From positions 62,001-126,000 of the forward strand of contig JAAFIQ010000003.1 in NCBI GenBank assembly GCA_013298715.1: DNA of 64,000 nucleotides, given 5' to 3'. This document shows positions 1 through 64,000 of the stretch, piece by piece. The number at the start of each line of letters is the position of its first letter. Position 1 is the stretch's first letter. The DNA is from Bacteroidota bacterium (GTDB lineage: Bacteria > Bacteroidota > Bacteroidia > B-17B0 > Aurantibacillaceae). Below the pieces are notes generated by a model. It made no database searches and was not told where the DNA came from. It saw nothing but the letters and a program-made list of their open reading frames with translations. Position numbers and translations under genes: made by a program.

Positions 1-102
1 AATCGTGAGTTCTAATTCTTCACCGAAAATAGTTGAGAAAGTTATCAGTAGAATTAAAACCGTAGCACTTACAAAAAATAAATATTTACCAATTTTATTC
101 AA
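1..102 (-). CDS. Partial CDS, N-terminus of a membrane-anchored or exported protein
   Basis: The minus strand is open from a TAA at 130-132 to the window edge. From a TTG at 100-102 it encodes a short polar N-terminus (LNKIGKYLF) followed by a hydrophobic stretch (VSATVLILLITFSTIFG) and then acidic residues, which looks like a signal peptide or a single membrane anchor. Only 34 codons are inside the window, so no family can be assigned. ATA or ATT codons a few residues upstream are alternative starts. It would be the next gene downstream of the TPR protein on the same strand, about 265 bases away. Confidence 0.4.
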   Translation of the reverse strand, partial: MNKIGKYLFFVSATVLILLITFSTIFGEELELTI

Positions 103-367
103 CTTTATACTAATTTCAAAAACAAAAAATTAAGATTATCAATCTTTGAGAAGTTTAGTAAATATAAAAATAAATTTGGAAAGGCAATTGAACGCCTATT
201 TGGAATTAATAATGGGGGAAATTATAAACATTATCAGTTAAGCTTTTGGCGTACACTATTCAGAAATAAGATTAATGAATTTTTGAAATGGTAAATAGGT
301 AACTAGAGATAATGTTTTGATTTTTTGCAAGTCAAATGTAAATTACACGTCTTGTTTACTTTAGACT

Positions 368-1804
368 TTAACCTTTTAAAATTTTGGAGATGTATTTTTT
401 GCTCGGCAACATAGCCTGCTGAATCCGCTTTGCGTAGCGAATGCTATCTAAAATTTCAGCTTGCTTTTCTTCAATAAATTCTTTTTGTAGTTTGGTTTCT
501 TTTTCTTTTAGCTCAATTATTTGTTTTTGTTTTTGCGTTAGTTTAAAGCGGCGGTATAAAAATATTGAGAATATTATGACCACTAATAAAATGCCTAAAA
601 CGGCAAAAATAATTATGTACTGTCTCTGCTGCTGCTCGTTTGCAATGGCTTTAAGTTTTTCTTTTTCAGCTTCCGATTTTATTTTTAATTCAGCTTCTTT
701 TTTTTCAACCTCCAGTTGGGTTTTCATATCGCCCAATTGTTTACTGTTTTCAACGTTAAAAATACTATCGTTTAATCGTGTAAACTCAACATGGTAATTG
801 TAAGCTTTTTCAAATTGTTTGTTGAGTGCGGCTATTTTTGATAAACTTTTGTAACATGATTTTGCGCCTTCAAGATCTTTTAGTTTTAACGAAATAGCTA
901 AACTTTTTTGGTAGTATTCTTCTGAAAGTTTGCGGTTATTTTTTCTTTCGTAAACAGCAGCTAAATTCATATAAGCCAATGATAAGCCATATTCATCATC
1001 AATTTTCTCAAAATATTCTTGGGCTTTTAAATAATTTTCCTTAGCCTTATCATATTGTTTTAATTCATCTTGTGTTAATCCTAGGTTCAAATAGGCACCG
1101 CCAATATCTTCAATATTATTACTCGCAATATGCGATTTTAGCACCAAGTTTTGATAAATCAATGCTGTATCAAATGAGCCCATATCATAATAGCATGAGC
1201 CTAAATTGGCATATACATTATCAATAACATTATTTATTTCATTTTTTTTAGAAATTTCAATAGCCTGCTTAAAATAATTAGTGGCAGTTTTAAAACTGCG
1301 TTGGCTTTTAAAAACCAAACCGATACTATTTAAACATAATGTCATGCCTTCGTAATTATTTGATTCTCTAGCAAATGTTAACGATGAATCCATATACTTT
1401 AACGCTTTAGGGTAATTAGCGCGCATGGCGTATATGTTACCTATTCTTAGGAGTGTATTAGTTATCTTATCTTTGTTGTTCAGTTTTTTATAGCCTATTA
1501 AGGCCATGTTAAGGTAGGAAATTGCCGAATCATTTTCTTCAAGAATATTAAAAACGATGCCTATTTTTAAGTTAGAAGATGCCTCATATTTTAAACTTTT
1601 AATTTTTTTGGCAATTACTAAGCCTTTTCTAAAGTATATGAAAGAAGAATCAAATTGTGAATTAAGTTGACAGCGAATGCCACTTTTATTTAAAGCAATA
1701 ATTTCTATAGTATCACCAATAGTTTTTGATGAGTTGTTTATTTGAGCAAAGGTTTGGCTTATGCTAAAAAATAAAATGGATAATGTTATCAGCTTAACCC
1801 GCAA
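368..1804 (-). CDS. TPR-repeat membrane protein ending at the SpoIIE linker (phosphatase domain absent)
   Basis: Secreted or periplasmic sensor-like protein of 478 residues. Residues 1-21 form a signal peptide ending SQTFAQ. About seven tetratricopeptide repeats follow (residues 40-345), then a charged helix, one membrane segment (396-419) and a cytoplasmic coiled coil. The C-terminus carries ILDSIRYAKRIQQAMLPS (451-468), which in Bacteroidota TPR/SpoIIE proteins is the linker leading directly into a PP2C/SpoIIE phosphatase domain. Here the protein stops ten residues later and no phosphatase remnant is readable in any minus-strand frame down to about position 190. The start is a TTG overlapping the last 11 bases of gcvP, so translation may be coupled. 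The TPRs probably bind a partner and pass a signal through the membrane. Function as a phosphatase is excluded unless it acts with a separate PP2C protein such as the one at 24647-25489 (inference). Confidence 0.8.
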   Translation of the reverse strand: MRVKLITLSILFFSISQTFAQINNSSKTIGDTIEIIALNKSGIRCQLNSQFDSSFIYFRKGLVIAKKIKSLKYEASSNLKIGIVFNILEENDSAISYLNMALIGYKKLNNKDKITNTLLRIGNIYAMRANYPKALKYMDSSLTFARESNNYEGMTLCLNSIGLVFKSQRSFKTATNYFKQAIEISKKNEINNVIDNVYANLGSCYYDMGSFDTALIYQNLVLKSHIASNNIEDIGGAYLNLGLTQDELKQYDKAKENYLKAQEYFEKIDDEYGLSLAYMNLAAVYERKNNRKLSEEYYQKSLAISLKLKDLEGAKSCYKSLSKIAALNKQFEKAYNYHVEFTRLNDSIFNVENSKQLGDMKTQLEVEKKEAELKIKSEAEKEKLKAIANEQQQRQYIIIFAVLGILLVVIIFSIFLYRRFKLTQKQKQIIELKEKETKLQKEFIEEKQAEILDSIRYAKRIQQAMLPSKKYISKILKG

Positions 1805-4652
1805 CCGCTTCCTCCATATAATTTTCTATAGGCGCACAACTACATACTAAATTTCTATCGCCATAAGCATTATCAACACGGGCAACGCTTGGCCAAAATT
1901 TATTTGCTTTTACATACGGTAATGGAAAGGCAGCTTTTTCACGGCTATAAGGCTTATCGTAATTATCTGATATAATTAATTTTGCGGTATGAGGTGCATT
2001 TTTAATAACGTTATTCAATTTATCTGCCTTGCCATCAATAATTTCTTGTATTTCTTTTCTTATAGAAATCATTGCATCACAAAAACGATCTAGCTCCGCT
2101 TTATTTTCACTTTCAGTTGGCTCTACCATTAACGTATTTACTACTGGGAAAGCCACAGTTGGTGCATGAAAGCCGTAATCCATTAAACGTTTAGCAATAT
2201 CAGCTACTTCAACACCACTTGCCATTTTAAAATCGTTGCAATCTAAAATCATTTCATGTGCGCAACGGCCTTGCGTACCTGTATATAAAATTTTGTAATG
2301 ATCTTTTAAAACTTCTTTCATGTAGTTGGCATTTAAAATGGCTGTTTCTGTAGCAGCTTTTAAACCATCTGCACCAAGCATTTTAATATAACCATAACTG
2401 ATTAATAAAATTAAAGCGCTACCAAAAGGCGCAGAACTTACTGCGTGTATTCCTTTATCTCCTCCAGTATTTACAACTGGGTGCGATGGTAAATATGGTA
2501 CTAATTTTTCAACCACACCAATTGGCCCCATGCCAGGTCCGCCACCACCATGAGGGATAGCAAAGGTTTTATGTAAATTCAAGTGGCATACATCTGCACC
2601 AATATTTCCAGGACTTGTTAAACCAACTTGTGCGTTCATATTGGCACCATCCATATAAACTAAGCCACCGTTATCGTGAATAATTTTTGTGATATCTGTA
2701 ATGGCCTCCTCGTATACACCATGTGTACTAGGGTACGTAACCATTAAGCAACTTAAGGTGTCTTTGTATTTTTCTGCTTTTTCTTTTAAATCAACTAAAT
2801 CAACGTTTCCTTTTTCATCGCATTTAGTTACTACAATGTCCATACCTGCCATAGCAGCACTTGCAGGGTTTGTACCATGTGCCGAAGATGGAATTAAAGC
2901 AACTTTACGATGCGTTTGCCCATTTGCGATGTGATATTGACGAATTACCATCAATCCCGCATACTCACCTTGCGCGCCAGAGTTTGGTTGAAAACTCATT
3001 TTTGCAAAGCCTGTAATGTTGCTCAAATCTTTATCTAAAGTAGTAATCATTTCTAAGTAACCTTGTGCTTGGTTAGCTGGCACAAATGGGTGAATGCTTG
3101 CCCACTCTGGCCATGTTAACGGTAATAATTCAGATGCAGCATTTAATTTCATCGTGCAACTTCCTAAAGAAATCATTGAATGTACTAATGATAAATCCTT
3201 ATTTTCCAGTCGTTTGATGTAACGCATCATTTCGCTTTCGCTGTGATACGAATTAAATGTTGGATGTGTTAAATAAGCAGAAGTACGCTTAACAGAAGAA
3301 CTCGCAATAACTTTTGAAGCGTGTGGTTCGGCAGTTAAAGTAATTCCGAAAATTGAAAGTATATCTTTTAAATCTTCTTGCTCCACTGTTTGATCAATAG
3401 AAATGGCAACGTGTTTATCGTCAACCTTTCTAAAATTAATTTCTTTAGCTTCTGCCGCCGCAATAATTTTGTTTGCATCACAAGCTACAACAATAGTATC
3501 AAAGTAAGTAGCGGTATTAATTTGGAAGCCGTGGTGTTTTAAAGCACCAACAACGGTATCTGTAGCATTGTGTACTTGTTGCGCTATGGCTTTAATGCCA
3601 TCTGGCCCATGATACACGGCGTACATACTTGCCATAATGGCCAATAGCGCTTGTGCTGTACAAATATTACTTGTTGCTTTATCACGTTTAATATGTTGTT
3701 CGCGCGTTTGTAAAGCCATACGTAAGGCTTGATTTCCTTCAACATCAACACTTACACCAATAATACGTCCTGGTATTAAGCGTTTGTAATCTTCTCTGCA
3801 CGTAAAAAATGCAGCGTGTGGGCCGCCATAACCTAATGGTACACCAAAACGTTGTGAGTTTCCATAAACTACATCTGCGCCCCATTCGCCCGGAGGAGTA
3901 AGTAAAGCAAGCGCCAACAAATCTGAGCCTACTGCAATTTGTATGCCAAGCTCTTTGCACGATTCTATGTAAGCCTTATAATTATTAGCTTCTCCATTAA
4001 TATCAGGATACTGAATAATTGATCCAAAAAATGATTCGTCTAATTTTGTAGAGGCAATATTTCCAACCACAACCTCTATACCAACAGGATTAGAGCGGGT
4101 TTTAATAACATCTATCACTTGTGGGAAACAGGTTTCGCTTACAAATAATTTATGCGCGTTGGCTTTTTGTTTTTCACGACTACGGTTGCTATAAAACATA
4201 AACACCGCCTCAGCCGCAGCAGTGGCTTCATCTAACAAACTGGCGTTGGCAATTGGCATGGCTGTTAAATCCATTACCATGGTTTGAAAATTTAAAATTG
4301 CTTCTAAACGGCCTTGCGCAATTTCCGCTTGGTAAGGCGTATAGGCTGTGTACCAACCTGGGTTTTCTAAAATATTGCGTTGAATAACTGCAGGTAAAAT
4401 ATTATTGTAATAGCCTAAGCCAATGTAACTACGAAACACTTTATTTTTTTTACCCAAAGCACGCAAATGTTTGTGGTATTGAAACTCGGTTAGGGCAGGG
4501 CCTGTAGCTAAAGGTTGCTTTAAACGTATGTTTGAAGGAACTGTTTGGTTAATTAATTCATCAATGCTAGAGGTTCCAATTTTGGTTAACATTGCAGAAA
4601 TTTCAGATTTACGAGGGCCGTTGTGGCGATTTACGAATTTATCAGTTGACAT
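1794..4652 (-). CDS. gcvP: Glycine dehydrogenase (aminomethyl-transferring), glycine cleavage P-protein
   Basis: P-protein of the glycine cleavage system. It decarboxylates glycine with PLP and passes the aminomethyl group to the lipoyl arm of H-protein. At 952 residues it is the full single-chain form seen in proteobacteria and Bacteroidota. The N-terminal half (residues 10-440) and C-terminal half (450-950) are the two homologous PLP-fold lobes. The PLP lysine is K695 in NLHKTFAIPHGGGGPG, and SSAHGTNPASA (589-599) is the usual conserved segment of the active lobe. No gcvT or gcvH lies nearby, and I see no glycine riboswitch upstream. Its stop codon overlaps the start of the TPR gene by 11 bases. 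A Bacteroidota-type promoter candidate lies 20-50 bases upstream of the ATG. Confidence 0.98.
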   Translation of the reverse strand: MSTDKFVNRHNGPRKSEISAMLTKIGTSSIDELINQTVPSNIRLKQPLATGPALTEFQYHKHLRALGKKNKVFRSYIGLGYYNNILPAVIQRNILENPGWYTAYTPYQAEIAQGRLEAILNFQTMVMDLTAMPIANASLLDEATAAAEAVFMFYSNRSREKQKANAHKLFVSETCFPQVIDVIKTRSNPVGIEVVVGNIASTKLDESFFGSIIQYPDINGEANNYKAYIESCKELGIQIAVGSDLLALALLTPPGEWGADVVYGNSQRFGVPLGYGGPHAAFFTCREDYKRLIPGRIIGVSVDVEGNQALRMALQTREQHIKRDKATSNICTAQALLAIMASMYAVYHGPDGIKAIAQQVHNATDTVVGALKHHGFQINTATYFDTIVVACDANKIIAAAEAKEINFRKVDDKHVAISIDQTVEQEDLKDILSIFGITLTAEPHASKVIASSSVKRTSAYLTHPTFNSYHSESEMMRYIKRLENKDLSLVHSMISLGSCTMKLNAASELLPLTWPEWASIHPFVPANQAQGYLEMITTLDKDLSNITGFAKMSFQPNSGAQGEYAGLMVIRQYHIANGQTHRKVALIPSSAHGTNPASAAMAGMDIVVTKCDEKGNVDLVDLKEKAEKYKDTLSCLMVTYPSTHGVYEEAITDITKIIHDNGGLVYMDGANMNAQVGLTSPGNIGADVCHLNLHKTFAIPHGGGGPGMGPIGVVEKLVPYLPSHPVVNTGGDKGIHAVSSAPFGSALILLISYGYIKMLGADGLKAATETAILNANYMKEVLKDHYKILYTGTQGRCAHEMILDCNDFKMASGVEVADIAKRLMDYGFHAPTVAFPVVNTLMVEPTESENKAELDRFCDAMISIRKEIQEIIDGKADKLNNVIKNAPHTAKLIISDNYDKPYSREKAAFPLPYVKANKFWPSVARVDNAYGDRNLVCSCAPIENYMEEAVAG

Positions 4653-4671
4653 TTTAGAAAATTTAGAACGA

Positions 4672-4702
4672 TAAATTTACTAAAGATATTACGGTTTACA
4701 AA
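4672..4702 (-). promoter_or_regulatory. Candidate Bacteroidota sigma-A promoter of gcvP
   Basis: On the minus strand a TTTG (plus 4699-4702) is followed after 19 bases by TAAATTTA (4672-4679), seven of eight matches to the Bacteroidota -7 element TAnnTTTG. The element lies 20 bases upstream of the gcvP ATG. Confidence 0.45.
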
Positions 4703-4900
4703 GTTTAAATGAGTGAATTTTTGGGTGATTTGTGATTTATTTTTTTAGAGCAATAGACCTAAAATACCTAACGTTGTTTTCAACGATTAGTTCACTACTT
4801 AGGGTTTAAAACAGTTTATCTACCTAGTATGATTTTAAGAGAAACCTTGTTAAAATTAGATTTCTGACGAATTAATTATAAAGCAATTTGATTTTATAAA

Positions 4901-5206
4901 CTACGCTTGCCCAGTAGGCCCTCCAAAATGAAGTGGCATAGCGGTTTCAAGCTCTTTTATTTTTCCGTTAAGTTGTTCAAATTTATTAATATTATCTACC
5001 AAGGCTTTTGCTAAGCGTTTGGCGTGTTGCGGTGTTAGTAATATGCGTGATTTTACACGCGCCTTAGGTACACCAGGCATCATCTTAATAAAATCGATAA
5101 CAAATTCACTTTGCGAGTGGGTAATTATTGCAAGGTTAGAGTAAATTCCTTCTGCAACTTCTTCACTCAGTTCAATATCTAATTGTTGTTGGTTATTTTC
5201 TTCCAT
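4901..5206 (-). CDS. DUF3467 family protein
   Basis: Small soluble protein of 101 residues, full length for DUF3467. The characteristic core is visible: GIYSNLAIITHSQSEFVIDF (residues 21-40), then MMPGVPKARVKSRILLTPQHAKRL (split over residues 43-66), followed by a helix ending in a glycine/proline tail (GGPTGQA). The family is widespread in Bacteroidota and other phyla and has no established function. No signal peptide is present. It is a single gene with its own promoter candidate at 5253-5285 and 187 bases to the next upstream gene. Confidence 0.9.
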   Translation of the reverse strand: MEENNQQQLDIELSEEVAEGIYSNLAIITHSQSEFVIDFIKMMPGVPKARVKSRILLTPQHAKRLAKALVDNINKFEQLNGKIKELETAMPLHFGGPTGQA

Positions 5207-5252
5207 GTTTAAAAATAAAGTTTTGTAAGGATTTGATTAAGTATAGTTTATT

Positions 5253-5285
5253 AAAAGATAGTAACAGTTTTTTATAATGTACAAA
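5253..5285 (-). promoter_or_regulatory. Candidate promoter of the DUF3467 gene
   Basis: Minus strand TTTG (plus 5282-5285), a 21-base spacer and TATCTTTT (5253-5260), seven of eight matches to TAnnTTTG. It is 47 bases upstream of the start codon. Confidence 0.45.
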
Positions 5286-5393
5286 AAGATTTAGTCCGTT
5301 TTTTGAATTTTAATGATATAAAACCATATAAGGAATGTAAGGGCATATAAGAAAATCAGTACTTATTATTTCAAGAGTAATCCAATTTAATAA

Positions 5394-6320
5394 CTATTTT
5401 GGAGTAAACAATGGTTTTTGATCTTTTGGGTTTGGCACATCAGCTTTTTCATTTTTATTTTTTTCGTTACGCGCATCAATATCTTCAATAACTACCCATT
5501 TATCTTTTTTTAATTCTAAAGCATCAAAACTACCATCAGGTCCGTAGTATTGGTATTGCCCTTCAAGCACATTACCTAAACTTTTTGGTGCAAGATGACT
5601 GTATACAATTCTATTTTGTTTTTCATTATAGCGCAAACTCATAGTTACCTCGCTGCTATATTCAAACATCATTCGTTTATTACTTTTTCTTGGAATTTTA
5701 AAAACATCTTTTCCAAATACGGGTGTACCGTCCGCTTTAAAATAAAGCACATCAATAAATTTTCGTTGTGTTAATTTGTCGTTTCCATCCCAGCCTATTA
5801 GTGTGTAATAGCCATCGCATTCTATTAAACTAGTATAAAGCATACCAAACCATTTGTTAGGAGCGCCTACGTAGCTTTCCGGATTTTTTACGGCACTAGA
5901 TTGATCAAATAGTTGAAAGTAATCGTACTCTTGAATTGTTTTATGTTTAAATAATCCGGTTTTTATACGCTTGCTATTATCCACTAACAAATAACCAAAG
6001 TAGGCATGGTTGCCGTTATCTAAATGCAAATTCCAAGTAATAATTTTAAATTTTTTATTTTTAGGAGAAAGAATTGAAATTTCTTTTAAACTATCAAAAT
6101 CATATTGCAAACAACTTGGATTAGAAATTATTTTTTCCCAGGCTTTAATAAATTTTTTATTTCCTTCTATTCTTACAGCTTCGTTTCTGCTTAAAAAACA
6201 TTTCTGAATTTCTTTTAATTCGTTTTCAGCAGCTTTTATTTTCCACAACGCTGTGTCTTGTTTTTGAGCTAAAACAAAAGTTGTTGTGAGTAAAAATAAA
6301 ATAGAAAAAAATTTCCGCAT
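5394..6320 (-). CDS. Exported protein of unknown function (308 aa)
   Basis: I do not recognise a named family. Residues 1-18 (MRKFFSILFLLTTTFVLA) are a signal peptide. The mature part is a mixed beta protein with a recognisable central motif GWDGNDKLTQRKFIDVLYF (split around residues 175-193), which suggests a lipocalin-like or beta-sandwich fold and recurs, as far as I remember, in Bacteroidota hypothetical proteins. The C-terminus is rich in Lys, Asp, Asn and Pro and appears disordered. There is no lipobox and no T9SS sorting signal. It stands alone, 73 bases upstream (in its own reading direction) of nothing obvious and 109 bases from the next gene. Confidence 0.7.
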   Translation of the reverse strand: MRKFFSILFLLTTTFVLAQKQDTALWKIKAAENELKEIQKCFLSRNEAVRIEGNKKFIKAWEKIISNPSCLQYDFDSLKEISILSPKNKKFKIITWNLHLDNGNHAYFGYLLVDNSKRIKTGLFKHKTIQEYDYFQLFDQSSAVKNPESYVGAPNKWFGMLYTSLIECDGYYTLIGWDGNDKLTQRKFIDVLYFKADGTPVFGKDVFKIPRKSNKRMMFEYSSEVTMSLRYNEKQNRIVYSHLAPKSLGNVLEGQYQYYGPDGSFDALELKKDKWVVIEDIDARNEKNKNEKADVPNPKDQKPLFTPK

Positions 6321-6429
6321 AAAACTATAATGTGTAAAGTTAAAAAAGATACAGTAACAATGATGTAATTTTGAAGGGAGCGAATAATTTTAAGTTAATT
6401 TCAATTGGTTTTTAATCTCAAAATGCAAC

Positions 6430-8454
6430 TTATTCCAAAAGCAAAACAGTTCCTTTTTCCTCTTTGTATTCGCCTCTGCTGTTTTTGTAACTTATTAAAT
6501 AAACATACACATCTGGCTTACTATTGCTGCCATCCCAGGCTTTTGTGTCATCTGTGGTTTCAAAAACTTTGTTACCCCATTTATTGTAAACAGTAACTTT
6601 GTATTCTTGCTTATCAATAAAATGAGTAATTGGTAGCCATGTTTTATTTTTTCCGCTTGGTGCAAATGCTGTAGGAATAAATAATCTGCCTTCCATGTAA
6701 ACTTCTGCTGTGTTTGAGTTTGAAAGTTCTAAAAAACCATATTGATTACTGATGCCTTCTACGGCCTCTATTAGGTATTCAACCTTAGCCCCGTTACTTG
6801 CCTCTTCTTGTAAATCATCTGTGTAACTTGTATCATTGCTTGTGGTACTTGCTTGAGGATTTGGATTTTTAACATCGTTAATTACACGGTATATATTATA
6901 ACCACTTACTCCGCCATTAAATCCTTTATAGGAATTCCAACTTAAATGTTTGGCAAAAATTTGCTCTTTATCACTTTGCGCTTTTAATAAAATTGTTTTA
7001 CAAAGTTGACTTTGTGTGCGCTGATTTCCGCAAGCATCGCGGACTACAGCCCTGTAAAAATAAAATTTTTCTTTTGGTGTAATTTCTGTATCAATAAATT
7101 TTAAAAGTGGTATTGTTCCTGTAGCAACAGAACCAACAGTGTTATAGGCAAATCCATCTTCCGATCTTAAAATATCTACTGCAACCGATTTTTTTGAAGT
7201 GTCTAAAAATAAGTTTAATTCAGTACTCATTTTATCTAAAACAGTTGCTTTTGTTATGTATATGAAAGCAGGTGCAGTTATTTGTTTACTGAAAAAATAA
7301 ACTCTGTTACTGCTTGAAGTAATTGTTTTGTTGTTGTTTACAGCTCTAACAAAATAACTTATGTTTTTACTGGGTGCTACATTATCATGTTTAAAATTTG
7401 TTGCACTTGTAGAGCCGATCAATGTATATATTCCACCATTTATAGAATAATAAACTCGGTATTCTAACACGCCGTTTGGCATTCGGTTATAGGCATTCCA
7501 ATTAAGTTGTGTAGCGTATGCACAACTGTCATAGTTTGATTTTAAAAAGATGGTGGTGTAAGGTGGAGTTTGTGTAAACGTTCCTAAATTATAGCAACTA
7601 TCTTGGGCGGCGCTATACAATTCTACTGCTGAAGTTGTTGCTACTGTGTTGGTATAGGTGTATAACGTATTTGGTCTGCCTGTTACCGAATCAATTGGAA
7701 TTGTAATTCCACTCAAATTCCTGTAAATTTTATAAAGCACTACATCCTTGTCATAAGGCACTTTCCAAGCAATAACGGTTTGTCCGTTTGGTAACACGCT
7801 TATTGAATCTATAACTAACTCATTAGGTTTTTTTTGATCTTTAAATGTACCTCCTCTTATGTTTGATGTTGATATGCACCCGCTTGCATCGCTTATAGAT
7901 ACTTGGTAATTTAAGCTCGCACTGCAAACACTAATAGTATCTTTAAAATTATTTTTATTGCTGATAGACAAAATATTCCAAACTGTTGCAGGGTACTCTT
8001 TACTTAGTGTGAATGTAGGCGCGGTGCTTGGCAAATTTGGACTTTTTAAAGAATTATAGATGGATTCTACATAAGGAGATCCTGCGGCATTAATCAAATT
8101 TAAAAAAAGTGTTCTTAAAGTATCGCTTGTGGCTGATGAATTAGCGCCACCAGTGCCATATTTTGAAAATAAATAATAAAACCTACTTTGCACATTTGCA
8201 CCTGCGCCTGTATGGGTAAAGTTGCTTGTTAGCCTTGCTGGTATTGTTCCTACAAGGTTAAATGGACCTAAGTTAGAAACAGAGCAAAAAATTTCGTAAG
8301 AATTGAATTGGTTGTTTGGATCGGCAGGAGGAATCCAGCTTAATTTAACATCCCCGTTTGATAAAACTTCTAAGCAACGCAAACTTGGAGGTCCAACTTG
8401 TGCAGTAAGTTTGAAACAAACAAAAAGTAATATGGTTATTAAAATGCGTGTCAA
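6430..8454 (-). CDS. Fibronectin-III-like secreted protein with type B T9SS sorting domain
   Basis: Cell-surface or secreted protein of 674 residues. A signal peptide (residues 1-18, ending KLTAQ) is followed by a series of fibronectin-type-III-like beta-sandwich modules; strand-turn motifs of the type VKLSWIPPADPN, TVIAWKVPYDKD, TQLNWNAYNRM and KHLSWNSYKG recur at roughly 100-residue intervals. The C-terminal 80 residues match the gliding-motility-associated (CHU_C) type B sorting domain: FIPTAFAPSGKNKTW, VYNKWGNKVFET, AWDG and a final VYVYLISYKN...KGTVLLL strand. It should therefore be exported through SecYEG and then the T9SS. The adhesive or structural role is inferred from domain type. 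The gene is monocistronic. Confidence 0.85.
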   Translation of the reverse strand: MTRILITILLFVCFKLTAQVGPPSLRCLEVLSNGDVKLSWIPPADPNNQFNSYEIFCSVSNLGPFNLVGTIPARLTSNFTHTGAGANVQSRFYYLFSKYGTGGANSSATSDTLRTLFLNLINAAGSPYVESIYNSLKSPNLPSTAPTFTLSKEYPATVWNILSISNKNNFKDTISVCSASLNYQVSISDASGCISTSNIRGGTFKDQKKPNELVIDSISVLPNGQTVIAWKVPYDKDVVLYKIYRNLSGITIPIDSVTGRPNTLYTYTNTVATTSAVELYSAAQDSCYNLGTFTQTPPYTTIFLKSNYDSCAYATQLNWNAYNRMPNGVLEYRVYYSINGGIYTLIGSTSATNFKHDNVAPSKNISYFVRAVNNNKTITSSSNRVYFFSKQITAPAFIYITKATVLDKMSTELNLFLDTSKKSVAVDILRSEDGFAYNTVGSVATGTIPLLKFIDTEITPKEKFYFYRAVVRDACGNQRTQSQLCKTILLKAQSDKEQIFAKHLSWNSYKGFNGGVSGYNIYRVINDVKNPNPQASTTSNDTSYTDDLQEEASNGAKVEYLIEAVEGISNQYGFLELSNSNTAEVYMEGRLFIPTAFAPSGKNKTWLPITHFIDKQEYKVTVYNKWGNKVFETTDDTKAWDGSNSKPDVYVYLISYKNSRGEYKEEKGTVLLLE

Positions 8455-8602
8455 ACGATATTAACGTAATAAAGTCCTAATTATTATTAACGCAACGTTA
8501 CCAATAAATTAGCTTTATCAAAAATACGCTAAATTGTTGAAATCTTTCGCAAAAATGGCTCTGTATTGGCTAAAAAAATAGAAAAGTAACTGTTTTTTTA
8601 AT

Positions 8603-8610
8603 TAAATTTG
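8603..8610 (+). promoter_or_regulatory. Candidate -7 element of the basic exported protein gene
   Basis: TAAATTTG is a perfect TAnnTTTG match 12 bases upstream of the GTG start at 8623. No TTTG sits at the expected upstream distance, so the call is weak. Confidence 0.3.
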
Positions 8611-8622
8611 TAATTCAACATT

Positions 8623-9021
8623 GTGAAAAAATTACTTGTTTTAATAATTATCTGCGTTTCTGTCTTTTCATCTATTGATTTAATTGCACAAACAGGAGGT
8701 AGAAAGAAAGAACAGCGTAACCAACGTCGTTCTGGGTCTTTATTCAAAAGAGGGAAGAGCAAAGGCAATGCCGATAAATTTTCTCGTGGTCAGCGCAAAG
8801 GTTTTTTTGCAAGATTATTTAAAAAAGATCGCCCAGCATGGGTTCAACATAAAACAGAAAATAATAGGAGCACACGCCGAGGCAATCGCCATTTGTTTGC
8901 AAGGTTTAGAACAAAGGGTAGGGTGCAAAACGAAAGTATTTTAACAAGACAAAATAACGAGCGCGCCAAGCGAAGGGTTAGGGGTAACAAAGTGTTTCAC
9001 AAATCAAAGTACCGAGGTTAG
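8623..9021 (+). CDS. Very basic small exported protein
   Basis: A 132-residue protein with a GTG start directly followed by AAAAAATTA (MKKLL), giving a clean signal peptide ending SIDLIAQ (about residue 23). The mature part of about 109 residues has, by my count, 22 Arg and 15 Lys against six acidic residues. Short basic motifs repeat: SLFKRGKSKG, FFARLFKKDR and LFARFRTKGR. No enzyme motif is visible. A role binding a polyanion (surface polysaccharide, LPS, extracellular DNA) is only inference from the charge. It is convergent with hemW, 22 bases apart, without a visible terminator. Confidence 0.7.
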   Translation: MKKLLVLIIICVSVFSSIDLIAQTGGRKKEQRNQRRSGSLFKRGKSKGNADKFSRGQRKGFFARLFKKDRPAWVQHKTENNRSTRRGNRHLFARFRTKGRVQNESILTRQNNERAKRRVRGNKVFHKSKYRG

Positions 9022-9042
9022 TTAAGCTAATTTCTAATTTCC

Positions 9043-10173
9043 TCAATCTTTAATAAAAAACAATTCAGCGGCAATTTTATCTGCAATTAATCGTCCTTTA
9101 ATACTTAAGGTGTATACTTCATCGATTTTGATAACCTCACCACTCTGTAAAAATGAGTTTGTTTTTTGTAAAAAGTGATCTTGAATCTTGTTCGAAAATC
9201 GCTTCATAAATTTTTCGTTACATCCCCATTTTGTTCTTAAAGATGTAAGAATATATTCGTTGTATTTGTTCGCTTCAGTTAACGTTTCTATTTCAAAAAA
9301 CGTTGTGTTTTCATTTAAAGCTTTTATATATGCATTATTATTTTTCACGTTCCATTGCCTAGTTTCACCATTAAACGAATGTGCCGATGGGCCTATGCCT
9401 AAGTAATGTTTTTGTAGCCAATAATTAGAATTATGCACAGCTAAATAATTTGGTTTTCCAAAATTTGAAATTTCATAATGTTCAAATCCTTGTTGGGTAA
9501 TGTATTCAGACATTATTTTAAATTGATTACTACTCAGTTCATCATTCACACTTGGTTCTTTTCCTTTTTTATTGAGTACCCCTAAAACCGTATTATCTTC
9601 AATGGTTAAATTATAGCTTGATATATGTTTTGTATCCAAGTTACAAGCCATTTTCAAAGTTTCTTCCCAGGTATTTAAGGTTTGAAATTTGCTCCCATAA
9701 ATCAAATCAATACTTAAATTGTTAAAACCAACATCTTGGGCTAGTTTCACGCTGGTTACTGCCTGCTCTGAGTTGTGGCTTCTATTCATCCACAATAATT
9801 CATTATCATCAAAGGTTTGAACCCCAATACTTAACCGGTTAATGCCTAATTGCAGCCAATTTTTTAAATTTTCTTTGGTAACGTCGTCGGGGTTTACTTC
9901 TAACGTAATTTCTGCTGATGTATTTAATATATATTTTGAAGCTAGTTTACTAAGGAGTTTGTTTAATTCCGAAGAGCTTAATAAACTTGGTGTACCGCCA
10001 CCAAAATAAACACTGTTGAGTTCTTTGTTTGTTAGGTAAGTTTCTCTTTTCTCTAGCTCAATTAACATTGCGTTCACAATATCTGGAACATTACTTAAGT
10101 GCGTGCTAAAATAAAAATCGCAATAAGTGCAAGCTTTTTTGCAAAAAGGAATATGAAAATAAATGCCGCTCAA
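9043..10173 (-). CDS. hemW: Radical SAM heme chaperone HemW
   Basis: HemW family, related to coproporphyrinogen III oxidase HemN but acting as a heme-binding chaperone. At 376 residues it has the usual HemW length. The radical SAM cysteines are C11, C15 and C18 in CKKACTYCDF, preceded by YFHIPF. SVYFGGGTPSLL (about 56-67) is the conserved glycine motif that contacts SAM, and RLSIGVQTFDD (about 134-144) follows. The C-terminal HemN_C wing is present. HemW lacks the N-terminal extension of HemN, as here. The start is a TTG; no better ATG is available without losing the strand before the Cys motif. Confidence 0.93.
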   Translation of the reverse strand: MSGIYFHIPFCKKACTYCDFYFSTHLSNVPDIVNAMLIELEKRETYLTNKELNSVYFGGGTPSLLSSSELNKLLSKLASKYILNTSAEITLEVNPDDVTKENLKNWLQLGINRLSIGVQTFDDNELLWMNRSHNSEQAVTSVKLAQDVGFNNLSIDLIYGSKFQTLNTWEETLKMACNLDTKHISSYNLTIEDNTVLGVLNKKGKEPSVNDELSSNQFKIMSEYITQQGFEHYEISNFGKPNYLAVHNSNYWLQKHYLGIGPSAHSFNGETRQWNVKNNNAYIKALNENTTFFEIETLTEANKYNEYILTSLRTKWGCNEKFMKRFSNKIQDHFLQKTNSFLQSGEVIKIDEVYTLSIKGRLIADKIAAELFFIKD

Positions 10174-10278
10174 ACCTCTAAGGTGTAAATTTTTTTGTGA
10201 AAATTAAGAAAATTTACATTTTTTATTAACAGATTTAATATAATTAGTATATTAGCGCTTTATAATTAAAAGTAAAGT

Positions 10279-12360
10279 ATGAAAAACACCTTTAAAATTA
10301 CTTTAACGGCCTTTGCTGTAGCCACAATTACGGCAACTGGCTTTTCTCAAAAAGCTTTAAAAAAGGCTGATGCAGTATTTAACGCTCGCCAGTATTTCAA
10401 AGCTGTTCAAATGTATAAAACTGCATACTCTAGTGTGCCAAACGACAAAAAACCAACTGTGTTATTTAAACAAGGTTGGGCAAGTCAAGAAATTAACGAT
10501 TACAAAGCTGCTGAGGGTTATTACCAAAAGGCAATTGCTGGAAATTACGATGATCCAATTGTATATTTAAGATTGGCTGAGGTTTTAAAAAGCCAACTAA
10601 AATATCCTGAAGCTATTGTTGAATATAACAATTATAAAAGCAAAGGTGGCGATGCTAAGCGTGCCGACTTAGGTGTAAAATCTTGTGAATTATCACAGCA
10701 ATGGAAAGACGCCCCAATGCGTTACAAAATTGAAAACATGTCTTTAATCAACTCTAAAGGAAGCGATTTTGCTTGTAGTTTTAGCGATAAAAAATACCAA
10801 ACCTTAACTTTCAGTTCTCGTAGAGAGGGATGTTTAGGTGATAACGCTGAAATTAACACTGGTTTACAATATTCTGATGTTTGGGAAACTAAACTAGATA
10901 AAAACGGAAAATGGTCGGCTCCGGTATTATTACCACCTGCTATTTCTACTCCTGTAAACGAGGCTGCTGCTTGGGTTAGCAAAAAAGGCGATATGATTTT
11001 CTTTACACGTTGCCCAAATGCACCAGCAGAAAATGGACTTGTGCCAAGATGCGGTATTTACATGGCTAAAAAACAAGGTAGCACTTGGGGACCTGCTGAT
11101 AGATTACCTTTTAATAATGATACAGTTCAGTTTGCTCATCCTTGCTTAAGTTCAGATGGTAAAGTATTATATTTCACATCGCGTAAAGGTGGTGGTTATG
11201 GCGGATTAGATATTTGGTCATGTTCTTTTGATTCTAAAACAAATACTTGGGGACAACCCGTAAACGCAGGGCCAGCTGTAAACACAGAGGGTGATGAAAT
11301 GTATCCTACTATTAGCGATGATGGAAAAAAATTATATTTCTCTTCAAACTATCATCCAGGTATGGGTGGTTTAGATCTTTTCGTGGCTGAAGCGGGTGCT
11401 GATGGCAAATTCACAAAAGCAGTTGAGAACATGAAATACCCAATTAACTCTAGCTTTGATGATTTTAGTATTATTTTTGAAGGAAAAAAACAACGTGGTT
11501 ATTTTACAAGTAACCGCGATGGTGGTAAAGGTGGCGATGATATTTGGAGTTTCAATTTACCTCCATTGGTATATAACGTAAAAGGTTTAGGAATTAGCGC
11601 AGGTGATGCCAACAAACAATTTGTTGGTAAAGGTGAGCCGGTAGCGAATGTTAAAGTAAAAATTGTTGGTACAGATGGTTCTATTAATGAATATAACACT
11701 AGCAAGGATGGTTCTTACACATTCAAATTAAAAGAAAAAACTACTTACACTGTTACAACTGAGACAGGAAAACAATCAACTTCTCCAACTTTTTCAATGG
11801 GCTATCTGGCATCTAAAGATCAACGTGTGTTTTCGACTATAGGATTAGATGGGTCAAAAGACTTTATTGCTGATTTTGAATTAACTCCAATTGTGCCGAT
11901 TTTGAGATTACCTAAAATTCTATATGACTTAGGAAGGGCTGATTTACGCCAATCTTCAAAAGATTCTCTTAACTATCTTTTTGATATTATGAAAAACAAT
12001 CCAAGTGTAGTAGTTGAATTAAATTCGCATACTGATAGTCGTGGTAAATTAGATAAAAACATGGCTTTATCTCAAGCGCGTGCTCAATCTTGTGTGGATT
12101 ATTTGGTGAAAGAAAAAGGAATTAATGCAGATCGTTTAAAAGCGAAAGGATATGGTCCAACTCGTTTAGTAATTACTGATGCTGAGATTGCAAAAGCTAA
12201 AACAAAACCAGAGAAAGAAGCATTGCATGAAGTTAACCGTAGAACAGGTTTCAGTATCATTAGCTTTGATTATGTTGATCCAAATGCGCCTAAGAAAACC
12301 AATACAGGTGGAACAAATGGTGGAACTAAAAAAACAGATGATGATGAAGATTCAGAATAA
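10279..12360 (+). CDS. porE: PorE-like T9SS outer-membrane protein (TPR, beta-propeller, CRD, OmpA)
   Basis: A 693-residue protein with the four-domain order described for PorE of the type IX secretion system: signal peptide (1-23), TPR repeats (25-140), a WD40/PD40-type beta-propeller (about 155-425, with repeats such as LYFTSRKGGGYGGLDIWSCS and LYFSSNYHPGMGGLDLFVAE), a carboxypeptidase-regulatory-like domain (about 435-530) and a C-terminal OmpA-like peptidoglycan-binding domain (about 560-665, VVELNSHTDSRGKLDKNMAL and the NRRT motif). PorE is thought to link the outer-membrane T9SS ring to peptidoglycan. Bacteroidota carry several proteins of similar layout, so orthology is probable rather than proven. 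The acidic tail (DDDEDSE) is unusual but simple. The gene ends at a strong hairpin terminator. Confidence 0.8.
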   Translation: MKNTFKITLTAFAVATITATGFSQKALKKADAVFNARQYFKAVQMYKTAYSSVPNDKKPTVLFKQGWASQEINDYKAAEGYYQKAIAGNYDDPIVYLRLAEVLKSQLKYPEAIVEYNNYKSKGGDAKRADLGVKSCELSQQWKDAPMRYKIENMSLINSKGSDFACSFSDKKYQTLTFSSRREGCLGDNAEINTGLQYSDVWETKLDKNGKWSAPVLLPPAISTPVNEAAAWVSKKGDMIFFTRCPNAPAENGLVPRCGIYMAKKQGSTWGPADRLPFNNDTVQFAHPCLSSDGKVLYFTSRKGGGYGGLDIWSCSFDSKTNTWGQPVNAGPAVNTEGDEMYPTISDDGKKLYFSSNYHPGMGGLDLFVAEAGADGKFTKAVENMKYPINSSFDDFSIIFEGKKQRGYFTSNRDGGKGGDDIWSFNLPPLVYNVKGLGISAGDANKQFVGKGEPVANVKVKIVGTDGSINEYNTSKDGSYTFKLKEKTTYTVTTETGKQSTSPTFSMGYLASKDQRVFSTIGLDGSKDFIADFELTPIVPILRLPKILYDLGRADLRQSSKDSLNYLFDIMKNNPSVVVELNSHTDSRGKLDKNMALSQARAQSCVDYLVKEKGINADRLKAKGYGPTRLVITDAEIAKAKTKPEKEALHEVNRRTGFSIISFDYVDPNAPKKTNTGGTNGGTKKTDDDEDSE

Positions 12361-12375
12361 TCTTTAAAAGAAAAT

Positions 12376-12409
12376 AAAAAAATCCCGGCTTTTAGTCGGG
12401 ATTTTTTTT
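12376..12409. terminator. Bidirectional rho-independent terminator
   Basis: ATCCCG and CGGGAT form a stem around GCTTTTAGT, flanked by an A-run on the left and an eight-base T-run on the right. It sits between the ends of the PorE-like gene (12360) and the SiaC-family gene (12436, opposite strand), so it can stop transcripts from both sides. Confidence 0.9.
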
Positions 12410-12435
12410 GTGAGGTAGTGCGAGAAAAAATGGAA

Positions 12436-12795
12436 TTAGGAATATTTGAACTCAATCAAATTAATTTTATAATCAATTAAGATGGCATAATCTTCTCCAG
12501 CTTCCTTAAGCTCTTCGTCTCCCTCTTCAAAATACCAGTTAATTATAGGCTTATTTTGAATGATAGATTTTAAATATTTTGCAAGCATTTTTGAAGATGG
12601 TGTATTAAAATACTCGAGAGAAAGATTAAGTTGAAGAGTTTTGCTCGATTGAGCAATACATTTTTTAGTTAAAATTTCTAATTGATTAAAAAACTCATCA
12701 GGATTTTCAGGAGTTATTTTGCCTTTGATGCTTATAATATTTTCATTCAAAGCGGCTACAACTGAAGGCGTGTTTTTTGTTTCAGGAATTAGCAT
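12436..12795 (-). CDS. SiaC-family (DUF1987) regulatory phosphoprotein
   Basis: A 119-residue protein matching DUF1987/SiaC along its whole length: MLIPETKNTPSV at the start, IKGKITPENPDEFF (23-36), LNLSLEYFNTPSSKML (56-71) and the C-terminal EEGDEELKEAGEDY (95-108). In Pseudomonas SiaC the threonine in the equivalent of FNTxSSK is phosphorylated by SiaB and dephosphorylated by the PP2C phosphatase SiaA; here that residue is T65 and it is conserved. No SiaB-type kinase is next to it. The PP2C protein at 24647-25489 could be the cognate phosphatase, but this is only inferred from the pathway. It is 41 bases upstream of the polysaccharide operon end and convergent with the PorE-like gene. Confidence 0.88.
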   Translation of the reverse strand: MLIPETKNTPSVVAALNENIISIKGKITPENPDEFFNQLEILTKKCIAQSSKTLQLNLSLEYFNTPSSKMLAKYLKSIIQNKPIINWYFEEGDEELKEAGEDYAILIDYKINLIEFKYS

Positions 12796-12835
12796 TACAA
12801 GTTAACTTTTTGCTAAGTTAAAAAAAAATGCAACA

Positions 12836-13384
12836 CTACCGAATTATCCTTTCTTTAATTTTTTGTGCGGGATTTCCTTGATAAATTCCATAAGGTTCTA
12901 AAGACTTTGTTGCGATACTACCAACTGTTAATAAACTATGACTCCCAATTTTTACACCAGGACATACAACCGCTTGTGCGCCAACCCAGGCGCCTTCTTC
13001 AATAGTTATTGCAGAGACTACCAAATCAAATGAAGTTTTTTTATAATTGTGATTGCCACATAATAACATTGCGCCTTGTGAAATACAAGAATTAGAATGC
13101 AAGGTTACTTTGGTAAGGTTATCTATCCAAACCAATTCGCCAATCCATACATTATCGCGCACATCTAAATGCCAAGGGTATTTAATACTTACTCTTGGCT
13201 TTATAACCACATTTTTACCAATTTTAGCGCCAAATAAACGTAACAATACACGTTTTGGACCGTAAAAGGGAAATACAGAAGCAAAAAACCATTTATTTAC
13301 CATGTACCAAAAAGCTCTCTTAAACAAAGTGCCCCCTGGTTTATACCAATCATTATTAAAAGATGCTAAGTCAGTTTTTTGCAT
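12836..13384 (-). CDS. WcaF-like O-acetyltransferase (hexapeptide repeat)
   Basis: An acyltransferase of 182 residues with left-handed beta-helix hexapeptide repeats: IGKNVVIKPRVSIKYPWHLD, VWIGELVWIDNL, CISQGAMLLCGNHNY and VVCPGVKIGSHSLLTVGSIA. This matches the putative colanic-acid acetyltransferase WcaF group. The likely catalytic His is in CGNHNY. The C-terminus GIYQGNPAQKIKERII is typical of the family. It probably O-acetylates the polysaccharide made by the surrounding genes. Its start overlaps the preceding glycosyltransferase by 14 bases, showing it is the last gene of the operon 18425-12836. Confidence 0.88.
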   Translation of the reverse strand: MQKTDLASFNNDWYKPGGTLFKRAFWYMVNKWFFASVFPFYGPKRVLLRLFGAKIGKNVVIKPRVSIKYPWHLDVRDNVWIGELVWIDNLTKVTLHSNSCISQGAMLLCGNHNYKKTSFDLVVSAITIEEGAWVGAQAVVCPGVKIGSHSLLTVGSIATKSLEPYGIYQGNPAQKIKERIIR

Positions 13385-14516
13385 AATGCCTGAACATTGA
13401 TTTATAAAGTTCTAAATTTTTATTTAAATCAATTTTTAAATTTACATAATTTACTGCACCTGTAATATAGCTATTAAACTCTTCGGGAGTTAATTTTGCA
13501 AGTTTTTCAATTGCTAATACAAAATCATTTTTATTGATCAAAGGCAATGCTACTCCAGCGTTGTAGTTTTCACAATCGTTCCAAGGTGTTTGGTCGCTAA
13601 TAATTACAGGGCATCCCGTGCATAAACTTTCTACAATAGAGTGGCCAAAGTTTTCATTTAAGGTTGGTAAAAATAAAGCATGGTGTTGATTTATAGTTTT
13701 TTCGACTTCAGTAAATTCAAGTTCGCCCTTATAAATTACATTTATATTGCTTGGTAAGGTGTGAATTATTTCTTGGCACCTATTCCAGTAAATTGCATCT
13801 TCTTTGTTTCCAAAAATGGTGTAGTTTATTTTGCAATCGGTAGAAACTTCTTTCAAACATTCTAAAGCGAAATGTAAATTTTTAACCGCTGCAATGCGCG
13901 ATAAATAAAATAAATTTAATTCGTTTTTAGATTTAGTTTTAGTTCCTGAAAATTTTGATGCTACACTAATGTTTTGTATCAGTTGTAAATTTGCTTTTGG
14001 AAATTGCTTTAATAAATCTTGTTTTTCTACTTCATTAGTTACATGAAACGAAATACTGTTATACCAACCTAAAATTTTTGCTAACGTTAAATAAATTTGT
14101 TTTTTAAATTTTTTTATTTGCATGGCCCCATAACTTAACATACCTCGTGGGGCCAATAAAATAGGTGCGTTTAGGCTTTTAGCATTTTTTACAATTGTAA
14201 CCGAAAAGTATTTACTCCAAAAACTATTTACATAAATTAAGTTGCTATTTACACTATTTATTAATTTAATAATTTCATTTGAAGAAATTTTTTCGTCAAA
14301 ATAAAAATAGTTTATGTCATCTTTCTTAAACCAACTATTAGGCTTAATGGTTTTATAAGGTGAGCTTGTACCTAAATCTTTATTCGTTGTAATAACATAA
14401 AAATGAAATTCGTTTTTTAATAAACTTAGTAATGAAAAAATAGAGCGCACAGGTCCTCCGGCTTTAGTGCCTGGCAAATACCAATCAGTTAATACAAGTA
14501 TTTTTAATTTAGTCAA
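13371..14516 (-). CDS. GT4-family glycosyltransferase
   Basis: A GT-B-fold glycosyltransferase of 381 residues. The N-terminal lobe begins KILVLTDWYLPGTKAGGPVR, a typical Glyco_transf_4 start with a glycine-rich donor/acceptor loop. The C-terminal lobe carries LFYLSRIAAVKNLHFAL (about 200-217) and the EX7E motif segment LPTLNENFGHSIVESLCTGC (about 296-315), where the two Glu bind the sugar nucleotide. No membrane segment is present; it acts at the cytoplasmic face of the membrane during assembly of a surface polysaccharide. It overlaps asnB by 8 bases at its start and the acetyltransferase by 14 bases at its end. The specific sugar cannot be told. Confidence 0.9.
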   Translation of the reverse strand: MTKLKILVLTDWYLPGTKAGGPVRSIFSLLSLLKNEFHFYVITTNKDLGTSSPYKTIKPNSWFKKDDINYFYFDEKISSNEIIKLINSVNSNLIYVNSFWSKYFSVTIVKNAKSLNAPILLAPRGMLSYGAMQIKKFKKQIYLTLAKILGWYNSISFHVTNEVEKQDLLKQFPKANLQLIQNISVASKFSGTKTKSKNELNLFYLSRIAAVKNLHFALECLKEVSTDCKINYTIFGNKEDAIYWNRCQEIIHTLPSNINVIYKGELEFTEVEKTINQHHALFLPTLNENFGHSIVESLCTGCPVIISDQTPWNDCENYNAGVALPLINKNDFVLAIEKLAKLTPEEFNSYITGAVNYVNLKIDLNKNLELYKSMFRHYAKN

Positions 14517-16407
14517 GAATTAAATAAGTTTTGTTTTTATCAATCCAAGAATTTAACACAATTAGGTGCCACAAACGGCTCCAAGTAACAGTAGGGTCAT
14601 TGTTTAAAAAACGATGCCAAAGATTTAATACCGCGTTTTTTTTACAAAAATTATAATGAGCTAATTCAGTAATATTTTTTTCGGCAAACGTTTTTAAATC
14701 GTTTTTTAACCAAAACTGCCAAGGCAAGGTAAATCCCATTTTAGGACGATTTACAATTTCGTTTGGCAATAAATCACCTAAACTATCTACTAATAGTTTT
14801 TTTGGTGAATGAGGAAATTTAGTCCTATCATTTATACTTAATGCTAGCTCAATTAATTTGTAATCCAAAAAAGGTTCTCTTACTTCTAAAGCTACAGCCA
14901 TACTCATTTGGTCGGTATCGCGTAGCAACACGTTTTGGAGATATGATTTTATTTCAACATAACTCACTGCACTAAACAAAAAATTATCTTTAATTTCAAT
15001 TTCAGAAAGTAAGTTACTAATTGAATCTTTTGCTTTAGCAGTATATGTAAGTAATTCAGAAATCTCAGATTGGGTAAAAACGGCACGACTAAGAGGGTAG
15101 GCGCTTTTAAAATTTATTTGTGGTTGAGCCATTAGTTCGGCTATTTTTTTATTGGCTATGGTTTTGCTACGCAATTGTTTTAACTCTGCGGCTCCTTTTC
15201 TTAATGTTTTGGGTAATAAATTAATCCATTGTTTCGATTGTAATGAATGCATGCGCTTAAAAACATCGTAGCCCGCAAATAGTTCATCGCCACCAATACC
15301 GCTAAGTGCCATAGTTATACCGGCATTTTTTGTTGCTTTAGAAACAATGTATGTGTTAGGTCCATCGCCACTGGGATGATCCATTGCGCTTAAAGCTTCG
15401 GGTAAATCGTTTAAAAAATGTTGAGGTGTTAGTTTAATTTCGTGATGCTGTGTGTTAAATTTTTCTGCAATTATACGCGCGTATTTACCTTCAGAAAATT
15501 CGCTTTCGTCAAAACTCACATTAAACGTATTTATTTTTTCAGAAGATACATTGCTCATTAAACCCACAACTGCGCTCGAGTCTATTCCTCCAGATAGAAA
15601 CGCACCAAAGGGAACATCGGCCACAAGACGTTGTTGAACAGAAAGCGAAAGGGTTTCTAGAACCCTATTACATGTAGATTTGTAATTTGCCTCAAAGGGT
15701 TCAATTTTATTTTTAAGGTTATAATATTCTGTAATTTCTGCTTTGTTATTTGCAAATTCAATATAATGTCCAGGAAGCAACATCTTTATTCCTTTAACCA
15801 AGGTGTTGGGTGCGTGTATTGTTTGGTAAGTAAAATATTCTGAAATGTAATCCGTATTTAATTCAAATTTTTTTAGTTCGCTTTTTAAAATACCACGTAA
15901 TTCGCTCGAAAAAATAAAGCCAAAATTGCTGTAGTGGTAATAAAGCGGTTTCACGCCCATTCTATCTCTTGCAATAAATGTTTTATTTAATTCTGTATCA
16001 TAAATTGCAAAAGCAAACATACCACTAAAGTAGTTCAAACATTCCGCACCGTATTTTATATAAGCTGCAAGTATTACTTCAGTATCTGTATTTGTTTTAA
16101 AAAAGTAGGGTGGTGTTGTATCGCCTTGAGTTTGTTGCTGCAATTGCAGTTTTATTTGTTTGTAGTTGTAAAGTTCGCCATTGTATACAATAACGTACCT
16201 TTTATCGTTACTAAAAAAGGGTTGATTTCCTGCATCGCTTAAATCAATTATTGATAAACGAGTTTGCCCCAAGCTAATCTCATCATTGTTCCAAATGCCA
16301 GTATTATCAGGGCCGCGATGTGCTAAGGCTAAATTCATTTTTGAAACGTATTTTTCTTTTAGCACGTTTGAAATCGAATTTGAGACTAAGCCGTTAATTC
16401 CGCACAT
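14509..16407 (-). CDS. asnB: Asparagine synthase (glutamine-hydrolysing), AsnB family
   Basis: AsnB-type amidotransferase of 632 residues. Cys2 of MCGINGLV is the class II glutaminase nucleophile, with HRGPDN (30-35) and YNGELYN (75-81) shaping the glutamine site. The synthetase domain carries the PP-loop SGGIDSS (272-278), which binds ATP. It makes an amide from glutamine nitrogen, normally asparagine from aspartate. Location inside a polysaccharide operon, with overlaps of 8 bases downstream and a 3-base gap upstream, suggests it may instead amidate a uronic acid or other sugar carboxylate, as proposed for AsnB homologues in O-antigen clusters; that is inference. All catalytic motifs are intact. 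Confidence 0.95.
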   Translation of the reverse strand: MCGINGLVSNSISNVLKEKYVSKMNLALAHRGPDNTGIWNNDEISLGQTRLSIIDLSDAGNQPFFSNDKRYVIVYNGELYNYKQIKLQLQQQTQGDTTPPYFFKTNTDTEVILAAYIKYGAECLNYFSGMFAFAIYDTELNKTFIARDRMGVKPLYYHYSNFGFIFSSELRGILKSELKKFELNTDYISEYFTYQTIHAPNTLVKGIKMLLPGHYIEFANNKAEITEYYNLKNKIEPFEANYKSTCNRVLETLSLSVQQRLVADVPFGAFLSGGIDSSAVVGLMSNVSSEKINTFNVSFDESEFSEGKYARIIAEKFNTQHHEIKLTPQHFLNDLPEALSAMDHPSGDGPNTYIVSKATKNAGITMALSGIGGDELFAGYDVFKRMHSLQSKQWINLLPKTLRKGAAELKQLRSKTIANKKIAELMAQPQINFKSAYPLSRAVFTQSEISELLTYTAKAKDSISNLLSEIEIKDNFLFSAVSYVEIKSYLQNVLLRDTDQMSMAVALEVREPFLDYKLIELALSINDRTKFPHSPKKLLVDSLGDLLPNEIVNRPKMGFTLPWQFWLKNDLKTFAEKNITELAHYNFCKKNAVLNLWHRFLNNDPTVTWSRLWHLIVLNSWIDKNKTYLILD

Positions 16408-16410
16408 ATA

Positions 16411-17361
16411 CTATAAGCCAATTGAAGTTAAGAACTGTCTATCTTGCATCATTTTTACTATACCTTCTTCAATGCTCACTAATTTTTTATTTAAAATTTC
16501 TTTCATTTTTTTGTTATCAGGTTGGCGGCGTGTCATATCACCCTCTTTAAGGGGTGGCAAATAAATAATTTTACTTTTTGATTTTGTAAGAGAAATAATA
16601 AGTTCCGCTAAGTCTTTAACTGACATGAGTTCATCATTACCAATATTAATAACATCGTTCATCACGAGTTTATCGGTAAAAATTTTATAACACACTTCTA
16701 CATTATCATCAACATAAGTAAAGGTACGTGTTTGGCTACCATCGCCGTAAATGGTTATATCTTGATTTTTTAAAGCTTGGGCTAAAAATTTTGCAACAAC
16801 AAAATCTGTGCTTTGATTTGGCCCGTAAGTATTAAAAAATCTAAATATTGTGTAAGGTAAGTTGAATGCTTGTTGGTAGCTTCTAAAAAAACACTCGCCA
16901 ACATTTTTTACAACGGCATAAGGCACACGCGAGTTTAATGGGGTTTGGTATTCGTTTTGAGGCAGTTCAACGGGTTCGCCGTAAACCTCGCTACTAGAAG
17001 CAAAGTAAGCATGTTTTACGGATGAGTTTTTTGATAAGTTTAAAATATTTTGAATGCCTTCAATATCTTTTAATACACTCATCGGATTTTCTTGCGTGCG
17101 TTTTACCCCAACCACAGCTGCATAGTGGAACACATAATCAAAATTAAAAGAGTGCATAATGGTTGAAATATCGTTGTAGTTATTTACATCGGCATTTATA
17201 AACTTAAAATTAGTGGTTACGCTATTTGGGAGCTTTGAGCTATTGCCAGTACTTAAATTATCTACAACTACTACAAAGTTTTCAGGATTTGAAATTAGTT
17301 TGTGAACCAAGGCGCTGCCTACATTTCCTGCGCCGCCAGTGACTAAGATTTTCTGTTGCAT
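16411..17361 (-). CDS. NAD-dependent nucleotide-sugar epimerase/dehydratase (extended SDR)
   Basis: Extended short-chain dehydrogenase/reductase of 316 residues. The Rossmann motif GGAGNVG is at 9-15, the catalytic YxxxK is Y148-K152 in SRVPYAVVK, and the upstream Ser is in ASSSEVYGEP (121-130). FFNTYGPNQ is the usual substrate-binding segment. It most resembles UDP-glucose 4-epimerase or UDP-glucuronate decarboxylase-like enzymes; the exact substrate is not determinable. It supplies a sugar nucleotide to the neighbouring glycosyltransferases. Its ATG overlaps the stop of the upstream glycosyltransferase (TAATG). Confidence 0.92.
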   Translation of the reverse strand: MQQKILVTGGAGNVGSALVHKLISNPENFVVVVDNLSTGNSSKLPNSVTTNFKFINADVNNYNDISTIMHSFNFDYVFHYAAVVGVKRTQENPMSVLKDIEGIQNILNLSKNSSVKHAYFASSSEVYGEPVELPQNEYQTPLNSRVPYAVVKNVGECFFRSYQQAFNLPYTIFRFFNTYGPNQSTDFVVAKFLAQALKNQDITIYGDGSQTRTFTYVDDNVEVCYKIFTDKLVMNDVINIGNDELMSVKDLAELIISLTKSKSKIIYLPPLKEGDMTRRQPDNKKMKEILNKKLVSIEEGIVKMMQDRQFLTSIGL

Positions 17362-18425
17362 TATTTTATCAAATTAAAAAGGGTTTGTGCCCATAATTTA
17401 GGCGAGTGCTTTTTTGCTAAACTTTTACTAAAGTTAGACATTTCTTGTAATTGAGTTTGGGATAATGAGCAAACTTTTTTCAATTGATTTTCTAGGTCTG
17501 TTTGATTACCGGTTTCAGATAAAAATCCGTTTTTATTTTCAACTAAAAAAAGTTCGTTTGCACCAACCTTATTGCTTGTAATAATTGGAAAACCGGCCGC
17601 AACGAATTCATGCACCACAACACCCCAAGGCTCAAAAATGCTTGGTAGAACAAACACTGAGGCGCTTTCCATTAATTTTAATAGTTCATGAGGTTGTTGA
17701 AAACCAAAATCTTTTATTTGTGGGTGCTCGGGAATTTTATAGTCTCCTTTCCCAATGCACCATAATTGCCAATCTTTAGCTTCCTGTGAAGAAATCTTTA
17801 AAAAGGCTTTGCATAAATTTTCAATACCTTTTTCATTTACATATCTTCCTACAAAAATAAAAACTTTGGCTTTAAGGTTTGCATTTATTGTTTCAAAAAC
17901 TGGCGTATCGGCACTATACACGCCTTTTAAAATATTATTTTTATTGAAGCCCATTTTGAGGGCAAACTGTTTTTGCTTTTCGCCTGCAACAAATGCGTAA
18001 TTGAAAAATGGCTTGTAAGCAATTTTGGCATATAAGCCTCCGATGTTTTGTTTAATACCTCCTCGCCATTGATTATCGAGTCCTAGCACAGAAACGAATT
18101 TCTGTTTACTTTTTTTTATTGCTGCTAAATAAATTTTATTAATCCATCCCGCACAATAAACAAGTTGTGGTTTAATTGAATTTAAGAGTTCAGTTAGTGA
18201 AACAGAGTTAAAATTGCTTAAGTCATAAAAAGTTATTGATGAATGAAAGTTTGTTAATTTAAATGGTGCATTTGGATGTAAGGGCATTTTAACAACATGA
18301 AGTTCGGTGTTATAGTTTATTGATAACTCGTTAAAGCAAGCTATATTATAAGAGGCCAGCTCAGAGTATAGGAAAACTATTTTTACTTTTGGAAGATGCA
18401 TAAATGCGCTTAGCAAATATAACAT
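17361..18425 (-). CDS. GT4-family glycosyltransferase, first gene of the polysaccharide operon
   Basis: GT-B glycosyltransferase of up to 354 residues. The likely start is the second methionine, M9 (ATG at 18399-18401, MHLPKVKIVFLYSEL), because the eight residues before it are not family-like. The C-terminal lobe has KVFIFVGRYVNEKGIENL and the nucleotide-sugar motif LPSIFEPWGVVVHEFVAAGF, with E of FEPWG and the Glu seven residues on forming EX7E. It heads a tightly overlapping five-gene operon that runs to 12836. The lack of an initiating phosphosugar transferase, flippase or polymerase here means these must lie elsewhere. Confidence 0.9.
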   Translation of the reverse strand: MLYLLSAFMHLPKVKIVFLYSELASYNIACFNELSINYNTELHVVKMPLHPNAPFKLTNFHSSITFYDLSNFNSVSLTELLNSIKPQLVYCAGWINKIYLAAIKKSKQKFVSVLGLDNQWRGGIKQNIGGLYAKIAYKPFFNYAFVAGEKQKQFALKMGFNKNNILKGVYSADTPVFETINANLKAKVFIFVGRYVNEKGIENLCKAFLKISSQEAKDWQLWCIGKGDYKIPEHPQIKDFGFQQPHELLKLMESASVFVLPSIFEPWGVVVHEFVAAGFPIITSNKVGANELFLVENKNGFLSETGNQTDLENQLKKVCSLSQTQLQEMSNFSKSLAKKHSPKLWAQTLFNLIK

Positions 18426-18503
18426 TATCTGTAAAAGCGCTAATAAAATTGGGCTAAATCAATAATAAAATAGTGTTTGGAATTTCAGGGATTTTTAGCT
18501 TAA

Positions 18504-19181
18504 CTAAAACTCAAACTTGTAACCAACTCCTTTTACAGTTTTAAAATATTCTTCGCCAATCTTTTCGCGAAGTTTTCTAATATGTACATCAATGGTTCTG
18601 TCGCCAACTATAACTTCATCACCCCAAACTTGTTCTAAAATATACTCACGCGTAAATACTTTACCAGGCTTGCTGCTTAATAAAACGAATAAATTAAACT
18701 CTTTTTTAGGCAAGGCAATTTCGGTTGTTCCTTTGGTAACTAAATGTTTTTCTTTGTCAATTTGAATGTCTCCAAAAATTAATGCGTTTGATGTTTCGGT
18801 GGCGGTACCTTCAAGTCTTCTAAGCAGAGCTTTTATCCTGCTCATAAAAACCCTTGGTTTAATAGGTTTTGTAATGTAATCATCGGCGCCAACTTCAAAA
18901 CCTGCAATTTGGGTATAATCTTCGCTTCGCGCCGTTAAAAATGCTATTAAAACGCCCTCTAATCCCTTCACATCTCTTAATTCGCGACAGGTTTCAATAC
19001 CATCCATATCTGGCATCATTACATCTAGAACAATTAAGTGGGGTTTTTCTTTTTTGGCAATTGCAATTGCATCTTTGCCATTTGTTGAAGTAATAATTTC
19101 GTACCCTTCGCGCTTTAAATTGTAGCTTAAAAACTCAAGAATATCTTGTTCATCATCTACTAATAGTATTTTGTACGTCAT
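18504..19181 (-). CDS. PhoB/OmpR-type response regulator
   Basis: Two-domain regulator of 225 residues. I chose the ATG at 19179-19181 (MTYKILLVDDEQD), which has CAAGGAAAT just upstream, over a TTG nine codons earlier. The receiver has D9, D10, the phospho-acceptor D53 in VLDVMMPDMDG, T83 and K105 (ITKPIKP), all intact. The C-terminal winged helix (about 125-225) carries LPKKEFNLFVLL and RTIDVHIRKLREKIG, the PhoB-type DNA-recognition region. No histidine kinase is adjacent. The divergent neighbour is a TonB-dependent receptor 171 bases away, a likely target. It is clearly paralogous to the regulator at 25585-26268. Phosphate control is suggested by family and by Pho-box-like repeats nearby, not proven. 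Confidence 0.92.
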   Translation of the reverse strand: MTYKILLVDDEQDILEFLSYNLKREGYEIITSTNGKDAIAIAKKEKPHLIVLDVMMPDMDGIETCRELRDVKGLEGVLIAFLTARSEDYTQIAGFEVGADDYITKPIKPRVFMSRIKALLRRLEGTATETSNALIFGDIQIDKEKHLVTKGTTEIALPKKEFNLFVLLSSKPGKVFTREYILEQVWGDEVIVGDRTIDVHIRKLREKIGEEYFKTVKGVGYKFEF

Positions 19182-19352
19182 ATTTCCTTGGCATTTTTTC
19201 GATTTCAAAGCTATTCATTTAAAAGGAATTAGTATGTTAAGTAATTATTAATTTAACATTTGTAAAATCTTATTTAATTAAAGTTTTAATAACATCAAAT
19301 TTAAGTTTGGTTTAATTGGGAGCCTTTAATTTGCAGGCTTAAATTCAGAATT

Positions 19353-22328
19353 ATGTTGAAAAAAATATTCCTATTTGTTATTGTAAATATAAGCATTTTC
19401 GCTAGTGCACAAAATGGTAAAGTTGTTGGTACAATTGTTGATTCTAAAACGGGTGAAACTTTGCCCGGAGCTACTGCTTTGATAGAAGGTACAAACAAAG
19501 TAGGTTCGGCTGATTTTGATGGGAAATTTTCTATTAATAACCTTGCTCCTGGCAAGTATGTTTTAGTGGTAAGTTATATTTCTTACAACACAAAAAAAAT
19601 TACCGATGTAATTGTTAAAGCAAACGATGTAACTGATGTAAATATCCCATTAGACCCAAGTGGTTCTCAGGATTTAACAGAGGTTGAAGTTGTTGTAACA
19701 CTTAATAAAGAAAATAATACAGCTTTGGTGTTGCAGCAAAAAAACAACGCCAGTGTAAGTGATGGGATAAGTGCCGAGACTATTAAGAGAACACCAGATA
19801 AAAACACCAGCGACGTTTTGAAACGTGTTAGTGGAGCAAGCATACAAGACAATAAATTTGCGGTTGTTAGAGGGTTAAATGACAGGTATAATGCTGCTTA
19901 TTTGAATGGTTCGCCACTTCCAAGCACTGAAAGTGATAGAAAAGCCTTTTCGTTTGATATTTTCCCAAGTAATATGTTGGATAATTTAGTAATTACCAAA
20001 ACGGCTAGACCAGATTTACCTGGTGAGTTTGCTGGAGGTATAATTGAAATCAACACAAAAAACATACCAGAAAAAAATTTCATTTCAGTAACTGCCGGCG
20101 GTGCTTACAATACCATTACTACAGGTAAAAACCAAATTTATTACAAAGGAGGAAAAACAGATTGGATAGGTTTGGATGATGGAACACGCGCCCTTTCAAA
20201 TAAGATGCCCAGCTTCGAAGAGTTTCCAGTGAATATTAATGAGCAGGCAAAGCTTGCTAAAGAAATTCCAACTGGTGATTGGTCGAAGTATAATAAAAAA
20301 TTTAGCCCTAATTCTAACTTTCAATTCTCAGGAGGATTTAATCTTAAACGTAAAGAGAAAGACTTTTTTGGCGTTTTAGCCTCCTTAACTTACAATAATA
20401 CAAACAGTTTTTATACAACCAACCGTTTTACTTATCAGTCAGGTACCCCAAACGATCCGAACGACCCATTATTGGCGGATAAAATTTATAATGATGCAAC
20501 ATATCAAACACAAAAATTAGTTGGAGCACTGCTTAATGCTGCAATAAAAATTAATGATAATAATAATATTAGTTCTAAAAACTTATATAGCATTTCAAGT
20601 GATGATAGAACGATAACAAGGGGAGGAACTACTACACCCAACGAAGCTAATAAAAATGTAATCAAAGCGAGTGCTTTCTGGTTTACACAAAACCTTATAA
20701 ATACTTCTCAGTTAATAGGCGATCATTATATACCTAAAGCAAAAATCAAAATAAATTGGAACGCTGGTTATTCTAGAGTTCAAAGGGAAATCCCTAACCT
20801 ACGAAGACATTACTATCAAAAGTTAGAGAGAGTGGAGCCAATTCCAAATCCAGATCCTTCTGAGCCACCAACGATTAATCCTAACGATACAGTTTTTCAA
20901 GCACAATTTGGTTCTCCAAAATCAAATAGTAACGATTACGCAGGAGTTAGTCTATTTTCTAAGTTAAATGAGCGTATTTATTCTGGTAAGACTGATATTT
21001 CAAGAATTTTTAAATTGAATTCTGATTTTACATTAGAAGGTAAAGTTGGTGGATTATACCAAATCAGAAATAGAACATTTGAATTTAGACAATTTATTTA
21101 TAGCCCTTATAATATTTCTGGAGGCACAACATCATTTAGCACTGGATTAGGTTATTTACCTGAAGACCAAATCTTCACCCAACAAAATATGGGTTTACTT
21201 CAGCAAGGTACTAATGGAAACAATAATATAGGTGGTTTTTTAATTGGAGAATCTACATATCCAGATAGTCCTTACTCTGCGGAATCTAAGTTAATTGCAG
21301 GTTATGGAATGTTTGATGTTAGATATAAAACTTTTTTAAGGTTAATAAGTGGTTTAAGATACGAAAGCTATTATCAAAAAATATCATACAATGATTTACT
21401 TTATATAATCAATAAGAAGGTAAACGTTGTAGATACTGTAGTTAATGATTTATTGCCTTCAGTAAACTTAATTTATTCGCCTACAGAAAAAATTAATATT
21501 AGAGGATCTTATTCTAGAACATTAAACAGACCTGAGTTCAGAGAATTGGCACCATTCCTGTTCTTTGATTTTAATACTGGTTTCAGTTTAAATGGAGACC
21601 CGAATTTACAGCGCGCAACTATAGATAACTTTGATTTAAGATTTGAGTGGTTCCCTAATGGTGGGCAATTAGTTTCGGTATCTGGTTTTTATAAGCATTT
21701 TATTAACCCAATAGAGTTATTTAAAGGACAAAATACTTATCAAGTTGTTTATGGCAATACACCATCGGCATTTGCGCAAGGCGTTGAATTTGAGTACAGA
21801 ATTAACTTAGGTAATTATTATAAAAACGATTCTAGTGTTTTAGGTAAAGTTTTAAACAACACAACAATATTTTCTAATCTAGCGTTGATTCAATCTAAGG
21901 TTGAGGCTCAAGCCCCTAAAAATCCATTACTAGCTGGTTCGGTTTCAACCTACCAACGACCGCTTCAAGGTCAATCTCCTTACTTATTTAATGCAGGTAT
22001 AAGTTATGTGGATAACACTTATAATTTTAGCTTAAGTGCAATGATAAATAGAGTTGGACCAAGAATTTATATTGTTGGGAATAATATTTATCAAGAAATT
22101 TGGGAGTACTCAAGAACAGTAATGGATTTACAAGCAACAAAATCGTTCATAAATAATAGACTAGAATTGAGATTTAATGTGAAAGATTTGTTCGCAAATA
22201 ATCAACCACTTCAATTTTACCAAAATTTTGATAACAAAGCATTCAAGAAAAATTCTGGAAAAAACACATTGATGTGGGATACAAGATTAGGTGTTACTTT
22301 TTCAGCTGCAATATCCTACAAGTTTTAA
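19353..22328 (+). CDS. TonB-dependent receptor with carboxypeptidase-regulatory-like domain
   Basis: Outer-membrane receptor of 991 residues. After a signal peptide (1-20, ending FASAQ) comes a CarboxypepD_reg-like beta-sandwich (about 22-105, GKVVGTIVDSKTGETLPGAT and FDGKFSINNLAPGKY). The plug domain spans about 125-235 (IKRTPDKNTSDVLKRVSGAS, VRGLNDRYNAAYLNG), then a long beta-barrel ends in the usual aromatic residue (AAISYKF). It imports a substrate with energy from TonB-ExbBD. No SusD lipoprotein follows; its partner on the same strand is a T9SS-exported protein 106 bases downstream, and a PhoB-type regulator is divergent upstream. The substrate is unknown; phosphate-containing compounds would be a reasonable first guess from context. 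Confidence 0.93.
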   Translation: MLKKIFLFVIVNISIFASAQNGKVVGTIVDSKTGETLPGATALIEGTNKVGSADFDGKFSINNLAPGKYVLVVSYISYNTKKITDVIVKANDVTDVNIPLDPSGSQDLTEVEVVVTLNKENNTALVLQQKNNASVSDGISAETIKRTPDKNTSDVLKRVSGASIQDNKFAVVRGLNDRYNAAYLNGSPLPSTESDRKAFSFDIFPSNMLDNLVITKTARPDLPGEFAGGIIEINTKNIPEKNFISVTAGGAYNTITTGKNQIYYKGGKTDWIGLDDGTRALSNKMPSFEEFPVNINEQAKLAKEIPTGDWSKYNKKFSPNSNFQFSGGFNLKRKEKDFFGVLASLTYNNTNSFYTTNRFTYQSGTPNDPNDPLLADKIYNDATYQTQKLVGALLNAAIKINDNNNISSKNLYSISSDDRTITRGGTTTPNEANKNVIKASAFWFTQNLINTSQLIGDHYIPKAKIKINWNAGYSRVQREIPNLRRHYYQKLERVEPIPNPDPSEPPTINPNDTVFQAQFGSPKSNSNDYAGVSLFSKLNERIYSGKTDISRIFKLNSDFTLEGKVGGLYQIRNRTFEFRQFIYSPYNISGGTTSFSTGLGYLPEDQIFTQQNMGLLQQGTNGNNNIGGFLIGESTYPDSPYSAESKLIAGYGMFDVRYKTFLRLISGLRYESYYQKISYNDLLYIINKKVNVVDTVVNDLLPSVNLIYSPTEKINIRGSYSRTLNRPEFRELAPFLFFDFNTGFSLNGDPNLQRATIDNFDLRFEWFPNGGQLVSVSGFYKHFINPIELFKGQNTYQVVYGNTPSAFAQGVEFEYRINLGNYYKNDSSVLGKVLNNTTIFSNLALIQSKVEAQAPKNPLLAGSVSTYQRPLQGQSPYLFNAGISYVDNTYNFSLSAMINRVGPRIYIVGNNIYQEIWEYSRTVMDLQATKSFINNRLELRFNVKDLFANNQPLQFYQNFDNKAFKKNSGKNTLMWDTRLGVTFSAAISYKF

Positions 22329-22330
22329 CA

Positions 22331-22359
22331 CTTAACATTAAAGTAACATAAATTTAAGT
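22331..22359 (+). promoter_or_regulatory. Pho-box-like tandem 7-bp repeats with 11-bp period
   Basis: Three seven-base units CTTAACA (22331-22337), AGTAACA (22342-22348) and TTTAAGT (22353-22359) are spaced exactly 11 bases apart. This is the geometry of PhoB half-sites (seven-base repeats separated by four AT-rich bases). They lie upstream of the T9SS cargo gene at 22435. The region is AT-rich, so chance similarity is possible. Confidence 0.4.
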
Positions 22360-22434
22360 CAAGTGTAATGTTATGTTAACTATATAAGAACGTAAAAGGA
22401 TGAATTTTGTAACTCAATTTAAAAACAAATAATT

Positions 22435-24114
22435 ATGAAAAAAATTTTATTTTCAGTGTTGGCTTTGGTTGGTTTAACTACCGCTTCAGCACAACCATTC
22501 TTTAATCAAACTACTTTTCGAGGTGCTTTTGCTCCAGCCCCAACTCCTATGTGGACTCAAGGTTGGACAGAGTGGGACCCGCAAAATGCAAATTATGGCG
22601 TGCCTACGGCAACTGTAACAGGAACAATTAGTGCAAACACTACCTGGTCATCTGGTACTACAGTTTTGTTACAAGGCCCAGTTTATGTTACAAATAATTC
22701 AACCTTAACTATAGCTCCTGGTGTCGTTATCAGATGTTCTAAGGCAGTTGCTGGCTCAGCTTTAATTATCACAAGAGGTTCAGTTATTAATGCTGCTGGT
22801 ACTTCTACTGCACCAATCGTGTTTACTTCCGATCAAGCAGCTGGCGCAAGAGCTGTAGGCGATTGGGGTGGTGTTATTGTTTTGGGTAACGCAGCTCTTA
22901 ATTTCACTACTGGCGTTAACAATATCGAAGGCTTACCGGTTTCACCAAATTCTCAATATGGTGGAGGTTCTACACCAAATAATAATGACAATTCTGGTAC
23001 TTTACGTTACGTACGTATTGAATATGGTGGATATGTTTACGGACAAAATCAAGAGATCAACGGATTAACATTGGGCGCTGTTGGAAAAGGAACTACATTG
23101 GAATATATTCAAACTTCATTTACAAATGATGATGCTTTTGAATGGTTTGGTGGTAATGTAAATGCTAAATGGTTAGTGAGCTATAGAAACTTAGATGATG
23201 ATTTTGATACTGATAATGGTTATAGCGGAAATGTACAATATGGTTTAATTGTACGCGACCCTAATTTAGCTGATAATCCATCTGTATCTACTTCAGAAGG
23301 CTTTGAATCTGATAATGATGCTAACGGAACAACTGCCTCACCTTTAACTTCTGGTGTATTTAGCAACATAACAATGATTGGCCCTTACCGTGGAACCACA
23401 ACTAACGCGATTGCAGCCGGTTACCGTCGTGCAGTTCGTTTACGTCGTAACACGAATTTAAAAGTATATAATTCAATTTTTATGGATACACAACGTGGTG
23501 TTCATATTGATGGTTCACTTTGTGAAACAAGCGCTGGAAACGGTAATTTAAAATTTAAAAACAACGTAATTGCTGGTATGGCTCAAAGAGCTGTTGAACA
23601 AAACACGAACAACACTTTTGGTACAAACGCAGGCGCAACTACAGCATCTTGGTTTACAGCTAATTCAAACGATTCAATTCATGGTTCAATGCCATCTTTC
23701 TCTGTTATTTTAATTACTCCTTATAATTACACTTCTCCAGATTACAGACCAACAGGAACATCGATAGCTTTATCTAGTGCTAGTTTTACTGATGCGGCAA
23801 TAGCTCCATTGACAAATACCTCTACTGTAGGATTTACAGAAGTTAAAAAGGAATTAGGTTATATTGCTTTGTACCCAAATCCTGCCTCTGATGTAACGTC
23901 TTTAATTATCACTTCTAATTTTGATACAAAAGCAGATATTAACGTTTATGACATAACTGGAAAAAATGTTCTAACTATTTCAAAAAATGAAGAGTTATTC
24001 CAAGGTATTAATGAGTTGTCAATAAATACTTCTAAATTAACTAACGGAGTTTACTTTGTAACATTAAATACGGTTGCAGGTAAAGAAACTGTTAAGTTAA
24101 TAGTGAATAAATAA
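22435..24114 (+). CDS. T9SS type A cargo protein with beta-helix-like fold
   Basis: Secreted protein of 559 residues. Signal peptide 1-19 (ending TTASA). The body contains repeated strand-turn units typical of a right-handed parallel beta-helix: LTIAPGVVIRCSKA, IVFTSDQ, WGGVIVLGNAALN, LRYVRIEYGGY, LEYIQTSFTNDDAFEWFGG, VFSNITMIGP and LKVYNSIFMD. The last 80 residues are a type A T9SS sorting domain (IALYPNPASDVTSL, INVYDITGKNV, TNGVYFVTLNTVAGKETVKLIV). It follows the TonB-dependent receptor in the same direction with a Pho-box-like repeat between them. A plausible role is surface capture or processing of the substrate imported by the receptor, in place of a SusD; this is inference. A strong terminator follows. 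Confidence 0.88.
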   Translation: MKKILFSVLALVGLTTASAQPFFNQTTFRGAFAPAPTPMWTQGWTEWDPQNANYGVPTATVTGTISANTTWSSGTTVLLQGPVYVTNNSTLTIAPGVVIRCSKAVAGSALIITRGSVINAAGTSTAPIVFTSDQAAGARAVGDWGGVIVLGNAALNFTTGVNNIEGLPVSPNSQYGGGSTPNNNDNSGTLRYVRIEYGGYVYGQNQEINGLTLGAVGKGTTLEYIQTSFTNDDAFEWFGGNVNAKWLVSYRNLDDDFDTDNGYSGNVQYGLIVRDPNLADNPSVSTSEGFESDNDANGTTASPLTSGVFSNITMIGPYRGTTTNAIAAGYRRAVRLRRNTNLKVYNSIFMDTQRGVHIDGSLCETSAGNGNLKFKNNVIAGMAQRAVEQNTNNTFGTNAGATTASWFTANSNDSIHGSMPSFSVILITPYNYTSPDYRPTGTSIALSSASFTDAAIAPLTNTSTVGFTEVKKELGYIALYPNPASDVTSLIITSNFDTKADINVYDITGKNVLTISKNEELFQGINELSINTSKLTNGVYFVTLNTVAGKETVKLIVNK

Positions 24115-24115
24115 A

Positions 24116-24133
24116 CTTAACATTGATTTAATG
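24116..24133 (+). promoter_or_regulatory. Weak second Pho-box-like direct repeat
   Basis: CTTAACA (24116-24122) and TTTAATG (24127-24133) repeat with an 11-base period just before the terminator hairpin and upstream of the small gene at 24166. Only the TTAA cores match, so this is a weak site. Confidence 0.22.
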
Positions 24134-24134
24134 T

Positions 24135-24165
24135 AAAAGTCAGCTAATTTTAGCTGACTTTTTTT
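24135..24165 (+). terminator. Rho-independent terminator directly abutting the next start codon
   Basis: AAAAGTCAGCTA pairs with TAGCTGACTTTT around a short TA-rich loop, followed by a T-run ending at 24165. The ATG of the next gene begins at 24166, immediately after the last T. It ends the receptor/cargo operon and may double as a 5' leader structure controlling the next gene. Confidence 0.88.
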
Positions 24166-24543
24166 ATGACACCACTTCAAGTTAGGAACCGAATTTCAAA
24201 AATAGACCAAGCAATAGAGCTAAAATTTTTTCACGAGGCATTTATAAGAATTTACTTTTTAAATGTTACTTTATTAAAAAATATTTTAACAAAGCACTAT
24301 CTGCTATCCCCTGAAAATTTGAAAGCAAAACAATTAGCAGATCAACTAATAAATCAACAAAATGCTATTGGGGCAAAAAAAATAATCGCCAATAAATTTT
24401 TAAAAAACATTAAATCGCATTTTACTAATGCAGAAATTTATTTTAAAAAATTAAAACAAAGCGAACAAAAAAATATTACTGCTTTAATTAAAGAGGCGCA
24501 GTATTGCTTAAATTTATTAAATATTGCAATAAATAAAAGGTAA
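24166..24543 (+). CDS. Small all-helical protein of unknown function
   Basis: A 125-residue protein without signal peptide or membrane segment. It is predicted from its residue pattern to be mostly amphipathic helices, rich in Lys and Asn (LKFFHEAFIRIYFLNVTLLK, LIKEAQYCLNLLNIAINK), with four-helix-bundle or HEPN-like spacing. I recognise no family. The ATG is the only methionine in the protein, so the start at the base of the terminator T-run is well fixed if the gene is real. Codon usage and lysine/asparagine content resemble neighbouring genes. It precedes the PP2C phosphatase by 103 bases. Confidence 0.6.
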   Translation: MTPLQVRNRISKIDQAIELKFFHEAFIRIYFLNVTLLKNILTKHYLLSPENLKAKQLADQLINQQNAIGAKKIIANKFLKNIKSHFTNAEIYFKKLKQSEQKNITALIKEAQYCLNLLNIAINKR

Positions 24544-24646
24544 CTAAAAGGCTTTAATCTTTAAATAGGTATAGTTTATCTAATTTAATAATCAATAAAT
24601 ATTAGCTTAAAGTACAGTATTATATCTCGAAGTAAATTTGCTTTGA

Positions 24647-25489
24647 ATGACGAATTTATTGATAGAAGAGATCCCTTACGAACAATTAAAACACGATTTT
24701 TTAAACCTAAAAGTTGAGAATAAAAACTTATTAGATGGGCTTTATTATGCTGCTTATGTTCAACAAGGGTTAATGCCACAACCGCGGCATTTTGATAAAT
24801 TGGGTTATAACTATTTTGTAGTGTATGAACCATTACAAATAATTGGGGGCGATTTTTTTTGGGTAGCTAAAAAAGGTGATTGGGATTTGTTTGCGGTTGG
24901 GGATTGCACTGGGCATGGCGTTAGCGGTGCCATGTTATCTACTCTAGCTATTGGCTTCTTAAATTATTTGGTTTACTCAAAGGAATTTGAAGAGGTTGGA
25001 ACAATACTTAATAACCTAGATGCTAAATGGATCGAAACATTCAATTCGGAGTTTGGTAATGAAGATACTATAAACAATGATTGGCTTACAATTTCAATTG
25101 TTGCTTATAATAAAAAAACTAAAGAATTACAGTTTACAGGTGCACAAAGTGCAATTGAATTAAAAGTTGATAACCAATTAATCGTATTAAAAGGCGATAA
25201 ATTCCCTATTGGCGGCTGGCAGATAGAAAAGAATAGGGTGTTTAAAACCCACTTATTAAAACTAGATACTAGGAGCATTGTTTATCTTTATACTGATGGA
25301 ATAAAAGATCAATTTGGTGGAGATAAGAGTAAACGGTTTGGAAGTAAGCGCTTTGTTGAATTGCTAACTTCGGTTTCTAATAAAAAAATAGTTAATCAAA
25401 AAGAACTAATTAGTGAACAATTAAAAGTTTGGAAAGGTGAGAATGAGCAAACAGACGATTTATGTTTACTAGCTTTTGAGTTAAGTTAA
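24647..25489 (+). CDS. SpoIIE/PP2C-family serine phosphatase
   Basis: Soluble 280-residue phosphatase. A short helix with LLDGLYYAAYVQQGLMPQP (28-46) is the linker seen in Bacteroidota SpoIIE proteins. The PP2C core has all metal-binding acidic residues: D69 in GGDFFW, D86 in VGDCTGHG, D217 in YTDGIKD and D270/D271 in TDDLCLLAF. It removes phosphate from Ser/Thr residues of a regulatory protein. It lacks the usual sensor, TPR or membrane domain. The TPR protein at 368-1804, which has the linker but no phosphatase, and the SiaC-family protein at 12436-12795, a known type of PP2C substrate, are possible functional partners in this window (inference). It is followed by a regulator 95 bases downstream. 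Confidence 0.9.
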   Translation: MTNLLIEEIPYEQLKHDFLNLKVENKNLLDGLYYAAYVQQGLMPQPRHFDKLGYNYFVVYEPLQIIGGDFFWVAKKGDWDLFAVGDCTGHGVSGAMLSTLAIGFLNYLVYSKEFEEVGTILNNLDAKWIETFNSEFGNEDTINNDWLTISIVAYNKKTKELQFTGAQSAIELKVDNQLIVLKGDKFPIGGWQIEKNRVFKTHLLKLDTRSIVYLYTDGIKDQFGGDKSKRFGSKRFVELLTSVSNKKIVNQKELISEQLKVWKGENEQTDDLCLLAFELS

Positions 25490-25519
25490 TCTGTTAGCAT
25501 TTAATAGTTAATTTATTAA

Positions 25520-25537
25520 CGTTAATGTAAAGTTAAG
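25520..25537 (-). promoter_or_regulatory. Pho-box-like direct repeat upstream of the second regulator
   Basis: Read on the minus strand, CTTAACT (25537-25531) and ATTAACG (25526-25520) share five of seven bases and are 11 bases apart. The site is 48 bases upstream of the regulator start at 25585. Orientation is opposite to that gene, and the region is AT-rich, so confidence is low. Confidence 0.3.
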
Positions 25538-25584
25538 TTGCTCTAAACTTAATAAGCTTAGCACAACTTTACATACCCTAAGCT

Positions 25585-26268
25585 ATGAGCTCTCAAAAGT
25601 TTAATATTGTATTTTACGATAATGCTGCACATTACTTGTTAAAAACAATTGACATCCTAAAGGCTGAAGATTATTCTGTAGAATTATTATCCGTTGAAGA
25701 AGAATTTTTATCCCATTTACATGAGTCAGTTTCAAATGTTGTTCTTATTAATCTTGACGTGCAACCAAACGACGGAATAACACTGATAAATCATATAAAA
25801 CAAGAAATGGTTGACATAAATCCCTTTATTATTTTATATACAAAAAAGCAAGATGAGTTTGCGCATGAATTAGCCTATAATTCTGGTGCCGACGCAGTCA
25901 TTAATTTTTACGATAAACCAATTTTAATGAAATGGTTTATTAAAAATCTTTTACGAAGAAAGATAAGTTCACCATTAAAAACTAAAAATAACCTGGAGAT
26001 TGATAATGAAGAATATTTAATTGTTTTTAAAAACAATAAAATCCAGCTTCCTAAAAAAGAATTTTTAATTTTTAAATTACTAATTGATGCTCCCGAAAAA
26101 TTTCACACAAAAAAAGAAATTGCACAACTTATTTGGAACGATGAAACCATCTCTACCAAACGAAACATAGACGTGCATATTTATAACATTAGAAAACTTA
26201 TAAAACGTGATGTGATTCAATCTCAAAAAAATAAAGGGTATAGAATTAATAAAAAATTACTTCACTAG
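25585..26268 (+). CDS. OmpR/PhoB-like regulator with degenerate receiver domain
   Basis: A 227-residue protein with a receiver-like domain (1-120) and a PhoB-type winged helix (130-225; LPKKEFLIFKLLID and RNIDVHIYNIRKLIK). It is paralogous to the regulator at 18504-19181 over the DNA-binding region. The receiver is altered: in ungapped alignment to D53 of the paralogue the phospho-acceptor is N56 (VVLINLDVQPNDG), with the nearest Asp two residues later, and the first acidic pair is Y11-D12. T86 and K111 (YDKP) remain. It is therefore likely phosphorylation-independent, or controlled by binding. It follows the PP2C gene and may be co-transcribed. Its 3' end overlaps the convergent AlgJ-like gene by 12 bases. 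Confidence 0.85.
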   Translation: MSSQKFNIVFYDNAAHYLLKTIDILKAEDYSVELLSVEEEFLSHLHESVSNVVLINLDVQPNDGITLINHIKQEMVDINPFIILYTKKQDEFAHELAYNSGADAVINFYDKPILMKWFIKNLLRRKISSPLKTKNNLEIDNEEYLIVFKNNKIQLPKKEFLIFKLLIDAPEKFHTKKEIAQLIWNDETISTKRNIDVHIYNIRKLIKRDVIQSQKNKGYRINKKLLH

Positions 26269-27600
26269 ACCTGCCATTTTCATCGCTTCGTGCTTAATGG
26301 CACTATCTAGGGTAATGCGTTCGCTGTTACTAAATGAAGTTGCTTTCTTTAGCATCAAAGGTGTATCTCTAATCTGTTTGCTATTTTCTTTAATAACCTT
26401 TTCGCGTGCGTTTCTTTCATAGTAAGCTTTTGGATTGGTGTAAAGTTCATAAGCATCGTTAATAAAAGCGTTTCCATAACCCGTTAAATTTCCATCAGAA
26501 TACAATAACATAATAACTTGATTGCTTTCTAGCTCTCTCTTTAAGTCGAGTTGCCATACTTCTACTTTCTCTCCTGGTATAGGTGAAGGAATAACTTTAT
26601 TATAATAGTACCAAAACTGCCCACCAGCAAAGCAATTTTGCGGCACGCCCATATAAACTTGATCGTACCAATAACTATCTGATATGGTAAGCACACGTGT
26701 TCTGTTTTTTAAAGAATCGTTTTCAAATAATAATTTTGGATAGGCCAGTTTCATGTTTTGATTTGGCCATGTATTTAAGTTCATGCTTTTTAAAACATCT
26801 GCATCTCTACTTCTGGCAGTATCAACCACTTCAATTTCATTCCAGGTGCAAGCAGGTAAATCAACATGATGCAAGTGTTCAATATATTTAATTATAGTGT
26901 CTGTTGCAATGCAGGCACCGTAGTAACTCCAGTGGTGTCCAAATTTTGGAAACAAAGGGTATGGACTAGTTTTTTTAATTTTTTCAAAATAGGTGTATAA
27001 ATCAAGCGTATTTAAATTATTTTTTTTACTGTGTTTGATGAACAAATTATGGTTAGTGTTTTTAATTGGATGTACATATTTATCTTGCACAAATTCTTTG
27101 CAAAAACTTCCTTTGCCAGGTGCAAAAGCCAATATCAAATCAATGCCTTTGCGTTTTAAACTATCTTTCACAACTTTTGCCTTCCGAAGTTTTTCTTCAA
27201 CTAATTTCTCATCCATCAAATCATCTCCAAAGGCTGCAAAAATGTAACTCTCACTAAATAAATAATTTTCTTTACCTGTTACAAATCCATTCACTCTTAT
27301 TTGATTAAATAAATTGTAATACATTTGGTTGTTCCAACGCACCATGCTTTCTTTAAAGGCCCAGTGATCTTCATTATAATCATCTTCTTTGCTTTGGTAA
27401 TCGCCGCTTAGCCAGTCTTTAATAGTGAATTTTGCTTTTTCATCGCTAATAACTATGCCAGTTAAATTTGGTTTGTTGTAATTTATATCTTCATTATTTT
27501 CTCTACCAATGTATTTAGTGAAAGTTACAAGCAATGGAATAAACAAGGCTATTAAAACAATAATAGAATGAATAGAATATGTTTTATTTTTTGTTGCCAT
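26257..27600 (-). CDS. AlgJ/AlgX-like polysaccharide O-acetylation protein (SGNH-like)
   Basis: A 447-residue protein with one N-terminal membrane anchor (about 12-30) and an extracytoplasmic SGNH-hydrolase-like domain related to AlgX/AlgJ. Visible features: FVTGKENYLF (about 104-113), LAFAPGKGSFC (about 157-167), FGHHWSYYGA (about 220-229, the catalytic His region) and TISDSYWYD (about 303-311, with the nucleophile Ser). In alginate systems this protein takes acetyl groups delivered by the MBOAT protein AlgI and transfers them to the polymer. The MBOAT partner is directly upstream with a one-base stop/start overlap. No polymerase is adjacent, so the acetylated polymer is unknown; the cluster at 12.8-18.4 kb is a candidate. 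Confidence 0.88.
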   Translation of the reverse strand: MATKNKTYSIHSIIVLIALFIPLLVTFTKYIGRENNEDINYNKPNLTGIVISDEKAKFTIKDWLSGDYQSKEDDYNEDHWAFKESMVRWNNQMYYNLFNQIRVNGFVTGKENYLFSESYIFAAFGDDLMDEKLVEEKLRKAKVVKDSLKRKGIDLILAFAPGKGSFCKEFVQDKYVHPIKNTNHNLFIKHSKKNNLNTLDLYTYFEKIKKTSPYPLFPKFGHHWSYYGACIATDTIIKYIEHLHHVDLPACTWNEIEVVDTARSRDADVLKSMNLNTWPNQNMKLAYPKLLFENDSLKNRTRVLTISDSYWYDQVYMGVPQNCFAGGQFWYYYNKVIPSPIPGEKVEVWQLDLKRELESNQVIMLLYSDGNLTGYGNAFINDAYELYTNPKAYYERNAREKVIKENSKQIRDTPLMLKKATSFSNSERITLDSAIKHEAMKMAGLVK

Positions 27601-29012
27601 TAAAATCTAAAATAAATAAATGGGTTAAATGTTAACGAAGTAATAAAACTTAATGATAAATAAAAGAGGCTAATGCCAACCAACACGGCTATCCATTTTG
27701 TTGCTGAGGTAAAATTACCGCTATAAACTTTTTCTTGTATTTTTTTTGTTGCAGAAAATAGTGTAAACAAAGCAAAGAAAAATCCTACAGAAACCATAAA
27801 AATAAAATCGTTGTTCATGGCAAACTTTCCATCAAAAAAGTTAAAGCTATACAACTGTTTAATTACATGCGTACCTAAGGACAAATCTTCGCATTTAAAC
27901 AAAATCCAGGCTGTGTTTACAATGATTAAAGTAATTAGAACAGAAACTATTTTAGGAATTTTGCTAAGAATATTTTCTAAAAACAACCTATCTAATACCA
28001 AAAATAAGCCATGAAAAGCCCCCCAAATAATAAAATTCCAGCTTGCACCATGCCAAAAACCACTCAGTAAAAAAACTACAATTAAATTGCGGTATAACTT
28101 TACATTAGATACTTTGTTGCCTCCTAAAGGGATGTACAAATAGTTTTTCATCCACGTTCCTAAGGTAATGTGCCACCTGCGCCAAAAATCGGTAATGCTG
28201 ATTGATGTATACGGATTATTAAAATTTTCTGGTAATTTAAAGCCTAACATTTTTGCAATACCAATTGCCATATCGCTATAGCCGCTAAAATCAAAGTAAA
28301 TTTGCATGGTGTATGCAATGCTACCAACCCAAGCTGCAGCTGTATCTATTTGATTTTGTGGCAAATTAAAAACAGCATCTGCTTGCATACCAAGCGTGTT
28401 TGCTAAAATGGATTTTTTTGCAAGGCCCAAACAAAATATTAAAAAACCACTTAATTTTATTTCTGGAGTGTAATTTTTTTCTCTATTGGTTATTTGATCA
28501 GCAATATCATTGTACCTTACAATTGGCCCTGCTATTAGTTTTGGGAAAAATAAAATATATGTTTGGTAATGCCAAACATTTTTTAGCGGTGCATGCAAGC
28601 CTCGGTAAACATCAACTATATAGGTGATACTTTCAAACGTGTAAAACGAAATGCCAATTGGTAGAATAACTTTTAGTAAAGAAACATCGGCACCAGAAAT
28701 GGCTTTAAAATTTTCTATAAAAAAATTGCAGTACTTAAAATAAAATAATAAACCTAAATTTATAGATAGTGAAATTATTAAAAATTTTTTCTTAGCCACC
28801 TGTGTTTTCTGGTTATGCATGGCGTTTACCAGAAAGAAATCGAGCAGTGTAGTGGCTAAAATTGCAAATACAAATTTTGGACCGCCCCAACTATAAAAAT
28901 AAAAACTGCCGATAAGTATAACTGCATTTTTAAATTTATGCGGAACCAAGTGGTATACCAATAAAAAAATTGGTAAAAAATAAACTAAAAATGTTATTCC
29001 GCTAAAAACCAT
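27600..29012 (-). CDS. MBOAT-family O-acyltransferase (AlgI/DltB-like)
   Basis: Polytopic membrane protein of 470 residues with about ten hydrophobic segments. It starts MVFSGITFLVYFLPIFLLVY, the usual AlgI beginning, and carries FDFSGYSDMAIGIAKMLGF, FWRRWHITLGTWMKNYLYIP and the MBOAT signature GFWHGASWNFIIWGAFHG, in which the second His is catalytic. It moves acetyl groups across the inner membrane for transfer by the AlgJ/AlgX-like protein encoded immediately downstream (overlap at 27600). The permease gene lies 23 bases upstream and may share its transcript. Confidence 0.95.
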   Translation of the reverse strand: MVFSGITFLVYFLPIFLLVYHLVPHKFKNAVILIGSFYFYSWGGPKFVFAILATTLLDFFLVNAMHNQKTQVAKKKFLIISLSINLGLLFYFKYCNFFIENFKAISGADVSLLKVILPIGISFYTFESITYIVDVYRGLHAPLKNVWHYQTYILFFPKLIAGPIVRYNDIADQITNREKNYTPEIKLSGFLIFCLGLAKKSILANTLGMQADAVFNLPQNQIDTAAAWVGSIAYTMQIYFDFSGYSDMAIGIAKMLGFKLPENFNNPYTSISITDFWRRWHITLGTWMKNYLYIPLGGNKVSNVKLYRNLIVVFLLSGFWHGASWNFIIWGAFHGLFLVLDRLFLENILSKIPKIVSVLITLIIVNTAWILFKCEDLSLGTHVIKQLYSFNFFDGKFAMNNDFIFMVSVGFFFALFTLFSATKKIQEKVYSGNFTSATKWIAVLVGISLFYLSLSFITSLTFNPFIYFRF

Positions 29013-29035
29013 TAATGCTTACAAATTTACAATTG

Positions 29036-30304
29036 TTAATCAAATTTTAAAGTTTTTATTGGGGTAAGTTTAGTTAAAATTAAGGTAGGTAAAAGCAGCA
29101 TAATTAAGCAAACAATAAAAGTACTGGCATTTAATACTAGCAAATATGGCCAATTCATTTCTATTGCAACGCTGTCTACATAATAAATTTCGCTATCTAA
29201 TTTTATGGGTTTAAAATTTTGTTGAATGTAGCATAAACCTATGCCAATTATGTTTCCAATCAACATGCCTTTTACAATTAATTGTAAGCTTATGGAAACA
29301 AAAATTTTCCGAACACTTACATTGTTCATGCCCAAAGCTTTTACAAGACCTACCATGTTTGCGCGCTCTAAAATTAATATTAACAAAGCGGTTATCATAT
29401 TAATTGTAGCTACCAGTATCATTAAAACTATAACAATAATGCCGTTAATGTCTAACTTCTCTAACCAAATAAAAATGTTGGCATAAATTACTTTTACATT
29501 ATTTACACTATAACCATAACCAAGTAATTCTTGAATTTGATTGGTATACTTATCAACCTCATTAAAATTAGCAATTTTAATTTCGTAAGCAGCAACTTGG
29601 TTTTCGTTCCAATAATTTAGGCTCTGTATTTTTTTAGTGTCAACTATTAATAAGTTGTCATCAAAATCGGCGAAGCTACTTTTAAAAATTCCTGTTACAA
29701 TAAAATCTCGCGAACGTTGTTCGTACTTAGTAATTTCTTGGTTAATGGTACTATCATAAATTTGATGCTGAACAATAAAATAAACCAAAATTTTTTGATT
29801 CAATTTTATATCCATTTTTTCCGCAATTCGTTTACTAATTAAAATATCTTTTTTTTGAACGCTGTCTTCATACTGCGGTATTACTCCTTCAATTAATGCA
29901 TTTTTTAAAAAAGAAAAATCATAATCCTTATCAACGCCTTTTAGAATAACACCTTCGTTTTGAGCATTAGTTTTTAAAATACCATTTTTTAAAGTTGTCC
30001 CCTGAAAATGTTTTACAAACGATAATTTTTTAATTAATTCAATGCTATCTTTTGTAAGTGTTAGCGCCTCAGGTTCGTTGCTGGGATTAACATTAATACT
30101 ACTTATAGAAATATGGGTGGTTAATCCTGTAAGTTTGTTTGTAATTTCTTTTTTAAAACCTAAAACGATAGAAATAGTTAAAATCATTACGCTTACACCA
30201 ATTACAACACCTATAATTCCTATCTTTACAATAGGCTTAGAAATTTTACCTTCGGTGTTTTTAGAATTAGTAATTTTGGCGGCTATAAAGCGTTCAATAT
30301 TCAT
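29036..30304 (-). CDS. FtsX/LolE-type ABC transporter permease
   Basis: Inner-membrane permease of 422 residues with four membrane segments: one near residues 25-50, then three in the C-terminal 170 residues (around 275-305, 325-350 and 385-410). The large periplasmic MacB_PCD-like domain lies between them. FIAAKITNSK at the start matches the LolC/LolE family, and VGLVKALGMNNVSVRKIFV is the typical cytoplasmic coupling loop contacting the ATPase. LolCE extracts lipoproteins from the inner membrane for the outer membrane. The cognate ATPase is not adjacent. Its ATG is only two bases from the divergent muramidase start. Confidence 0.9.
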   Translation of the reverse strand: MNIERFIAAKITNSKNTEGKISKPIVKIGIIGVVIGVSVMILTISIVLGFKKEITNKLTGLTTHISISSINVNPSNEPEALTLTKDSIELIKKLSFVKHFQGTTLKNGILKTNAQNEGVILKGVDKDYDFSFLKNALIEGVIPQYEDSVQKKDILISKRIAEKMDIKLNQKILVYFIVQHQIYDSTINQEITKYEQRSRDFIVTGIFKSSFADFDDNLLIVDTKKIQSLNYWNENQVAAYEIKIANFNEVDKYTNQIQELLGYGYSVNNVKVIYANIFIWLEKLDINGIIVIVLMILVATINMITALLILILERANMVGLVKALGMNNVSVRKIFVSISLQLIVKGMLIGNIIGIGLCYIQQNFKPIKLDSEIYYVDSVAIEMNWPYLLVLNASTFIVCLIMLLLPTLILTKLTPIKTLKFD

Positions 30305-30306
30305 TT

Positions 30307-31512
30307 ATGATGACATATTTTTGTAAAAATACTAATTTGCGTGGCATTGTTTTATTATTACTCCTTTTATTTTTTAAAAGCGAGGCACAGGTAACTATAT
30401 TACCCTACAACTCAGTAGTAACAGGCGCTCAGCAATTTGCGAGGTATTTACCAAAATTAAAAGGTAAGCGCATTGCTATTGTTACCAATATTACTGGTAA
30501 AATCGGTAATACATCTATTGTGGATACATTACTTAGTTTAAAAGTAAACATAAAAAAAATATTTGGTCCCGAACACGGATTTAGAGGCGATACAGAGGCT
30601 GGAGATAAAGTTGCAAGTGGCATTGATAAAAAGACAAAATTACCTGTAATATCACTTTATGGTGCTAATAAAAAGCCAACAAAAGAGCAATTAAAAGATG
30701 TAGATGTTGTTCTTTACGACATTCAAGATATTGGTGTTCGTTTTTATACCTACATATCAACTATGTGTTATGCCATGGAAGCTTGTGCTGAGAATAAAAA
30801 AGAAATGATTATTTTGGACAGGCCTAATCCCAATGGATTTTATATAGATGGACCAGTTTTAAAAAATGAATTTAAGGGATTTTTAGGTTTGCACAATGTT
30901 CCAATTGTTTATGGTTTAACTTGTGGCGAATATGCAACAATGGTGAATGGCCAGAGCTGGCTTAAAAACAAAGTTAAATGTAAACTAACTGTGGTGCCTT
31001 TACAAAATTACAATAGAGCATGCAGTTACGAGTTGCCACATAAACCTTCACCTAATATTGGCAGTACTGCGGCAGTATTGCTTTATCCGAGTTTGGGATT
31101 ATTTGAAGGCACGCTCATTAGCTTAGGAAGAGGAACTGAATTTCCGTTTGAAGTTATTGGACACCCTAATTACTCGGATACAAATTTTAAATTTACGCCA
31201 ATAGCAAGTAAATTAAGTGCTTCGCCAAAATATTTGAATACAGTGTGTTATGGAATCGATTTAAAAAAAGAAAATTATTTGATTAACCACCCAAAACAAT
31301 TGAATTTACAATGGTTACGAACGATGTTATTGAAATTAAGACGTGAAGATTTTTTCGACAAAAACTTTAATTATCATTCAGGGAATATAGAGTTGCAACA
31401 ACAAATTAAATCACGTATTAATTTGGATGCTATAAGGATTTCGTGGGAAACTGATACACAAGCGTACAAGGCTATTCGTAAAAACTATTTGTTGTACAAG
31501 GATTTTGAATAA
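30307..31512 (+). CDS. namZ: Exo-beta-N-acetylmuramidase NamZ family (DUF1343)
   Basis: DUF1343 protein of 401 residues; the Bacillus member NamZ releases terminal N-acetylmuramic acid from peptidoglycan fragments. Signal peptide with core IVLLLLLLFF ends KSEAQ. Family motifs are clear: GKRIAIVTNITGKIG, FGPEHGFRGDTEAGD, YDIQDIGVRFYTYISTM, DRPNPNGFYIDGPV, LTCGEYATM, PSPNIGS and YPSLGLFEGTLISLGRGTEFPFEVIG (read as consecutive segments). It probably acts in the periplasm in cell-wall recycling. Tandem ATGs occur at 30307 and 30310, and a TTG at 30337 would also give a good signal peptide. The ATG starts two bases from the divergent permease start, so the promoter must overlap the neighbouring coding sequence. 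Confidence 0.93.
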   Translation: MMTYFCKNTNLRGIVLLLLLLFFKSEAQVTILPYNSVVTGAQQFARYLPKLKGKRIAIVTNITGKIGNTSIVDTLLSLKVNIKKIFGPEHGFRGDTEAGDKVASGIDKKTKLPVISLYGANKKPTKEQLKDVDVVLYDIQDIGVRFYTYISTMCYAMEACAENKKEMIILDRPNPNGFYIDGPVLKNEFKGFLGLHNVPIVYGLTCGEYATMVNGQSWLKNKVKCKLTVVPLQNYNRACSYELPHKPSPNIGSTAAVLLYPSLGLFEGTLISLGRGTEFPFEVIGHPNYSDTNFKFTPIASKLSASPKYLNTVCYGIDLKKENYLINHPKQLNLQWLRTMLLKLRREDFFDKNFNYHSGNIELQQQIKSRINLDAIRISWETDTQAYKAIRKNYLLYKDFE

Positions 31513-31516
31513 TTTT

Positions 31517-32365
31517 TTAATCGGCCCTTAACAATAAACCTTTTACAAATTCAGGTTTTTCATAAGTTACTAAATGCCCAGTATTTTGAAGCAAATAAAA
31601 ATTAGCAGAACAATTTATTAGCTTTTTTTTTGCGAAAGAAAAATTTGCTGTATCTGCCAACCTATCCATAGCACCTGTAATTACAGTAGTTTCAACAAAT
31701 AAATTTTTCCATTTAGGCAACATCAATTGCATTTGTTTTTCATGTGCATATTTTTCTTTGGTAGCCACATTTAACATTTTAGGTAAAAATAACTGCACTA
31801 CTTTAGTTTTGCCGAGTTTACTAAACCAAAAAAATTTTTCTTTGTTAGGGTCTAGCACAGGCGATACCATAAGCAATTGCTTTACCAATTGCGGGTAGTT
31901 AATTGCCAGCCAAGCTGCTATTGGCGCACCGTAGCTCCTGCCTAGTAAAACAACTTGTTTCTTAGTTTTATTTTCGAGTTCAATAATGTGCTTTATACTT
32001 AAGGCTTGCAACTGTGTTGATAGTTCTGCTTTTCCGTAATTCGATTTTCCATAGCCAATTCTATCAATAGCAATTAGTTTAAATTTTGTTTGCAACAAAC
32101 TATCATCCATTAAATTCATATAGCCATACCAAGCACCAGGCGCACCGTGCAATAGAACTAACAAAGGTAGTGTATCATTTAAGCAGGTTTTGGTGTAATG
32201 TAATTTGTAATTTAAAAAATTGGTAAAATGGTAAGTAGCTTTTACTTTTTTGGTAGCGTAATGCTGATTTAGTTCTTTATCAGTGTAAATGTATTTGTTT
32301 AATAGGAAGCAAGAATTAGCAGTTAGCAGAATGGTAAGAATAAAAATATTTTTAATAGTTTTAAT
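31517..32365 (-). CDS. Alpha/beta-hydrolase lipoprotein with probable ATT start
   Basis: Alpha/beta-fold hydrolase. The fold is clear: the oxyanion-hole segment LLHGAPGAWYG, nucleophile elbow LGRSYGAP, acid region around GAMDRLAD and catalytic His in NTGHLVTYE. The first canonical start (TTG, 32162-32164) would place the protein start inside the first core beta strand. The frame is open upstream to a TGA at 32369-32371 and encodes a lipoprotein signal peptide, KTIKNIFILTILLTANSC, followed by about 49 residues leading into the domain. No ATG, GTG or TTG lies in front of it; the likely start is ATT at 32363-32365 (or 32354-32356). The mature lipoprotein would be about 264 residues. Substrate unknown. 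The 3' end is convergent with the muramidase, four bases apart. Confidence 0.75.
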   Translation of the reverse strand: MKTIKNIFILTILLTANSCFLLNKYIYTDKELNQHYATKKVKATYHFTNFLNYKLHYTKTCLNDTLPLLVLLHGAPGAWYGYMNLMDDSLLQTKFKLIAIDRIGYGKSNYGKAELSTQLQALSIKHIIELENKTKKQVVLLGRSYGAPIAAWLAINYPQLVKQLLMVSPVLDPNKEKFFWFSKLGKTKVVQLFLPKMLNVATKEKYAHEKQMQLMLPKWKNLFVETTVITGAMDRLADTANFSFAKKKLINCSANFYLLQNTGHLVTYEKPEFVKGLLLRAD

Positions 32366-32395
32366 AAGTCAAAAATAACCTAAATTTAGATTAAG

Positions 32396-32403
32396 TATAT
32401 TTG
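32396..32403 (+). promoter_or_regulatory. Candidate -7 element of the methyltransferase gene
   Basis: TATATTTG is a perfect TAnnTTTG match ending five bases before the TTG start at 32408. A start site five to seven bases downstream would give a leaderless or nearly leaderless mRNA. No upstream TTTG element is seen. Confidence 0.3.
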
Positions 32404-32407
32404 TTTT

Positions 32408-33064
32408 TTGAGTTTAAGTAACGAAATAGTAGAAAACTACGGTAACAGAATTTTGCCTGACAGCTTGTATAATTCTGTATACGCAAAATTAATGTCGAAA
32501 GAGGTTTTTGAAACCTTAAAGCACCATGTAGCTGCAGTTTTCGCATCAACAAACAATAAAACTATTTTAGAAATTGGCGCCGGACAAGGAGGCAACATAA
32601 ATTACCTTAAGGCTTGCGGTTTTAAGGATGAGTGTATTTTCGTAAACGAATTGTTACCAGAGCGCATTGCCGCATTAAAAAAAGATTACAGCACTATTAA
32701 ATTATTTGAAGGAAACGCAATTGAACTAAATTTTAATCAGCAGTTTGATGCCATTTACCAATCAACTGTTTTTACATCTGTATTAAAGGATGAGGATAGG
32801 CAAGCTTTGGCTAACAATATGTGGCTGCATTTAAAAAAAGACGGAGCTATTTTTTGGTATGATTTTATTTACAACAACCCAAAAAATAAACACGTAAAAA
32901 AAGTTTCAATAGATGAAATAAAAAAATTGTTTCCTGAGGCAAAGTCGTTTACTGTTTCAAAAATCACATTGGCACCGCCCATTGGTAGAAGGGTTGGCAG
33001 GCTTTACAATTTGTTTAATTGGCCATTTTTACGCAGCCATGTTTTTGTAACGATTAGGAAATAA
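32408..33064 (+). CDS. Class I SAM-dependent methyltransferase
   Basis: A 218-residue Rossmann-fold methyltransferase. Motif I is ILEIGAGQGGNINYL (about 55-69), the acidic residue after strand two is in VNELLPERIAAL, motif II/III is LFEGNAIELNF and FDAIYQSTVFTSVL is the motif IV region. The C-terminal part (FYNLFNWPFLRSHVFVTIR-like ending) resembles methyltransferases placed in polysaccharide or lipid clusters, but the substrate is unknown. The start is TTG at 32408; the next Met (M29) would remove part of the N-terminal helix. It is divergent from the hydrolase lipoprotein. Confidence 0.85.
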   Translation: MSLSNEIVENYGNRILPDSLYNSVYAKLMSKEVFETLKHHVAAVFASTNNKTILEIGAGQGGNINYLKACGFKDECIFVNELLPERIAALKKDYSTIKLFEGNAIELNFNQQFDAIYQSTVFTSVLKDEDRQALANNMWLHLKKDGAIFWYDFIYNNPKNKHVKKVSIDEIKKLFPEAKSFTVSKITLAPPIGRRVGRLYNLFNWPFLRSHVFVTIRK

Positions 33065-33070
33065 CACTTT

Positions 33071-33808
33071 TCATTTCTTCACCTGTTTTTTTAACCAAGC
33101 TTTAATGTCGTTTAACTCATCGCCACAAATACTGTGTGGCATTTGGTAGGCATTAAAATCAAAGGAAGGGTGTTTTTTTTCGGCAAACAGTTTTTTAATT
33201 TTTTCGGCTTCGCTAAATTTTAAAACATTATCCGATCTGCCATGTGCTACAAAAAATTTAACTTGGTTTATTTTTGTCCAATCTAATTTATTACTCGTTG
33301 TTTCATCAAGCAGTCTGCCACTCAATGCAAGTATGCCTTTTACTTTTGTTGGTGCATTCATAGCAATATCCAAGCTCATAATGGCACCTTGGCTAGAACC
33401 CATTAAAAAAACTTGTGTGCTATCTAACTTATAAGCTTTGCACGCATTACTAATAAAGGATAAAATCTTTTTTCTACTCTCAGTTGCTTCTTTGTAGTTA
33501 TGAATTTTTGAACCATCAGGATTTATTTGTAAATCGTACCAACTAAATCCTTGATTGTTTCTATCATTATAAGGTGCGCGTAAACTAAACACTTGAAATT
33601 TTTTTTCAAACATTTGTGCCATTTCAAACAAATCGCTTTCGTTGCTACCATAACCATGAAGCATAATTAACACGGGGGTTTTGTTGGTTATTTTTTCTGC
33701 TGCAAAAACAGAGTAGGTAAGCGTGGTGTTTATTTGTTGCGCAAAAAGGTTACCACAACAAATCACAAAAAATAAAATAACACCCTTAAAAAAGTTTGTG
33801 CTTGTCAT
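33071..33808 (-). CDS. Exported alpha/beta-hydrolase (phospholipase/carboxylesterase family)
   Basis: Secreted hydrolase of 245 residues. Signal peptide ends CCGNLFAQ (about residue 24). Motifs match the phospholipase/carboxylesterase (Abhydrolase_2) family: LIMLHGYGSNESDLFEMA (about 46-63), nucleophile GSSQGA (about 136-141), acid residue in HGRSDNVLKF and catalytic His in MPHSICGDEL. It probably cleaves short acyl esters in the periplasm. The start codon is two bases after the stop of rnr, so both genes share a transcript. Confidence 0.9.
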   Translation of the reverse strand: MTSTNFFKGVILFFVICCGNLFAQQINTTLTYSVFAAEKITNKTPVLIMLHGYGSNESDLFEMAQMFEKKFQVFSLRAPYNDRNNQGFSWYDLQINPDGSKIHNYKEATESRKKILSFISNACKAYKLDSTQVFLMGSSQGAIMSLDIAMNAPTKVKGILALSGRLLDETTSNKLDWTKINQVKFFVAHGRSDNVLKFSEAEKIKKLFAEKKHPSFDFNAYQMPHSICGDELNDIKAWLKKQVKK

Positions 33809-33810
33809 GT

Positions 33811-36027
33811 TTAACGTCCTCTTCTTTTTTTATGATCAACAAATTTTGGTTTCATGCCTTCGTTTCCAGAATCCGCAAATTCATAAGATAGTTGTTTCTT
33901 AATTAAGTCAGCTTCTTTTACAGTTACTTTAACCGTATCTCCAAGTGCGTATATTTTGCCGGTATTTTTCCCAACGTATCTGTAATTATCTTCATCAAAA
34001 ATAAAGTGGTCGCCTTTTAATTCTCTTGTTCTAATCATGCCTTCACATTTATTTTCAATAATCTCTACATAAATTCCCCACTCGGTAACACCACTAATCA
34101 CACCATCAAACGATTGCCCAACCTTATCGCTCATAAATTCAACCTGTTTGTATTTAATGGATGCGCGTTCTGCCTCTGCTGCTAAGCGTTCCATTTCGCT
34201 GCTGTGTTTGCACAAAAATTCTAATTCATCTTTGTTAGAATAATTGGTGCCGTTGAGTTTGGCTTCTAGCAAGCGATGCAGCATTACATCTGGATAACGG
34301 CGAATGGGCGAAGTAAAGTGCGAATAAAATTCAAAACCCAAACCATAGTGCCCAACGTTTTTTGTTGAGTAAATTGCTTTAGGCATACTGCGAACAGCAA
34401 GCAATTCAATCATACTTTGTTCTTTTTTATTTTTTACATCAACCAATAATTTATTAATTGCTTGCGCCGTTTTTGTTTTGTTGCCAATATTCATTTGATG
34501 CCCAAAGCGCGCCGCAAAACCACTTAATTCACTCATCTTCTCATCGCTTGGTACATCGTGTATGCGGTATACGCAAAGCGGTCCGCCTTCTGTTTTTTTA
34601 TTTTTTTTATTGGAATTAGCAGTAGCATCTTTTTCGTTTTTGCTCAAAAATTCTGAAACTTTTCTGTTTGCTAATAACATAAAATCTTCAATTAATTTAT
34701 GTGCATCTTTTTGTGTTTTAAAAAATACGCCAGTAGGTTTTCCTGCATCATCGAGCTTAAATTTCACTTCGGCTTTATCAAAGGTAATAGAACCTTTTTT
34801 TAACCGATCTGCGCGTAGCTTATGTGCCAAGCGATTCAGCGTAAAAATCTCATCCTTGTATTCTCCTTCACCTGTTTCAATAATTTCTTGCACTTGCTCG
34901 TAGGTAAAACGTTTGTCGCTATTAATAATTGTTTTACCAAACCATTGGTGGTGAATTTGTGCATCATCATCTAATTGAAACACGGCAGAAAAGGTATATT
35001 TTTCTTCATTGGGGCGCAATGAGCAAACAAAATTACTCAACACTTCGGGTAGCATGGGTATACACCTATCTACCAAATACACACTGGTAGCACGTTGTAC
35101 GGCTTCTTTTTCTAAGTTGGTATTTAATTTTAAATAATGTGTAACATCTGCAATGTGAACGCCAACTTCCCACAAACCGTTATCTAATTTTTCTAAAGAT
35201 AGCGCATCGTCAAAATCTTTTGCGTCAACGGGGTCAATTGTAAAAGTGGTGATGTTTCGAAAATCTCTTCGTTTTTTTATTTCAGATGCTGTAATTTCTG
35301 TAGGAATTGATTTGGCTTCGTATTCAATAGCATCGGGGAATTTATCAGGCAAACCATATTCTGCCATGATAGCGTTCATCTCGGTTTGGTGTTCGCCCGG
35401 AAAGCCAAATACTTCAATCACTTCAGCCGTTGGATTTTGATCGCCCGGTTTCCAATCGCGGTATTTTATTTTTACTTTTTGCCCGTCTTTTGCGCCGTTG
35501 ATGTGGCTACTTCTAATAAAAAAGTCAACGTGCAATTTATTACTATCAGGTATTACAAACGCAAATTTTGGAGTGATGCGAATAGTGCCAACAAATTCTG
35601 TTTTGTTACGTTTAATAACATCCACCACTTCGCCTTCTTTACGTGTGCCTTTGCCTCGTTTAGGCAATACGTAAACTTTTACCAAATCGCCTTGTAGCGC
35701 ATCTTTACTTTTTTTATTGTGTATAAAAATATCGCTTTCTGTTTCGCTATAAATTACAAAGGCAGTGCCAAGACTTGTAAAATCGATAGTTCCGGTAATG
35801 TATTGTTTGCTTTCTTTTATTTGAAATTTTCCTGTTTCTTTTTCTAAAACAAATCCTTGTACTTTTAAAGATGTAAGTACTTCAATTAATTCTAAGCGTT
35901 CGGCATCCACATTAATTTCCATTGCGGCACCAATTTGCTTGTAGTTAAAGGCTTTATCGGCATTGTGTTTTAAAAAGTCTAAAACTTCTTCAAACAAAAA
36001 GCGTTGTAATTTTTTATTTTTCGACAT
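33811..36027 (-). CDS. rnr: Ribonuclease R
   Basis: 3'-5' exoribonuclease of 738 residues in the RNase II/R family. Order: N-terminal winged-helix region, two cold-shock-like OB domains (about 75-225), RNB catalytic domain with TIDPVDAKDFDDALSLE (about 255-271; the Asp residues bind Mg2+), HFTSPIRRYPDVMLHRLLEA near the end of RNB, and a C-terminal S1 domain (about 640-715, FDGVISGVTEWGIYVEI) followed by a basic tail (KPKFVDHKKRRGR), all as expected for RNase R rather than RNase II. It degrades structured RNA. A TATCTTTA element at about 36043-36050 (minus strand) may be its -7 box. Confidence 0.97.
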   Translation of the reverse strand: MSKNKKLQRFLFEEVLDFLKHNADKAFNYKQIGAAMEINVDAERLELIEVLTSLKVQGFVLEKETGKFQIKESKQYITGTIDFTSLGTAFVIYSETESDIFIHNKKSKDALQGDLVKVYVLPKRGKGTRKEGEVVDVIKRNKTEFVGTIRITPKFAFVIPDSNKLHVDFFIRSSHINGAKDGQKVKIKYRDWKPGDQNPTAEVIEVFGFPGEHQTEMNAIMAEYGLPDKFPDAIEYEAKSIPTEITASEIKKRRDFRNITTFTIDPVDAKDFDDALSLEKLDNGLWEVGVHIADVTHYLKLNTNLEKEAVQRATSVYLVDRCIPMLPEVLSNFVCSLRPNEEKYTFSAVFQLDDDAQIHHQWFGKTIINSDKRFTYEQVQEIIETGEGEYKDEIFTLNRLAHKLRADRLKKGSITFDKAEVKFKLDDAGKPTGVFFKTQKDAHKLIEDFMLLANRKVSEFLSKNEKDATANSNKKNKKTEGGPLCVYRIHDVPSDEKMSELSGFAARFGHQMNIGNKTKTAQAINKLLVDVKNKKEQSMIELLAVRSMPKAIYSTKNVGHYGLGFEFYSHFTSPIRRYPDVMLHRLLEAKLNGTNYSNKDELEFLCKHSSEMERLAAEAERASIKYKQVEFMSDKVGQSFDGVISGVTEWGIYVEIIENKCEGMIRTRELKGDHFIFDEDNYRYVGKNTGKIYALGDTVKVTVKEADLIKKQLSYEFADSGNEGMKPKFVDHKKRRGR

Positions 36028-36109
36028 ATTATTTAAAGATACTACATTAGTTTTAATTGTAAATTAACTTTAGTTGGGTATTATTAACAGGTTGTTTATT
36101 TTTGTTGGG

Positions 36110-36499
36110 ATGAATGTTTTAATAATTTGTGATGACGGTAAATTTTTAAGCCCATTAATGGCAAATTATATTTCTTTTTTTTGTAAAACAAAAGCTCAGA
36201 TTTATTATACAAACGTTGCAAATACTGAGTTAATTGAGCCGGAGAACTTAAATTTGTTTTTTTTGGAAAGTAAATTTCCAACGCAATTTGTTTCTCCTCA
36301 AAATTTAAAAATTAGTGATTACTATATTTGTTTGAGCTTAACTCCTAATGCTGAAAAATTTGCTTTACCGGAAATAAAATCAACTTACTTTTTTAATTAT
36401 AATTTTTATTTATCTGAAACTAACGGTGAAGAGATTGCTACCGACATGAAACTATACGCGCAACGATTTTGTAGGGTTCATTTGAATGAGTTTGTGTGA
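36110..36499 (+). CDS. Degenerate low-molecular-weight phosphatase/arsenate-reductase-like protein
   Basis: A 129-residue protein from the ATG at 36110; a TTG twelve codons earlier is less likely because the beta strand VLIIC should follow the start directly. The first 20 residues align to the LMW-PTP P-loop start (VLFVCxxNxxRSPMAE): here MNVLIICDDGKFLSPLMA. The nucleophile-position Cys is present (C7) but the P-loop Arg is replaced by Leu, so phosphatase activity is unlikely. SDYYICLSLTPNAEKFALPE matches the later ArsC/LMW-PTP segment that precedes the catalytic Asp. Probably a pseudo-enzyme; function unknown. It is divergent from rnr. Confidence 0.6.
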   Translation: MNVLIICDDGKFLSPLMANYISFFCKTKAQIYYTNVANTELIEPENLNLFFLESKFPTQFVSPQNLKISDYYICLSLTPNAEKFALPEIKSTYFFNYNFYLSETNGEEIATDMKLYAQRFCRVHLNEFV

Positions 36500-36513
36500 G
36501 ATAAACAACAATT

Positions 36514-37218
36514 CTACAACCCAATTACCGCCCACATTCTACCAGTAAGTCCTTTATCCTGGCGGTAACTAAAAAAATCATCCTCAAAGGTGCAGCGGTT
36601 CATGCTCCACATATTTTTTTCTGAAAGGCCTGTTTCTAGTAACACAAATTTGATACAAGCAATTAAATCTATGTTTCGGTTTTTCCAACAATATTCTGGA
36701 AAATTTGCATTCTTAAATTGTTCTATTACCTCTTGTCCAACTTCAAAATTTTTCTGACTAATACCTTGGCCGATAGCAACTTTTATTTCAGTAATATCGC
36801 TGCCAAGTTCAAGCATTTTTAAAATTGTTTTTTTGGCAAGTCTACCCAAAGTGCCTCGCCAGCCGCAGTGTGCTGCACCTATTACTTTATTTTTTTCATC
36901 ATAAAATAAAATAGGGTAACAATCGGCAATACTTACAGCCAACACAACACCTTTTTGATTTGTTACCAAGGCATCTCCTTCTTGCTGTGTACTCGCTTTA
37001 GCAAGGCATACTTGTGTTCCGTGTACTTGTTTTAAATTGCTTAACTCGTTTAAAGAATAGTTTAATTTTTGTAAGGCAATTTTTCTGTTTTCTAAAATTA
37101 AGTTTTGATTATCATCGCTTCCTCCTAAATTTAACTCGTTAAATGGTGCTTTAGAAACCCCGCCCCATCTGGTACTAAAGCCATGTGTACAATTTATGTT
37201 GGGTGCAGTAAGCCACAT
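36514..37218 (-). CDS. pgeF: Peptidoglycan editing factor PgeF (YfiH, polyphenol-oxidase fold)
   Basis: Cytoplasmic protein of 234 residues. I chose ATG at 37216-37218 (MWLTAPNINCTHGFSTRWGG) over a TTG three codons earlier; the ATG begins one base after the stop of the upstream gene. Motifs: THGFSTRWGG, LKQVHG (the first metal/active-site His), IADCYPILFYD and GAAHCGWRGTLGRL, carrying the conserved Cys and His. In E. coli YfiH removes L-Ser wrongly built into UDP-MurNAc precursors. The older name laccase is not accurate. Translationally coupled to the FAD oxidase. Confidence 0.92.
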   Translation of the reverse strand: MWLTAPNINCTHGFSTRWGGVSKAPFNELNLGGSDDNQNLILENRKIALQKLNYSLNELSNLKQVHGTQVCLAKASTQQEGDALVTNQKGVVLAVSIADCYPILFYDEKNKVIGAAHCGWRGTLGRLAKKTILKMLELGSDITEIKVAIGQGISQKNFEVGQEVIEQFKNANFPEYCWKNRNIDLIACIKFVLLETGLSEKNMWSMNRCTFEDDFFSYRQDKGLTGRMWAVIGL

Positions 37219-37219
37219 A

Positions 37220-38632
37220 TCAGTCAAATATTTTTCCTGGATTTAAAATGTAACTTGGGTCAAACACTAATTTTATTTGTTTCATTAATTGTAAATGCGC
37301 ATTGCTAAACATTACTGGCATATAAGGTTTTTGAACCATGCCTATGCCGTGTTCGCCACTAATAGTGCCACCTAGGCGTTTACATAATTCAAAAATTTCG
37401 TTTATGCCTTTTGGTAATTCGTTTTCCCAAACTTCATCGCTTAACTCACCTTTAATTATGTTTACATGTAAATTGCCATCACCTGCATGGCCATAACAAA
37501 CAGATTTGAATCCGTATTTATTTCCTATTTCTTTTACTCCATTTAAAAGTGCTGGCAATTCTGCTCTCGGAACCACGGTATCTTCTTCTTTATAAACGCT
37601 GTTGCTTTTAACCGCTTCGCCTACTTTTCGTCTAATTTTCCATAGCGCATTTTTTTGTTCGTTACTATCAGCAAATAAAATTTCATCGCAATTATGTTGT
37701 TGCACTACTTCACTTATAGTTTCGCAATCCTTCATTAATATTTCTGCATCGTTGCCATCCACTTCAATGAGCAAAAGCGCTTGCCATTTTTCTTTAATTG
37801 TAAAATTTACTTCTCCTGCGTATTTAATGCTCCAATCAATAGCATCGCGTTCCATAAATTCCATAGCACTTGGCGTTATACCAGCCATAAATACAGCACC
37901 TACGGCTTTGCAGGCATCTTCAGCATTGGTAAATGGCACAAGCATAAGTAAATCTTGTTTCGGCAGCGGAATTAATTTGAAAACAATTTTAGTTATTATT
38001 CCCAAAGTTCCTTCAGAGCCAACCATCAAATGTGTGAAATTGTAGCCAGTACTATATTTTAAAGTGTTAGCCCCGGTCCAAATTATTTCGCCAGTTGGTA
38101 GTACCATTTCTAAGTTTAAAACGTAATCTCTAGTAGTACCATATTTTACTGCCTTAGGCCCACCACTACTGTGTGCAACGTTTCCGCCTAGGCTACAACT
38201 GCCCCAACTTGCAGGGTCGGGTGGATAAAATAATCCAAGCTTTTTAACTTCTTCTTGAAATATATAGTTTATTACCCCAGGTTCTACTGTGGCTTGTAAA
38301 TTGCGGGTATCAATGTGTAATATCTTATTAAATTTTTCCATACTTAATAAAACCCCTCCTTTTATGGGCAACGCCCCGCCGCTTAAGCCTGTGCCTGCGC
38401 CACGTGTGGTGAGTGGTATTTTATTTTCTGTACATAGTTTTGCAATAGCTGACACTTGCTCTACTGTTGTTGGTTTTATAACCACTTCCGCTAAAAAAAT
38501 AAAATCTTCGGTTTCGTCTTGTCCGTATTTTTCTAGTTGTTCGGCATTATTGCTAATGTTATCAGTTCCCACAATTTTTTCTAGTTCAGTGTAGGTTATT
38601 GACGTTAACTTGTTATAATTATTTTTAATCAT
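37220..38632 (-). CDS. FAD-binding oxidase, GlcD/D-lactate dehydrogenase family
   Basis: VAO-fold flavoenzyme of 470 residues. The FAD_binding_4 domain shows PLTTRGAGTGLSGGALPI (about 74-91) and PPDPASWGSCSLGGNVAHSS, with the diphosphate-binding glycines. The FAD-oxidase C domain has CYGHAGDGNLHVNI, where the His are metal/substrate ligands, and GTISGEHGIGMVQKPYMP; the ending DPSYILNPGKIF is diagnostic for the GlcD/DLD group. It oxidises a 2-hydroxyacid such as D-lactate or glycolate; which one is not clear. The family Fe-S partner (GlcF) is not adjacent. First gene of a two-gene unit with pgeF. Confidence 0.93.
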   Translation of the reverse strand: MIKNNYNKLTSITYTELEKIVGTDNISNNAEQLEKYGQDETEDFIFLAEVVIKPTTVEQVSAIAKLCTENKIPLTTRGAGTGLSGGALPIKGGVLLSMEKFNKILHIDTRNLQATVEPGVINYIFQEEVKKLGLFYPPDPASWGSCSLGGNVAHSSGGPKAVKYGTTRDYVLNLEMVLPTGEIIWTGANTLKYSTGYNFTHLMVGSEGTLGIITKIVFKLIPLPKQDLLMLVPFTNAEDACKAVGAVFMAGITPSAMEFMERDAIDWSIKYAGEVNFTIKEKWQALLLIEVDGNDAEILMKDCETISEVVQQHNCDEILFADSNEQKNALWKIRRKVGEAVKSNSVYKEEDTVVPRAELPALLNGVKEIGNKYGFKSVCYGHAGDGNLHVNIIKGELSDEVWENELPKGINEIFELCKRLGGTISGEHGIGMVQKPYMPVMFSNAHLQLMKQIKLVFDPSYILNPGKIFD

Positions 38633-38719
38633 GCATTAAAACTAAAACTTAAATGTAATAGGTTTGAGAGTGTAATTGAAGACGAATTTCAATTAAAATC
38701 AACAGCACAACGTTTATAG

Positions 38720-39361
38720 ATGTTTATTAATTTTCACACACATCAACAAATTTACGATGCCAAAATTGAAATTGTAAATGCATCTATACATGAAATAAAT
38801 TCGTTGAACTATTACAGTTACGGCCTACATCCTTGGTACCTCGATAAAGAAACGTTGGATTATGATTTGAGTAAACTAAAAATGAAAGTAGGAGAAAAGC
38901 GTTGTTTGGCAATTGGGGAGTGTGGCTTGGATAAGTTGAGCAAAGTAGATTTTAATTTACAAGTTGAGGTTTTTATAGAACATATTAAATTGGCAAATAA
39001 AATTAAAAAACCTTTAATTATTCATTGTGTAAAATCGTTCAACGAGTTAATTAACTGTTTAAATTTAAATGATAATCAAGTGCCTGTGATTATTCATGGC
39101 TATAACAACAACGAGAATATTGCAAAAATTTTAATTGATTATGGTTGTTATTTTTCTTTTGGAAAGGCCCTGCTTGGTTACGAAAGTAACGCTGCAAAGG
39201 CAATAAAATCGGTTGGTAGAAAGCGATTTTTTTTAGAAACAGACAATGCAGAAATTTCTATAAAATACATTTACGGGAAAGCAGCAGAATTATTGGGTGT
39301 TGACACGGAAATTGTTCAAGCCCAAGTACAAGAGAATTTTACTGCATTAATTAAGTTGTAA
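38720..39361 (+). CDS. TatD-family metal-dependent hydrolase (short form)
   Basis: TIM-barrel hydrolase of 213 residues, shorter than the usual 255-265 of TatD DNases. All expected metal ligands are visible: FHTH (4-7), Glu in IGECGLD (about 72-78), His in LIIHCVKS (about 100-107), His in VIIHGYNNN (about 121-129) and Asp in FLETDNAE (about 174-181). The loss is mainly in loops and in the N-terminal region. Short forms like this are common in Bacteroidota. It may act as a 3'-5' DNase, but the reaction is not proven for this branch. It is convergent with the lipoprotein at 39369. Confidence 0.88.
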   Translation: MFINFHTHQQIYDAKIEIVNASIHEINSLNYYSYGLHPWYLDKETLDYDLSKLKMKVGEKRCLAIGECGLDKLSKVDFNLQVEVFIEHIKLANKIKKPLIIHCVKSFNELINCLNLNDNQVPVIIHGYNNNENIAKILIDYGCYFSFGKALLGYESNAAKAIKSVGRKRFFLETDNAEISIKYIYGKAAELLGVDTEIVQAQVQENFTALIKL

Positions 39362-39368
39362 TTTAGGA

Positions 39369-39749
39369 TTAAGGTTTTAAAGTAACTTCTTTAGAAACGC
39401 CTTTACCTTCTTCTAGTTTAATAATTCCAGTAGCAACTAAAGTTTGAGTTGGACCAGATTTAACTTGCACAGCTCTAATATCATAAATAGCAGGTAATTT
39501 AAATGTAAATTTAACTTCGCCTCCACTATCAGTAGTGCCAGTAGCAGTTACATCGCCTTTTACTGTTTGAGGTGGGTTACCAGTTTTAACATTTGCAAAT
39601 AACTCAACTGCCACATTTTCTTGAGGAAGACCACTTTCACTAACTACTCTTATTGTAGCAACGCATTTTGTATCTTTTTCGCACGATAAAAAAGTAAAAG
39701 CAAAACCAAGAACTGTAAACAAACTAACTAGTAAACCTAAACGTTTCAT
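39369..39749 (-). CDS. Lipoprotein with a single Ig-like/transthyretin-like domain
   Basis: Lipoprotein of 126 residues. The chosen start is ATG at 39747-39749 (MKRLGLL); an upstream in-frame Met would add ten residues (NSKKIKIYI) before the signal peptide. The lipobox is TFLSC. The mature domain is a beta-sandwich with CVATIRVVSESGLPQENVAV and TGTTDSGGEVKFTFKLPAIY, resembling carboxypeptidase-regulatory or transthyretin-like modules. Function unknown; presumably outer-membrane anchored. Confidence 0.75.
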   Translation of the reverse strand: MKRLGLLVSLFTVLGFAFTFLSCEKDTKCVATIRVVSESGLPQENVAVELFANVKTGNPPQTVKGDVTATGTTDSGGEVKFTFKLPAIYDIRAVQVKSGPTQTLVATGIIKLEEGKGVSKEVTLKP

Positions 39750-39819
39750 AATATAAATTTTAATTTTTTTAGAATTCAAAGAAAATAAGTCTTAACTTCA
39801 ATTCAATTATTCCAAAATT

Positions 39820-40662
39820 ATGAAATTTAATGTAAATAGCCAAATATTAGCCTTGCTTTTTAGTGTTTTAGGCACTTTTTTTAGTGGAAATGCTCAAACT
39901 TTGAGTAAAGAAACTATTGTGATTGAAACCAAATTAGGCAAAATGAAACTTAAATTGTACGAGGAGACCCCATTACACAAGGCAAATTTTTTAAAGTTAG
40001 TAAAGGAAAGTTTTTACGATTCCTTGTTATTTCATAGAGTTATTAATAATTTCATGATACAAGGCGGCGATCATTTAAGTAAACGTGCAAAACCTTTAGA
40101 TAGCCTTGGACATGGAGATATAGGTTACACAATCCCAGCAGAGTTTAACGAGAAAATTTTTCATACAAAAGGGAAGCTTTGTGCGGCTAGGGAGAGTGAT
40201 GATATTAACCCAAAGTTTGAATCGAGTGCCTCGCAATTTTATATTGTAATGGGTAAAAAAAGAACGTTAGAAGATTTAAAAAAATACGAAGACAGAATTA
40301 ATAAAACACATTTCACAAATTGTGCCAGAGAATTTATGAAAAGTGAAGAAGGAAAAAATTTGAAAACACTATACAATAAACTTAAAAACGAAAACAAAAC
40401 TGACAGTAGCGATTTAGTGAATAAACTAATTGAAGAAAAAATTCAAAGCATTCATTTAAAAGCACCCTTGTATAAATTTTCAGATGCTCAAATAAAGGCT
40501 TATACCGAGGCAGGCGGAACGCCTCATCTAGATGGAAGTTACACGGTATTTGGCGAAGTAATTTCTGGCTTAGAAGTAATTGATAAAATAGCACAAGTAA
40601 AAACTGATAAACGCGATAGACCACTTTCAGATATTCGCATGAAAATCTTCATCGAAAAGTAA
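39820..40662 (+). CDS. Exported cyclophilin-type peptidyl-prolyl isomerase
   Basis: Periplasmic PPIase of 280 residues. A signal peptide (ending FFSGNAQ, about residue 25) is followed by a cyclophilin domain. Motifs: IETKLGKMKLKLYEETPLHK (about 34-53), LFHRVINNFMIQGGD (about 68-82; the FHR and FMIQGGD catalytic residues), SSASQFYIVMG and a C-terminal GEVISGLEVIDKIAQVKTD. About 80 residues rich in Lys, Asn and Glu (150-220) are inserted in the domain, longer than in E. coli PpiA/PpiB; similar insertions are usual for Bacteroidota cyclophilins. It assists folding of exported proteins. Confidence 0.93.
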   Translation: MKFNVNSQILALLFSVLGTFFSGNAQTLSKETIVIETKLGKMKLKLYEETPLHKANFLKLVKESFYDSLLFHRVINNFMIQGGDHLSKRAKPLDSLGHGDIGYTIPAEFNEKIFHTKGKLCAARESDDINPKFESSASQFYIVMGKKRTLEDLKKYEDRINKTHFTNCAREFMKSEEGKNLKTLYNKLKNENKTDSSDLVNKLIEEKIQSIHLKAPLYKFSDAQIKAYTEAGGTPHLDGSYTVFGEVISGLEVIDKIAQVKTDKRDRPLSDIRMKIFIEK

Positions 40663-40672
40663 AAAAACGTTA

Positions 40673-40706
40673 ATTGTTTTTTTTAAGATTAAACTTGTTA
40701 AATTTG
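40673..40706 (+). promoter_or_regulatory. Candidate promoter of the 40748 gene
   Basis: ATTG (40673-40676), a 22-base spacer and TAAATTTG (40699-40706), a perfect match to the Bacteroidota TAnnTTTG element, 41 bases upstream of the ATG. Confidence 0.45.
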
Positions 40707-40747
40707 CCACCGTCTTAAGGACAATAAACAAGTAAAAAACAAACAAC

Positions 40748-41197
40748 ATGAAAAAATTAATTTTATCGTTAGCAGTATTTACGTTAACTGCTGGAACTGT
40801 TTTAGCACAGGATGCTGAAAAATCAGGAAAAGGTCAAGGGAAAGGCCAAAGCATGAAAAATAATACCCCAGAAGAAAGAGCAAAACAAAGAGCAAACGCA
40901 GCAGAAAAAAAATTGGGATTAACAGCAGATCAAAAAGTAAAATTTGAAGCAGCCGTTCTAGAAAGGATTAATGCCAACATGCCTTTACGTGAAAAATTAA
41001 AAGGAAGCACAACGCCCGAAGAACGCAAAGCTACAAGAGAGCAAATTAAAGCTAATCACGATAAGTTTGAAACAACTGTTGATGCTTTTTTAACACCAGA
41101 GCAAAAATCGAAATGGGAAACTGCTAAAAAGGAAAGAAAAGACAGAGTTAAAGGCAAAGCAAAAGGTAAACAAGAAGAAGTTGATTTAGAAGATTAA
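40748..41197 (+). CDS. Small exported helical protein, Spy/CpxP-like
   Basis: A 149-residue exported protein. Signal peptide ends GTVLAQ (about residue 21). The mature part is highly charged and helical: after a Gly/Lys-rich segment (KSGKGQGKGQ) come NNTPEERAKQRANAAEKKLG LTADQ-type sequences and LTPEQKSKWETAKKERK. The repeated LT(A/P)(D/E)QK pattern and spacing of helices resemble Spy/CpxP periplasmic chaperones, but the family LTxxQ motif is not exact. It may be a stress-induced periplasmic chaperone; this is a guess from fold type. It has its own promoter candidate and terminator. Confidence 0.72.
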   Translation: MKKLILSLAVFTLTAGTVLAQDAEKSGKGQGKGQSMKNNTPEERAKQRANAAEKKLGLTADQKVKFEAAVLERINANMPLREKLKGSTTPEERKATREQIKANHDKFETTVDAFLTPEQKSKWETAKKERKDRVKGKAKGKQEEVDLED

Positions 41198-41212
41198 TAC
41201 GAATTTGAATAA

Positions 41213-41249
41213 GCAAAAAAAACGCCTGATATTCAGGCGTTTTTTTTTA
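41213..41249. terminator. Bidirectional rho-independent terminator
   Basis: ACGCCTGA and TCAGGCGT pair around a three-base loop, with an A-run on the left and a T-run on the right. It separates the convergent genes ending at 41197 and 41254. Confidence 0.92.
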
Positions 41250-41253
41250 ATGG

Positions 41254-42285
41254 TTATTTTCCTGTACTTATTTTAACTGTATAAGCGCCAGTATTTCCGG
41301 CATTATAAACGGTTTCGTAAATGCTTAAATACAACATACCACTTTTTTTTGCTGTTATAGTGGCTTTTGCACCAATTTTTAAAGATTCAGTAGTTTCACC
41401 AATATGATACACTACCTGCCCGTAACTTGGGTAACTGTAGCTACTTCCGCCATCATAATTTTCTCCATCAGTTACACTACCTGTATAATCTGTGGCGGTT
41501 TTAGACTTAACAGAACCATCTGGCTTGTATTTATTACCACTTAAGCTGGCAAGCGTAACTTCTCCTGTTGCGGTAACGGTGAATTTTTGCCCACTTTTAA
41601 TCATAATACCCGTTTTTAACCAGCCGCCATTGGTATTTCCGCTTATGTGTTTTGAAGCATTTAATTTTAAAATCTGTTCTCCTTTACCTGCTTCTATTGC
41701 GAGGCTTACATCCACACTTTTAATTTTTTCTTTAGGAATGCTTAAAGTGCCGTATTCTGTTTTTACATCCAACTTAGCAAAATTATAGGTACCACCCATA
41801 GTGTAATTATCAATATTCAATACATCTTCGGTTGGCAGGTCTCCATTTATATTAAATTTATCTTTTAATTCTGTAAGTGCGTTATCAGATGTAAATTCAC
41901 CCGCATAATCTGTTTCTTCACTCATACTTTTAGGGTCGTTGTAATAATCCGTAAATGCAGGAATAGCTTTAATACCAAGCTTTACTAAATCTTTGTAGGC
42001 ACCATTTCGTGTATCTTCGTTAGTCGTTGTATTTAAAATTTTAATGTAAGATTTTGCTTTTTCAATTATTGCGTTATCTCTACCAATTCCAATTTCGATA
42101 TGGCTAACTTTTATAATCGGAATTAATAATTTGCCGTAAGATGTTATTAATTCAACATCTGTTAGCAAGGTTGTTCCTTTTATAATATTGCCATCTAACA
42201 ATTCTAAGCTCACATCTGCTGCCTTTTGTGAAAAAACACAAGTGCTAATAAAAGCTAATGCTAAAACTTGAATAATTTTTTTCAT
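41254..42285 (-). CDS. Exported protein with LecA (PA-IL)-like C-terminal domain
   Basis: A 343-residue exported protein (signal peptide ending STCVFSQ, about residue 20). The N-terminal 200 residues contain two copies of a short beta motif: TSYGKLLIPIIKVSHIEIG and TEYGTLSIPKEKIKSVDVS, with a helical segment between. The last 125 residues resemble the galactose-binding lectin LecA: GGWLKTGIMIKSGQKFTVTA, GQVVYHIGETT and a final SIYETVYNAGNTGAYTVKI strand pair. LecA-like calcium/sugar ligands are partly present (Asn and Thr in AGNTG). A carbohydrate-binding envelope protein is therefore plausible but not certain. Monocistronic, ending at the shared terminator. Confidence 0.7.
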   Translation of the reverse strand: MKKIIQVLALAFISTCVFSQKAADVSLELLDGNIIKGTTLLTDVELITSYGKLLIPIIKVSHIEIGIGRDNAIIEKAKSYIKILNTTTNEDTRNGAYKDLVKLGIKAIPAFTDYYNDPKSMSEETDYAGEFTSDNALTELKDKFNINGDLPTEDVLNIDNYTMGGTYNFAKLDVKTEYGTLSIPKEKIKSVDVSLAIEAGKGEQILKLNASKHISGNTNGGWLKTGIMIKSGQKFTVTATGEVTLASLSGNKYKPDGSVKSKTATDYTGSVTDGENYDGGSSYSYPSYGQVVYHIGETTESLKIGAKATITAKKSGMLYLSIYETVYNAGNTGAYTVKISTGK

Positions 42286-42308
42286 TTAAATGTTATTGTA
42301 TTATATAG

Positions 42309-43211
42309 TTAAATCCCACTTGTGCCACCAAGAATATTCGCGTTTGCACCTGATAAATCTAATGGTTTAATTGCAATTGTAGGAACTTTACTTAGGTGAA
42401 TTACTTGCTGTGAATAAGGCCCTAAAAAGAATCCGCTCAATTCTGCATCTTGATCTGTCATTATAATCACCAAATCTGCGCCTAATTTATTAGCATGTTC
42501 AACAGTAGCCTTTGCTCTGTTGGTTACATTTTTAATTACATCAGAGTGGTAAACTACATCATGTTCTTCTGCTCTTGTTTGAATTTGATGTAGAATTAAT
42601 TCCATTTCTTCGGCTAATTCACCTTCACTCTCATCCATTAAAGCTACAGCGTGTAGTTCGGTACTAAAGTGTTTTGCAAACTCAATAGCAAAAATAACTT
42701 TTTGGCGTGAGTTAGCGCTTGAATCAATTGGTAATACTATTTTTTGATACCCTTTGTGATCGGCCTCGCTACTCATTACCATTGTTGGACAAGGCGATTT
42801 TGTAATTACTTTTAAAGCGTTACTACCAATAACTAATTCTTCTAGCGGTGAGTAACCGTGCGTTCCCATTACAATAAGTGAAGCTTTTATCTCTTCAGCA
42901 AATGCATTAATTTCTTTACTTGGCACCCCTGTTCTGCTAACACTAATAACCCTTACACCATAATCTTTATTTATTTGATGAGCAAGTTCTTCAAGCTTAG
43001 CATCAATCATTTTATGAAAATCAGTTTTGTTTTCGAGTTGTACCACAGGCAAAAACATATCGCCTGCGGCAAATTGCGAATTAATAACGTGGAATAAGTA
43101 AACATCGCATTTGGTTAACTGTGCGGTAAATGCTCCGTGTTTAATAGCTAATAATGAGGTAGCACTAAAATCTACTGGAATTAAAATTTTTGAAGGATTG
43201 AAATGTATCAT
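42309..43211 (-). CDS. Tandem-domain universal stress protein
   Basis: A 300-residue protein with two UspA domains. Domain 1 (about 8-148) starts KILIPVDFSATSLLAIKHGA and has an intact nucleotide loop in MGTHGYSPLEELVIGSNA (G2xG9xGS pattern). Domain 2 (about 155-285) starts KIVLPIDSSANSRQKVIFAI, but its loop, MTDQDAELSGFFLGPYSQ, lacks the first glycine pair, so only the first domain probably binds ATP. Usp proteins respond to starvation and stress by unknown contacts. It is 24 bases upstream of the lectin-like gene and 24 bases downstream of a beta-barrel gene, all on the minus strand. Confidence 0.92.
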   Translation of the reverse strand: MIHFNPSKILIPVDFSATSLLAIKHGAFTAQLTKCDVYLFHVINSQFAAGDMFLPVVQLENKTDFHKMIDAKLEELAHQINKDYGVRVISVSRTGVPSKEINAFAEEIKASLIVMGTHGYSPLEELVIGSNALKVITKSPCPTMVMSSEADHKGYQKIVLPIDSSANSRQKVIFAIEFAKHFSTELHAVALMDESEGELAEEMELILHQIQTRAEEHDVVYHSDVIKNVTNRAKATVEHANKLGADLVIIMTDQDAELSGFFLGPYSQQVIHLSKVPTIAIKPLDLSGANANILGGTSGI

Positions 43212-43235
43212 GGTATAATAGTTTAAATGTATTTA

Positions 43236-43910
43236 TTAATGTTTAATAGTTGGTATTTTAAAAATAATTCCAGCAAAAAATAAGGCACCTCTGTCCCAAC
43301 CAATTTCGGTATTCAAGCCTATGTATTTTATTGGATAGTAACGTAAACCAAAAGTTGTTGCAAAGTAAGGGCCACCACCGGCTTTAAACTTAAATGTTTC
43401 TTGCGGAAGTGATTTACCTTCAACAGAAGATGTAAAACCAATACTGAAATCGTAGTTTGTAAAGCCTATAGCCCCGCCAATGTATGGATCTATTTTACTT
43501 TCTTTGTTGCTGGTATTAAAATGATAGTTCCCTCTTACACCAATTGCCAAGTCCGATACACCAAGATTAATTTCGTCGAGCTGAGCTGTGGCTATGTTGT
43601 TTACATTTAATGAGTATGTTTCTTTCACCAAGGCGTTTATTTTCCAATACGCAACTGATAACCCTAAGCTGACTTCTTCAGAAATTCCATATTCGATTCT
43701 AGAATTAAGCGCAGGAGTATTCGTAATATCAACTTCAAATTTTCTATCGTTGGTAGAGGTATAATACAATTTAAGGCCTGTTTTAGCCGCTGCTGCTGGA
43801 ATTAAAGGTCCCCCTACATTACCGTTAATAGTAATTTCTCCTTTTTCAAAAGATTGTGCTTTCGCCAAATAAGCGATTAAACAAAAAATTAATACAATTG
43901 TATTTTTCAT
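43236..43910 (-). CDS. Outer-membrane beta-barrel protein
   Basis: A 224-residue protein with a signal peptide (ending AYLAKAQ, about residue 19) and alternating hydrophobic/polar strands of an eight-stranded barrel: GEITINGNVGG, VSLGLSVAYWKINAL, DLAIGVRGNYHF, PYIGGAIGFTNYDF, YFATTFGLRYY and ALFFAGIIFKIP. It resembles OmpW/opacity-type Bacteroidota barrels (porin family protein) with no defined substrate. It lies three bases downstream of ettA and is probably in the same transcript. Confidence 0.8.
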   Translation of the reverse strand: MKNTIVLIFCLIAYLAKAQSFEKGEITINGNVGGPLIPAAAAKTGLKLYYTSTNDRKFEVDITNTPALNSRIEYGISEEVSLGLSVAYWKINALVKETYSLNVNNIATAQLDEINLGVSDLAIGVRGNYHFNTSNKESKIDPYIGGAIGFTNYDFSIGFTSSVEGKSLPQETFKFKAGGGPYFATTFGLRYYPIKYIGLNTEIGWDRGALFFAGIIFKIPTIKH

Positions 43911-43913
43911 TTT

Positions 43914-45608
43914 TTAAACAGCTAATTTTTTGTAGCGCACACGTTTTGGTTCAACATTACCTAATCGTTTTTTTCTGTTTTCTTCGTATTCACTATAACC
44001 GCCTTCAAAAAAGTAAACTGAGCTATCACCTTCAAATGCCAATATGTGTGTACATACACGATCTAAGAACCACCTGTCGTGGCTAATAATTACGGCGCAG
44101 CCTGCAAAATTTTCCAAACCTTCTTCAAGGGCTCTAAGCGTGTTTACGTCCAAATCATTTGTTGGCTCATCTAACAACAAAACATTGCCTCCTTCTTTTA
44201 AGGCCAAGGCTAAGTGTAAACGGTTTCTTTCTCCCCCAGATAACACATTACATTTTTTACTTTGATCGTTGCCACTAAAATTAAAACGAGAAATATATGC
44301 ACGACTGTTAATTGATCGTCCTTCAAAAACAATGCTTTCTGTACCTCCGCTCAACACATCGTAAACCGTTTTGTTAGGGTCAATGTCTTTATGTGTTTGG
44401 TCTACATAACTTATTTTTACGGTTGGTCCAACTTTAAATTCGCCATTATTAGGATTTTCTAAACCCATAATCATTTTAAACAAGGTTGTTTTACCAGCAC
44501 CGTTAGGCCCAATAATACCAACAATTCCGGCAGGAGGTAATTTAAAGTTTAATCCTTCGTAAAGCAATCTATCACCAAACCCTTTTGCAACGTTTATTGA
44601 TTCAATTACTTCATTACCTAAACGCGGACCATTAGGAATAAAGATTTCTAAATTTTCTTCTTTATTTTTCACATCTTCATTCATCATTTTTTCGTAATTG
44701 CCCAAACGTGCTTTTTGTTTAACGCCACGTCCCTTCACACCAGCACGCACCCACTCTAATTCACGCTGTAAATATTTTTGACGTTTGCTTTCACTTTTCT
44801 CTTCTTGTTTTAAGCGTTCGCGTTTTTGCTCTAACCAACTGCTGTAGTTTCCTTTCCAAGGAATACCTTCACCGCGATCTAGTTCTAAAATCCAACCAGC
44901 AACATTATCTAAAAAGTAACGGTCGTGGGTTACGGCAATAATAGTGCCTTTGTATTGTTGTAAATGTTGTTCTAACCAATCTACACTTTCTGCATCTAAG
45001 TGATTGGTAGGCTCATCTAACAATAAAATATCTGGTTCTTGTAGTAATAAACGGCAAAGGGCAACGCGACGACGCTCGCCCCCCGATAAAATATTTACTG
45101 GGGTGTTACTTTCTGCGCAACGCAAGGCATCCATTGCGCGCTCCAAACGGTTATCTAAATTCCACAAATCATGTTGATCTATTAATTCTTGCAATTGTGC
45201 TTGGCGGTTAATGAGCTTATCCATTTTATCAGGGTCGCTCATTATTTCTTCGTCCATAAACTTGTTGTTTACTTCTTCAAATTCATTTAAAATATCCACA
45301 TGTTTTTGAACGCCCTCGCGCACAATTTCAATTACGGTTTTTGTTTCATCTAGTTTTGGTTCTTGTTCAAGCATGCCAATGCTGTATCCTGGCGATTGAT
45401 GAATTTCGCCGATATAATCTTTATCCATACCTGCCATTATACGCAGTAGGGTAGATTTACCTGAACCATTTAAGCCTAAAACACCAATTTTAGCGCCATA
45501 GTAAAATGAAATATAAATATCTTTTAGAACTTGTTTTTGAGGTGGATGAATTTTTGAAACATTCACCATACTGAAAATAATTTGACGACCTTCTGGAGTT
45601 GCTGACAT
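43914..45608 (-). CDS. ettA: Energy-dependent translational throttle protein EttA (ABC-F)
   Basis: ABC-F ATPase of 564 residues without membrane segments. NBD1: GLNGSGKST, signature LSGGERRRVALCRLL, Walker [12 protein letters not shown]. The linker (about 245-320) has the long charged P-site-interacting motif with KQEEKSESKRQKYL. NBD2: [35 protein letters not shown]. The N-terminus IFSMVNVSKIHPPQKQVLKD is the EttA form. EttA binds the ribosomal E site and delays the first elongation step when ATP is low. Both ATP sites are complete, unlike the ABC-F at 60790-62403. Confidence 0.96.
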   Translation of the reverse strand: MSATPEGRQIIFSMVNVSKIHPPQKQVLKDIYISFYYGAKIGVLGLNGSGKSTLLRIMAGMDKDYIGEIHQSPGYSIGMLEQEPKLDETKTVIEIVREGVQKHVDILNEFEEVNNKFMDEEIMSDPDKMDKLINRQAQLQELIDQHDLWNLDNRLERAMDALRCAESNTPVNILSGGERRRVALCRLLLQEPDILLLDEPTNHLDAESVDWLEQHLQQYKGTIIAVTHDRYFLDNVAGWILELDRGEGIPWKGNYSSWLEQKRERLKQEEKSESKRQKYLQRELEWVRAGVKGRGVKQKARLGNYEKMMNEDVKNKEENLEIFIPNGPRLGNEVIESINVAKGFGDRLLYEGLNFKLPPAGIVGIIGPNGAGKTTLFKMIMGLENPNNGEFKVGPTVKISYVDQTHKDIDPNKTVYDVLSGGTESIVFEGRSINSRAYISRFNFSGNDQSKKCNVLSGGERNRLHLALALKEGGNVLLLDEPTNDLDVNTLRALEEGLENFAGCAVIISHDRWFLDRVCTHILAFEGDSSVYFFEGGYSEYEENRKKRLGNVEPKRVRYKKLAV

Positions 45609-45717
45609 AATCTTTAATTAATTTGGAAGCCCTAAATTAACGAAAGAATTGAATTAAAAAAAGGAATTAAATATGTGGCGTATAAAATTTATTTATGGGA
45701 TGGAAATCTGCCAAGCC

Positions 45718-48648
45718 TTATTTCAAAACATTAATTTTTTGAGCAGCGGTTTTTTGATTTTTATTATTTACAACCTCTAGTAAATACACACCGCTGCTTA
45801 ACTGATCAGTTGAAATACTTACCTGCGAGATTCCTTGGTTAATGGTATGTGGTTTGTTGTAAATAATTCTGCCAAACATATCTTTAATGTTAACCATAAT
45901 TTCTTCGCTAACTTTGCTGCTTAATTGCAAATATAGTGTTGCATTTGCAGGGTTTGGATAAACAGCCTGCAAAGTTAAATCATCAAAGCTATTGCCAATT
46001 GGTATTGAATTAGTTTGCGAGGGATAATTTTTTTCATCAAAAGCAATAACTCGGTAATAGTTTATAATACCATTTTTAAATGCGGCATCTTGGTAAGAAA
46101 AGTTAGAAGTTGAGTTGTTACCATTAACTGAAGCAATTATTTCAAAGTTAACGTTGTCAACACTTCTTTCTATTTGAAACGATTTTGCTTTATAACTTTC
46201 AGATATTTTCCATCTTAGTAAATTTACCTCGTTTATATTTTCTCCATTAAAAGAGAGAAATTCTACAGGTAATACGGCGCACAAACCATTATTTACCGCA
46301 CAAGGCGATTGAAATCGGTAGGCAGTATTTGTCATATTCCATTGGTTATAAGGGCCAACTCCACCTACAGCGTTATGGGCAGTTGCATTCACTGGTGGAC
46401 GATAAATAGTTCCATCAAAGCTGTGTAATCCTAAAACGGCCTCTCCATTATTATGCGAAGAGCAAAATCGTTTGTTACCAATATGAATTTCTATAGCATT
46501 GGTTGTTTCGTAAAGTTTAATCTGTCCGGTAAAGTTTAATGCGCTATTAGCATCACATGGAGTCCCAAACATGGGTATGTTTTCAAAAGATACTACAAAC
46601 TTTCTATTAGGTGCAACACCAGTTGTGTAGTAACGAATGGTTCCGCCTAAGCTTGGGTCGATATCATGCCAAGGACCTAAAACAGCATTTCGAGGAATGG
46701 AAGTACCATTTACAGGAGCGGGATTAGTAATACTCCAACCAGTAGCCACACCGCCAGCTGCAAATGTAGTTGTTTGAATATTCGGAAAGCAAGGCACGCC
46801 ATCAAAAACAAAAGAGCTATTACTAGCAACATAACCTCCCCAATTGGCAGTACCACCATAGCAAAATTGAAAACCAAGCATTACTATCGTATTAAACAAT
46901 ACATCATCTGTTGTAGGAAGTGTTGTTCCAACAAAAGTTTCGAAAGAGTAAGTTATTGGCGCAGCGGTGTAGGTAGATAAGGAGCATGGTACGGTTGGCG
47001 TAGGCGAAACACTGGTTTGAACAACGGTGCTTGCCGCTGTTGAACTTCCACAGGTTATTAATGCTCTAAAAAATGTAGAGGATGTTACTGTGGCCGTATA
47101 TGCTGTATTTGTTGCAGTTGGAATATTTGAATATGGCCCAGCAAGCGCTGCACTTGATTGCCATTGGAATGTGGCGCCACATGCGGATATGCCTGATAAA
47201 TTTAAATTTGTTACAAGTGTGCCACATGCACTCGTTGGGCTGGCCACAGCCGTGCCAGTGGTAATTACACCAGAGCAAGCAGCAGGGGCAGAAATGGAAA
47301 CATTAAAAGGATTGCAAGTAGGAGAAGGCCAAGAGTCTATAACCAAGTAGTAGGTGGTACCGGCAGTTACATTAACGCATAAGGATTGGTTACCTGCTGA
47401 ACTTTGCGCACTACCTGCACACGTGCCGCCCGAAGTTGGACAGCCATTGTAGAGCATTATGCCCATATAACTTCCTGTAGAAGTAACATTAATATTTATA
47501 TTACCACTCGCAGTTGGTGTAAATGAGTATACAACGTCTTCTCCGCCAAAATATAAACTACTACCACAAATATTAGTAACATTGCTCGAAGTAATATCAT
47601 TTCCTTGACCGCAAGTGGTTTGCCCAGTTAACGAAAAAGGCAATGAAGCAATCGATTGTACATTGCAAAGCGGGCAGGCGCCAGTTGCAATTAGTGAGGC
47701 AGTAGCTGGTGTGCTTGCTGTGCTAAAACCCGAACACGTGAGAACACACCTAAAATACCGCGTGGCAGTAATTGAGGCTGAGAATGTATTGGCGTTTGCA
47801 CCTGGTATATTTGTGTAAGGACCAGCTAAAGCAGTAGCAATTTGCCATTGGTAAGTCATACCGCAACCAGAACCATTTCCAGTTAAAGAGAGGTTAGTTG
47901 TGTAATTATTACAAGCACTTGATGGCGAGGCTACAGCATTACCTGCCGTGGGAGGTGAAGTACAGTTGGTAGGGTCCCATCTGTAAATTTGGCCGTTTGC
48001 TGGTTTAGAATTTAAGTTGGTTGTCTCAACAATTTTTGAAGCTACTGGGCCACCTGAAACGTCATTCAGAGAGTAGTAATCGCCAGCAGTAGGGCCACTT
48101 ATGCCAATGGATGCAGAAGCAGAGTTAATATTTGCGGTGGCATTTCCATTTCTTTGGTAAACAAATTCAATCCTATTGCTTGTTTCATATAGTTTTGCCT
48201 GAAATGAAATAGCCCAAGTTGTGGCTATATAACTCCATTCCATTTGGTTCCATTCTACTGTTAACACTCTGTTGGGGGTTGTTCCAGTAACGCGGTAGTT
48301 CACATTACCACCTGAGCCAGTAGCTAAATCATCCCAAAGAGGTGCAATTACTGGTCTGTTGCCTGAATTAGTTAAGTCATTAGTATTCATTGAGCCTGCG
48401 GCATTAGAACTTAAACTTAACCATCCGTTGGAACTTACAAAAAATTGCGTGTAATTAACACAACCAAATTGAAATGGAAAGCCAATCGTTATTCCTGCAG
48501 AAACAGCATCGTCAACTCCACTGGCGTGAACCACTGTAGGCGTTACGTTTGCAGCATAAGTTCCGCCCACAGCGTTAAACGTATAGGCAATTTGTGCGTT
48601 AAACTTTAGGTAAATAAGCAAGAGTGGTATAAATAAACTTATCCTCAT
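45718..48648 (-). CDS. Large T9SS type A cargo protein with Ig-like repeats
   Basis: Secreted protein of 976 residues. Signal peptide 1-18. An N-terminal domain (about 20-215) has the pattern of FxSSNGWLSLS, VLTVEWNQM and FVYQRNGN, and a related module recurs at about 600-770 (SNSSFVFDG, KFVVSFENIPMF). Two Ig-like repeats are obvious by eye: around 225-330 (TYQWQIATALAGPYTNIPGA) and around 465-560 (TFQWQSSAALAGPYSNIPTA). Between them lies a PPC-like domain (GGEDVVYSFTPTASGNININ). The C-terminus is a type A sorting domain (AVYPNPANATLYLQL, SSGVYLLEVVNNK, KINVLK). Cysteines are frequent and probably form disulfides. Adhesion is a guess. Confidence 0.87.
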   Translation of the reverse strand: MRISLFIPLLLIYLKFNAQIAYTFNAVGGTYAANVTPTVVHASGVDDAVSAGITIGFPFQFGCVNYTQFFVSSNGWLSLSSNAAGSMNTNDLTNSGNRPVIAPLWDDLATGSGGNVNYRVTGTTPNRVLTVEWNQMEWSYIATTWAISFQAKLYETSNRIEFVYQRNGNATANINSASASIGISGPTAGDYYSLNDVSGGPVASKIVETTNLNSKPANGQIYRWDPTNCTSPPTAGNAVASPSSACNNYTTNLSLTGNGSGCGMTYQWQIATALAGPYTNIPGANANTFSASITATRYFRCVLTCSGFSTASTPATASLIATGACPLCNVQSIASLPFSLTGQTTCGQGNDITSSNVTNICGSSLYFGGEDVVYSFTPTASGNININVTSTGSYMGIMLYNGCPTSGGTCAGSAQSSAGNQSLCVNVTAGTTYYLVIDSWPSPTCNPFNVSISAPAACSGVITTGTAVASPTSACGTLVTNLNLSGISACGATFQWQSSAALAGPYSNIPTATNTAYTATVTSSTFFRALITCGSSTAASTVVQTSVSPTPTVPCSLSTYTAAPITYSFETFVGTTLPTTDDVLFNTIVMLGFQFCYGGTANWGGYVASNSSFVFDGVPCFPNIQTTTFAAGGVATGWSITNPAPVNGTSIPRNAVLGPWHDIDPSLGGTIRYYTTGVAPNRKFVVSFENIPMFGTPCDANSALNFTGQIKLYETTNAIEIHIGNKRFCSSHNNGEAVLGLHSFDGTIYRPPVNATAHNAVGGVGPYNQWNMTNTAYRFQSPCAVNNGLCAVLPVEFLSFNGENINEVNLLRWKISESYKAKSFQIERSVDNVNFEIIASVNGNNSTSNFSYQDAAFKNGIINYYRVIAFDEKNYPSQTNSIPIGNSFDDLTLQAVYPNPANATLYLQLSSKVSEEIMVNIKDMFGRIIYNKPHTINQGISQVSISTDQLSSGVYLLEVVNNKNQKTAAQKINVLK

Positions 48649-48650
48649 CG

Positions 48651-49022
48651 TTACAACTGTTTTTTAATTTCTGGATTATTGTTTTTATTCTCGTCATCAC
48701 AAGTAGCCACAAAAGATTTAAATTCAAGCTCTTTTTTTAATGGTACTAATTGAGTTTGTTTTCTAATGGAATCAAATAGTTCAACTTCATTAAAGGAATT
48801 GCTATCTTCAATTTTTATCAAAAAGCAATTCATGTTATTACAGAATAAAATTATCTTCGCTGATAAATCCGATGAAATTATTTGTTTAACTCTAAGCAGT
48901 TGTTCGGAATTAAGTTCTTTAAAACCAATGGCAATCAAATTAGCTTGGTTGGCGGTTTTAACTTGTGATAACAATTTAAAGTTACCAAAAAGTAGTATTA
49001 TTGATAGTAAAAATAGTTTCAT
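48651..49022 (-). CDS. Small exported protein upstream of the T9SS cargo gene
   Basis: A 123-residue protein with a signal peptide (about 1-20, ending FKLLSQ). The mature domain of about 95 residues alternates helices and strands (VKQIISSDLSAKIILFCNNM, CFLIKIEDSNSFNEVELF) and ends in a polar tail. I know no family. Its stop is two bases before the start of the 976-residue cargo protein, so the two are translated from one mRNA and might work together. The TATCTTTA at about 49041-49048 (minus strand) is a possible -7 box. Confidence 0.65.
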   Translation of the reverse strand: MKLFLLSIILLFGNFKLLSQVKTANQANLIAIGFKELNSEQLLRVKQIISSDLSAKIILFCNNMNCFLIKIEDSNSFNEVELFDSIRKQTQLVPLKKELEFKSFVATCDDENKNNNPEIKKQL

Positions 49023-49107
49023 GTTATATTAATGTTAAGTAAAGATAAAAATCCAGTCTTAAAAAGTATAATTCTTATTCCTAATTTCGACCAAAATATT
49101 TATTTAA

Positions 49108-50580
49108 TTGATGAACATTGATTTTTATAGTAAAACGGCGTTAATGAAATTAGAACAATGTTCAAAATCATTTTTTCTGTACAAAAAGCATCCTTATTTA
49201 AAAGATAAATTTTCTGTTGATAAGCAATTAACCTTTAAACGTGGACATACTATAGGCGAACTTGCACATCAATTGTTTCCAAACGGAATTAATGTTGCTA
49301 TGCAAACTAAAAATAGCCTACAAGCCGTTGAGTTAACTAAGCAATTAATTGAAAGTAAAACAGAAATCATTTACGAGGCAACTTTTGTGTACAACAAAGT
49401 GCTAGTAATGATAGATTTGTTGGTACTCTCAGCGGCTGGCTACCAAGCATTTGAGATTAAAAGTTCTTTAAAAATAACCGATGTGTATTTAAAAGATGCA
49501 TGCTTGCAATACTTTGTTTTGAAAAACTGTCTTTCAAATTTTGAAGATTTTTTTATTGTAACCATCAATCAAGATTACGTTTTAGAAGATAAGTTTGATG
49601 TAAAAAGTTATTTTAAACGCAGGAGTATAAAAACCCAAGGAGAAAAAAATTTGGAATATTTTAATCAGTTAGCACGAAATGCCGATTTGCTAATCGAGCA
49701 AAATGCAATTCCAAATATTGATATTGGCACTCATTGTTTTAAGCCATATCAGTGCGATTTTTTTGGAAGCTGTTGGAAAAATATTAATCTTGATACCTCG
49801 GTTTTAGGCTTGCCGTTTATTAGTAAAGAAGTATTGTTTAATTTTCATAACACAGGTAAAAGAGATATCATTCAACTTGAGGAAAACGATTTTGAAAAAA
49901 AGAATTTTCTAAAAATTACGCAGGCAATAAAAAATAATAAAGAAAATGTTGATTTGGTTGAAATAGCCAAGTTTACAAACTTAATCACTGGAAATTTTTG
50001 CTGTTTAGATATAGAAGTAATGTCGAGTGCTTTGCCTACAATTAAAGGCACTAAGCCGTTTGAGCAAATCCCGTTTCTATGCTCAGTTTACAACGGAACT
50101 CAATTTAACATCGTGTTCGAATCTTATGAAGGCAATGCCGATGATAGATTGATATTTGCCAAAAATTTAATCAATCAAACAAAACTATTTACCTATGTTT
50201 TGGTATTTGATAAAACGCTTGAAGTATCAGTTATAAAGAAATTAGCAGAGCTATTTTCAGAATTAAAAACAGAGTTGTTACAATTAATTGAAAAGTTTGT
50301 TGATGTGTTTGAGTTAATACTGAACTTTAATTACTATAACCCAAAATTTAAAGGCAACCTTAATCTAAAGGCAATTAGTTCTGCCTTAAATTTAGATGTT
50401 ACCTATTCCGAAATTCAATCAGGTTTGCATGCTATGCAGGTGTTTGAAGAATTAAGAAGTACGAAAGATTTAGCAGCGCAAGAAATTTTAAAAACTACCT
50501 TAGTAAACTATTGCAATTGCGATGTAAAAGCCGTTTATGAGTTGTTTGGGTTTTTTAAGAGACTAATAAAAACTAATTAA
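49108..50580 (+). CDS. DUF2779 protein: Cas4/RecB-like Fe-S nuclease fused to RNase H-like domain
   Basis: A 490-residue soluble protein in the DUF2779 group. N-terminal PD-(D/E)xK nuclease features are visible: AHQLF (53-57), D103 in VMIDLLV, E116-I-K118 in FEIKSS and Q134 in CLQYFV. Four cysteines have Cas4/AddB-type spacing: C18 near the start, then C210, C216 and C222 (CFKPYQCDFFGSC), which should hold a [4Fe-4S] cluster. The C-terminal half (about 295-490) begins CCLDIEVMSS with D301 and E303 and ends with CNCDVKAVYEL (D472), resembling DEDD 3'-5' exonucleases. It is isolated, with no CRISPR or phage genes nearby. Biological role unknown. Confidence 0.82.
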   Translation: MMNIDFYSKTALMKLEQCSKSFFLYKKHPYLKDKFSVDKQLTFKRGHTIGELAHQLFPNGINVAMQTKNSLQAVELTKQLIESKTEIIYEATFVYNKVLVMIDLLVLSAAGYQAFEIKSSLKITDVYLKDACLQYFVLKNCLSNFEDFFIVTINQDYVLEDKFDVKSYFKRRSIKTQGEKNLEYFNQLARNADLLIEQNAIPNIDIGTHCFKPYQCDFFGSCWKNINLDTSVLGLPFISKEVLFNFHNTGKRDIIQLEENDFEKKNFLKITQAIKNNKENVDLVEIAKFTNLITGNFCCLDIEVMSSALPTIKGTKPFEQIPFLCSVYNGTQFNIVFESYEGNADDRLIFAKNLINQTKLFTYVLVFDKTLEVSVIKKLAELFSELKTELLQLIEKFVDVFELILNFNYYNPKFKGNLNLKAISSALNLDVTYSEIQSGLHAMQVFEELRSTKDLAAQEILKTTLVNYCNCDVKAVYELFGFFKRLIKTN

Positions 50581-50627
50581 ACTAAAAAATAGAATTTTGA
50601 TTTTATTGTTTTGTTTAATTAAGGTGT

Positions 50628-51233
50628 TTAATTTTTCCCTGTCAAATTATTTGCAAATTTCAAAATCACCTTTTTCTGAACAATTTTTTCTAGTAAAGGT
50701 TTTAAAACAATTGCTGCATTTTCTTTCGTTTTAATAAATACTATCTGTTGCAAGCTATCACTTTTCATACTCGCTTCTGCTTTTTTATAAATAGTTTCAC
50801 TCAATAAAAAATCGTTATCCAATCCTACAAAAGTTAATGCGCTATAAATTTTACTTTGTTTGTGATTTATGGCAGTAAAACAAATTTCGGGCAATGGAAG
50901 CGTTATCTCAACAACACTATCACTCAATTTTATTTTTTCAGCAGTAATCTTTGTCAAATCAATACAACCCGCAGTTTCGCCTACCACAACCATTAATATT
51001 TTGCTATCTGGTAAATAGTCTCTTTTTACTGTATGTTCAACAACATCTTTTATTGAAAGATGAGCGAGTTCAAGTTTTCCGATGGCTTTAATTTCGGTAA
51101 TAATGAGATTATTTGAGTTCTCCTCAATTTTACTTGGGTTTTTAAAAAGCAGATAACCAATCACTAGCGTTAAAATAATAATGATTCCGTATGGAACTAC
51201 TGTTGAACGATTAAAGTTGAGGTTAGAGCTCAT
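50628..51233 (-). CDS. DUF4230 family membrane-anchored protein
   Basis: A 201-residue protein with one N-terminal membrane segment (about 12-29, YGIIIILTLVIGYLLF) and a DUF4230 domain. The conserved pattern includes ITEIKAIGKLELAHLSIKDV (about 47-66), KILMVVVGETAGCIDLTKI, VEITLPLPEICFTAINHKQS and a C-terminal helix-rich segment. DUF4230 is found in many phyla and has no known function. It is divergent from the large T9SS type B protein at 51389. Confidence 0.88.
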   Translation of the reverse strand: MSSNLNFNRSTVVPYGIIIILTLVIGYLLFKNPSKIEENSNNLIITEIKAIGKLELAHLSIKDVVEHTVKRDYLPDSKILMVVVGETAGCIDLTKITAEKIKLSDSVVEITLPLPEICFTAINHKQSKIYSALTFVGLDNDFLLSETIYKKAEASMKSDSLQQIVFIKTKENAAIVLKPLLEKIVQKKVILKFANNLTGKN

Positions 51234-51337
51234 TTTAACAAAATTACGGATTTTGTAGCTGTTTTTTCAACAATACTCCGTTTTATAGTGAAAATTGGGT
51301 TAATAGTGAGTAAATCGTTTGTATGAGTTCGTGAAAA

Positions 51338-51370
51338 TTTGGCTCAAAAATAGAAAATACCTTAATTTTA
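51338..51370 (+). promoter_or_regulatory. Candidate promoter of the type B T9SS cargo gene
   Basis: TTTG (51338-51341), a 21-base spacer and TAATTTTA (51363-51370), seven of eight matches to TAnnTTTG, 18 bases before the ATG at 51389. Confidence 0.45.
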
Positions 51371-51388
51371 CATTGTTAAAAAATAATT

Positions 51389-54300
51389 ATGCTTAAAAAA
51401 ATTATCTCCACTTTACTTGTTTTTACAACAATCAGTTTTTTTGCTCAAAAAAAATTCACTGTTAGCGGTGATGTTTTTGGAAGAAGAAATTTTATACAAA
51501 ATAATGGCCAATTTGATAAAGTCTTAAAGTCTGCCGAAATTGTTAAATACGCTTACATCAATGGCGACGAAGGCGTTTATTTTCATGATAAAGGTTTAGT
51601 TTACCACCTTCAAAAACACTTTCCTATAACCGAACATCAAAAAGAAGAGATGGAACATGGCAAAAAAATTAATCCTAAACCATCAGAGAATTATTTTATT
51701 AACGTTACTTGGGAAAATGCAAATCCTAATATGCAATTGGTTGTTACAGAAAAACAAAGTTTCTACCACAGTTTTGGAAATGCTGAATACAAATCTGATT
51801 GCTTTAAAAAGTTAACGTTTAAGAATGTTTATAACAATATCGACATTGAATATACATTTACCGATGAAAGAATGGACGGCTTGAAATACAATGTTATTTT
51901 GCATCCAGGGGCTAATATAAACGATATAAAATTCAAATATACTGGTGATGTAAATGATGTAAAAACTAAAAATCAGAAATTAATAATTAAGTCACCTTAT
52001 TTATCTGTTACCGAATTAGCTCCAAAGGCTTTCCAAGCTAATAAATCAGTCGATTGCGAGTTTAAGGTTGAAAATGGCATAATGACATTTGTAACTCCAA
52101 AAGGTTATAATAATAACGAGCAATTGGTTATAGATCCTTGGATAACAAATTTGGCTCTTGCAACAAACAATTATGCTTATGATGTGGATCATGATTATGT
52201 AGGAAATTTTTTCGTTTACGGAGGAAGCGGGCCATTCCTAATTTCTAAATACAATACTGCTGGGGTTTTACAATGGACATTTGGTGGAACTGTGCCTGTT
52301 GCTGGTTGGACATCTTTAGGCAGTTTGCCAGCAAATAAATATGCAGGTAATTTTATGACTGAGAAGGCATCAGGAAAATGTTATACAGGGGAAGGATTTA
52401 ATATGACGATTGGTACAAGAATGGTAAGAATTGATCAAAATGGGCTCTATGATAATTTCGTAAGTACCGCTGTTGCTGCCTGGAACGAATTATGGGACAT
52501 GAGTTATTATTGTTTAAATGGTACAGTTTTTGGAATCGGAGGGTCAATTGCAGCAGCTCCTGCTGGAGCAATATCGGCTGGGATTTTAAATACCACAAAT
52601 GGTTCAATTGTAGTTCAAAATTTCTCCGGAATAACAACTACCTCTTCACAAGATATAGTTTCTAATGCAATAGATCCGCAAGGGAATGTTTTCTTTGTTT
52701 TTGCAAGTTTTTCTTCAGCAGGTTTAAATAATAGATTAATGAGAGCTAATGCCGCTTTTAATGGAAATGTTTGGATTGCCCCAACAACATACAACACATT
52801 CAACGAATCGGACAATAAATTTTACCCAGGTGCAGGTATGCCTGGCAATTATTCAAATGGATATAATGCATTGGCAGCCAATACGAGTTATTTGTTTTAT
52901 TATGACGGTTCTAACCTAGCAGCATATAGTAAAGCTACTGGTGCAAAGTTAGGTCAGATTGTAGTACCGGGGTTAACAGTTTTGCAACAAGGCGGCATTG
53001 TTGCTGACGATTGTAATAACGTGTATATTGGTGGCAATGGCAGTATTTTAAGCTACTTTTTTAATGGCGCAGCTTTTGTTACACTTCCAAGTATTCCATT
53101 AGGCGTGCCTAATGTAAACAAATACGTTACTGATATTAAGTATAATATATCAACAAATGAATTATATGTAAGTGGAACTGGCTTTGGAGGAGTATACAGT
53201 GCTGTAAATAGTATAACATGTACTAGTATTGGTGTTACAGTAACCCCTGTATGTGTAGGCAATAACAATGGAAGCGCTTTAACCACTGCATCAACAAATA
53301 TAATTAACCCTAGCTACAATTACTCTGTTGCCAATTCAACAGGTTCTTATGTTGCAACTGGTGGCAGCACGCCATCAAACACCTATCTTGCTACAGGCCT
53401 AGCAAATGGTAATTATACAATGTTTGTACAAGTAAATGCGCCTTGTGGGCCAATCAAAACTACTACTTTCAATATTAATTGTGTGTGTAGTGTTACCGCT
53501 GCGGCTTCAAGCTCTTGTACAACAAATGGCATAAGTACTTCTTTAAGTTTATCAGCAACAACTGGCTTTACGCCTGCGCCAACTAGTTTTACTTGGACAG
53601 GTCCAGGAGGATTTAACGCTTCTGTTTCAAATACTGTTTTTGGAACTGCGGTCCCTGGTATTTATACACTTTCTGCCTCAAATCCAAGCTGTGTTGGCAC
53701 CGGAACGGTCAATGTAACCATACCGAGTATTTTTACAATTAATTTAACAGGAACTAACATTGCATGTTATAATGGCACTAGTGGTGCTGCCTTGGTAAGT
53801 TCAATCACAGGAACTTCAACAGCCCCATATACTTATACTTGGAGTACTAATCCTGCCCAAACAAATTCCTTAGCATCTAATATAGCAGCAGGTACATATT
53901 CCTGCTTTGTTACTGATGCACTTGGGTGCACATATTCTAAAACAATTACCTTAACTCAGCCACCATCTTTAACGCTCTCAATAAATACTAATACCACTTC
54001 AGTATGTGTAGGCAACAACATAACCTTTACAGCTACTGGTTCTGGTGGAAGTGGAGCAGGTTACACCTATTCGTGGACACCAACCGGCGCTTTAACGAGC
54101 AACATTACAAGTTCACAGCCTGTAGGAGGAGAGTATACTTATACTGCAACAGTTACGGATGGTAACGGTTGCAATTTGTCTGCGATAAAAACTGTAACCT
54201 TCATTAATAATCCTGTCTTAACTACGTTGGATAAATCATATTGTAGAGGACTGAGCGCCAATTTGAGTGTTAATGGAGCTAGTAGCTATACTTGGAGTCC

Positions 54301-55405
54301 TAATTTAGCCTTAACTAATATTAATGGAAGTAGCACGATTGCTAACCCAAGTGTAACAACAATTTATACTATTCAAGGATCAAATGCAATGTGTACAGGC
54401 TCAACAACTGTTTTAGTTACTGTTGTTGAGTACCCGGATATGCAACTAAGCTCTCCTAATCAGCAGGTATGTATTGGAGATAGAACAAGTATTACTGCTC
54501 TTGGCGCTAGTTTTTATGAATGGCAGCCTAATAATGCAATACAAGGTAGTAGTACAAATAATTCTATTATAGCTTCACCAGTTGCTAATACAGAATATAC
54601 TGTAATAGGTATAAATTCTGTACTTGGAACAACATGTTCGGTTAAAAAAATGATGACCGTTTTGGTTGTACCGCAGGTTACTCCTGTTGTAACTCAAAAC
54701 AAAATTATTTGTGAAGGCGAGAAAGTTACTCTTGGCGCAGGTGGCGGTAACGTATTTCTATGGAAGCCTGCAACAGCCCTCAATTCTACAACTAACTCAG
54801 CCGTAGTTTCTACCCCTTCAGCATCTATTGTTTACACAGTTGATGTATCGAATAACGGATTTTGTGGAAACACAGCAACAGTTGGAATTATTGTTAATCC
54901 AAATCCTAAAGTAAATGCAGGTAGAGATTCAATTTATAATTCTGACGAGCAAATATTCCTAAATGCCTCAGGTACCGGCGTTATGAAATGGTTAGTTGGA
55001 GATGGAATTATTTGTTACGATTGCCCAAATACACAAATCATTGCTAAATCGGGCGGCTGTTATGTTATAGAATCTGTTAATGAGTTTAATTGTAAAGCAA
55101 AAGATGAGGTTTGTATTACGATTACAAATGAATCCGACATCTATATACCTAACGCATTTACACCAAATAATGATGGTTTAAATGATGTTTTCTTAGCGAA
55201 AGCTTACGCAATTTCAGATTTTAAAATGGAGGTGTTTAATCGTTGGGGTGAGTTATTATTTACTTCAAGCGATATTACAAAAGGCTGGGATGGAACATAT
55301 AAAGGCAAGCAAGTTGAGGTTGGAAGTTATGTATACAAATGCAAATACAAAGGATTGGACGGCAAAATAAAAGACAAAATAGGGCACGTAACTTTAAATA
55401 AATAA
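51389..55405 (+). CDS. Giant T9SS type B cargo protein with DUF7948-like and PKD/Ig-like domains
   Basis: Secreted protein of 1338 residues. Signal peptide about 1-20. The N-terminal domain starts FIQNNGQFDKVLKSAEIVKY, the NNGQ motif of DUF7948 proteins, and runs to about residue 250 (QLVIDPWITNLA). Residues 250-600 form a repeat region resembling beta-propeller (SBBP-like) blades. From about 610 to 1250 come PKD/Ig-like domains, each with Cys pairs and TYTWS or SYTWSP motifs. The C-terminus is a type B sorting domain: IYIPNAFTPNNDGLNDVF, VFNRWGELLF, GWDGTYKG, YVYKCKYKG. It should be displayed at the surface or released; adhesion is inferred from domain type. It ends at a hairpin terminator. 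Confidence 0.88.
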   Translation: MLKKIISTLLVFTTISFFAQKKFTVSGDVFGRRNFIQNNGQFDKVLKSAEIVKYAYINGDEGVYFHDKGLVYHLQKHFPITEHQKEEMEHGKKINPKPSENYFINVTWENANPNMQLVVTEKQSFYHSFGNAEYKSDCFKKLTFKNVYNNIDIEYTFTDERMDGLKYNVILHPGANINDIKFKYTGDVNDVKTKNQKLIIKSPYLSVTELAPKAFQANKSVDCEFKVENGIMTFVTPKGYNNNEQLVIDPWITNLALATNNYAYDVDHDYVGNFFVYGGSGPFLISKYNTAGVLQWTFGGTVPVAGWTSLGSLPANKYAGNFMTEKASGKCYTGEGFNMTIGTRMVRIDQNGLYDNFVSTAVAAWNELWDMSYYCLNGTVFGIGGSIAAAPAGAISAGILNTTNGSIVVQNFSGITTTSSQDIVSNAIDPQGNVFFVFASFSSAGLNNRLMRANAAFNGNVWIAPTTYNTFNESDNKFYPGAGMPGNYSNGYNALAANTSYLFYYDGSNLAAYSKATGAKLGQIVVPGLTVLQQGGIVADDCNNVYIGGNGSILSYFFNGAAFVTLPSIPLGVPNVNKYVTDIKYNISTNELYVSGTGFGGVYSAVNSITCTSIGVTVTPVCVGNNNGSALTTASTNIINPSYNYSVANSTGSYVATGGSTPSNTYLATGLANGNYTMFVQVNAPCGPIKTTTFNINCVCSVTAAASSSCTTNGISTSLSLSATTGFTPAPTSFTWTGPGGFNASVSNTVFGTAVPGIYTLSASNPSCVGTGTVNVTIPSIFTINLTGTNIACYNGTSGAALVSSITGTSTAPYTYTWSTNPAQTNSLASNIAAGTYSCFVTDALGCTYSKTITLTQPPSLTLSINTNTTSVCVGNNITFTATGSGGSGAGYTYSWTPTGALTSNITSSQPVGGEYTYTATVTDGNGCNLSAIKTVTFINNPVLTTLDKSYCRGLSANLSVNGASSYTWSPNLALTNINGSSTIANPSVTTIYTIQGSNAMCTGSTTVLVTVVEYPDMQLSSPNQQVCIGDRTSITALGASFYEWQPNNAIQGSSTNNSIIASPVANTEYTVIGINSVLGTTCSVKKMMTVLVVPQVTPVVTQNKIICEGEKVTLGAGGGNVFLWKPATALNSTTNSAVVSTPSASIVYTVDVSNNGFCGNTATVGIIVNPNPKVNAGRDSIYNSDEQIFLNASGTGVMKWLVGDGIICYDCPNTQIIAKSGGCYVIESVNEFNCKAKDEVCITITNESDIYIPNAFTPNNDGLNDVFLAKAYAISDFKMEVFNRWGELLFTSSDITKGWDGTYKGKQVEVGSYVYKCKYKGLDGKIKDKIGHVTLNK

Positions 55406-55406
55406 C

Positions 55407-55437
55407 AAAAAAAAGCGGAGAACAATCCGCTTTTTTT
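55407..55437. terminator. Rho-independent terminator
   Basis: AAAAGCGGA and TCCGCTTTT pair around GAACAA, with a T-run on the right and an A-run on the left. It lies between the convergent ends at 55405 and 55455 and can serve both. Confidence 0.9.
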
Positions 55438-55454
55438 GTAATAATTTTTTGGCA

Positions 55455-56282
55455 TTAAAGTCTCTCAAATTGCAACATGCACCACTCATCATCATTCAAC
55501 TCGCGTTCAAATTTAAATTGTAATTCAGCTGCAAGTTCTGTTAGTTCTTTAGTATCCGTTTTAAAAAATCCGCTTAACAATAATTTGCCAGCTTTATTAA
55601 GCTTTGCTGAATAGCTTGGTAATTGAGCCTTTAAAACATTTTTATTAATGTTGGCTAAAATAATATCAAAGTTTAATTCCCTCTCCAAATCTTTAACATT
55701 ACCTTTTTTTATTGTGATGTTTTTGCAATTATTTTCATTACAATTTTCAATACTATTTTCAATACTCCAGTCATCAATGTCTATTCCTAAAATTTCATTA
55801 GCGCCTAGTTTCTCTGCCAATATTGCTAATACTGCCGTTCCACAACCCATATCTAAAACACGTTTATCTACAAAATTCAAATCAAACATGGCTTTGCTTA
55901 CTAAACGCGTAGTTTGATGGTGCCCTGTGCCAAAACTCATTTTTGGGGTTATGTAAATAGTGTGTTTTACATTAAAATTTTGTTTATGAAAATTTGCTTT
56001 AATACATAATAAATCATCAATCACAACAGGTTCAAAACCTTCTTCCCATTGTTGGTTCCAATTTTTTTGTTCAATTTTTTTTACTGTGTAAGAAAAGGTA
56101 AAATCGTCAAAAACTAAATCATCAAAATTTAGTGTTGAATTATATTCTTCATTAATGTATGCCGCAAAGCCTTGTTCATTGCTATCAAAGGTTTCAAAGC
56201 CCATATCAGCAATTATTGCCATTAAAATTTCGCTACCTGGTTGTGGTGGGTTTACGGCAAATGTGTATTCAAAATAATTCAT
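55455..56282 (-). CDS. prmA: Ribosomal protein L11 methyltransferase PrmA
   Basis: SAM-dependent methyltransferase of 275 residues that trimethylates ribosomal protein L11. I chose ATG at 56280-56282 (MNYFEYTFAV), which starts one base after the terC-like stop, over an upstream TTG. The N-terminal L11-binding domain has the PrmA pattern with NWNQQWEEGFEPVVI (about 75-89). The catalytic domain has PKMSFGTGHHQTTRL (the PrmA loop before motif I), DMGCGTAVLAILAEKLGA (motif I) and ILANINKNVL (motif IV, NPPY-like position). Translationally coupled to the TerC-family gene. Confidence 0.95.
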   Translation of the reverse strand: MNYFEYTFAVNPPQPGSEILMAIIADMGFETFDSNEQGFAAYINEEYNSTLNFDDLVFDDFTFSYTVKKIEQKNWNQQWEEGFEPVVIDDLLCIKANFHKQNFNVKHTIYITPKMSFGTGHHQTTRLVSKAMFDLNFVDKRVLDMGCGTAVLAILAEKLGANEILGIDIDDWSIENSIENCNENNCKNITIKKGNVKDLERELNFDIILANINKNVLKAQLPSYSAKLNKAGKLLLSGFFKTDTKELTELAAELQFKFERELNDDEWCMLQFERL

Positions 56283-56283
56283 A

Positions 56284-57051
56284 TTATTTTTTTTCCTCAA
56301 TTTCGTTTTTACGTAACTGAACGGGGTTTGTTTTTTTGCGGTATTTTAAATTTAAAATCTCAACCAAGAAGCTGAAAGCCATTGCAAAATAAATAGTGCC
56401 TTTAGGGATATGGAATTTTTCTACGTGAATACCTTCAACCACCAACAATACAGCAATAAGAACCAAAAAAGACAAGGCTAAAATTTTAAACGTTGGATGT
56501 TTTTCAATAAAAGCCGAAATTTTTGGCGCATAGTAAAACATAACTATCATGCTTATTATGACTGCAATTCCCATTATTACAATGTTATTCGCCATACCAA
56601 TTGCGGTAATTATTCCATCGATACTGAATACAATATCAATTAATAAAATTTGAGTCATAACTGCTCTAAATCCTTTCTTTAAATTTTGGCTTGCATCTTC
56701 ACCTTCTTCGTTTGCGCCTTCTAATTTATTATGAATTTCTAAGGTACTGTTTACTAATAAAAACAAGCCTCCGCCCAACATTATCAAATCCTTAAGCTGA
56801 ACCTCGTGGCCAAGGAGCGTAAATAATACTTGTTCGCCTTTTATTAAAAATACCAAAGTAAACAATAACACTATACGCATTATAATGCCAACACTCATCC
56901 AAATTAAGCTTGCTCTTTTGGTTTGTTCTTTTGGCAATCTTCCCATTACTATAGATACAAATATTACATTATCTATACCAAGTAAAATTTCCATTACGGT
57001 TAACCCTAGTAAACTCGTTAAGCTTTCTATACTAAATAAATGGTCGAACAT
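56284..57051 (-). CDS. TerC/YgdQ-family integral membrane protein
   Basis: Membrane protein of 255 residues with about seven helices. The TerC family pattern EILLGIDNVIFVSIVMGRL (about 21-39) and the repeated IDIVFSIDGIITAIGMA (about 138-154) are present; the acidic residues within these helices are probable ion ligands. TerC proteins have been linked to tellurite resistance and to manganese efflux or metal loading of exported proteins; the substrate here is unknown. A charged insert (about 110-122) and a cytoplasmic tail rich in Lys and Glu are normal for the family. It shares a transcript with prmA. Confidence 0.92.
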   Translation of the reverse strand: MFDHLFSIESLTSLLGLTVMEILLGIDNVIFVSIVMGRLPKEQTKRASLIWMSVGIIMRIVLLFTLVFLIKGEQVLFTLLGHEVQLKDLIMLGGGLFLLVNSTLEIHNKLEGANEEGEDASQNLKKGFRAVMTQILLIDIVFSIDGIITAIGMANNIVIMGIAVIISMIVMFYYAPKISAFIEKHPTFKILALSFLVLIAVLLVVEGIHVEKFHIPKGTIYFAMAFSFLVEILNLKYRKKTNPVQLRKNEIEEKK

Positions 57052-57088
57052 AGTTTGTTGTTAGGCTTTAAAAATAGGTAAATCTTAA

Positions 57089-57096
57089 CAAAGTTA
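57089..57096 (-). promoter_or_regulatory. Candidate -7 element of the TerC-family gene
   Basis: TAACTTTG on the minus strand matches TAnnTTTG exactly, 37 bases upstream of the ATG. The nearest TTTG upstream is 26 bases away, longer than usual. Confidence 0.3.
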
Positions 57097-57184
57097 TAAT
57101 TTAATTGTAAAGCGCTTTTTAACAAAAAGATTTTCAAAACACACGAAATTTTTACTATCTTCGTTATTATTCAAAATTCATTCC

Positions 57185-58408
57185 ATGAAAAAAAAGAGTA
57201 TTATTTTATCAGCTTTTACAACTTTAATAGTATTAATTATTTTTAATGCCTGTAAAAAAGAAAATGTAGCAGTATCTGAACAAGTTGAGGATGAATATTC
57301 GGAGCCAATATTGCCTGAACAAACGTACAACTATGCTAAAAAACACGGTGTTAATAACCACTTAGCAACCTTAGGTCGAGTTTTATTTTTTGATAAAAAA
57401 ATGTCGGTCAATAATACCACTTCTTGCGGTAGTTGCCACAAACAAGAGTTTGCTTTTGCTGATAATGTGCAGTTTAACCGAGGTTTTGATGGGCAATTTT
57501 TAAATAGAAATTCACCATCTATTCAAGGTTTAAAAGGCTTTAAGGTGGACGCAGTTGATTCTATTAATGGCTCTTTTCCTAACAAATCTAATCAAGAAGA
57601 AATTGTTTTGTTTTGGGATGGCCGCCAACGCACAATGGCGGATATGGTTCTAAATCCTGTAGTTAATCATAAGGAAATGAACATGCCTGATTTTCCAAGT
57701 TTGTTAGAAAAATTAAAGGCTACCTCGTACTATTCAAATTTATTTAAAAATGCTTTTGGTGATGAAGAAATTACACAAGGGCGGATTGCATTTGCTATGC
57801 AAGGTTTTATTGCTTGCTTGAATACAAAGGCAGAGAATTCTAAAAAAAATGTGGCTACTAATAATTTAGTTACCGAAGATAGCAAACTAACGGACTTTGA
57901 AGAAGCTGGTAAACGCTTATTTCATGAAAAATATAATTGTGCAAAATGTCACGATCCTTTAGCCCCTGTTGCAACTACAGTATTTGTGCCAAGTGGCGGT
58001 TATGGTGGCGGAAATACACCAGTTGTTACTATGCCAAGTGGCGAAAAAATGACCTTTATGTTTAATATTGGTTTAGATTTAATACCAAAAGATTTAGGCT
58101 TAGGAGCAATTACCAATATTGGTGGCGATAAAGGCGTTTTTAAAGTGCCAACGTTACAAAATATTTCAGTTACTGCCCCTTACATGCACGATGGTAGGTT
58201 TAAAACGTTGGAGGAGGTTGTTGATCATTACGGTCATAGTGTTAAAGATACCAGAACCTTAGCCCCACAATTTAGAAATATGGATGGAACAGTAAAGCAA
58301 CTAAATATTAGCGCCATCGAAAGAAATGCAATAGTAGCCTTTTTAAAAACATTAAAAGACGAAGATTTTTTAACGTCGCCTATGTACGCTAATCCTTTCA
58401 AAAAATAA
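57185..58408 (+). CDS. Dihaem cytochrome-c peroxidase (CcpA/MauG-like) lipoprotein
   Basis: A 407-residue lipoprotein with lipobox IIFNAC (C23). Two haem-c attachment motifs are visible: CGSCH (81-85) and CAKCH (252-256). GRVLFFDKKMSVNNTTSCGSCH and LNRNSPSIQGL are typical of bacterial dihaem peroxidases, as is TAPYMHDGRFKTLEEVVDHY, whose Met is the sixth ligand of the electron-transferring haem. It reduces hydrogen peroxide with electrons from a c-type donor, or acts as a MauG-like oxidase. A start-adjacent beta-barrel gene follows two bases downstream. Confidence 0.94.
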   Translation: MKKKSIILSAFTTLIVLIIFNACKKENVAVSEQVEDEYSEPILPEQTYNYAKKHGVNNHLATLGRVLFFDKKMSVNNTTSCGSCHKQEFAFADNVQFNRGFDGQFLNRNSPSIQGLKGFKVDAVDSINGSFPNKSNQEEIVLFWDGRQRTMADMVLNPVVNHKEMNMPDFPSLLEKLKATSYYSNLFKNAFGDEEITQGRIAFAMQGFIACLNTKAENSKKNVATNNLVTEDSKLTDFEEAGKRLFHEKYNCAKCHDPLAPVATTVFVPSGGYGGGNTPVVTMPSGEKMTFMFNIGLDLIPKDLGLGAITNIGGDKGVFKVPTLQNISVTAPYMHDGRFKTLEEVVDHYGHSVKDTRTLAPQFRNMDGTVKQLNISAIERNAIVAFLKTLKDEDFLTSPMYANPFKK

Positions 58409-58410
58409 GT

Positions 58411-59082
58411 ATGCGTAAATTTTTTCTTGTTTTAATAAGTTTTTATAGTTTAAATTTTTTTGCACAAGATAGTATTGATTCCATTATAAGAATTGAAAGA
58501 ACAAAGTACCACTATGTAAACATTCAAGCAAATTTGTTATTACAACAATTTTTGAATTTTAATAATGCTATTGTAAACTCAAACCCTTACATGTTTAATT
58601 ACAGTTTTACTGATAAGCGCACGGGCAATGGATTTGTTCTTGGCACAGGTTTATCTGCCGGAAATGATTTTAGCAATGATGGTGTAGTAGAAATTACAAA
58701 AGATAATATTAGCATAGCTTTTAGAGCGGGCTACGAAAAAAAGTTTTATCAAAAAGAAAAATTTATTCCGTTTTTTGGTTTAGAGTTAGGTGTTGGATTT
58801 TCGCAAGAAAACACAAAATCAAGATTGGTGCAAACAATTAATAACCCTGAAACAGAAATTGAAGCAACCAAGTTATTTTTTGGCCCAGCAGCCCGAGGCG
58901 GTATTTACTATGCAGTAAGTAAACGTTTTTTATTAGGCACTGAGTTTTATTTTAATTTTCAATTTTCGCAAAACAGAACCATAACCAAAATCACTGGAAT
59001 GAACATCATTAAACGAACATCTATCCCTGTAAACTTTGGTATTCAAGCGCCAACGGCTTTGTTTTTGGCGTATAGGTTTTAA
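58411..59082 (+). CDS. Outer-membrane beta-barrel protein
   Basis: A 223-residue protein, signal peptide ending NFFAQ (about residue 19). Alternating strands such as GNGFVLGTGLSAGNDF, ISIAFRAGYEKKFY, IPFFGLELGVGFS, GPAARGGIYYAVSKRFLLGT and a C-terminal TALFLAYRF indicate an eight-stranded barrel of the Bacteroidota outer-membrane-protein-beta-brl type. It begins two bases after the stop of the cytochrome-c peroxidase and is therefore part of the same operon; a joint role is possible but not evident. Confidence 0.8.
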   Translation: MRKFFLVLISFYSLNFFAQDSIDSIIRIERTKYHYVNIQANLLLQQFLNFNNAIVNSNPYMFNYSFTDKRTGNGFVLGTGLSAGNDFSNDGVVEITKDNISIAFRAGYEKKFYQKEKFIPFFGLELGVGFSQENTKSRLVQTINNPETEIEATKLFFGPAARGGIYYAVSKRFLLGTEFYFNFQFSQNRTITKITGMNIIKRTSIPVNFGIQAPTALFLAYRF

Positions 59083-59211
59083 AGTAAGATAATTTTCTCC
59101 CTAAAGGATTAAACCGGCTGCATTTTTAAATTTTCATTTTTCAGATTCTAATTTATGCTCAAAAAAGAAGAAGAATTTGTATTTGGCATTCATGTTCTTA
59201 CTTACTTTTAG

Positions 59212-59856
59212 TTATCCATCTTTTCGTATACCTTCTTTAAGGTCAAACCCCAACATGTAATCAATTCTCCAGCTATTATTTTCTTTAATTACGTTGAACT
59301 TATATTTAAATTCTTTCCAGCTTTTATCAGTGTTAGGCTTTAGATTGCCCCAATACCACACTAGTTCGCCTTCTTCATCAGACAATTTAACAACTTGTAT
59401 TTCAACTTTGTTCCAGTCATCATTGTCTTGACAATTACACCAAGGATTTTGACCGTTTGAAAAAATAAAAGTTGGTAAATCACCAACAAACCATTTTTCA
59501 TATTTCTCATTTTTAAGCCCTTCGTCAAGAGTTAAAATAATTAGATTATAGTTTTCTATAAACTTTGTAGAAAATAAATTTGTCTTTCGAAGTTTGTTAA
59601 GGTTTTGTTGATGCTTTTTAATGTCGAAACCAATGTAAACGTCATCTTTATCATCAGCAATAACTGGAAGCAGTTCAATGGAACTTTTGGAGTCAGCCCA
59701 TGTAAGAACTTTTCGAATAAGGTGTTGAATTTGTTTTACTTCTTTTGCAGAGTCTGTTGAGTCTAATCCATTTATATAATTGACATTATTATCACCTTGC
59801 TTGCAACTAAAGTAGAAAAATACAAATATTAAAGTAATTATTTTAAATGATTTAAT
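59212..59856 (-). CDS. Lipoprotein of unknown function with probable ATT start
   Basis: The minus strand encodes a continuous 214-residue frame ending at TAA (59212-59214) and open up to a TAG that precedes 59890. It has no ATG, GTG or TTG before the mature part, so start-based gene finding misses it. From ATT (59854-59856) it reads KSFKIITLIFVFFYFSC, a textbook lipoprotein signal with C18 as the lipidated residue. The mature part is coding-like, rich in Lys, Asp and Trp: HLIRKVLTWADSKSSIELLP, FIENYNLIILTLDEG, YEKWFVGDLPTFIFS, NPWCNCQDNDDW and LVWYWGNLKPN. I recognise no family. It lies 35 bases downstream of the 59892 gene, on the same strand, probably in an operon. Confidence 0.72.
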   Translation of the reverse strand: MKSFKIITLIFVFFYFSCKQGDNNVNYINGLDSTDSAKEVKQIQHLIRKVLTWADSKSSIELLPVIADDKDDVYIGFDIKKHQQNLNKLRKTNLFSTKFIENYNLIILTLDEGLKNEKYEKWFVGDLPTFIFSNGQNPWCNCQDNDDWNKVEIQVVKLSDEEGELVWYWGNLKPNTDKSWKEFKYKFNVIKENNSWRIDYMLGFDLKEGIRKDG

Positions 59857-59891
59857 TTCTTGTCTGTTTTTATTTTTATATGGTCTATTAA

Positions 59892-60746
59892 CTAATCGCT
59901 ATAACTAACCTTTACCGTAAAATCTGCGCCACCAGCTCTTGTGCGTATCCAACTTGCAAAGGCAGCGGTTTTTGCAAAGCATGGCGTACTATAAGAACCA
60001 GCGTAACAAAATTTATTAATATCCATTTCGTTTTCTAAACATTCTAAACTCACAAAAAAATCTTTATCTGTTGTTATGTTATACTCTTTCAATTTAACTT
60101 CAACCTCGCCATTTTTAATTCCAACTTTAAAATAAACTGGTTTTTTCATTATAAGTTTGTAGCGTGGGTATTTTTTTTCACTGGCTTCGTAAAATTTTAA
60201 TCTGAATCGTAACGAGTCTGTGTACAAATTTTTAATGATGTAAAATTTAAAATTTTCAATCAACACAAATCTACCAACCTTGTTTCCTGCAATAATAGCA
60301 GCTTCTGAGCCTCGCCAATTATTTTCATTTTTTACAAAACCACTACAATTTTTGGTACTATAATCGTTTGCTCCTAATTCTTTGTATTTAATTTTTGTAG
60401 AATTTACTATTACTTCATCTAACACAATTGATTCTTCTTCTAAATAAACTGTTCTTATTTTTTCCGACAAATAATTTTTCACCAAAAAAGTTTTCGTCTT
60501 AAAGCCTATACTAGCAATTCTTACACTATCTTTTTCGTTTTCGTTTTTTAATTCTAATTCAAAAGTCCCGTTTTCATCACTTACCGTGCCATAAGATTTG
60601 CCAAGCAATCCAACGCTAGTAAACGAAATTGGAGTCTTAGAATTCGCATTTAAAATTACGCCTGTAAGTTTAATTTGTGCAACCGACAAAGAAACCACCA
60701 AACAAAATATAAAGCTCAATTTCAACAACTCAAAATTACGAAACAA
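59892..60746 (-). CDS. Exported carboxypeptidase-regulatory-like domain protein
   Basis: A 284-residue exported protein. A TTG at 60744-60746 gives MFRNFELLKLSFIFCLVVSL; a second TTG seven codons later would give a cleaner signal peptide (KLSFIFCLVVSLSVAQ). Residues about 25-110 form a CarboxypepD_reg-like beta-sandwich (KLTGVILNANSKTPISF, GTVSDENGTFEL). The rest (about 115-284) has the pattern of the Bacteroidota domain seen after such modules: LDEVIVNSTK, LGANDYSTKNCSGFV, RFRLKFYEA and a Cys-rich end. Membrane association is likely but there is no lipobox. Function unknown. A promoter element shared with the divergent ABC-F gene may lie in the 10 to 45 bases between them. Confidence 0.75.
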   Translation of the reverse strand: MFRNFELLKLSFIFCLVVSLSVAQIKLTGVILNANSKTPISFTSVGLLGKSYGTVSDENGTFELELKNENEKDSVRIASIGFKTKTFLVKNYLSEKIRTVYLEEESIVLDEVIVNSTKIKYKELGANDYSTKNCSGFVKNENNWRGSEAAIIAGNKVGRFVLIENFKFYIIKNLYTDSLRFRLKFYEASEKKYPRYKLIMKKPVYFKVGIKNGEVEVKLKEYNITTDKDFFVSLECLENEMDINKFCYAGSYSTPCFAKTAAFASWIRTRAGGADFTVKVSYSD

Positions 60747-60750
60747 CTAG

Positions 60751-62403
<1,653 letters not shown>

Positions 62404-62463
62404 AATGTAAAATTATAGTAAGAACAATTTATTTGAAGATTTTATTAAATTTTTAAACTTAAA

Positions 62464-63120
62464 TTACTTCTTCTTTTGATCTTTTTTGTATTTCCCTTTT
62501 CGCCATGCATCAATAAATTGTGCCCAGGCGATAGGATTAAGTAACGAAATACTTGGTTGTTGACCAGCGGTGTAAACCTTGGTGTAATAAGCTTGCATTA
62601 CGTATTTATAATTTAGTGCTGCATTTGGCCCAGCGTTTCTCTCTAAATAGGTTAGCGCATCACGCTGCATATTTTTATCAGCGCGCTCATAATCGGTGTC
62701 GTTTAAATTCAAATTTAAAAAGGCTTTTTTAAACTCTTCGCGCGATGGCCATGGGTAAACATCAACGTTTGCTAGTTGTATGGTATCTTTTACTAATATT
62801 TGAATTGCAGAAAAATATTTATTGTTTAGTGTATCAGGAACTTTGTAGTAGGCATTTTTATGTTGAATAGAAATAAATTCTAACTCATCGCCAGGACTAA
62901 CAATAATATTAAAAAAACCATAAAAATCTGTTTTAGTACCACGCTTGGTTCCGGAAATTAATATGGCCACAAGCGGCACAGGTGTTAGGCTATCCTTATC
63001 CAAAACAACCCCCGAAAACTGAATTAAATTATCTGTTTTTTTTGTCGCTATAACTGTCTGTGTCTGTCCAATCTGAGTAACAGAAATAACACATATGAGT
63101 ATTAAAAAAAATTGCTTCAC
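62464..63120 (-). CDS. Exported carboxypeptidase-regulatory-like domain protein
   Basis: A protein of about 218 residues from GTG at 63118-63120 (MKQFFLILICVISVTQIGQTQ), a better signal peptide than the one from an upstream ATG at 63168. A CarboxypepD_reg-like domain follows (IQFSGVVLDKDSLTPVPLVA, GTKTDFYGFFNIIVSPGDEL), then NVDVYPWPSREEFKKAFLN and a helical Lys-rich C-terminus (WRKGKYKKDQKKK). WPSREEFKKAFL is familiar from Bacteroidota hypothetical proteins of this type. No T9SS signal. It is divergent from the beta-barrel gene at 63207. Confidence 0.78.
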   Translation of the reverse strand: MKQFFLILICVISVTQIGQTQTVIATKKTDNLIQFSGVVLDKDSLTPVPLVAILISGTKRGTKTDFYGFFNIIVSPGDELEFISIQHKNAYYKVPDTLNNKYFSAIQILVKDTIQLANVDVYPWPSREEFKKAFLNLNLNDTDYERADKNMQRDALTYLERNAGPNAALNYKYVMQAYYTKVYTAGQQPSISLLNPIAWAQFIDAWRKGKYKKDQKKK

Positions 63121-63206
63121 ATTAATAATAAGTTTAAAATTACAATTTGTTTTACAAATCAAATACAAGTTAACAAATTTTATTAGATAATCCTTATCTT
63201 TACTTT

Positions 63207-63881
63207 ATGAAAACAATGCTGTTAAGCTCACTATTTTGTTTTTTATTTTTAGCAACGGGCGCTCAAATTAAAACTGCGAAGCCAATAAAAACTTATCCAA
63301 AGCATACAAATTTTGGTATTGGCGTAGGTTACACACGCAGTGTAATTTTTTTAAGTAGAAATGTAAAAGAAAATAACGATGCAAGTGGTTTACAAATTAG
63401 TGCAGTTTATGGTGGCGCAAAACTATTTAGATTTAGTGCTGAGTACAGTTATTACTTCCCTATAAAAATTGAACCAACTTGGTTTGATATAAAAGCAAAA
63501 ACATTTGAGGCAAACATGCACATTATAGCAAGATTTAAAAAGAGCGAGGCTTTTTTTTACCCGTTGTTTGGTATAAGTGCAAATTTTTTTCAAGGTTATT
63601 TTACAGGTAGAAATGATTTTCAGAATTTGAGCGACCGTTATGAAGCAAATTCAACGGTTACCCAAAATTGGGTTGGATTAAATATTGGTACAGGTTACGA
63701 ATATTACATCAAGCCTATAAGTTTGTTTTTTGATTATAAGATGCGTGTAGGTCTTGAAGAAGGTAAAAAACAACTAAATATTATGGATGTTTGTTTAATT
63801 GCCGGACTACGTTATAATATTAAAGTACCATCTATTCATAACTTGTACCGAGGCACAAAAAGTAGATACATGATAAATTAA
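63207..63881 (+). CDS. Outer-membrane beta-barrel protein
   Basis: A 224-residue protein with a signal peptide ending FLATGAQ (about residue 19). Strands alternate as in small outer-membrane barrels: TNFGIGVGYTRSVIFL, LQISAVYGGAKLFRFSAEYS, ANMHIIARFKKSEAFFY, PLFGISANFFQGY, VGLNIGTGYEYYIKPISLFF and DVCLIAGLRYNIK. It belongs with the common Bacteroidota barrels of unknown ligand. TATCTTTA at about 63192-63199 may be its -7 element. Confidence 0.78.
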   Translation: MKTMLLSSLFCFLFLATGAQIKTAKPIKTYPKHTNFGIGVGYTRSVIFLSRNVKENNDASGLQISAVYGGAKLFRFSAEYSYYFPIKIEPTWFDIKAKTFEANMHIIARFKKSEAFFYPLFGISANFFQGYFTGRNDFQNLSDRYEANSTVTQNWVGLNIGTGYEYYIKPISLFFDYKMRVGLEEGKKQLNIMDVCLIAGLRYNIKVPSIHNLYRGTKSRYMIN

Positions 63882-63915
63882 TTTTATTTTTGTGTCCTTT
63901 AAAAATGGTTTTTCA

Positions 63916-64000
63916 TTACTCATCAATATCTCTTTTTGGTTTTACATTATATGAACCTGTTACAATTTTAACTAATCTTTTTATTTTGGTTGCATGTTTG
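63916..64000 (-). CDS. Possible C-terminal end of a minus-strand gene
   Basis: The minus strand is open from the window edge to TAA at 63916-63918 and encodes 27 residues, KHATKIKRLVKIVTG-SYNVKPKRDIDE. The basic helix followed by an acidic end is plausible as a protein terminus, but the stretch is too short to be certain. Confidence 0.3.
   Translation of the reverse strand, partial: KHATKIKRLVKIVTGSYNVKPKRDIDE

Follow-up and report, generated by a model that had tools for sequence, protein, structure and literature searches.

In Escherichia coli the Pho box reads CTGTCAT and PhoB carries a DRTxDVHIR recognition helix. Among Bacteroidota, PUSIV, the phosphate utilisation system in the phoBR operon of Flavobacterium johnsoniae (Fjoh_0541-0546), is described as having phoB beside the gene of a TonB-dependent receptor, followed by that of a surface protein with a beta-helix (pectin-lyase) fold, an arrangement shared with the locus presented here (PMC8115612). 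The transcriptome values at Pi depletion were 8.02 for the receptor, 9.91 for the lipoprotein and 3.06 for PhoB, and the adjacent PhoR (0.76) and OprP (-1.3) were not induced (PMC8115612). PhoP of Riemerella, a flavobacterial regulator, is reported to be raised in phosphate starvation; TTTAACA are the most conserved letters of its DAP-seq motif, and EMSA shows binding to a TonB-dependent receptor promoter (PMC9603813). The ElpS/CC0171 system of Caulobacter crescentus likewise has a secreted protein beside a TonB-dependent receptor; the receptor CC0171 is reported there as constitutive, and phosphatase activity as unchanged upon deletion of elpS (PMC2996285).

Here we describe a block of six genes from a Bacteroidota genome, including a PhoB-type regulator, a TonB-dependent receptor and a protein with a type IX secretion (T9SS) tail, hereafter the cargo. 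Because some relatives keep the receptor-cargo pair amid phosphate-uptake and phosphate-sensing genes, we consider, from sequence comparison, that the block is probably (roughly 0.8) a PhoB-controlled surface phosphorus-scavenging locus. In the open-access literature of one library we found no description of this triad or of an 11-bp Pho box in Bacteroidota, and the only related motif was that of Riemerella PhoP.

Layout of the block and its proteins

The window, that is the whole stretch of DNA analysed, covers 64,000 nt of Bacteroidota bacterium GCA_013298715.1 (contig JAAFIQ010000003.1, 62,001-126,000, forward strand), a genome of 4.01 Mb in 46 contigs. All positions are those of the window, and the features are as follows.

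18504..19181, minus strand: phoB1, PhoB-type response regulator (ATG at 19181, phosphorylation residues intact, best model TIGR02154)
19278..19305, plus strand: three-unit 11-bp direct-repeat site in the gap between phoB1 and the receptor gene (p=0.002 against a matrix from relatives)
19353..22328, plus strand: TonB-dependent receptor (carboxypeptidase-regulatory-like, plug and barrel domains)
22332..22380, plus strand: five-unit 11-bp direct-repeat array upstream of the cargo gene ([GT]TAA every 11 bp)
22435..24114, plus strand: cargo, T9SS-tailed, predicted right-handed parallel beta-helix, ElpS-like (Pfam and structure model)
24135..24165, plus strand: intrinsic-terminator-like hairpin with T run, abutting the next start codon (-17.2 kcal/mol)
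24166..24543, plus strand: small helical protein of HEPN-like predicted fold (no Pfam match; lacks R-x4-6-H)
24647..25489, plus strand: SpoIIE-type PP2C phosphatase (motifs GGDF, DCTGHG, YTDG and DDLCLL present)
25585..26268, plus strand: pseudo-receiver PhoB paralogue, the second OmpR/PhoB-type regulator (DN as the acidic pair, N at the acceptor position, F in place of the conserved Lys)

The original prediction had a PhoB-type regulator divergent from a TonB-dependent receptor, then a T9SS protein in place of a SusD, and further downstream a small helical protein, a PP2C phosphatase and a second PhoB-like regulator with a degenerate receiver. This layout was confirmed throughout, with the genes where they had been placed and the regulator and receptor domains recognised by Pfam and NCBIfam. 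The flank on the phoB1 side holds a glycosyltransferase gene and a gene that we take to be NDP-sugar epimerase-like, a cluster that ends just before phoB1. The other flank holds an AlgX-domain protein gene and a second gene, presumably MBOAT-like.

The phoB1 product has Response_reg and Trans_reg_C domains and an intact receiver active site (D9, D10, D53, T83 and K105, numbered from the ATG). Its best NCBIfam model, TIGR02154 (PhoB), scores 219.9 bits, under the cut-off of 296.2; the PhoB encoded beside phoR in the Flavobacterium locus L113 is also under it, at 213.4. The genome encodes seven OmpR-type regulators, and only for phoB1 is PhoB the best NCBIfam model. A PhoR homologue, below the PhoR equivalog cut-off, is encoded elsewhere (G000:C1:420153-421172) and is 53% identical to the PhoR adjoining phoB in locus L104. 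The genome has no match to PhoU and no PstB above the cut-off (best 154.8 versus 343.2), and a PstS-like gene is followed by a PitA-like gene, both below their NCBIfam cut-offs. Nine of 61 family genomes have PhoU; within the genus the figure is one of 18, counting that of the window. According to Lidbury et al., PstSABC is absent from plant-associated Bacteroidetes (PMC8115612), so a loss of this kind is not unique.

The best NCBIfam model of the receptor is TIGR01782, below its cut-off, and its barrel domain is PF00593. The cargo ends in a Por_Secre_tail domain (53.8 bits), and no cysteine, and hence no lipobox, lies in its first 45 residues. Its structure model (pLDDT 85.7) contains a right-handed parallel beta-helix at about residues 53-450, with a best VIA match of Z 22.5 (rmsd 3.1, 276 aligned); Foldseek gave one marginal match, and the fold statements for the cargo and the small protein lean mainly on this second look by VIA. 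A PDB sequence search with the cargo profile gave a match confined to the C-terminal part, and PHROGs gave none for either protein. Ten acidic residues (D232, D233, E236, D254, D255, D258, D260, D280, E291 and D293) are invariant in 29 aligned cargo proteins, which suggests a metal site at these positions.

In Sphingomonas parapaucimobilis and Indioceanicola profundi, cargo homologues are plasmid-borne and lie upstream of a TonB-dependent receptor gene and type II secretion genes, the association published for elpS (PMC2996285). Between the window and the Sphingomonas pair, identity is 38% over 277 residues for the cargo and 28% over 862 for the receptor. The Pseudoalteromonas cargo homologue precedes a receptor gene, and the stretch around that of Marinobacter has no annotated receptor. 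The ElpS-like gene order in the two Alphaproteobacteria favours, by analogy, a cargo that would be an accessory activator of secreted phosphatases, as proposed for ElpS, and not a binder or degrader of substrate. Overexpression of ElpS raised extracellular phosphatase activity, and refolded or immunoprecipitated ElpS had none (PMC2996285). Against this, the likeness was drawn through the Sphingomonas homologue and gene order, and Pfam identified no secreted phosphatase among the six block genes. An activating role is conceivable, and we consider it the less probable function for the cargo, which we continue to regard as a candidate binder or processor of substrate.

Direct repeats with an 11-bp period

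An 11-base array had been predicted at 22331-22359. The array and its period are real, but it comprises five units (22332-22380) instead of three. In the window, runs of at least three [GT]TAA units at period 11 number three, with lengths of 5, 3 and 3. At this period, 200 dinucleotide-shuffled windows averaged 1.42 runs of at least three units and 0.04 of at least four, and 0 of 200 had a run of five. Since runs of exactly three are common in the window at period 9 (four) and period 12 (five) as well, only the five-unit run is remarkable. The exact pattern KTAAC-n6-KTAAC-n6-KTAA occurs once in the 4.01-Mb genome, in the array before the cargo gene. We relied on run length because single-site consensus matching is weak evidence: TTAACA-n5-GTAACA with two mismatches gave 18 matches in the window, with 19.5 expected. 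Across the genome, near matches with at most one mismatch were not in excess (41 versus 62 for reversed-pattern controls), and a longer pattern with up to three mismatches was uninformative (14 versus 11).

The site at 19278-19305 was absent from the original prediction. Its middle unit reads ATAACA, and it is therefore missing from the [GT]TAA run list. Scored with a matrix from ten distinct sites of relatives, the window left out, it reaches 27.3 bits (p=0.002); the seed pattern for this site has 19 fixed positions, with one mismatch in the window. It lies ~20 bp upstream of a TAATTTG element, which we take to resemble the Bacteroidota -7 box, and it is nearly invariant among relatives of the genus. 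The weaker matches proposed at 24116-24133 and 25520-25537 are present as two-unit pairs, but at chance level (p=0.453 for 24115-24165 and p=0.142 for 25490-25584). A comparison with the phosphate genes of the same genome, also suggested there, was ambiguous overall, with p=0.335 for the pstS promoter and p=0.020, uncorrected for the number of regions tested, for the PitA promoter.

For the family and the named loci, removal of shared 40-mers left 871 of 988 upstream regions, with the longest ORF start taken as gene start. In this deduplicated set, 18 of the 89 regions upstream of receptor genes and 26 of the 98 upstream of cargo genes contain a period-11 run of at least three units, versus 6 of 548 background regions. 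Every other period from 8 to 14 gave 0 to 2 runs in the receptor and cargo groups. The background regions, too, have most runs at period 11 (6, versus 1 to 3 at other periods), perhaps from unlabelled Pho genes. For [GT]TAA pairs upstream of the cargo gene, the prominent spacings are 11, 22 and 33 (148, 103 and 98 versus a mean of 24); upstream of the receptor gene they are 11 and 22 (147 and 62 versus 31).

Among 23 receptor promoters from loci outside its construction, the three-unit matrix gave p<=0.023 in 14, in at least two of which (L073 and L077) the best match overlies a T-rich stretch unlike the three-unit site. It was weak at most other cargo promoters tested and at most Flavobacterium pst-region promoters, and the pst-region and porin promoters of L113, L116, L118 and L131 gave p=0.05 or higher. 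For the porin-like gene near PitA in four loci of the sister genus g8, p was 0.002-0.012. Seven Flavobacterium receptor promoters were divided, with p of 0.005, 0.016 and 0.012 in L254, L260 and L267 and of 0.093-0.765 in L263, L271, L272 and L273. Three-unit runs precede a porin-labelled gene in 5/5 Flavobacterium loci, four of them near-identical.

These repeats might instead serve a different regulator of the OmpR type, such as the pseudo-receiver paralogue, which is encoded beside the cargo gene and has a recognition helix (R..ID.H...IR) close to that of phoB1; moreover, a stand-alone DNA-binding domain is encoded directly upstream of the cargo gene in genus g2. We consider this unlikely, given that the receptor-upstream repeats recur in the Flavobacterium loci L254, L260 and L267, where PhoB is canonical and no pseudo-receiver is labelled, and that three-unit runs precede the porin-labelled gene in 5/5 Flavobacterium loci of this kind. 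PhoB-type regulators such as phoB1 are the favoured candidates for binding the repeats.

Gene order in relatives and the link to phosphorus

The cargo search matched 61/61 family genomes, many through the T9SS tail alone; we took the 40 neighbourhoods of longer matches, omitting shorter or partial ones, and some of these loci are cut by contig ends. With the window, this gives 41 loci. The receptor is encoded in 37 of them, the downstream regulator in 33, the upstream PhoB in 31 and the PP2C in 20. Fifteen loci have the small protein, and another 15 have a protein of similar appearance (c5). The upstream PhoB proteins of the relatives are 70-81% identical to phoB1. The gene-order comparison that had been put forward as a check thus found the divergent PhoB/receptor arrangement conserved in the family. 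A receptor match was also obtained in 72 of the named loci, which are the best 80 of at least 583 relatives and include some genomes already fetched for the family set.

In the Flavobacterium locus L113 the order is phoB-phoR-receptor-cargo-porin-pstS-pstS-pstC-pstA-pstB-phoU, with PhoU, PstB, PstC and the tested PstS above their NCBIfam cut-offs and the porin above the Pfam cut-off of Porin_O_P. Among the best 80 named loci, pst genes were found in the flank only in L113, L116, L118 and L131, and PitA only in L171, where it adjoins a PhoU_div gene. In g8, a PHO4/PitA gene lies near the pseudo-receiver gene in four loci (L047, L053, L056 and L060); in L060 the genes after it are another one of outer-membrane type, pstS and one for a pstC-like permease. 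The porin-like genes of L113, L116, L118 and L047 match Porin_O_P, and that of L060 has no such match. In genus g6, locus L050 has a PstS gene within the block and L069 a similar-looking gene. In 7/20 loci from the genus of F. soyangense, phoR-phoB diverges from the genes of a receptor and a cargo homologue, in the product order of F. johnsoniae Fjoh_0543-0546, and six of these seven cargo homologues have a lipobox by pattern.

A glycosyltransferase gene and a metallophosphoesterase gene lie beside the block in the g6 loci and in L165. By analogy with table rows of PMC8115612, they may correspond to the low-phosphate lipid-remodelling pair.

An ordinary polysaccharide-uptake pair would have a glycan lyase or binder as its beta-helix protein and a regulator that answers another signal, and its nearness to pst genes would be incidental. 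The fold is common to pectate lyases, polygalacturonases, alginate lyases and tailspikes, a polysaccharide-type cluster (the glycosyltransferase and what we take to be the epimerase-like gene) ends just before phoB1, and most of the best 80 named cargo loci have neither pst nor PitA in the flank. Such a role nevertheless appears improbable, given that the pair adjoins phoBR-pstSSCAB-phoU, PitA and PstS genes in several genera, that its product order matches published PUSIV, and that SusD is absent from the six block proteins. The original proposal of phosphorus uptake or scavenging under PhoB is supported in part: the phosphorus link and PhoB control are well supported by comparison (gene order and PUSIV), whereas capture of substrate by the T9SS protein is a putative role.

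Downstream genes, proposed mechanism and known systems

The small protein, the PP2C phosphatase and the second regulator had been listed in the original prediction with no explanation, and all three recur in the family. A hairpin of -15 or below follows the cargo gene in 34 of 37 loci, with a T run flagged in 27; in the other three an upstream ORF start cut the stretch used for the energy count, and a hairpin is visible in the letters. The small protein is HEPN-like in predicted fold (pLDDT 91.2). In VIA, HEPN or HEPN-linked proteins make up most of rows 1-21 (Z 11.3-8.1), and the next row has Z 7.3; the match to 2hsb has Z 11.2 (rmsd 2.5, 115 aligned), values below the caution level for helical bundles, where arrangement alone may give matches. 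Foldseek gave it no match with E below 0.001. The R-x4-6-H ribonuclease pattern is present in none of 15 small proteins and in two of 15 c5 proteins.

No downstream regulator keeps the full phosphorylation site (0/33), the second acidic residue being lost in all 33 and the acceptor position being occupied by E (13), N (12), D (6), R (1) or H (1). In the tree they form one clade (support 98/94) beside the g2 stand-alone DNA-binding domains (98/99) and apart from upstream PhoB; several branches are long, so that deep placement is unsure. By a hand tally uncorrected for kinship, PhoU is encoded in the genomes of 0/20 loci with PP2C and 5/21 without it (Fisher p=0.048), only a hint that the two are mutually exclusive. 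A bolder proposal is that the Pho response has been rewired, with the HEPN-like protein, PP2C and pseudo-receiver as a phosphorylation-independent branch acting on the same 11-bp boxes and replacing Pst/PhoU signalling, PhoU being mostly absent in the family; we hold this tentatively, as doubtful.

For the block as a phosphorus-scavenging locus, we propose the following mechanism. Under phosphate limitation, the unlinked PhoR would phosphorylate phoB1, which would bind the 11-bp TTAAC-type repeats upstream of the receptor and cargo genes and raise the expression of both. T9SS, indicated by the C-terminal domain, would export the beta-helix cargo to the surface, where it may bind or process a phosphorus-bearing polymer or ester, and the TonB-dependent receptor would take in the product. 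The terminator-like hairpin after the cargo gene may let only part of the transcription reach the genes of the HEPN-like protein, PP2C and pseudo-receiver, in which case this trio would be expressed as a read-through fraction of cargo transcription. The trio would then tune the same promoters, with the pseudo-receiver PhoB possibly occupying the same boxes independently of phosphorylation. Several results speak against this reading: the pstS promoter of the genome has no significant site, near matches show no genome-wide excess, the PhoB and PhoR models score under their curated cut-offs, few named loci have phosphate genes nearby, PhoR and OprP of F. johnsoniae are not induced, and in Caulobacter the receptor is reported as constitutive and the elpS deletion as leaving phosphatase activity unchanged.

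The repeats provide a testable candidate Pho box for Bacteroidota. With the E. coli Pho box and PhoB, the window shares direct repeats spaced by 11 bp and an OmpR-type regulator with a DRTxDVHIR helix; the letters differ, CTGTCAT in E. coli and TTAACA/GTAACA, in up to five units, in the window. The Riemerella anatipestifer PhoP offers an outside anchor, being a flavobacterial Pho-type regulator with the core TTTAACA that binds a TonB-dependent receptor promoter; its 583 in-vitro peaks reach far beyond phosphate genes (PMC9603813). The pseudo-receiver paralogue resembles published regulators that have a receiver fold but lack the phosphorylation residues (PMC12632262); the proteins of the window type are PhoB paralogues that form one clade and belong to a single locus. 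The conserved pseudo-receiver, HEPN-like protein and PP2C, in a family with PhoU in 9/61 genomes, make Pho signalling without PhoU a testable question.

The window receptor is of the TonB-dependent type with a carboxypeptidase-regulatory-like N-terminal domain, as in SusCD systems. Membership in these was rejected, as no SusD is present among the six block proteins and the partner is a T9SS beta-helix protein. Compared with PUSIV, seven Flavobacterium loci of PUSIV-type order have the pair divergent from phoB as in the window, and three of the seven have a similar receptor-upstream repeat. The window cargo has a T9SS tail where the PUSIV surface protein has a lipobox, the receptor has PF00593 where that of PUSIV has pf14905, and the genes of PhoR, OprP and the family-28-type glycosyltransferase do not adjoin the block in the window (PMC8115612). 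Receptors also diverge within Flavobacterium, with only 29% identity between L254 and L113. Compared with ElpS, the receptor is adjacent in both, and the scanned flanks of the window have no type II secretion genes. ElpS is a lipoprotein whose release depends on type II secretion, in contrast to the T9SS-tailed cargo, and the available description of its gene setting mentions no PhoB gene beside it, whereas the window has phoB1 (PMC2996285). These comparisons suggest that the Flavobacterium low-phosphate surface proteins and the Caulobacter ElpS type belong to a single receptor-beta-helix pair present in different phyla, with T9SS serving it in one phylum and type II secretion in another. To the pair known from PUSIV, the window adds an unusual second set of regulators: a HEPN-like protein, PP2C and a pseudo-receiver PhoB paralogue.

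Hairpin at the cargo/small-gene junction

The cargo gene, which encodes the T9SS-tailed, predicted beta-helix protein, is separated from the downstream gene for a small HEPN-like protein by a terminator-like element.

Window 24135-24165: terminator-like hairpin with a T run, abutting the small gene's start codon

Of 37 loci, 34 have a hairpin with a folding energy of at most -15 kcal/mol in the stretch that follows the cargo gene and precedes its downstream neighbour, which suggests that read-through is controlled there.

Repeats and regulators outside the usual layout

Repeat matches were also found away from the block, as was the unlinked PhoR homologue.

Window 49022-49038, minus strand: two-unit TTAACA repeat with one mismatch, outside the block
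L088 1501-1528: copy, with two mismatches, of the three-unit direct-repeat pattern of the receptor promoter, elsewhere in the genome
L224 9127-10188: unlinked PhoR homologue, convergent to a gene with a DNA polymerase I-like start

The L088 copy runs opposite to the surrounding genes. Within the family, a stand-alone DNA-binding domain of ~98 aa replaces the full regulator in genus g2 (L051, L052 and L055), where it is positioned between receptor and cargo.

Possibly phosphate-linked neighbours and cargo variants

Across the 41 tallied family loci, the PP2C phosphatase of the locus and a PhoU in the genome never occur together (0/20 versus 5/21; Fisher test, P = 0.048, uncorrected for kinship). 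Glycosyltransferase and metallophosphoesterase-type genes adjoin the block in L050, L069 and L165, possibly reflecting lipid remodelling under phosphate stress.

Many cargo genes, including those of L116, L128, L136 and L138, contain two tandem cargo matches within one gene. Among the 80 named loci (the best 80 of 583 relatives), 24 of 72 cargo-labelled frames exceed 1,000 aa. The receptor-cargo pair is also present in L110 (GC 41%), a record named Glaciecola amylolytica, in which the cargo alignment spans the whole query, including the T9SS part. Because its taxonomy is given as Gammaproteobacteria, this record may be misnamed.
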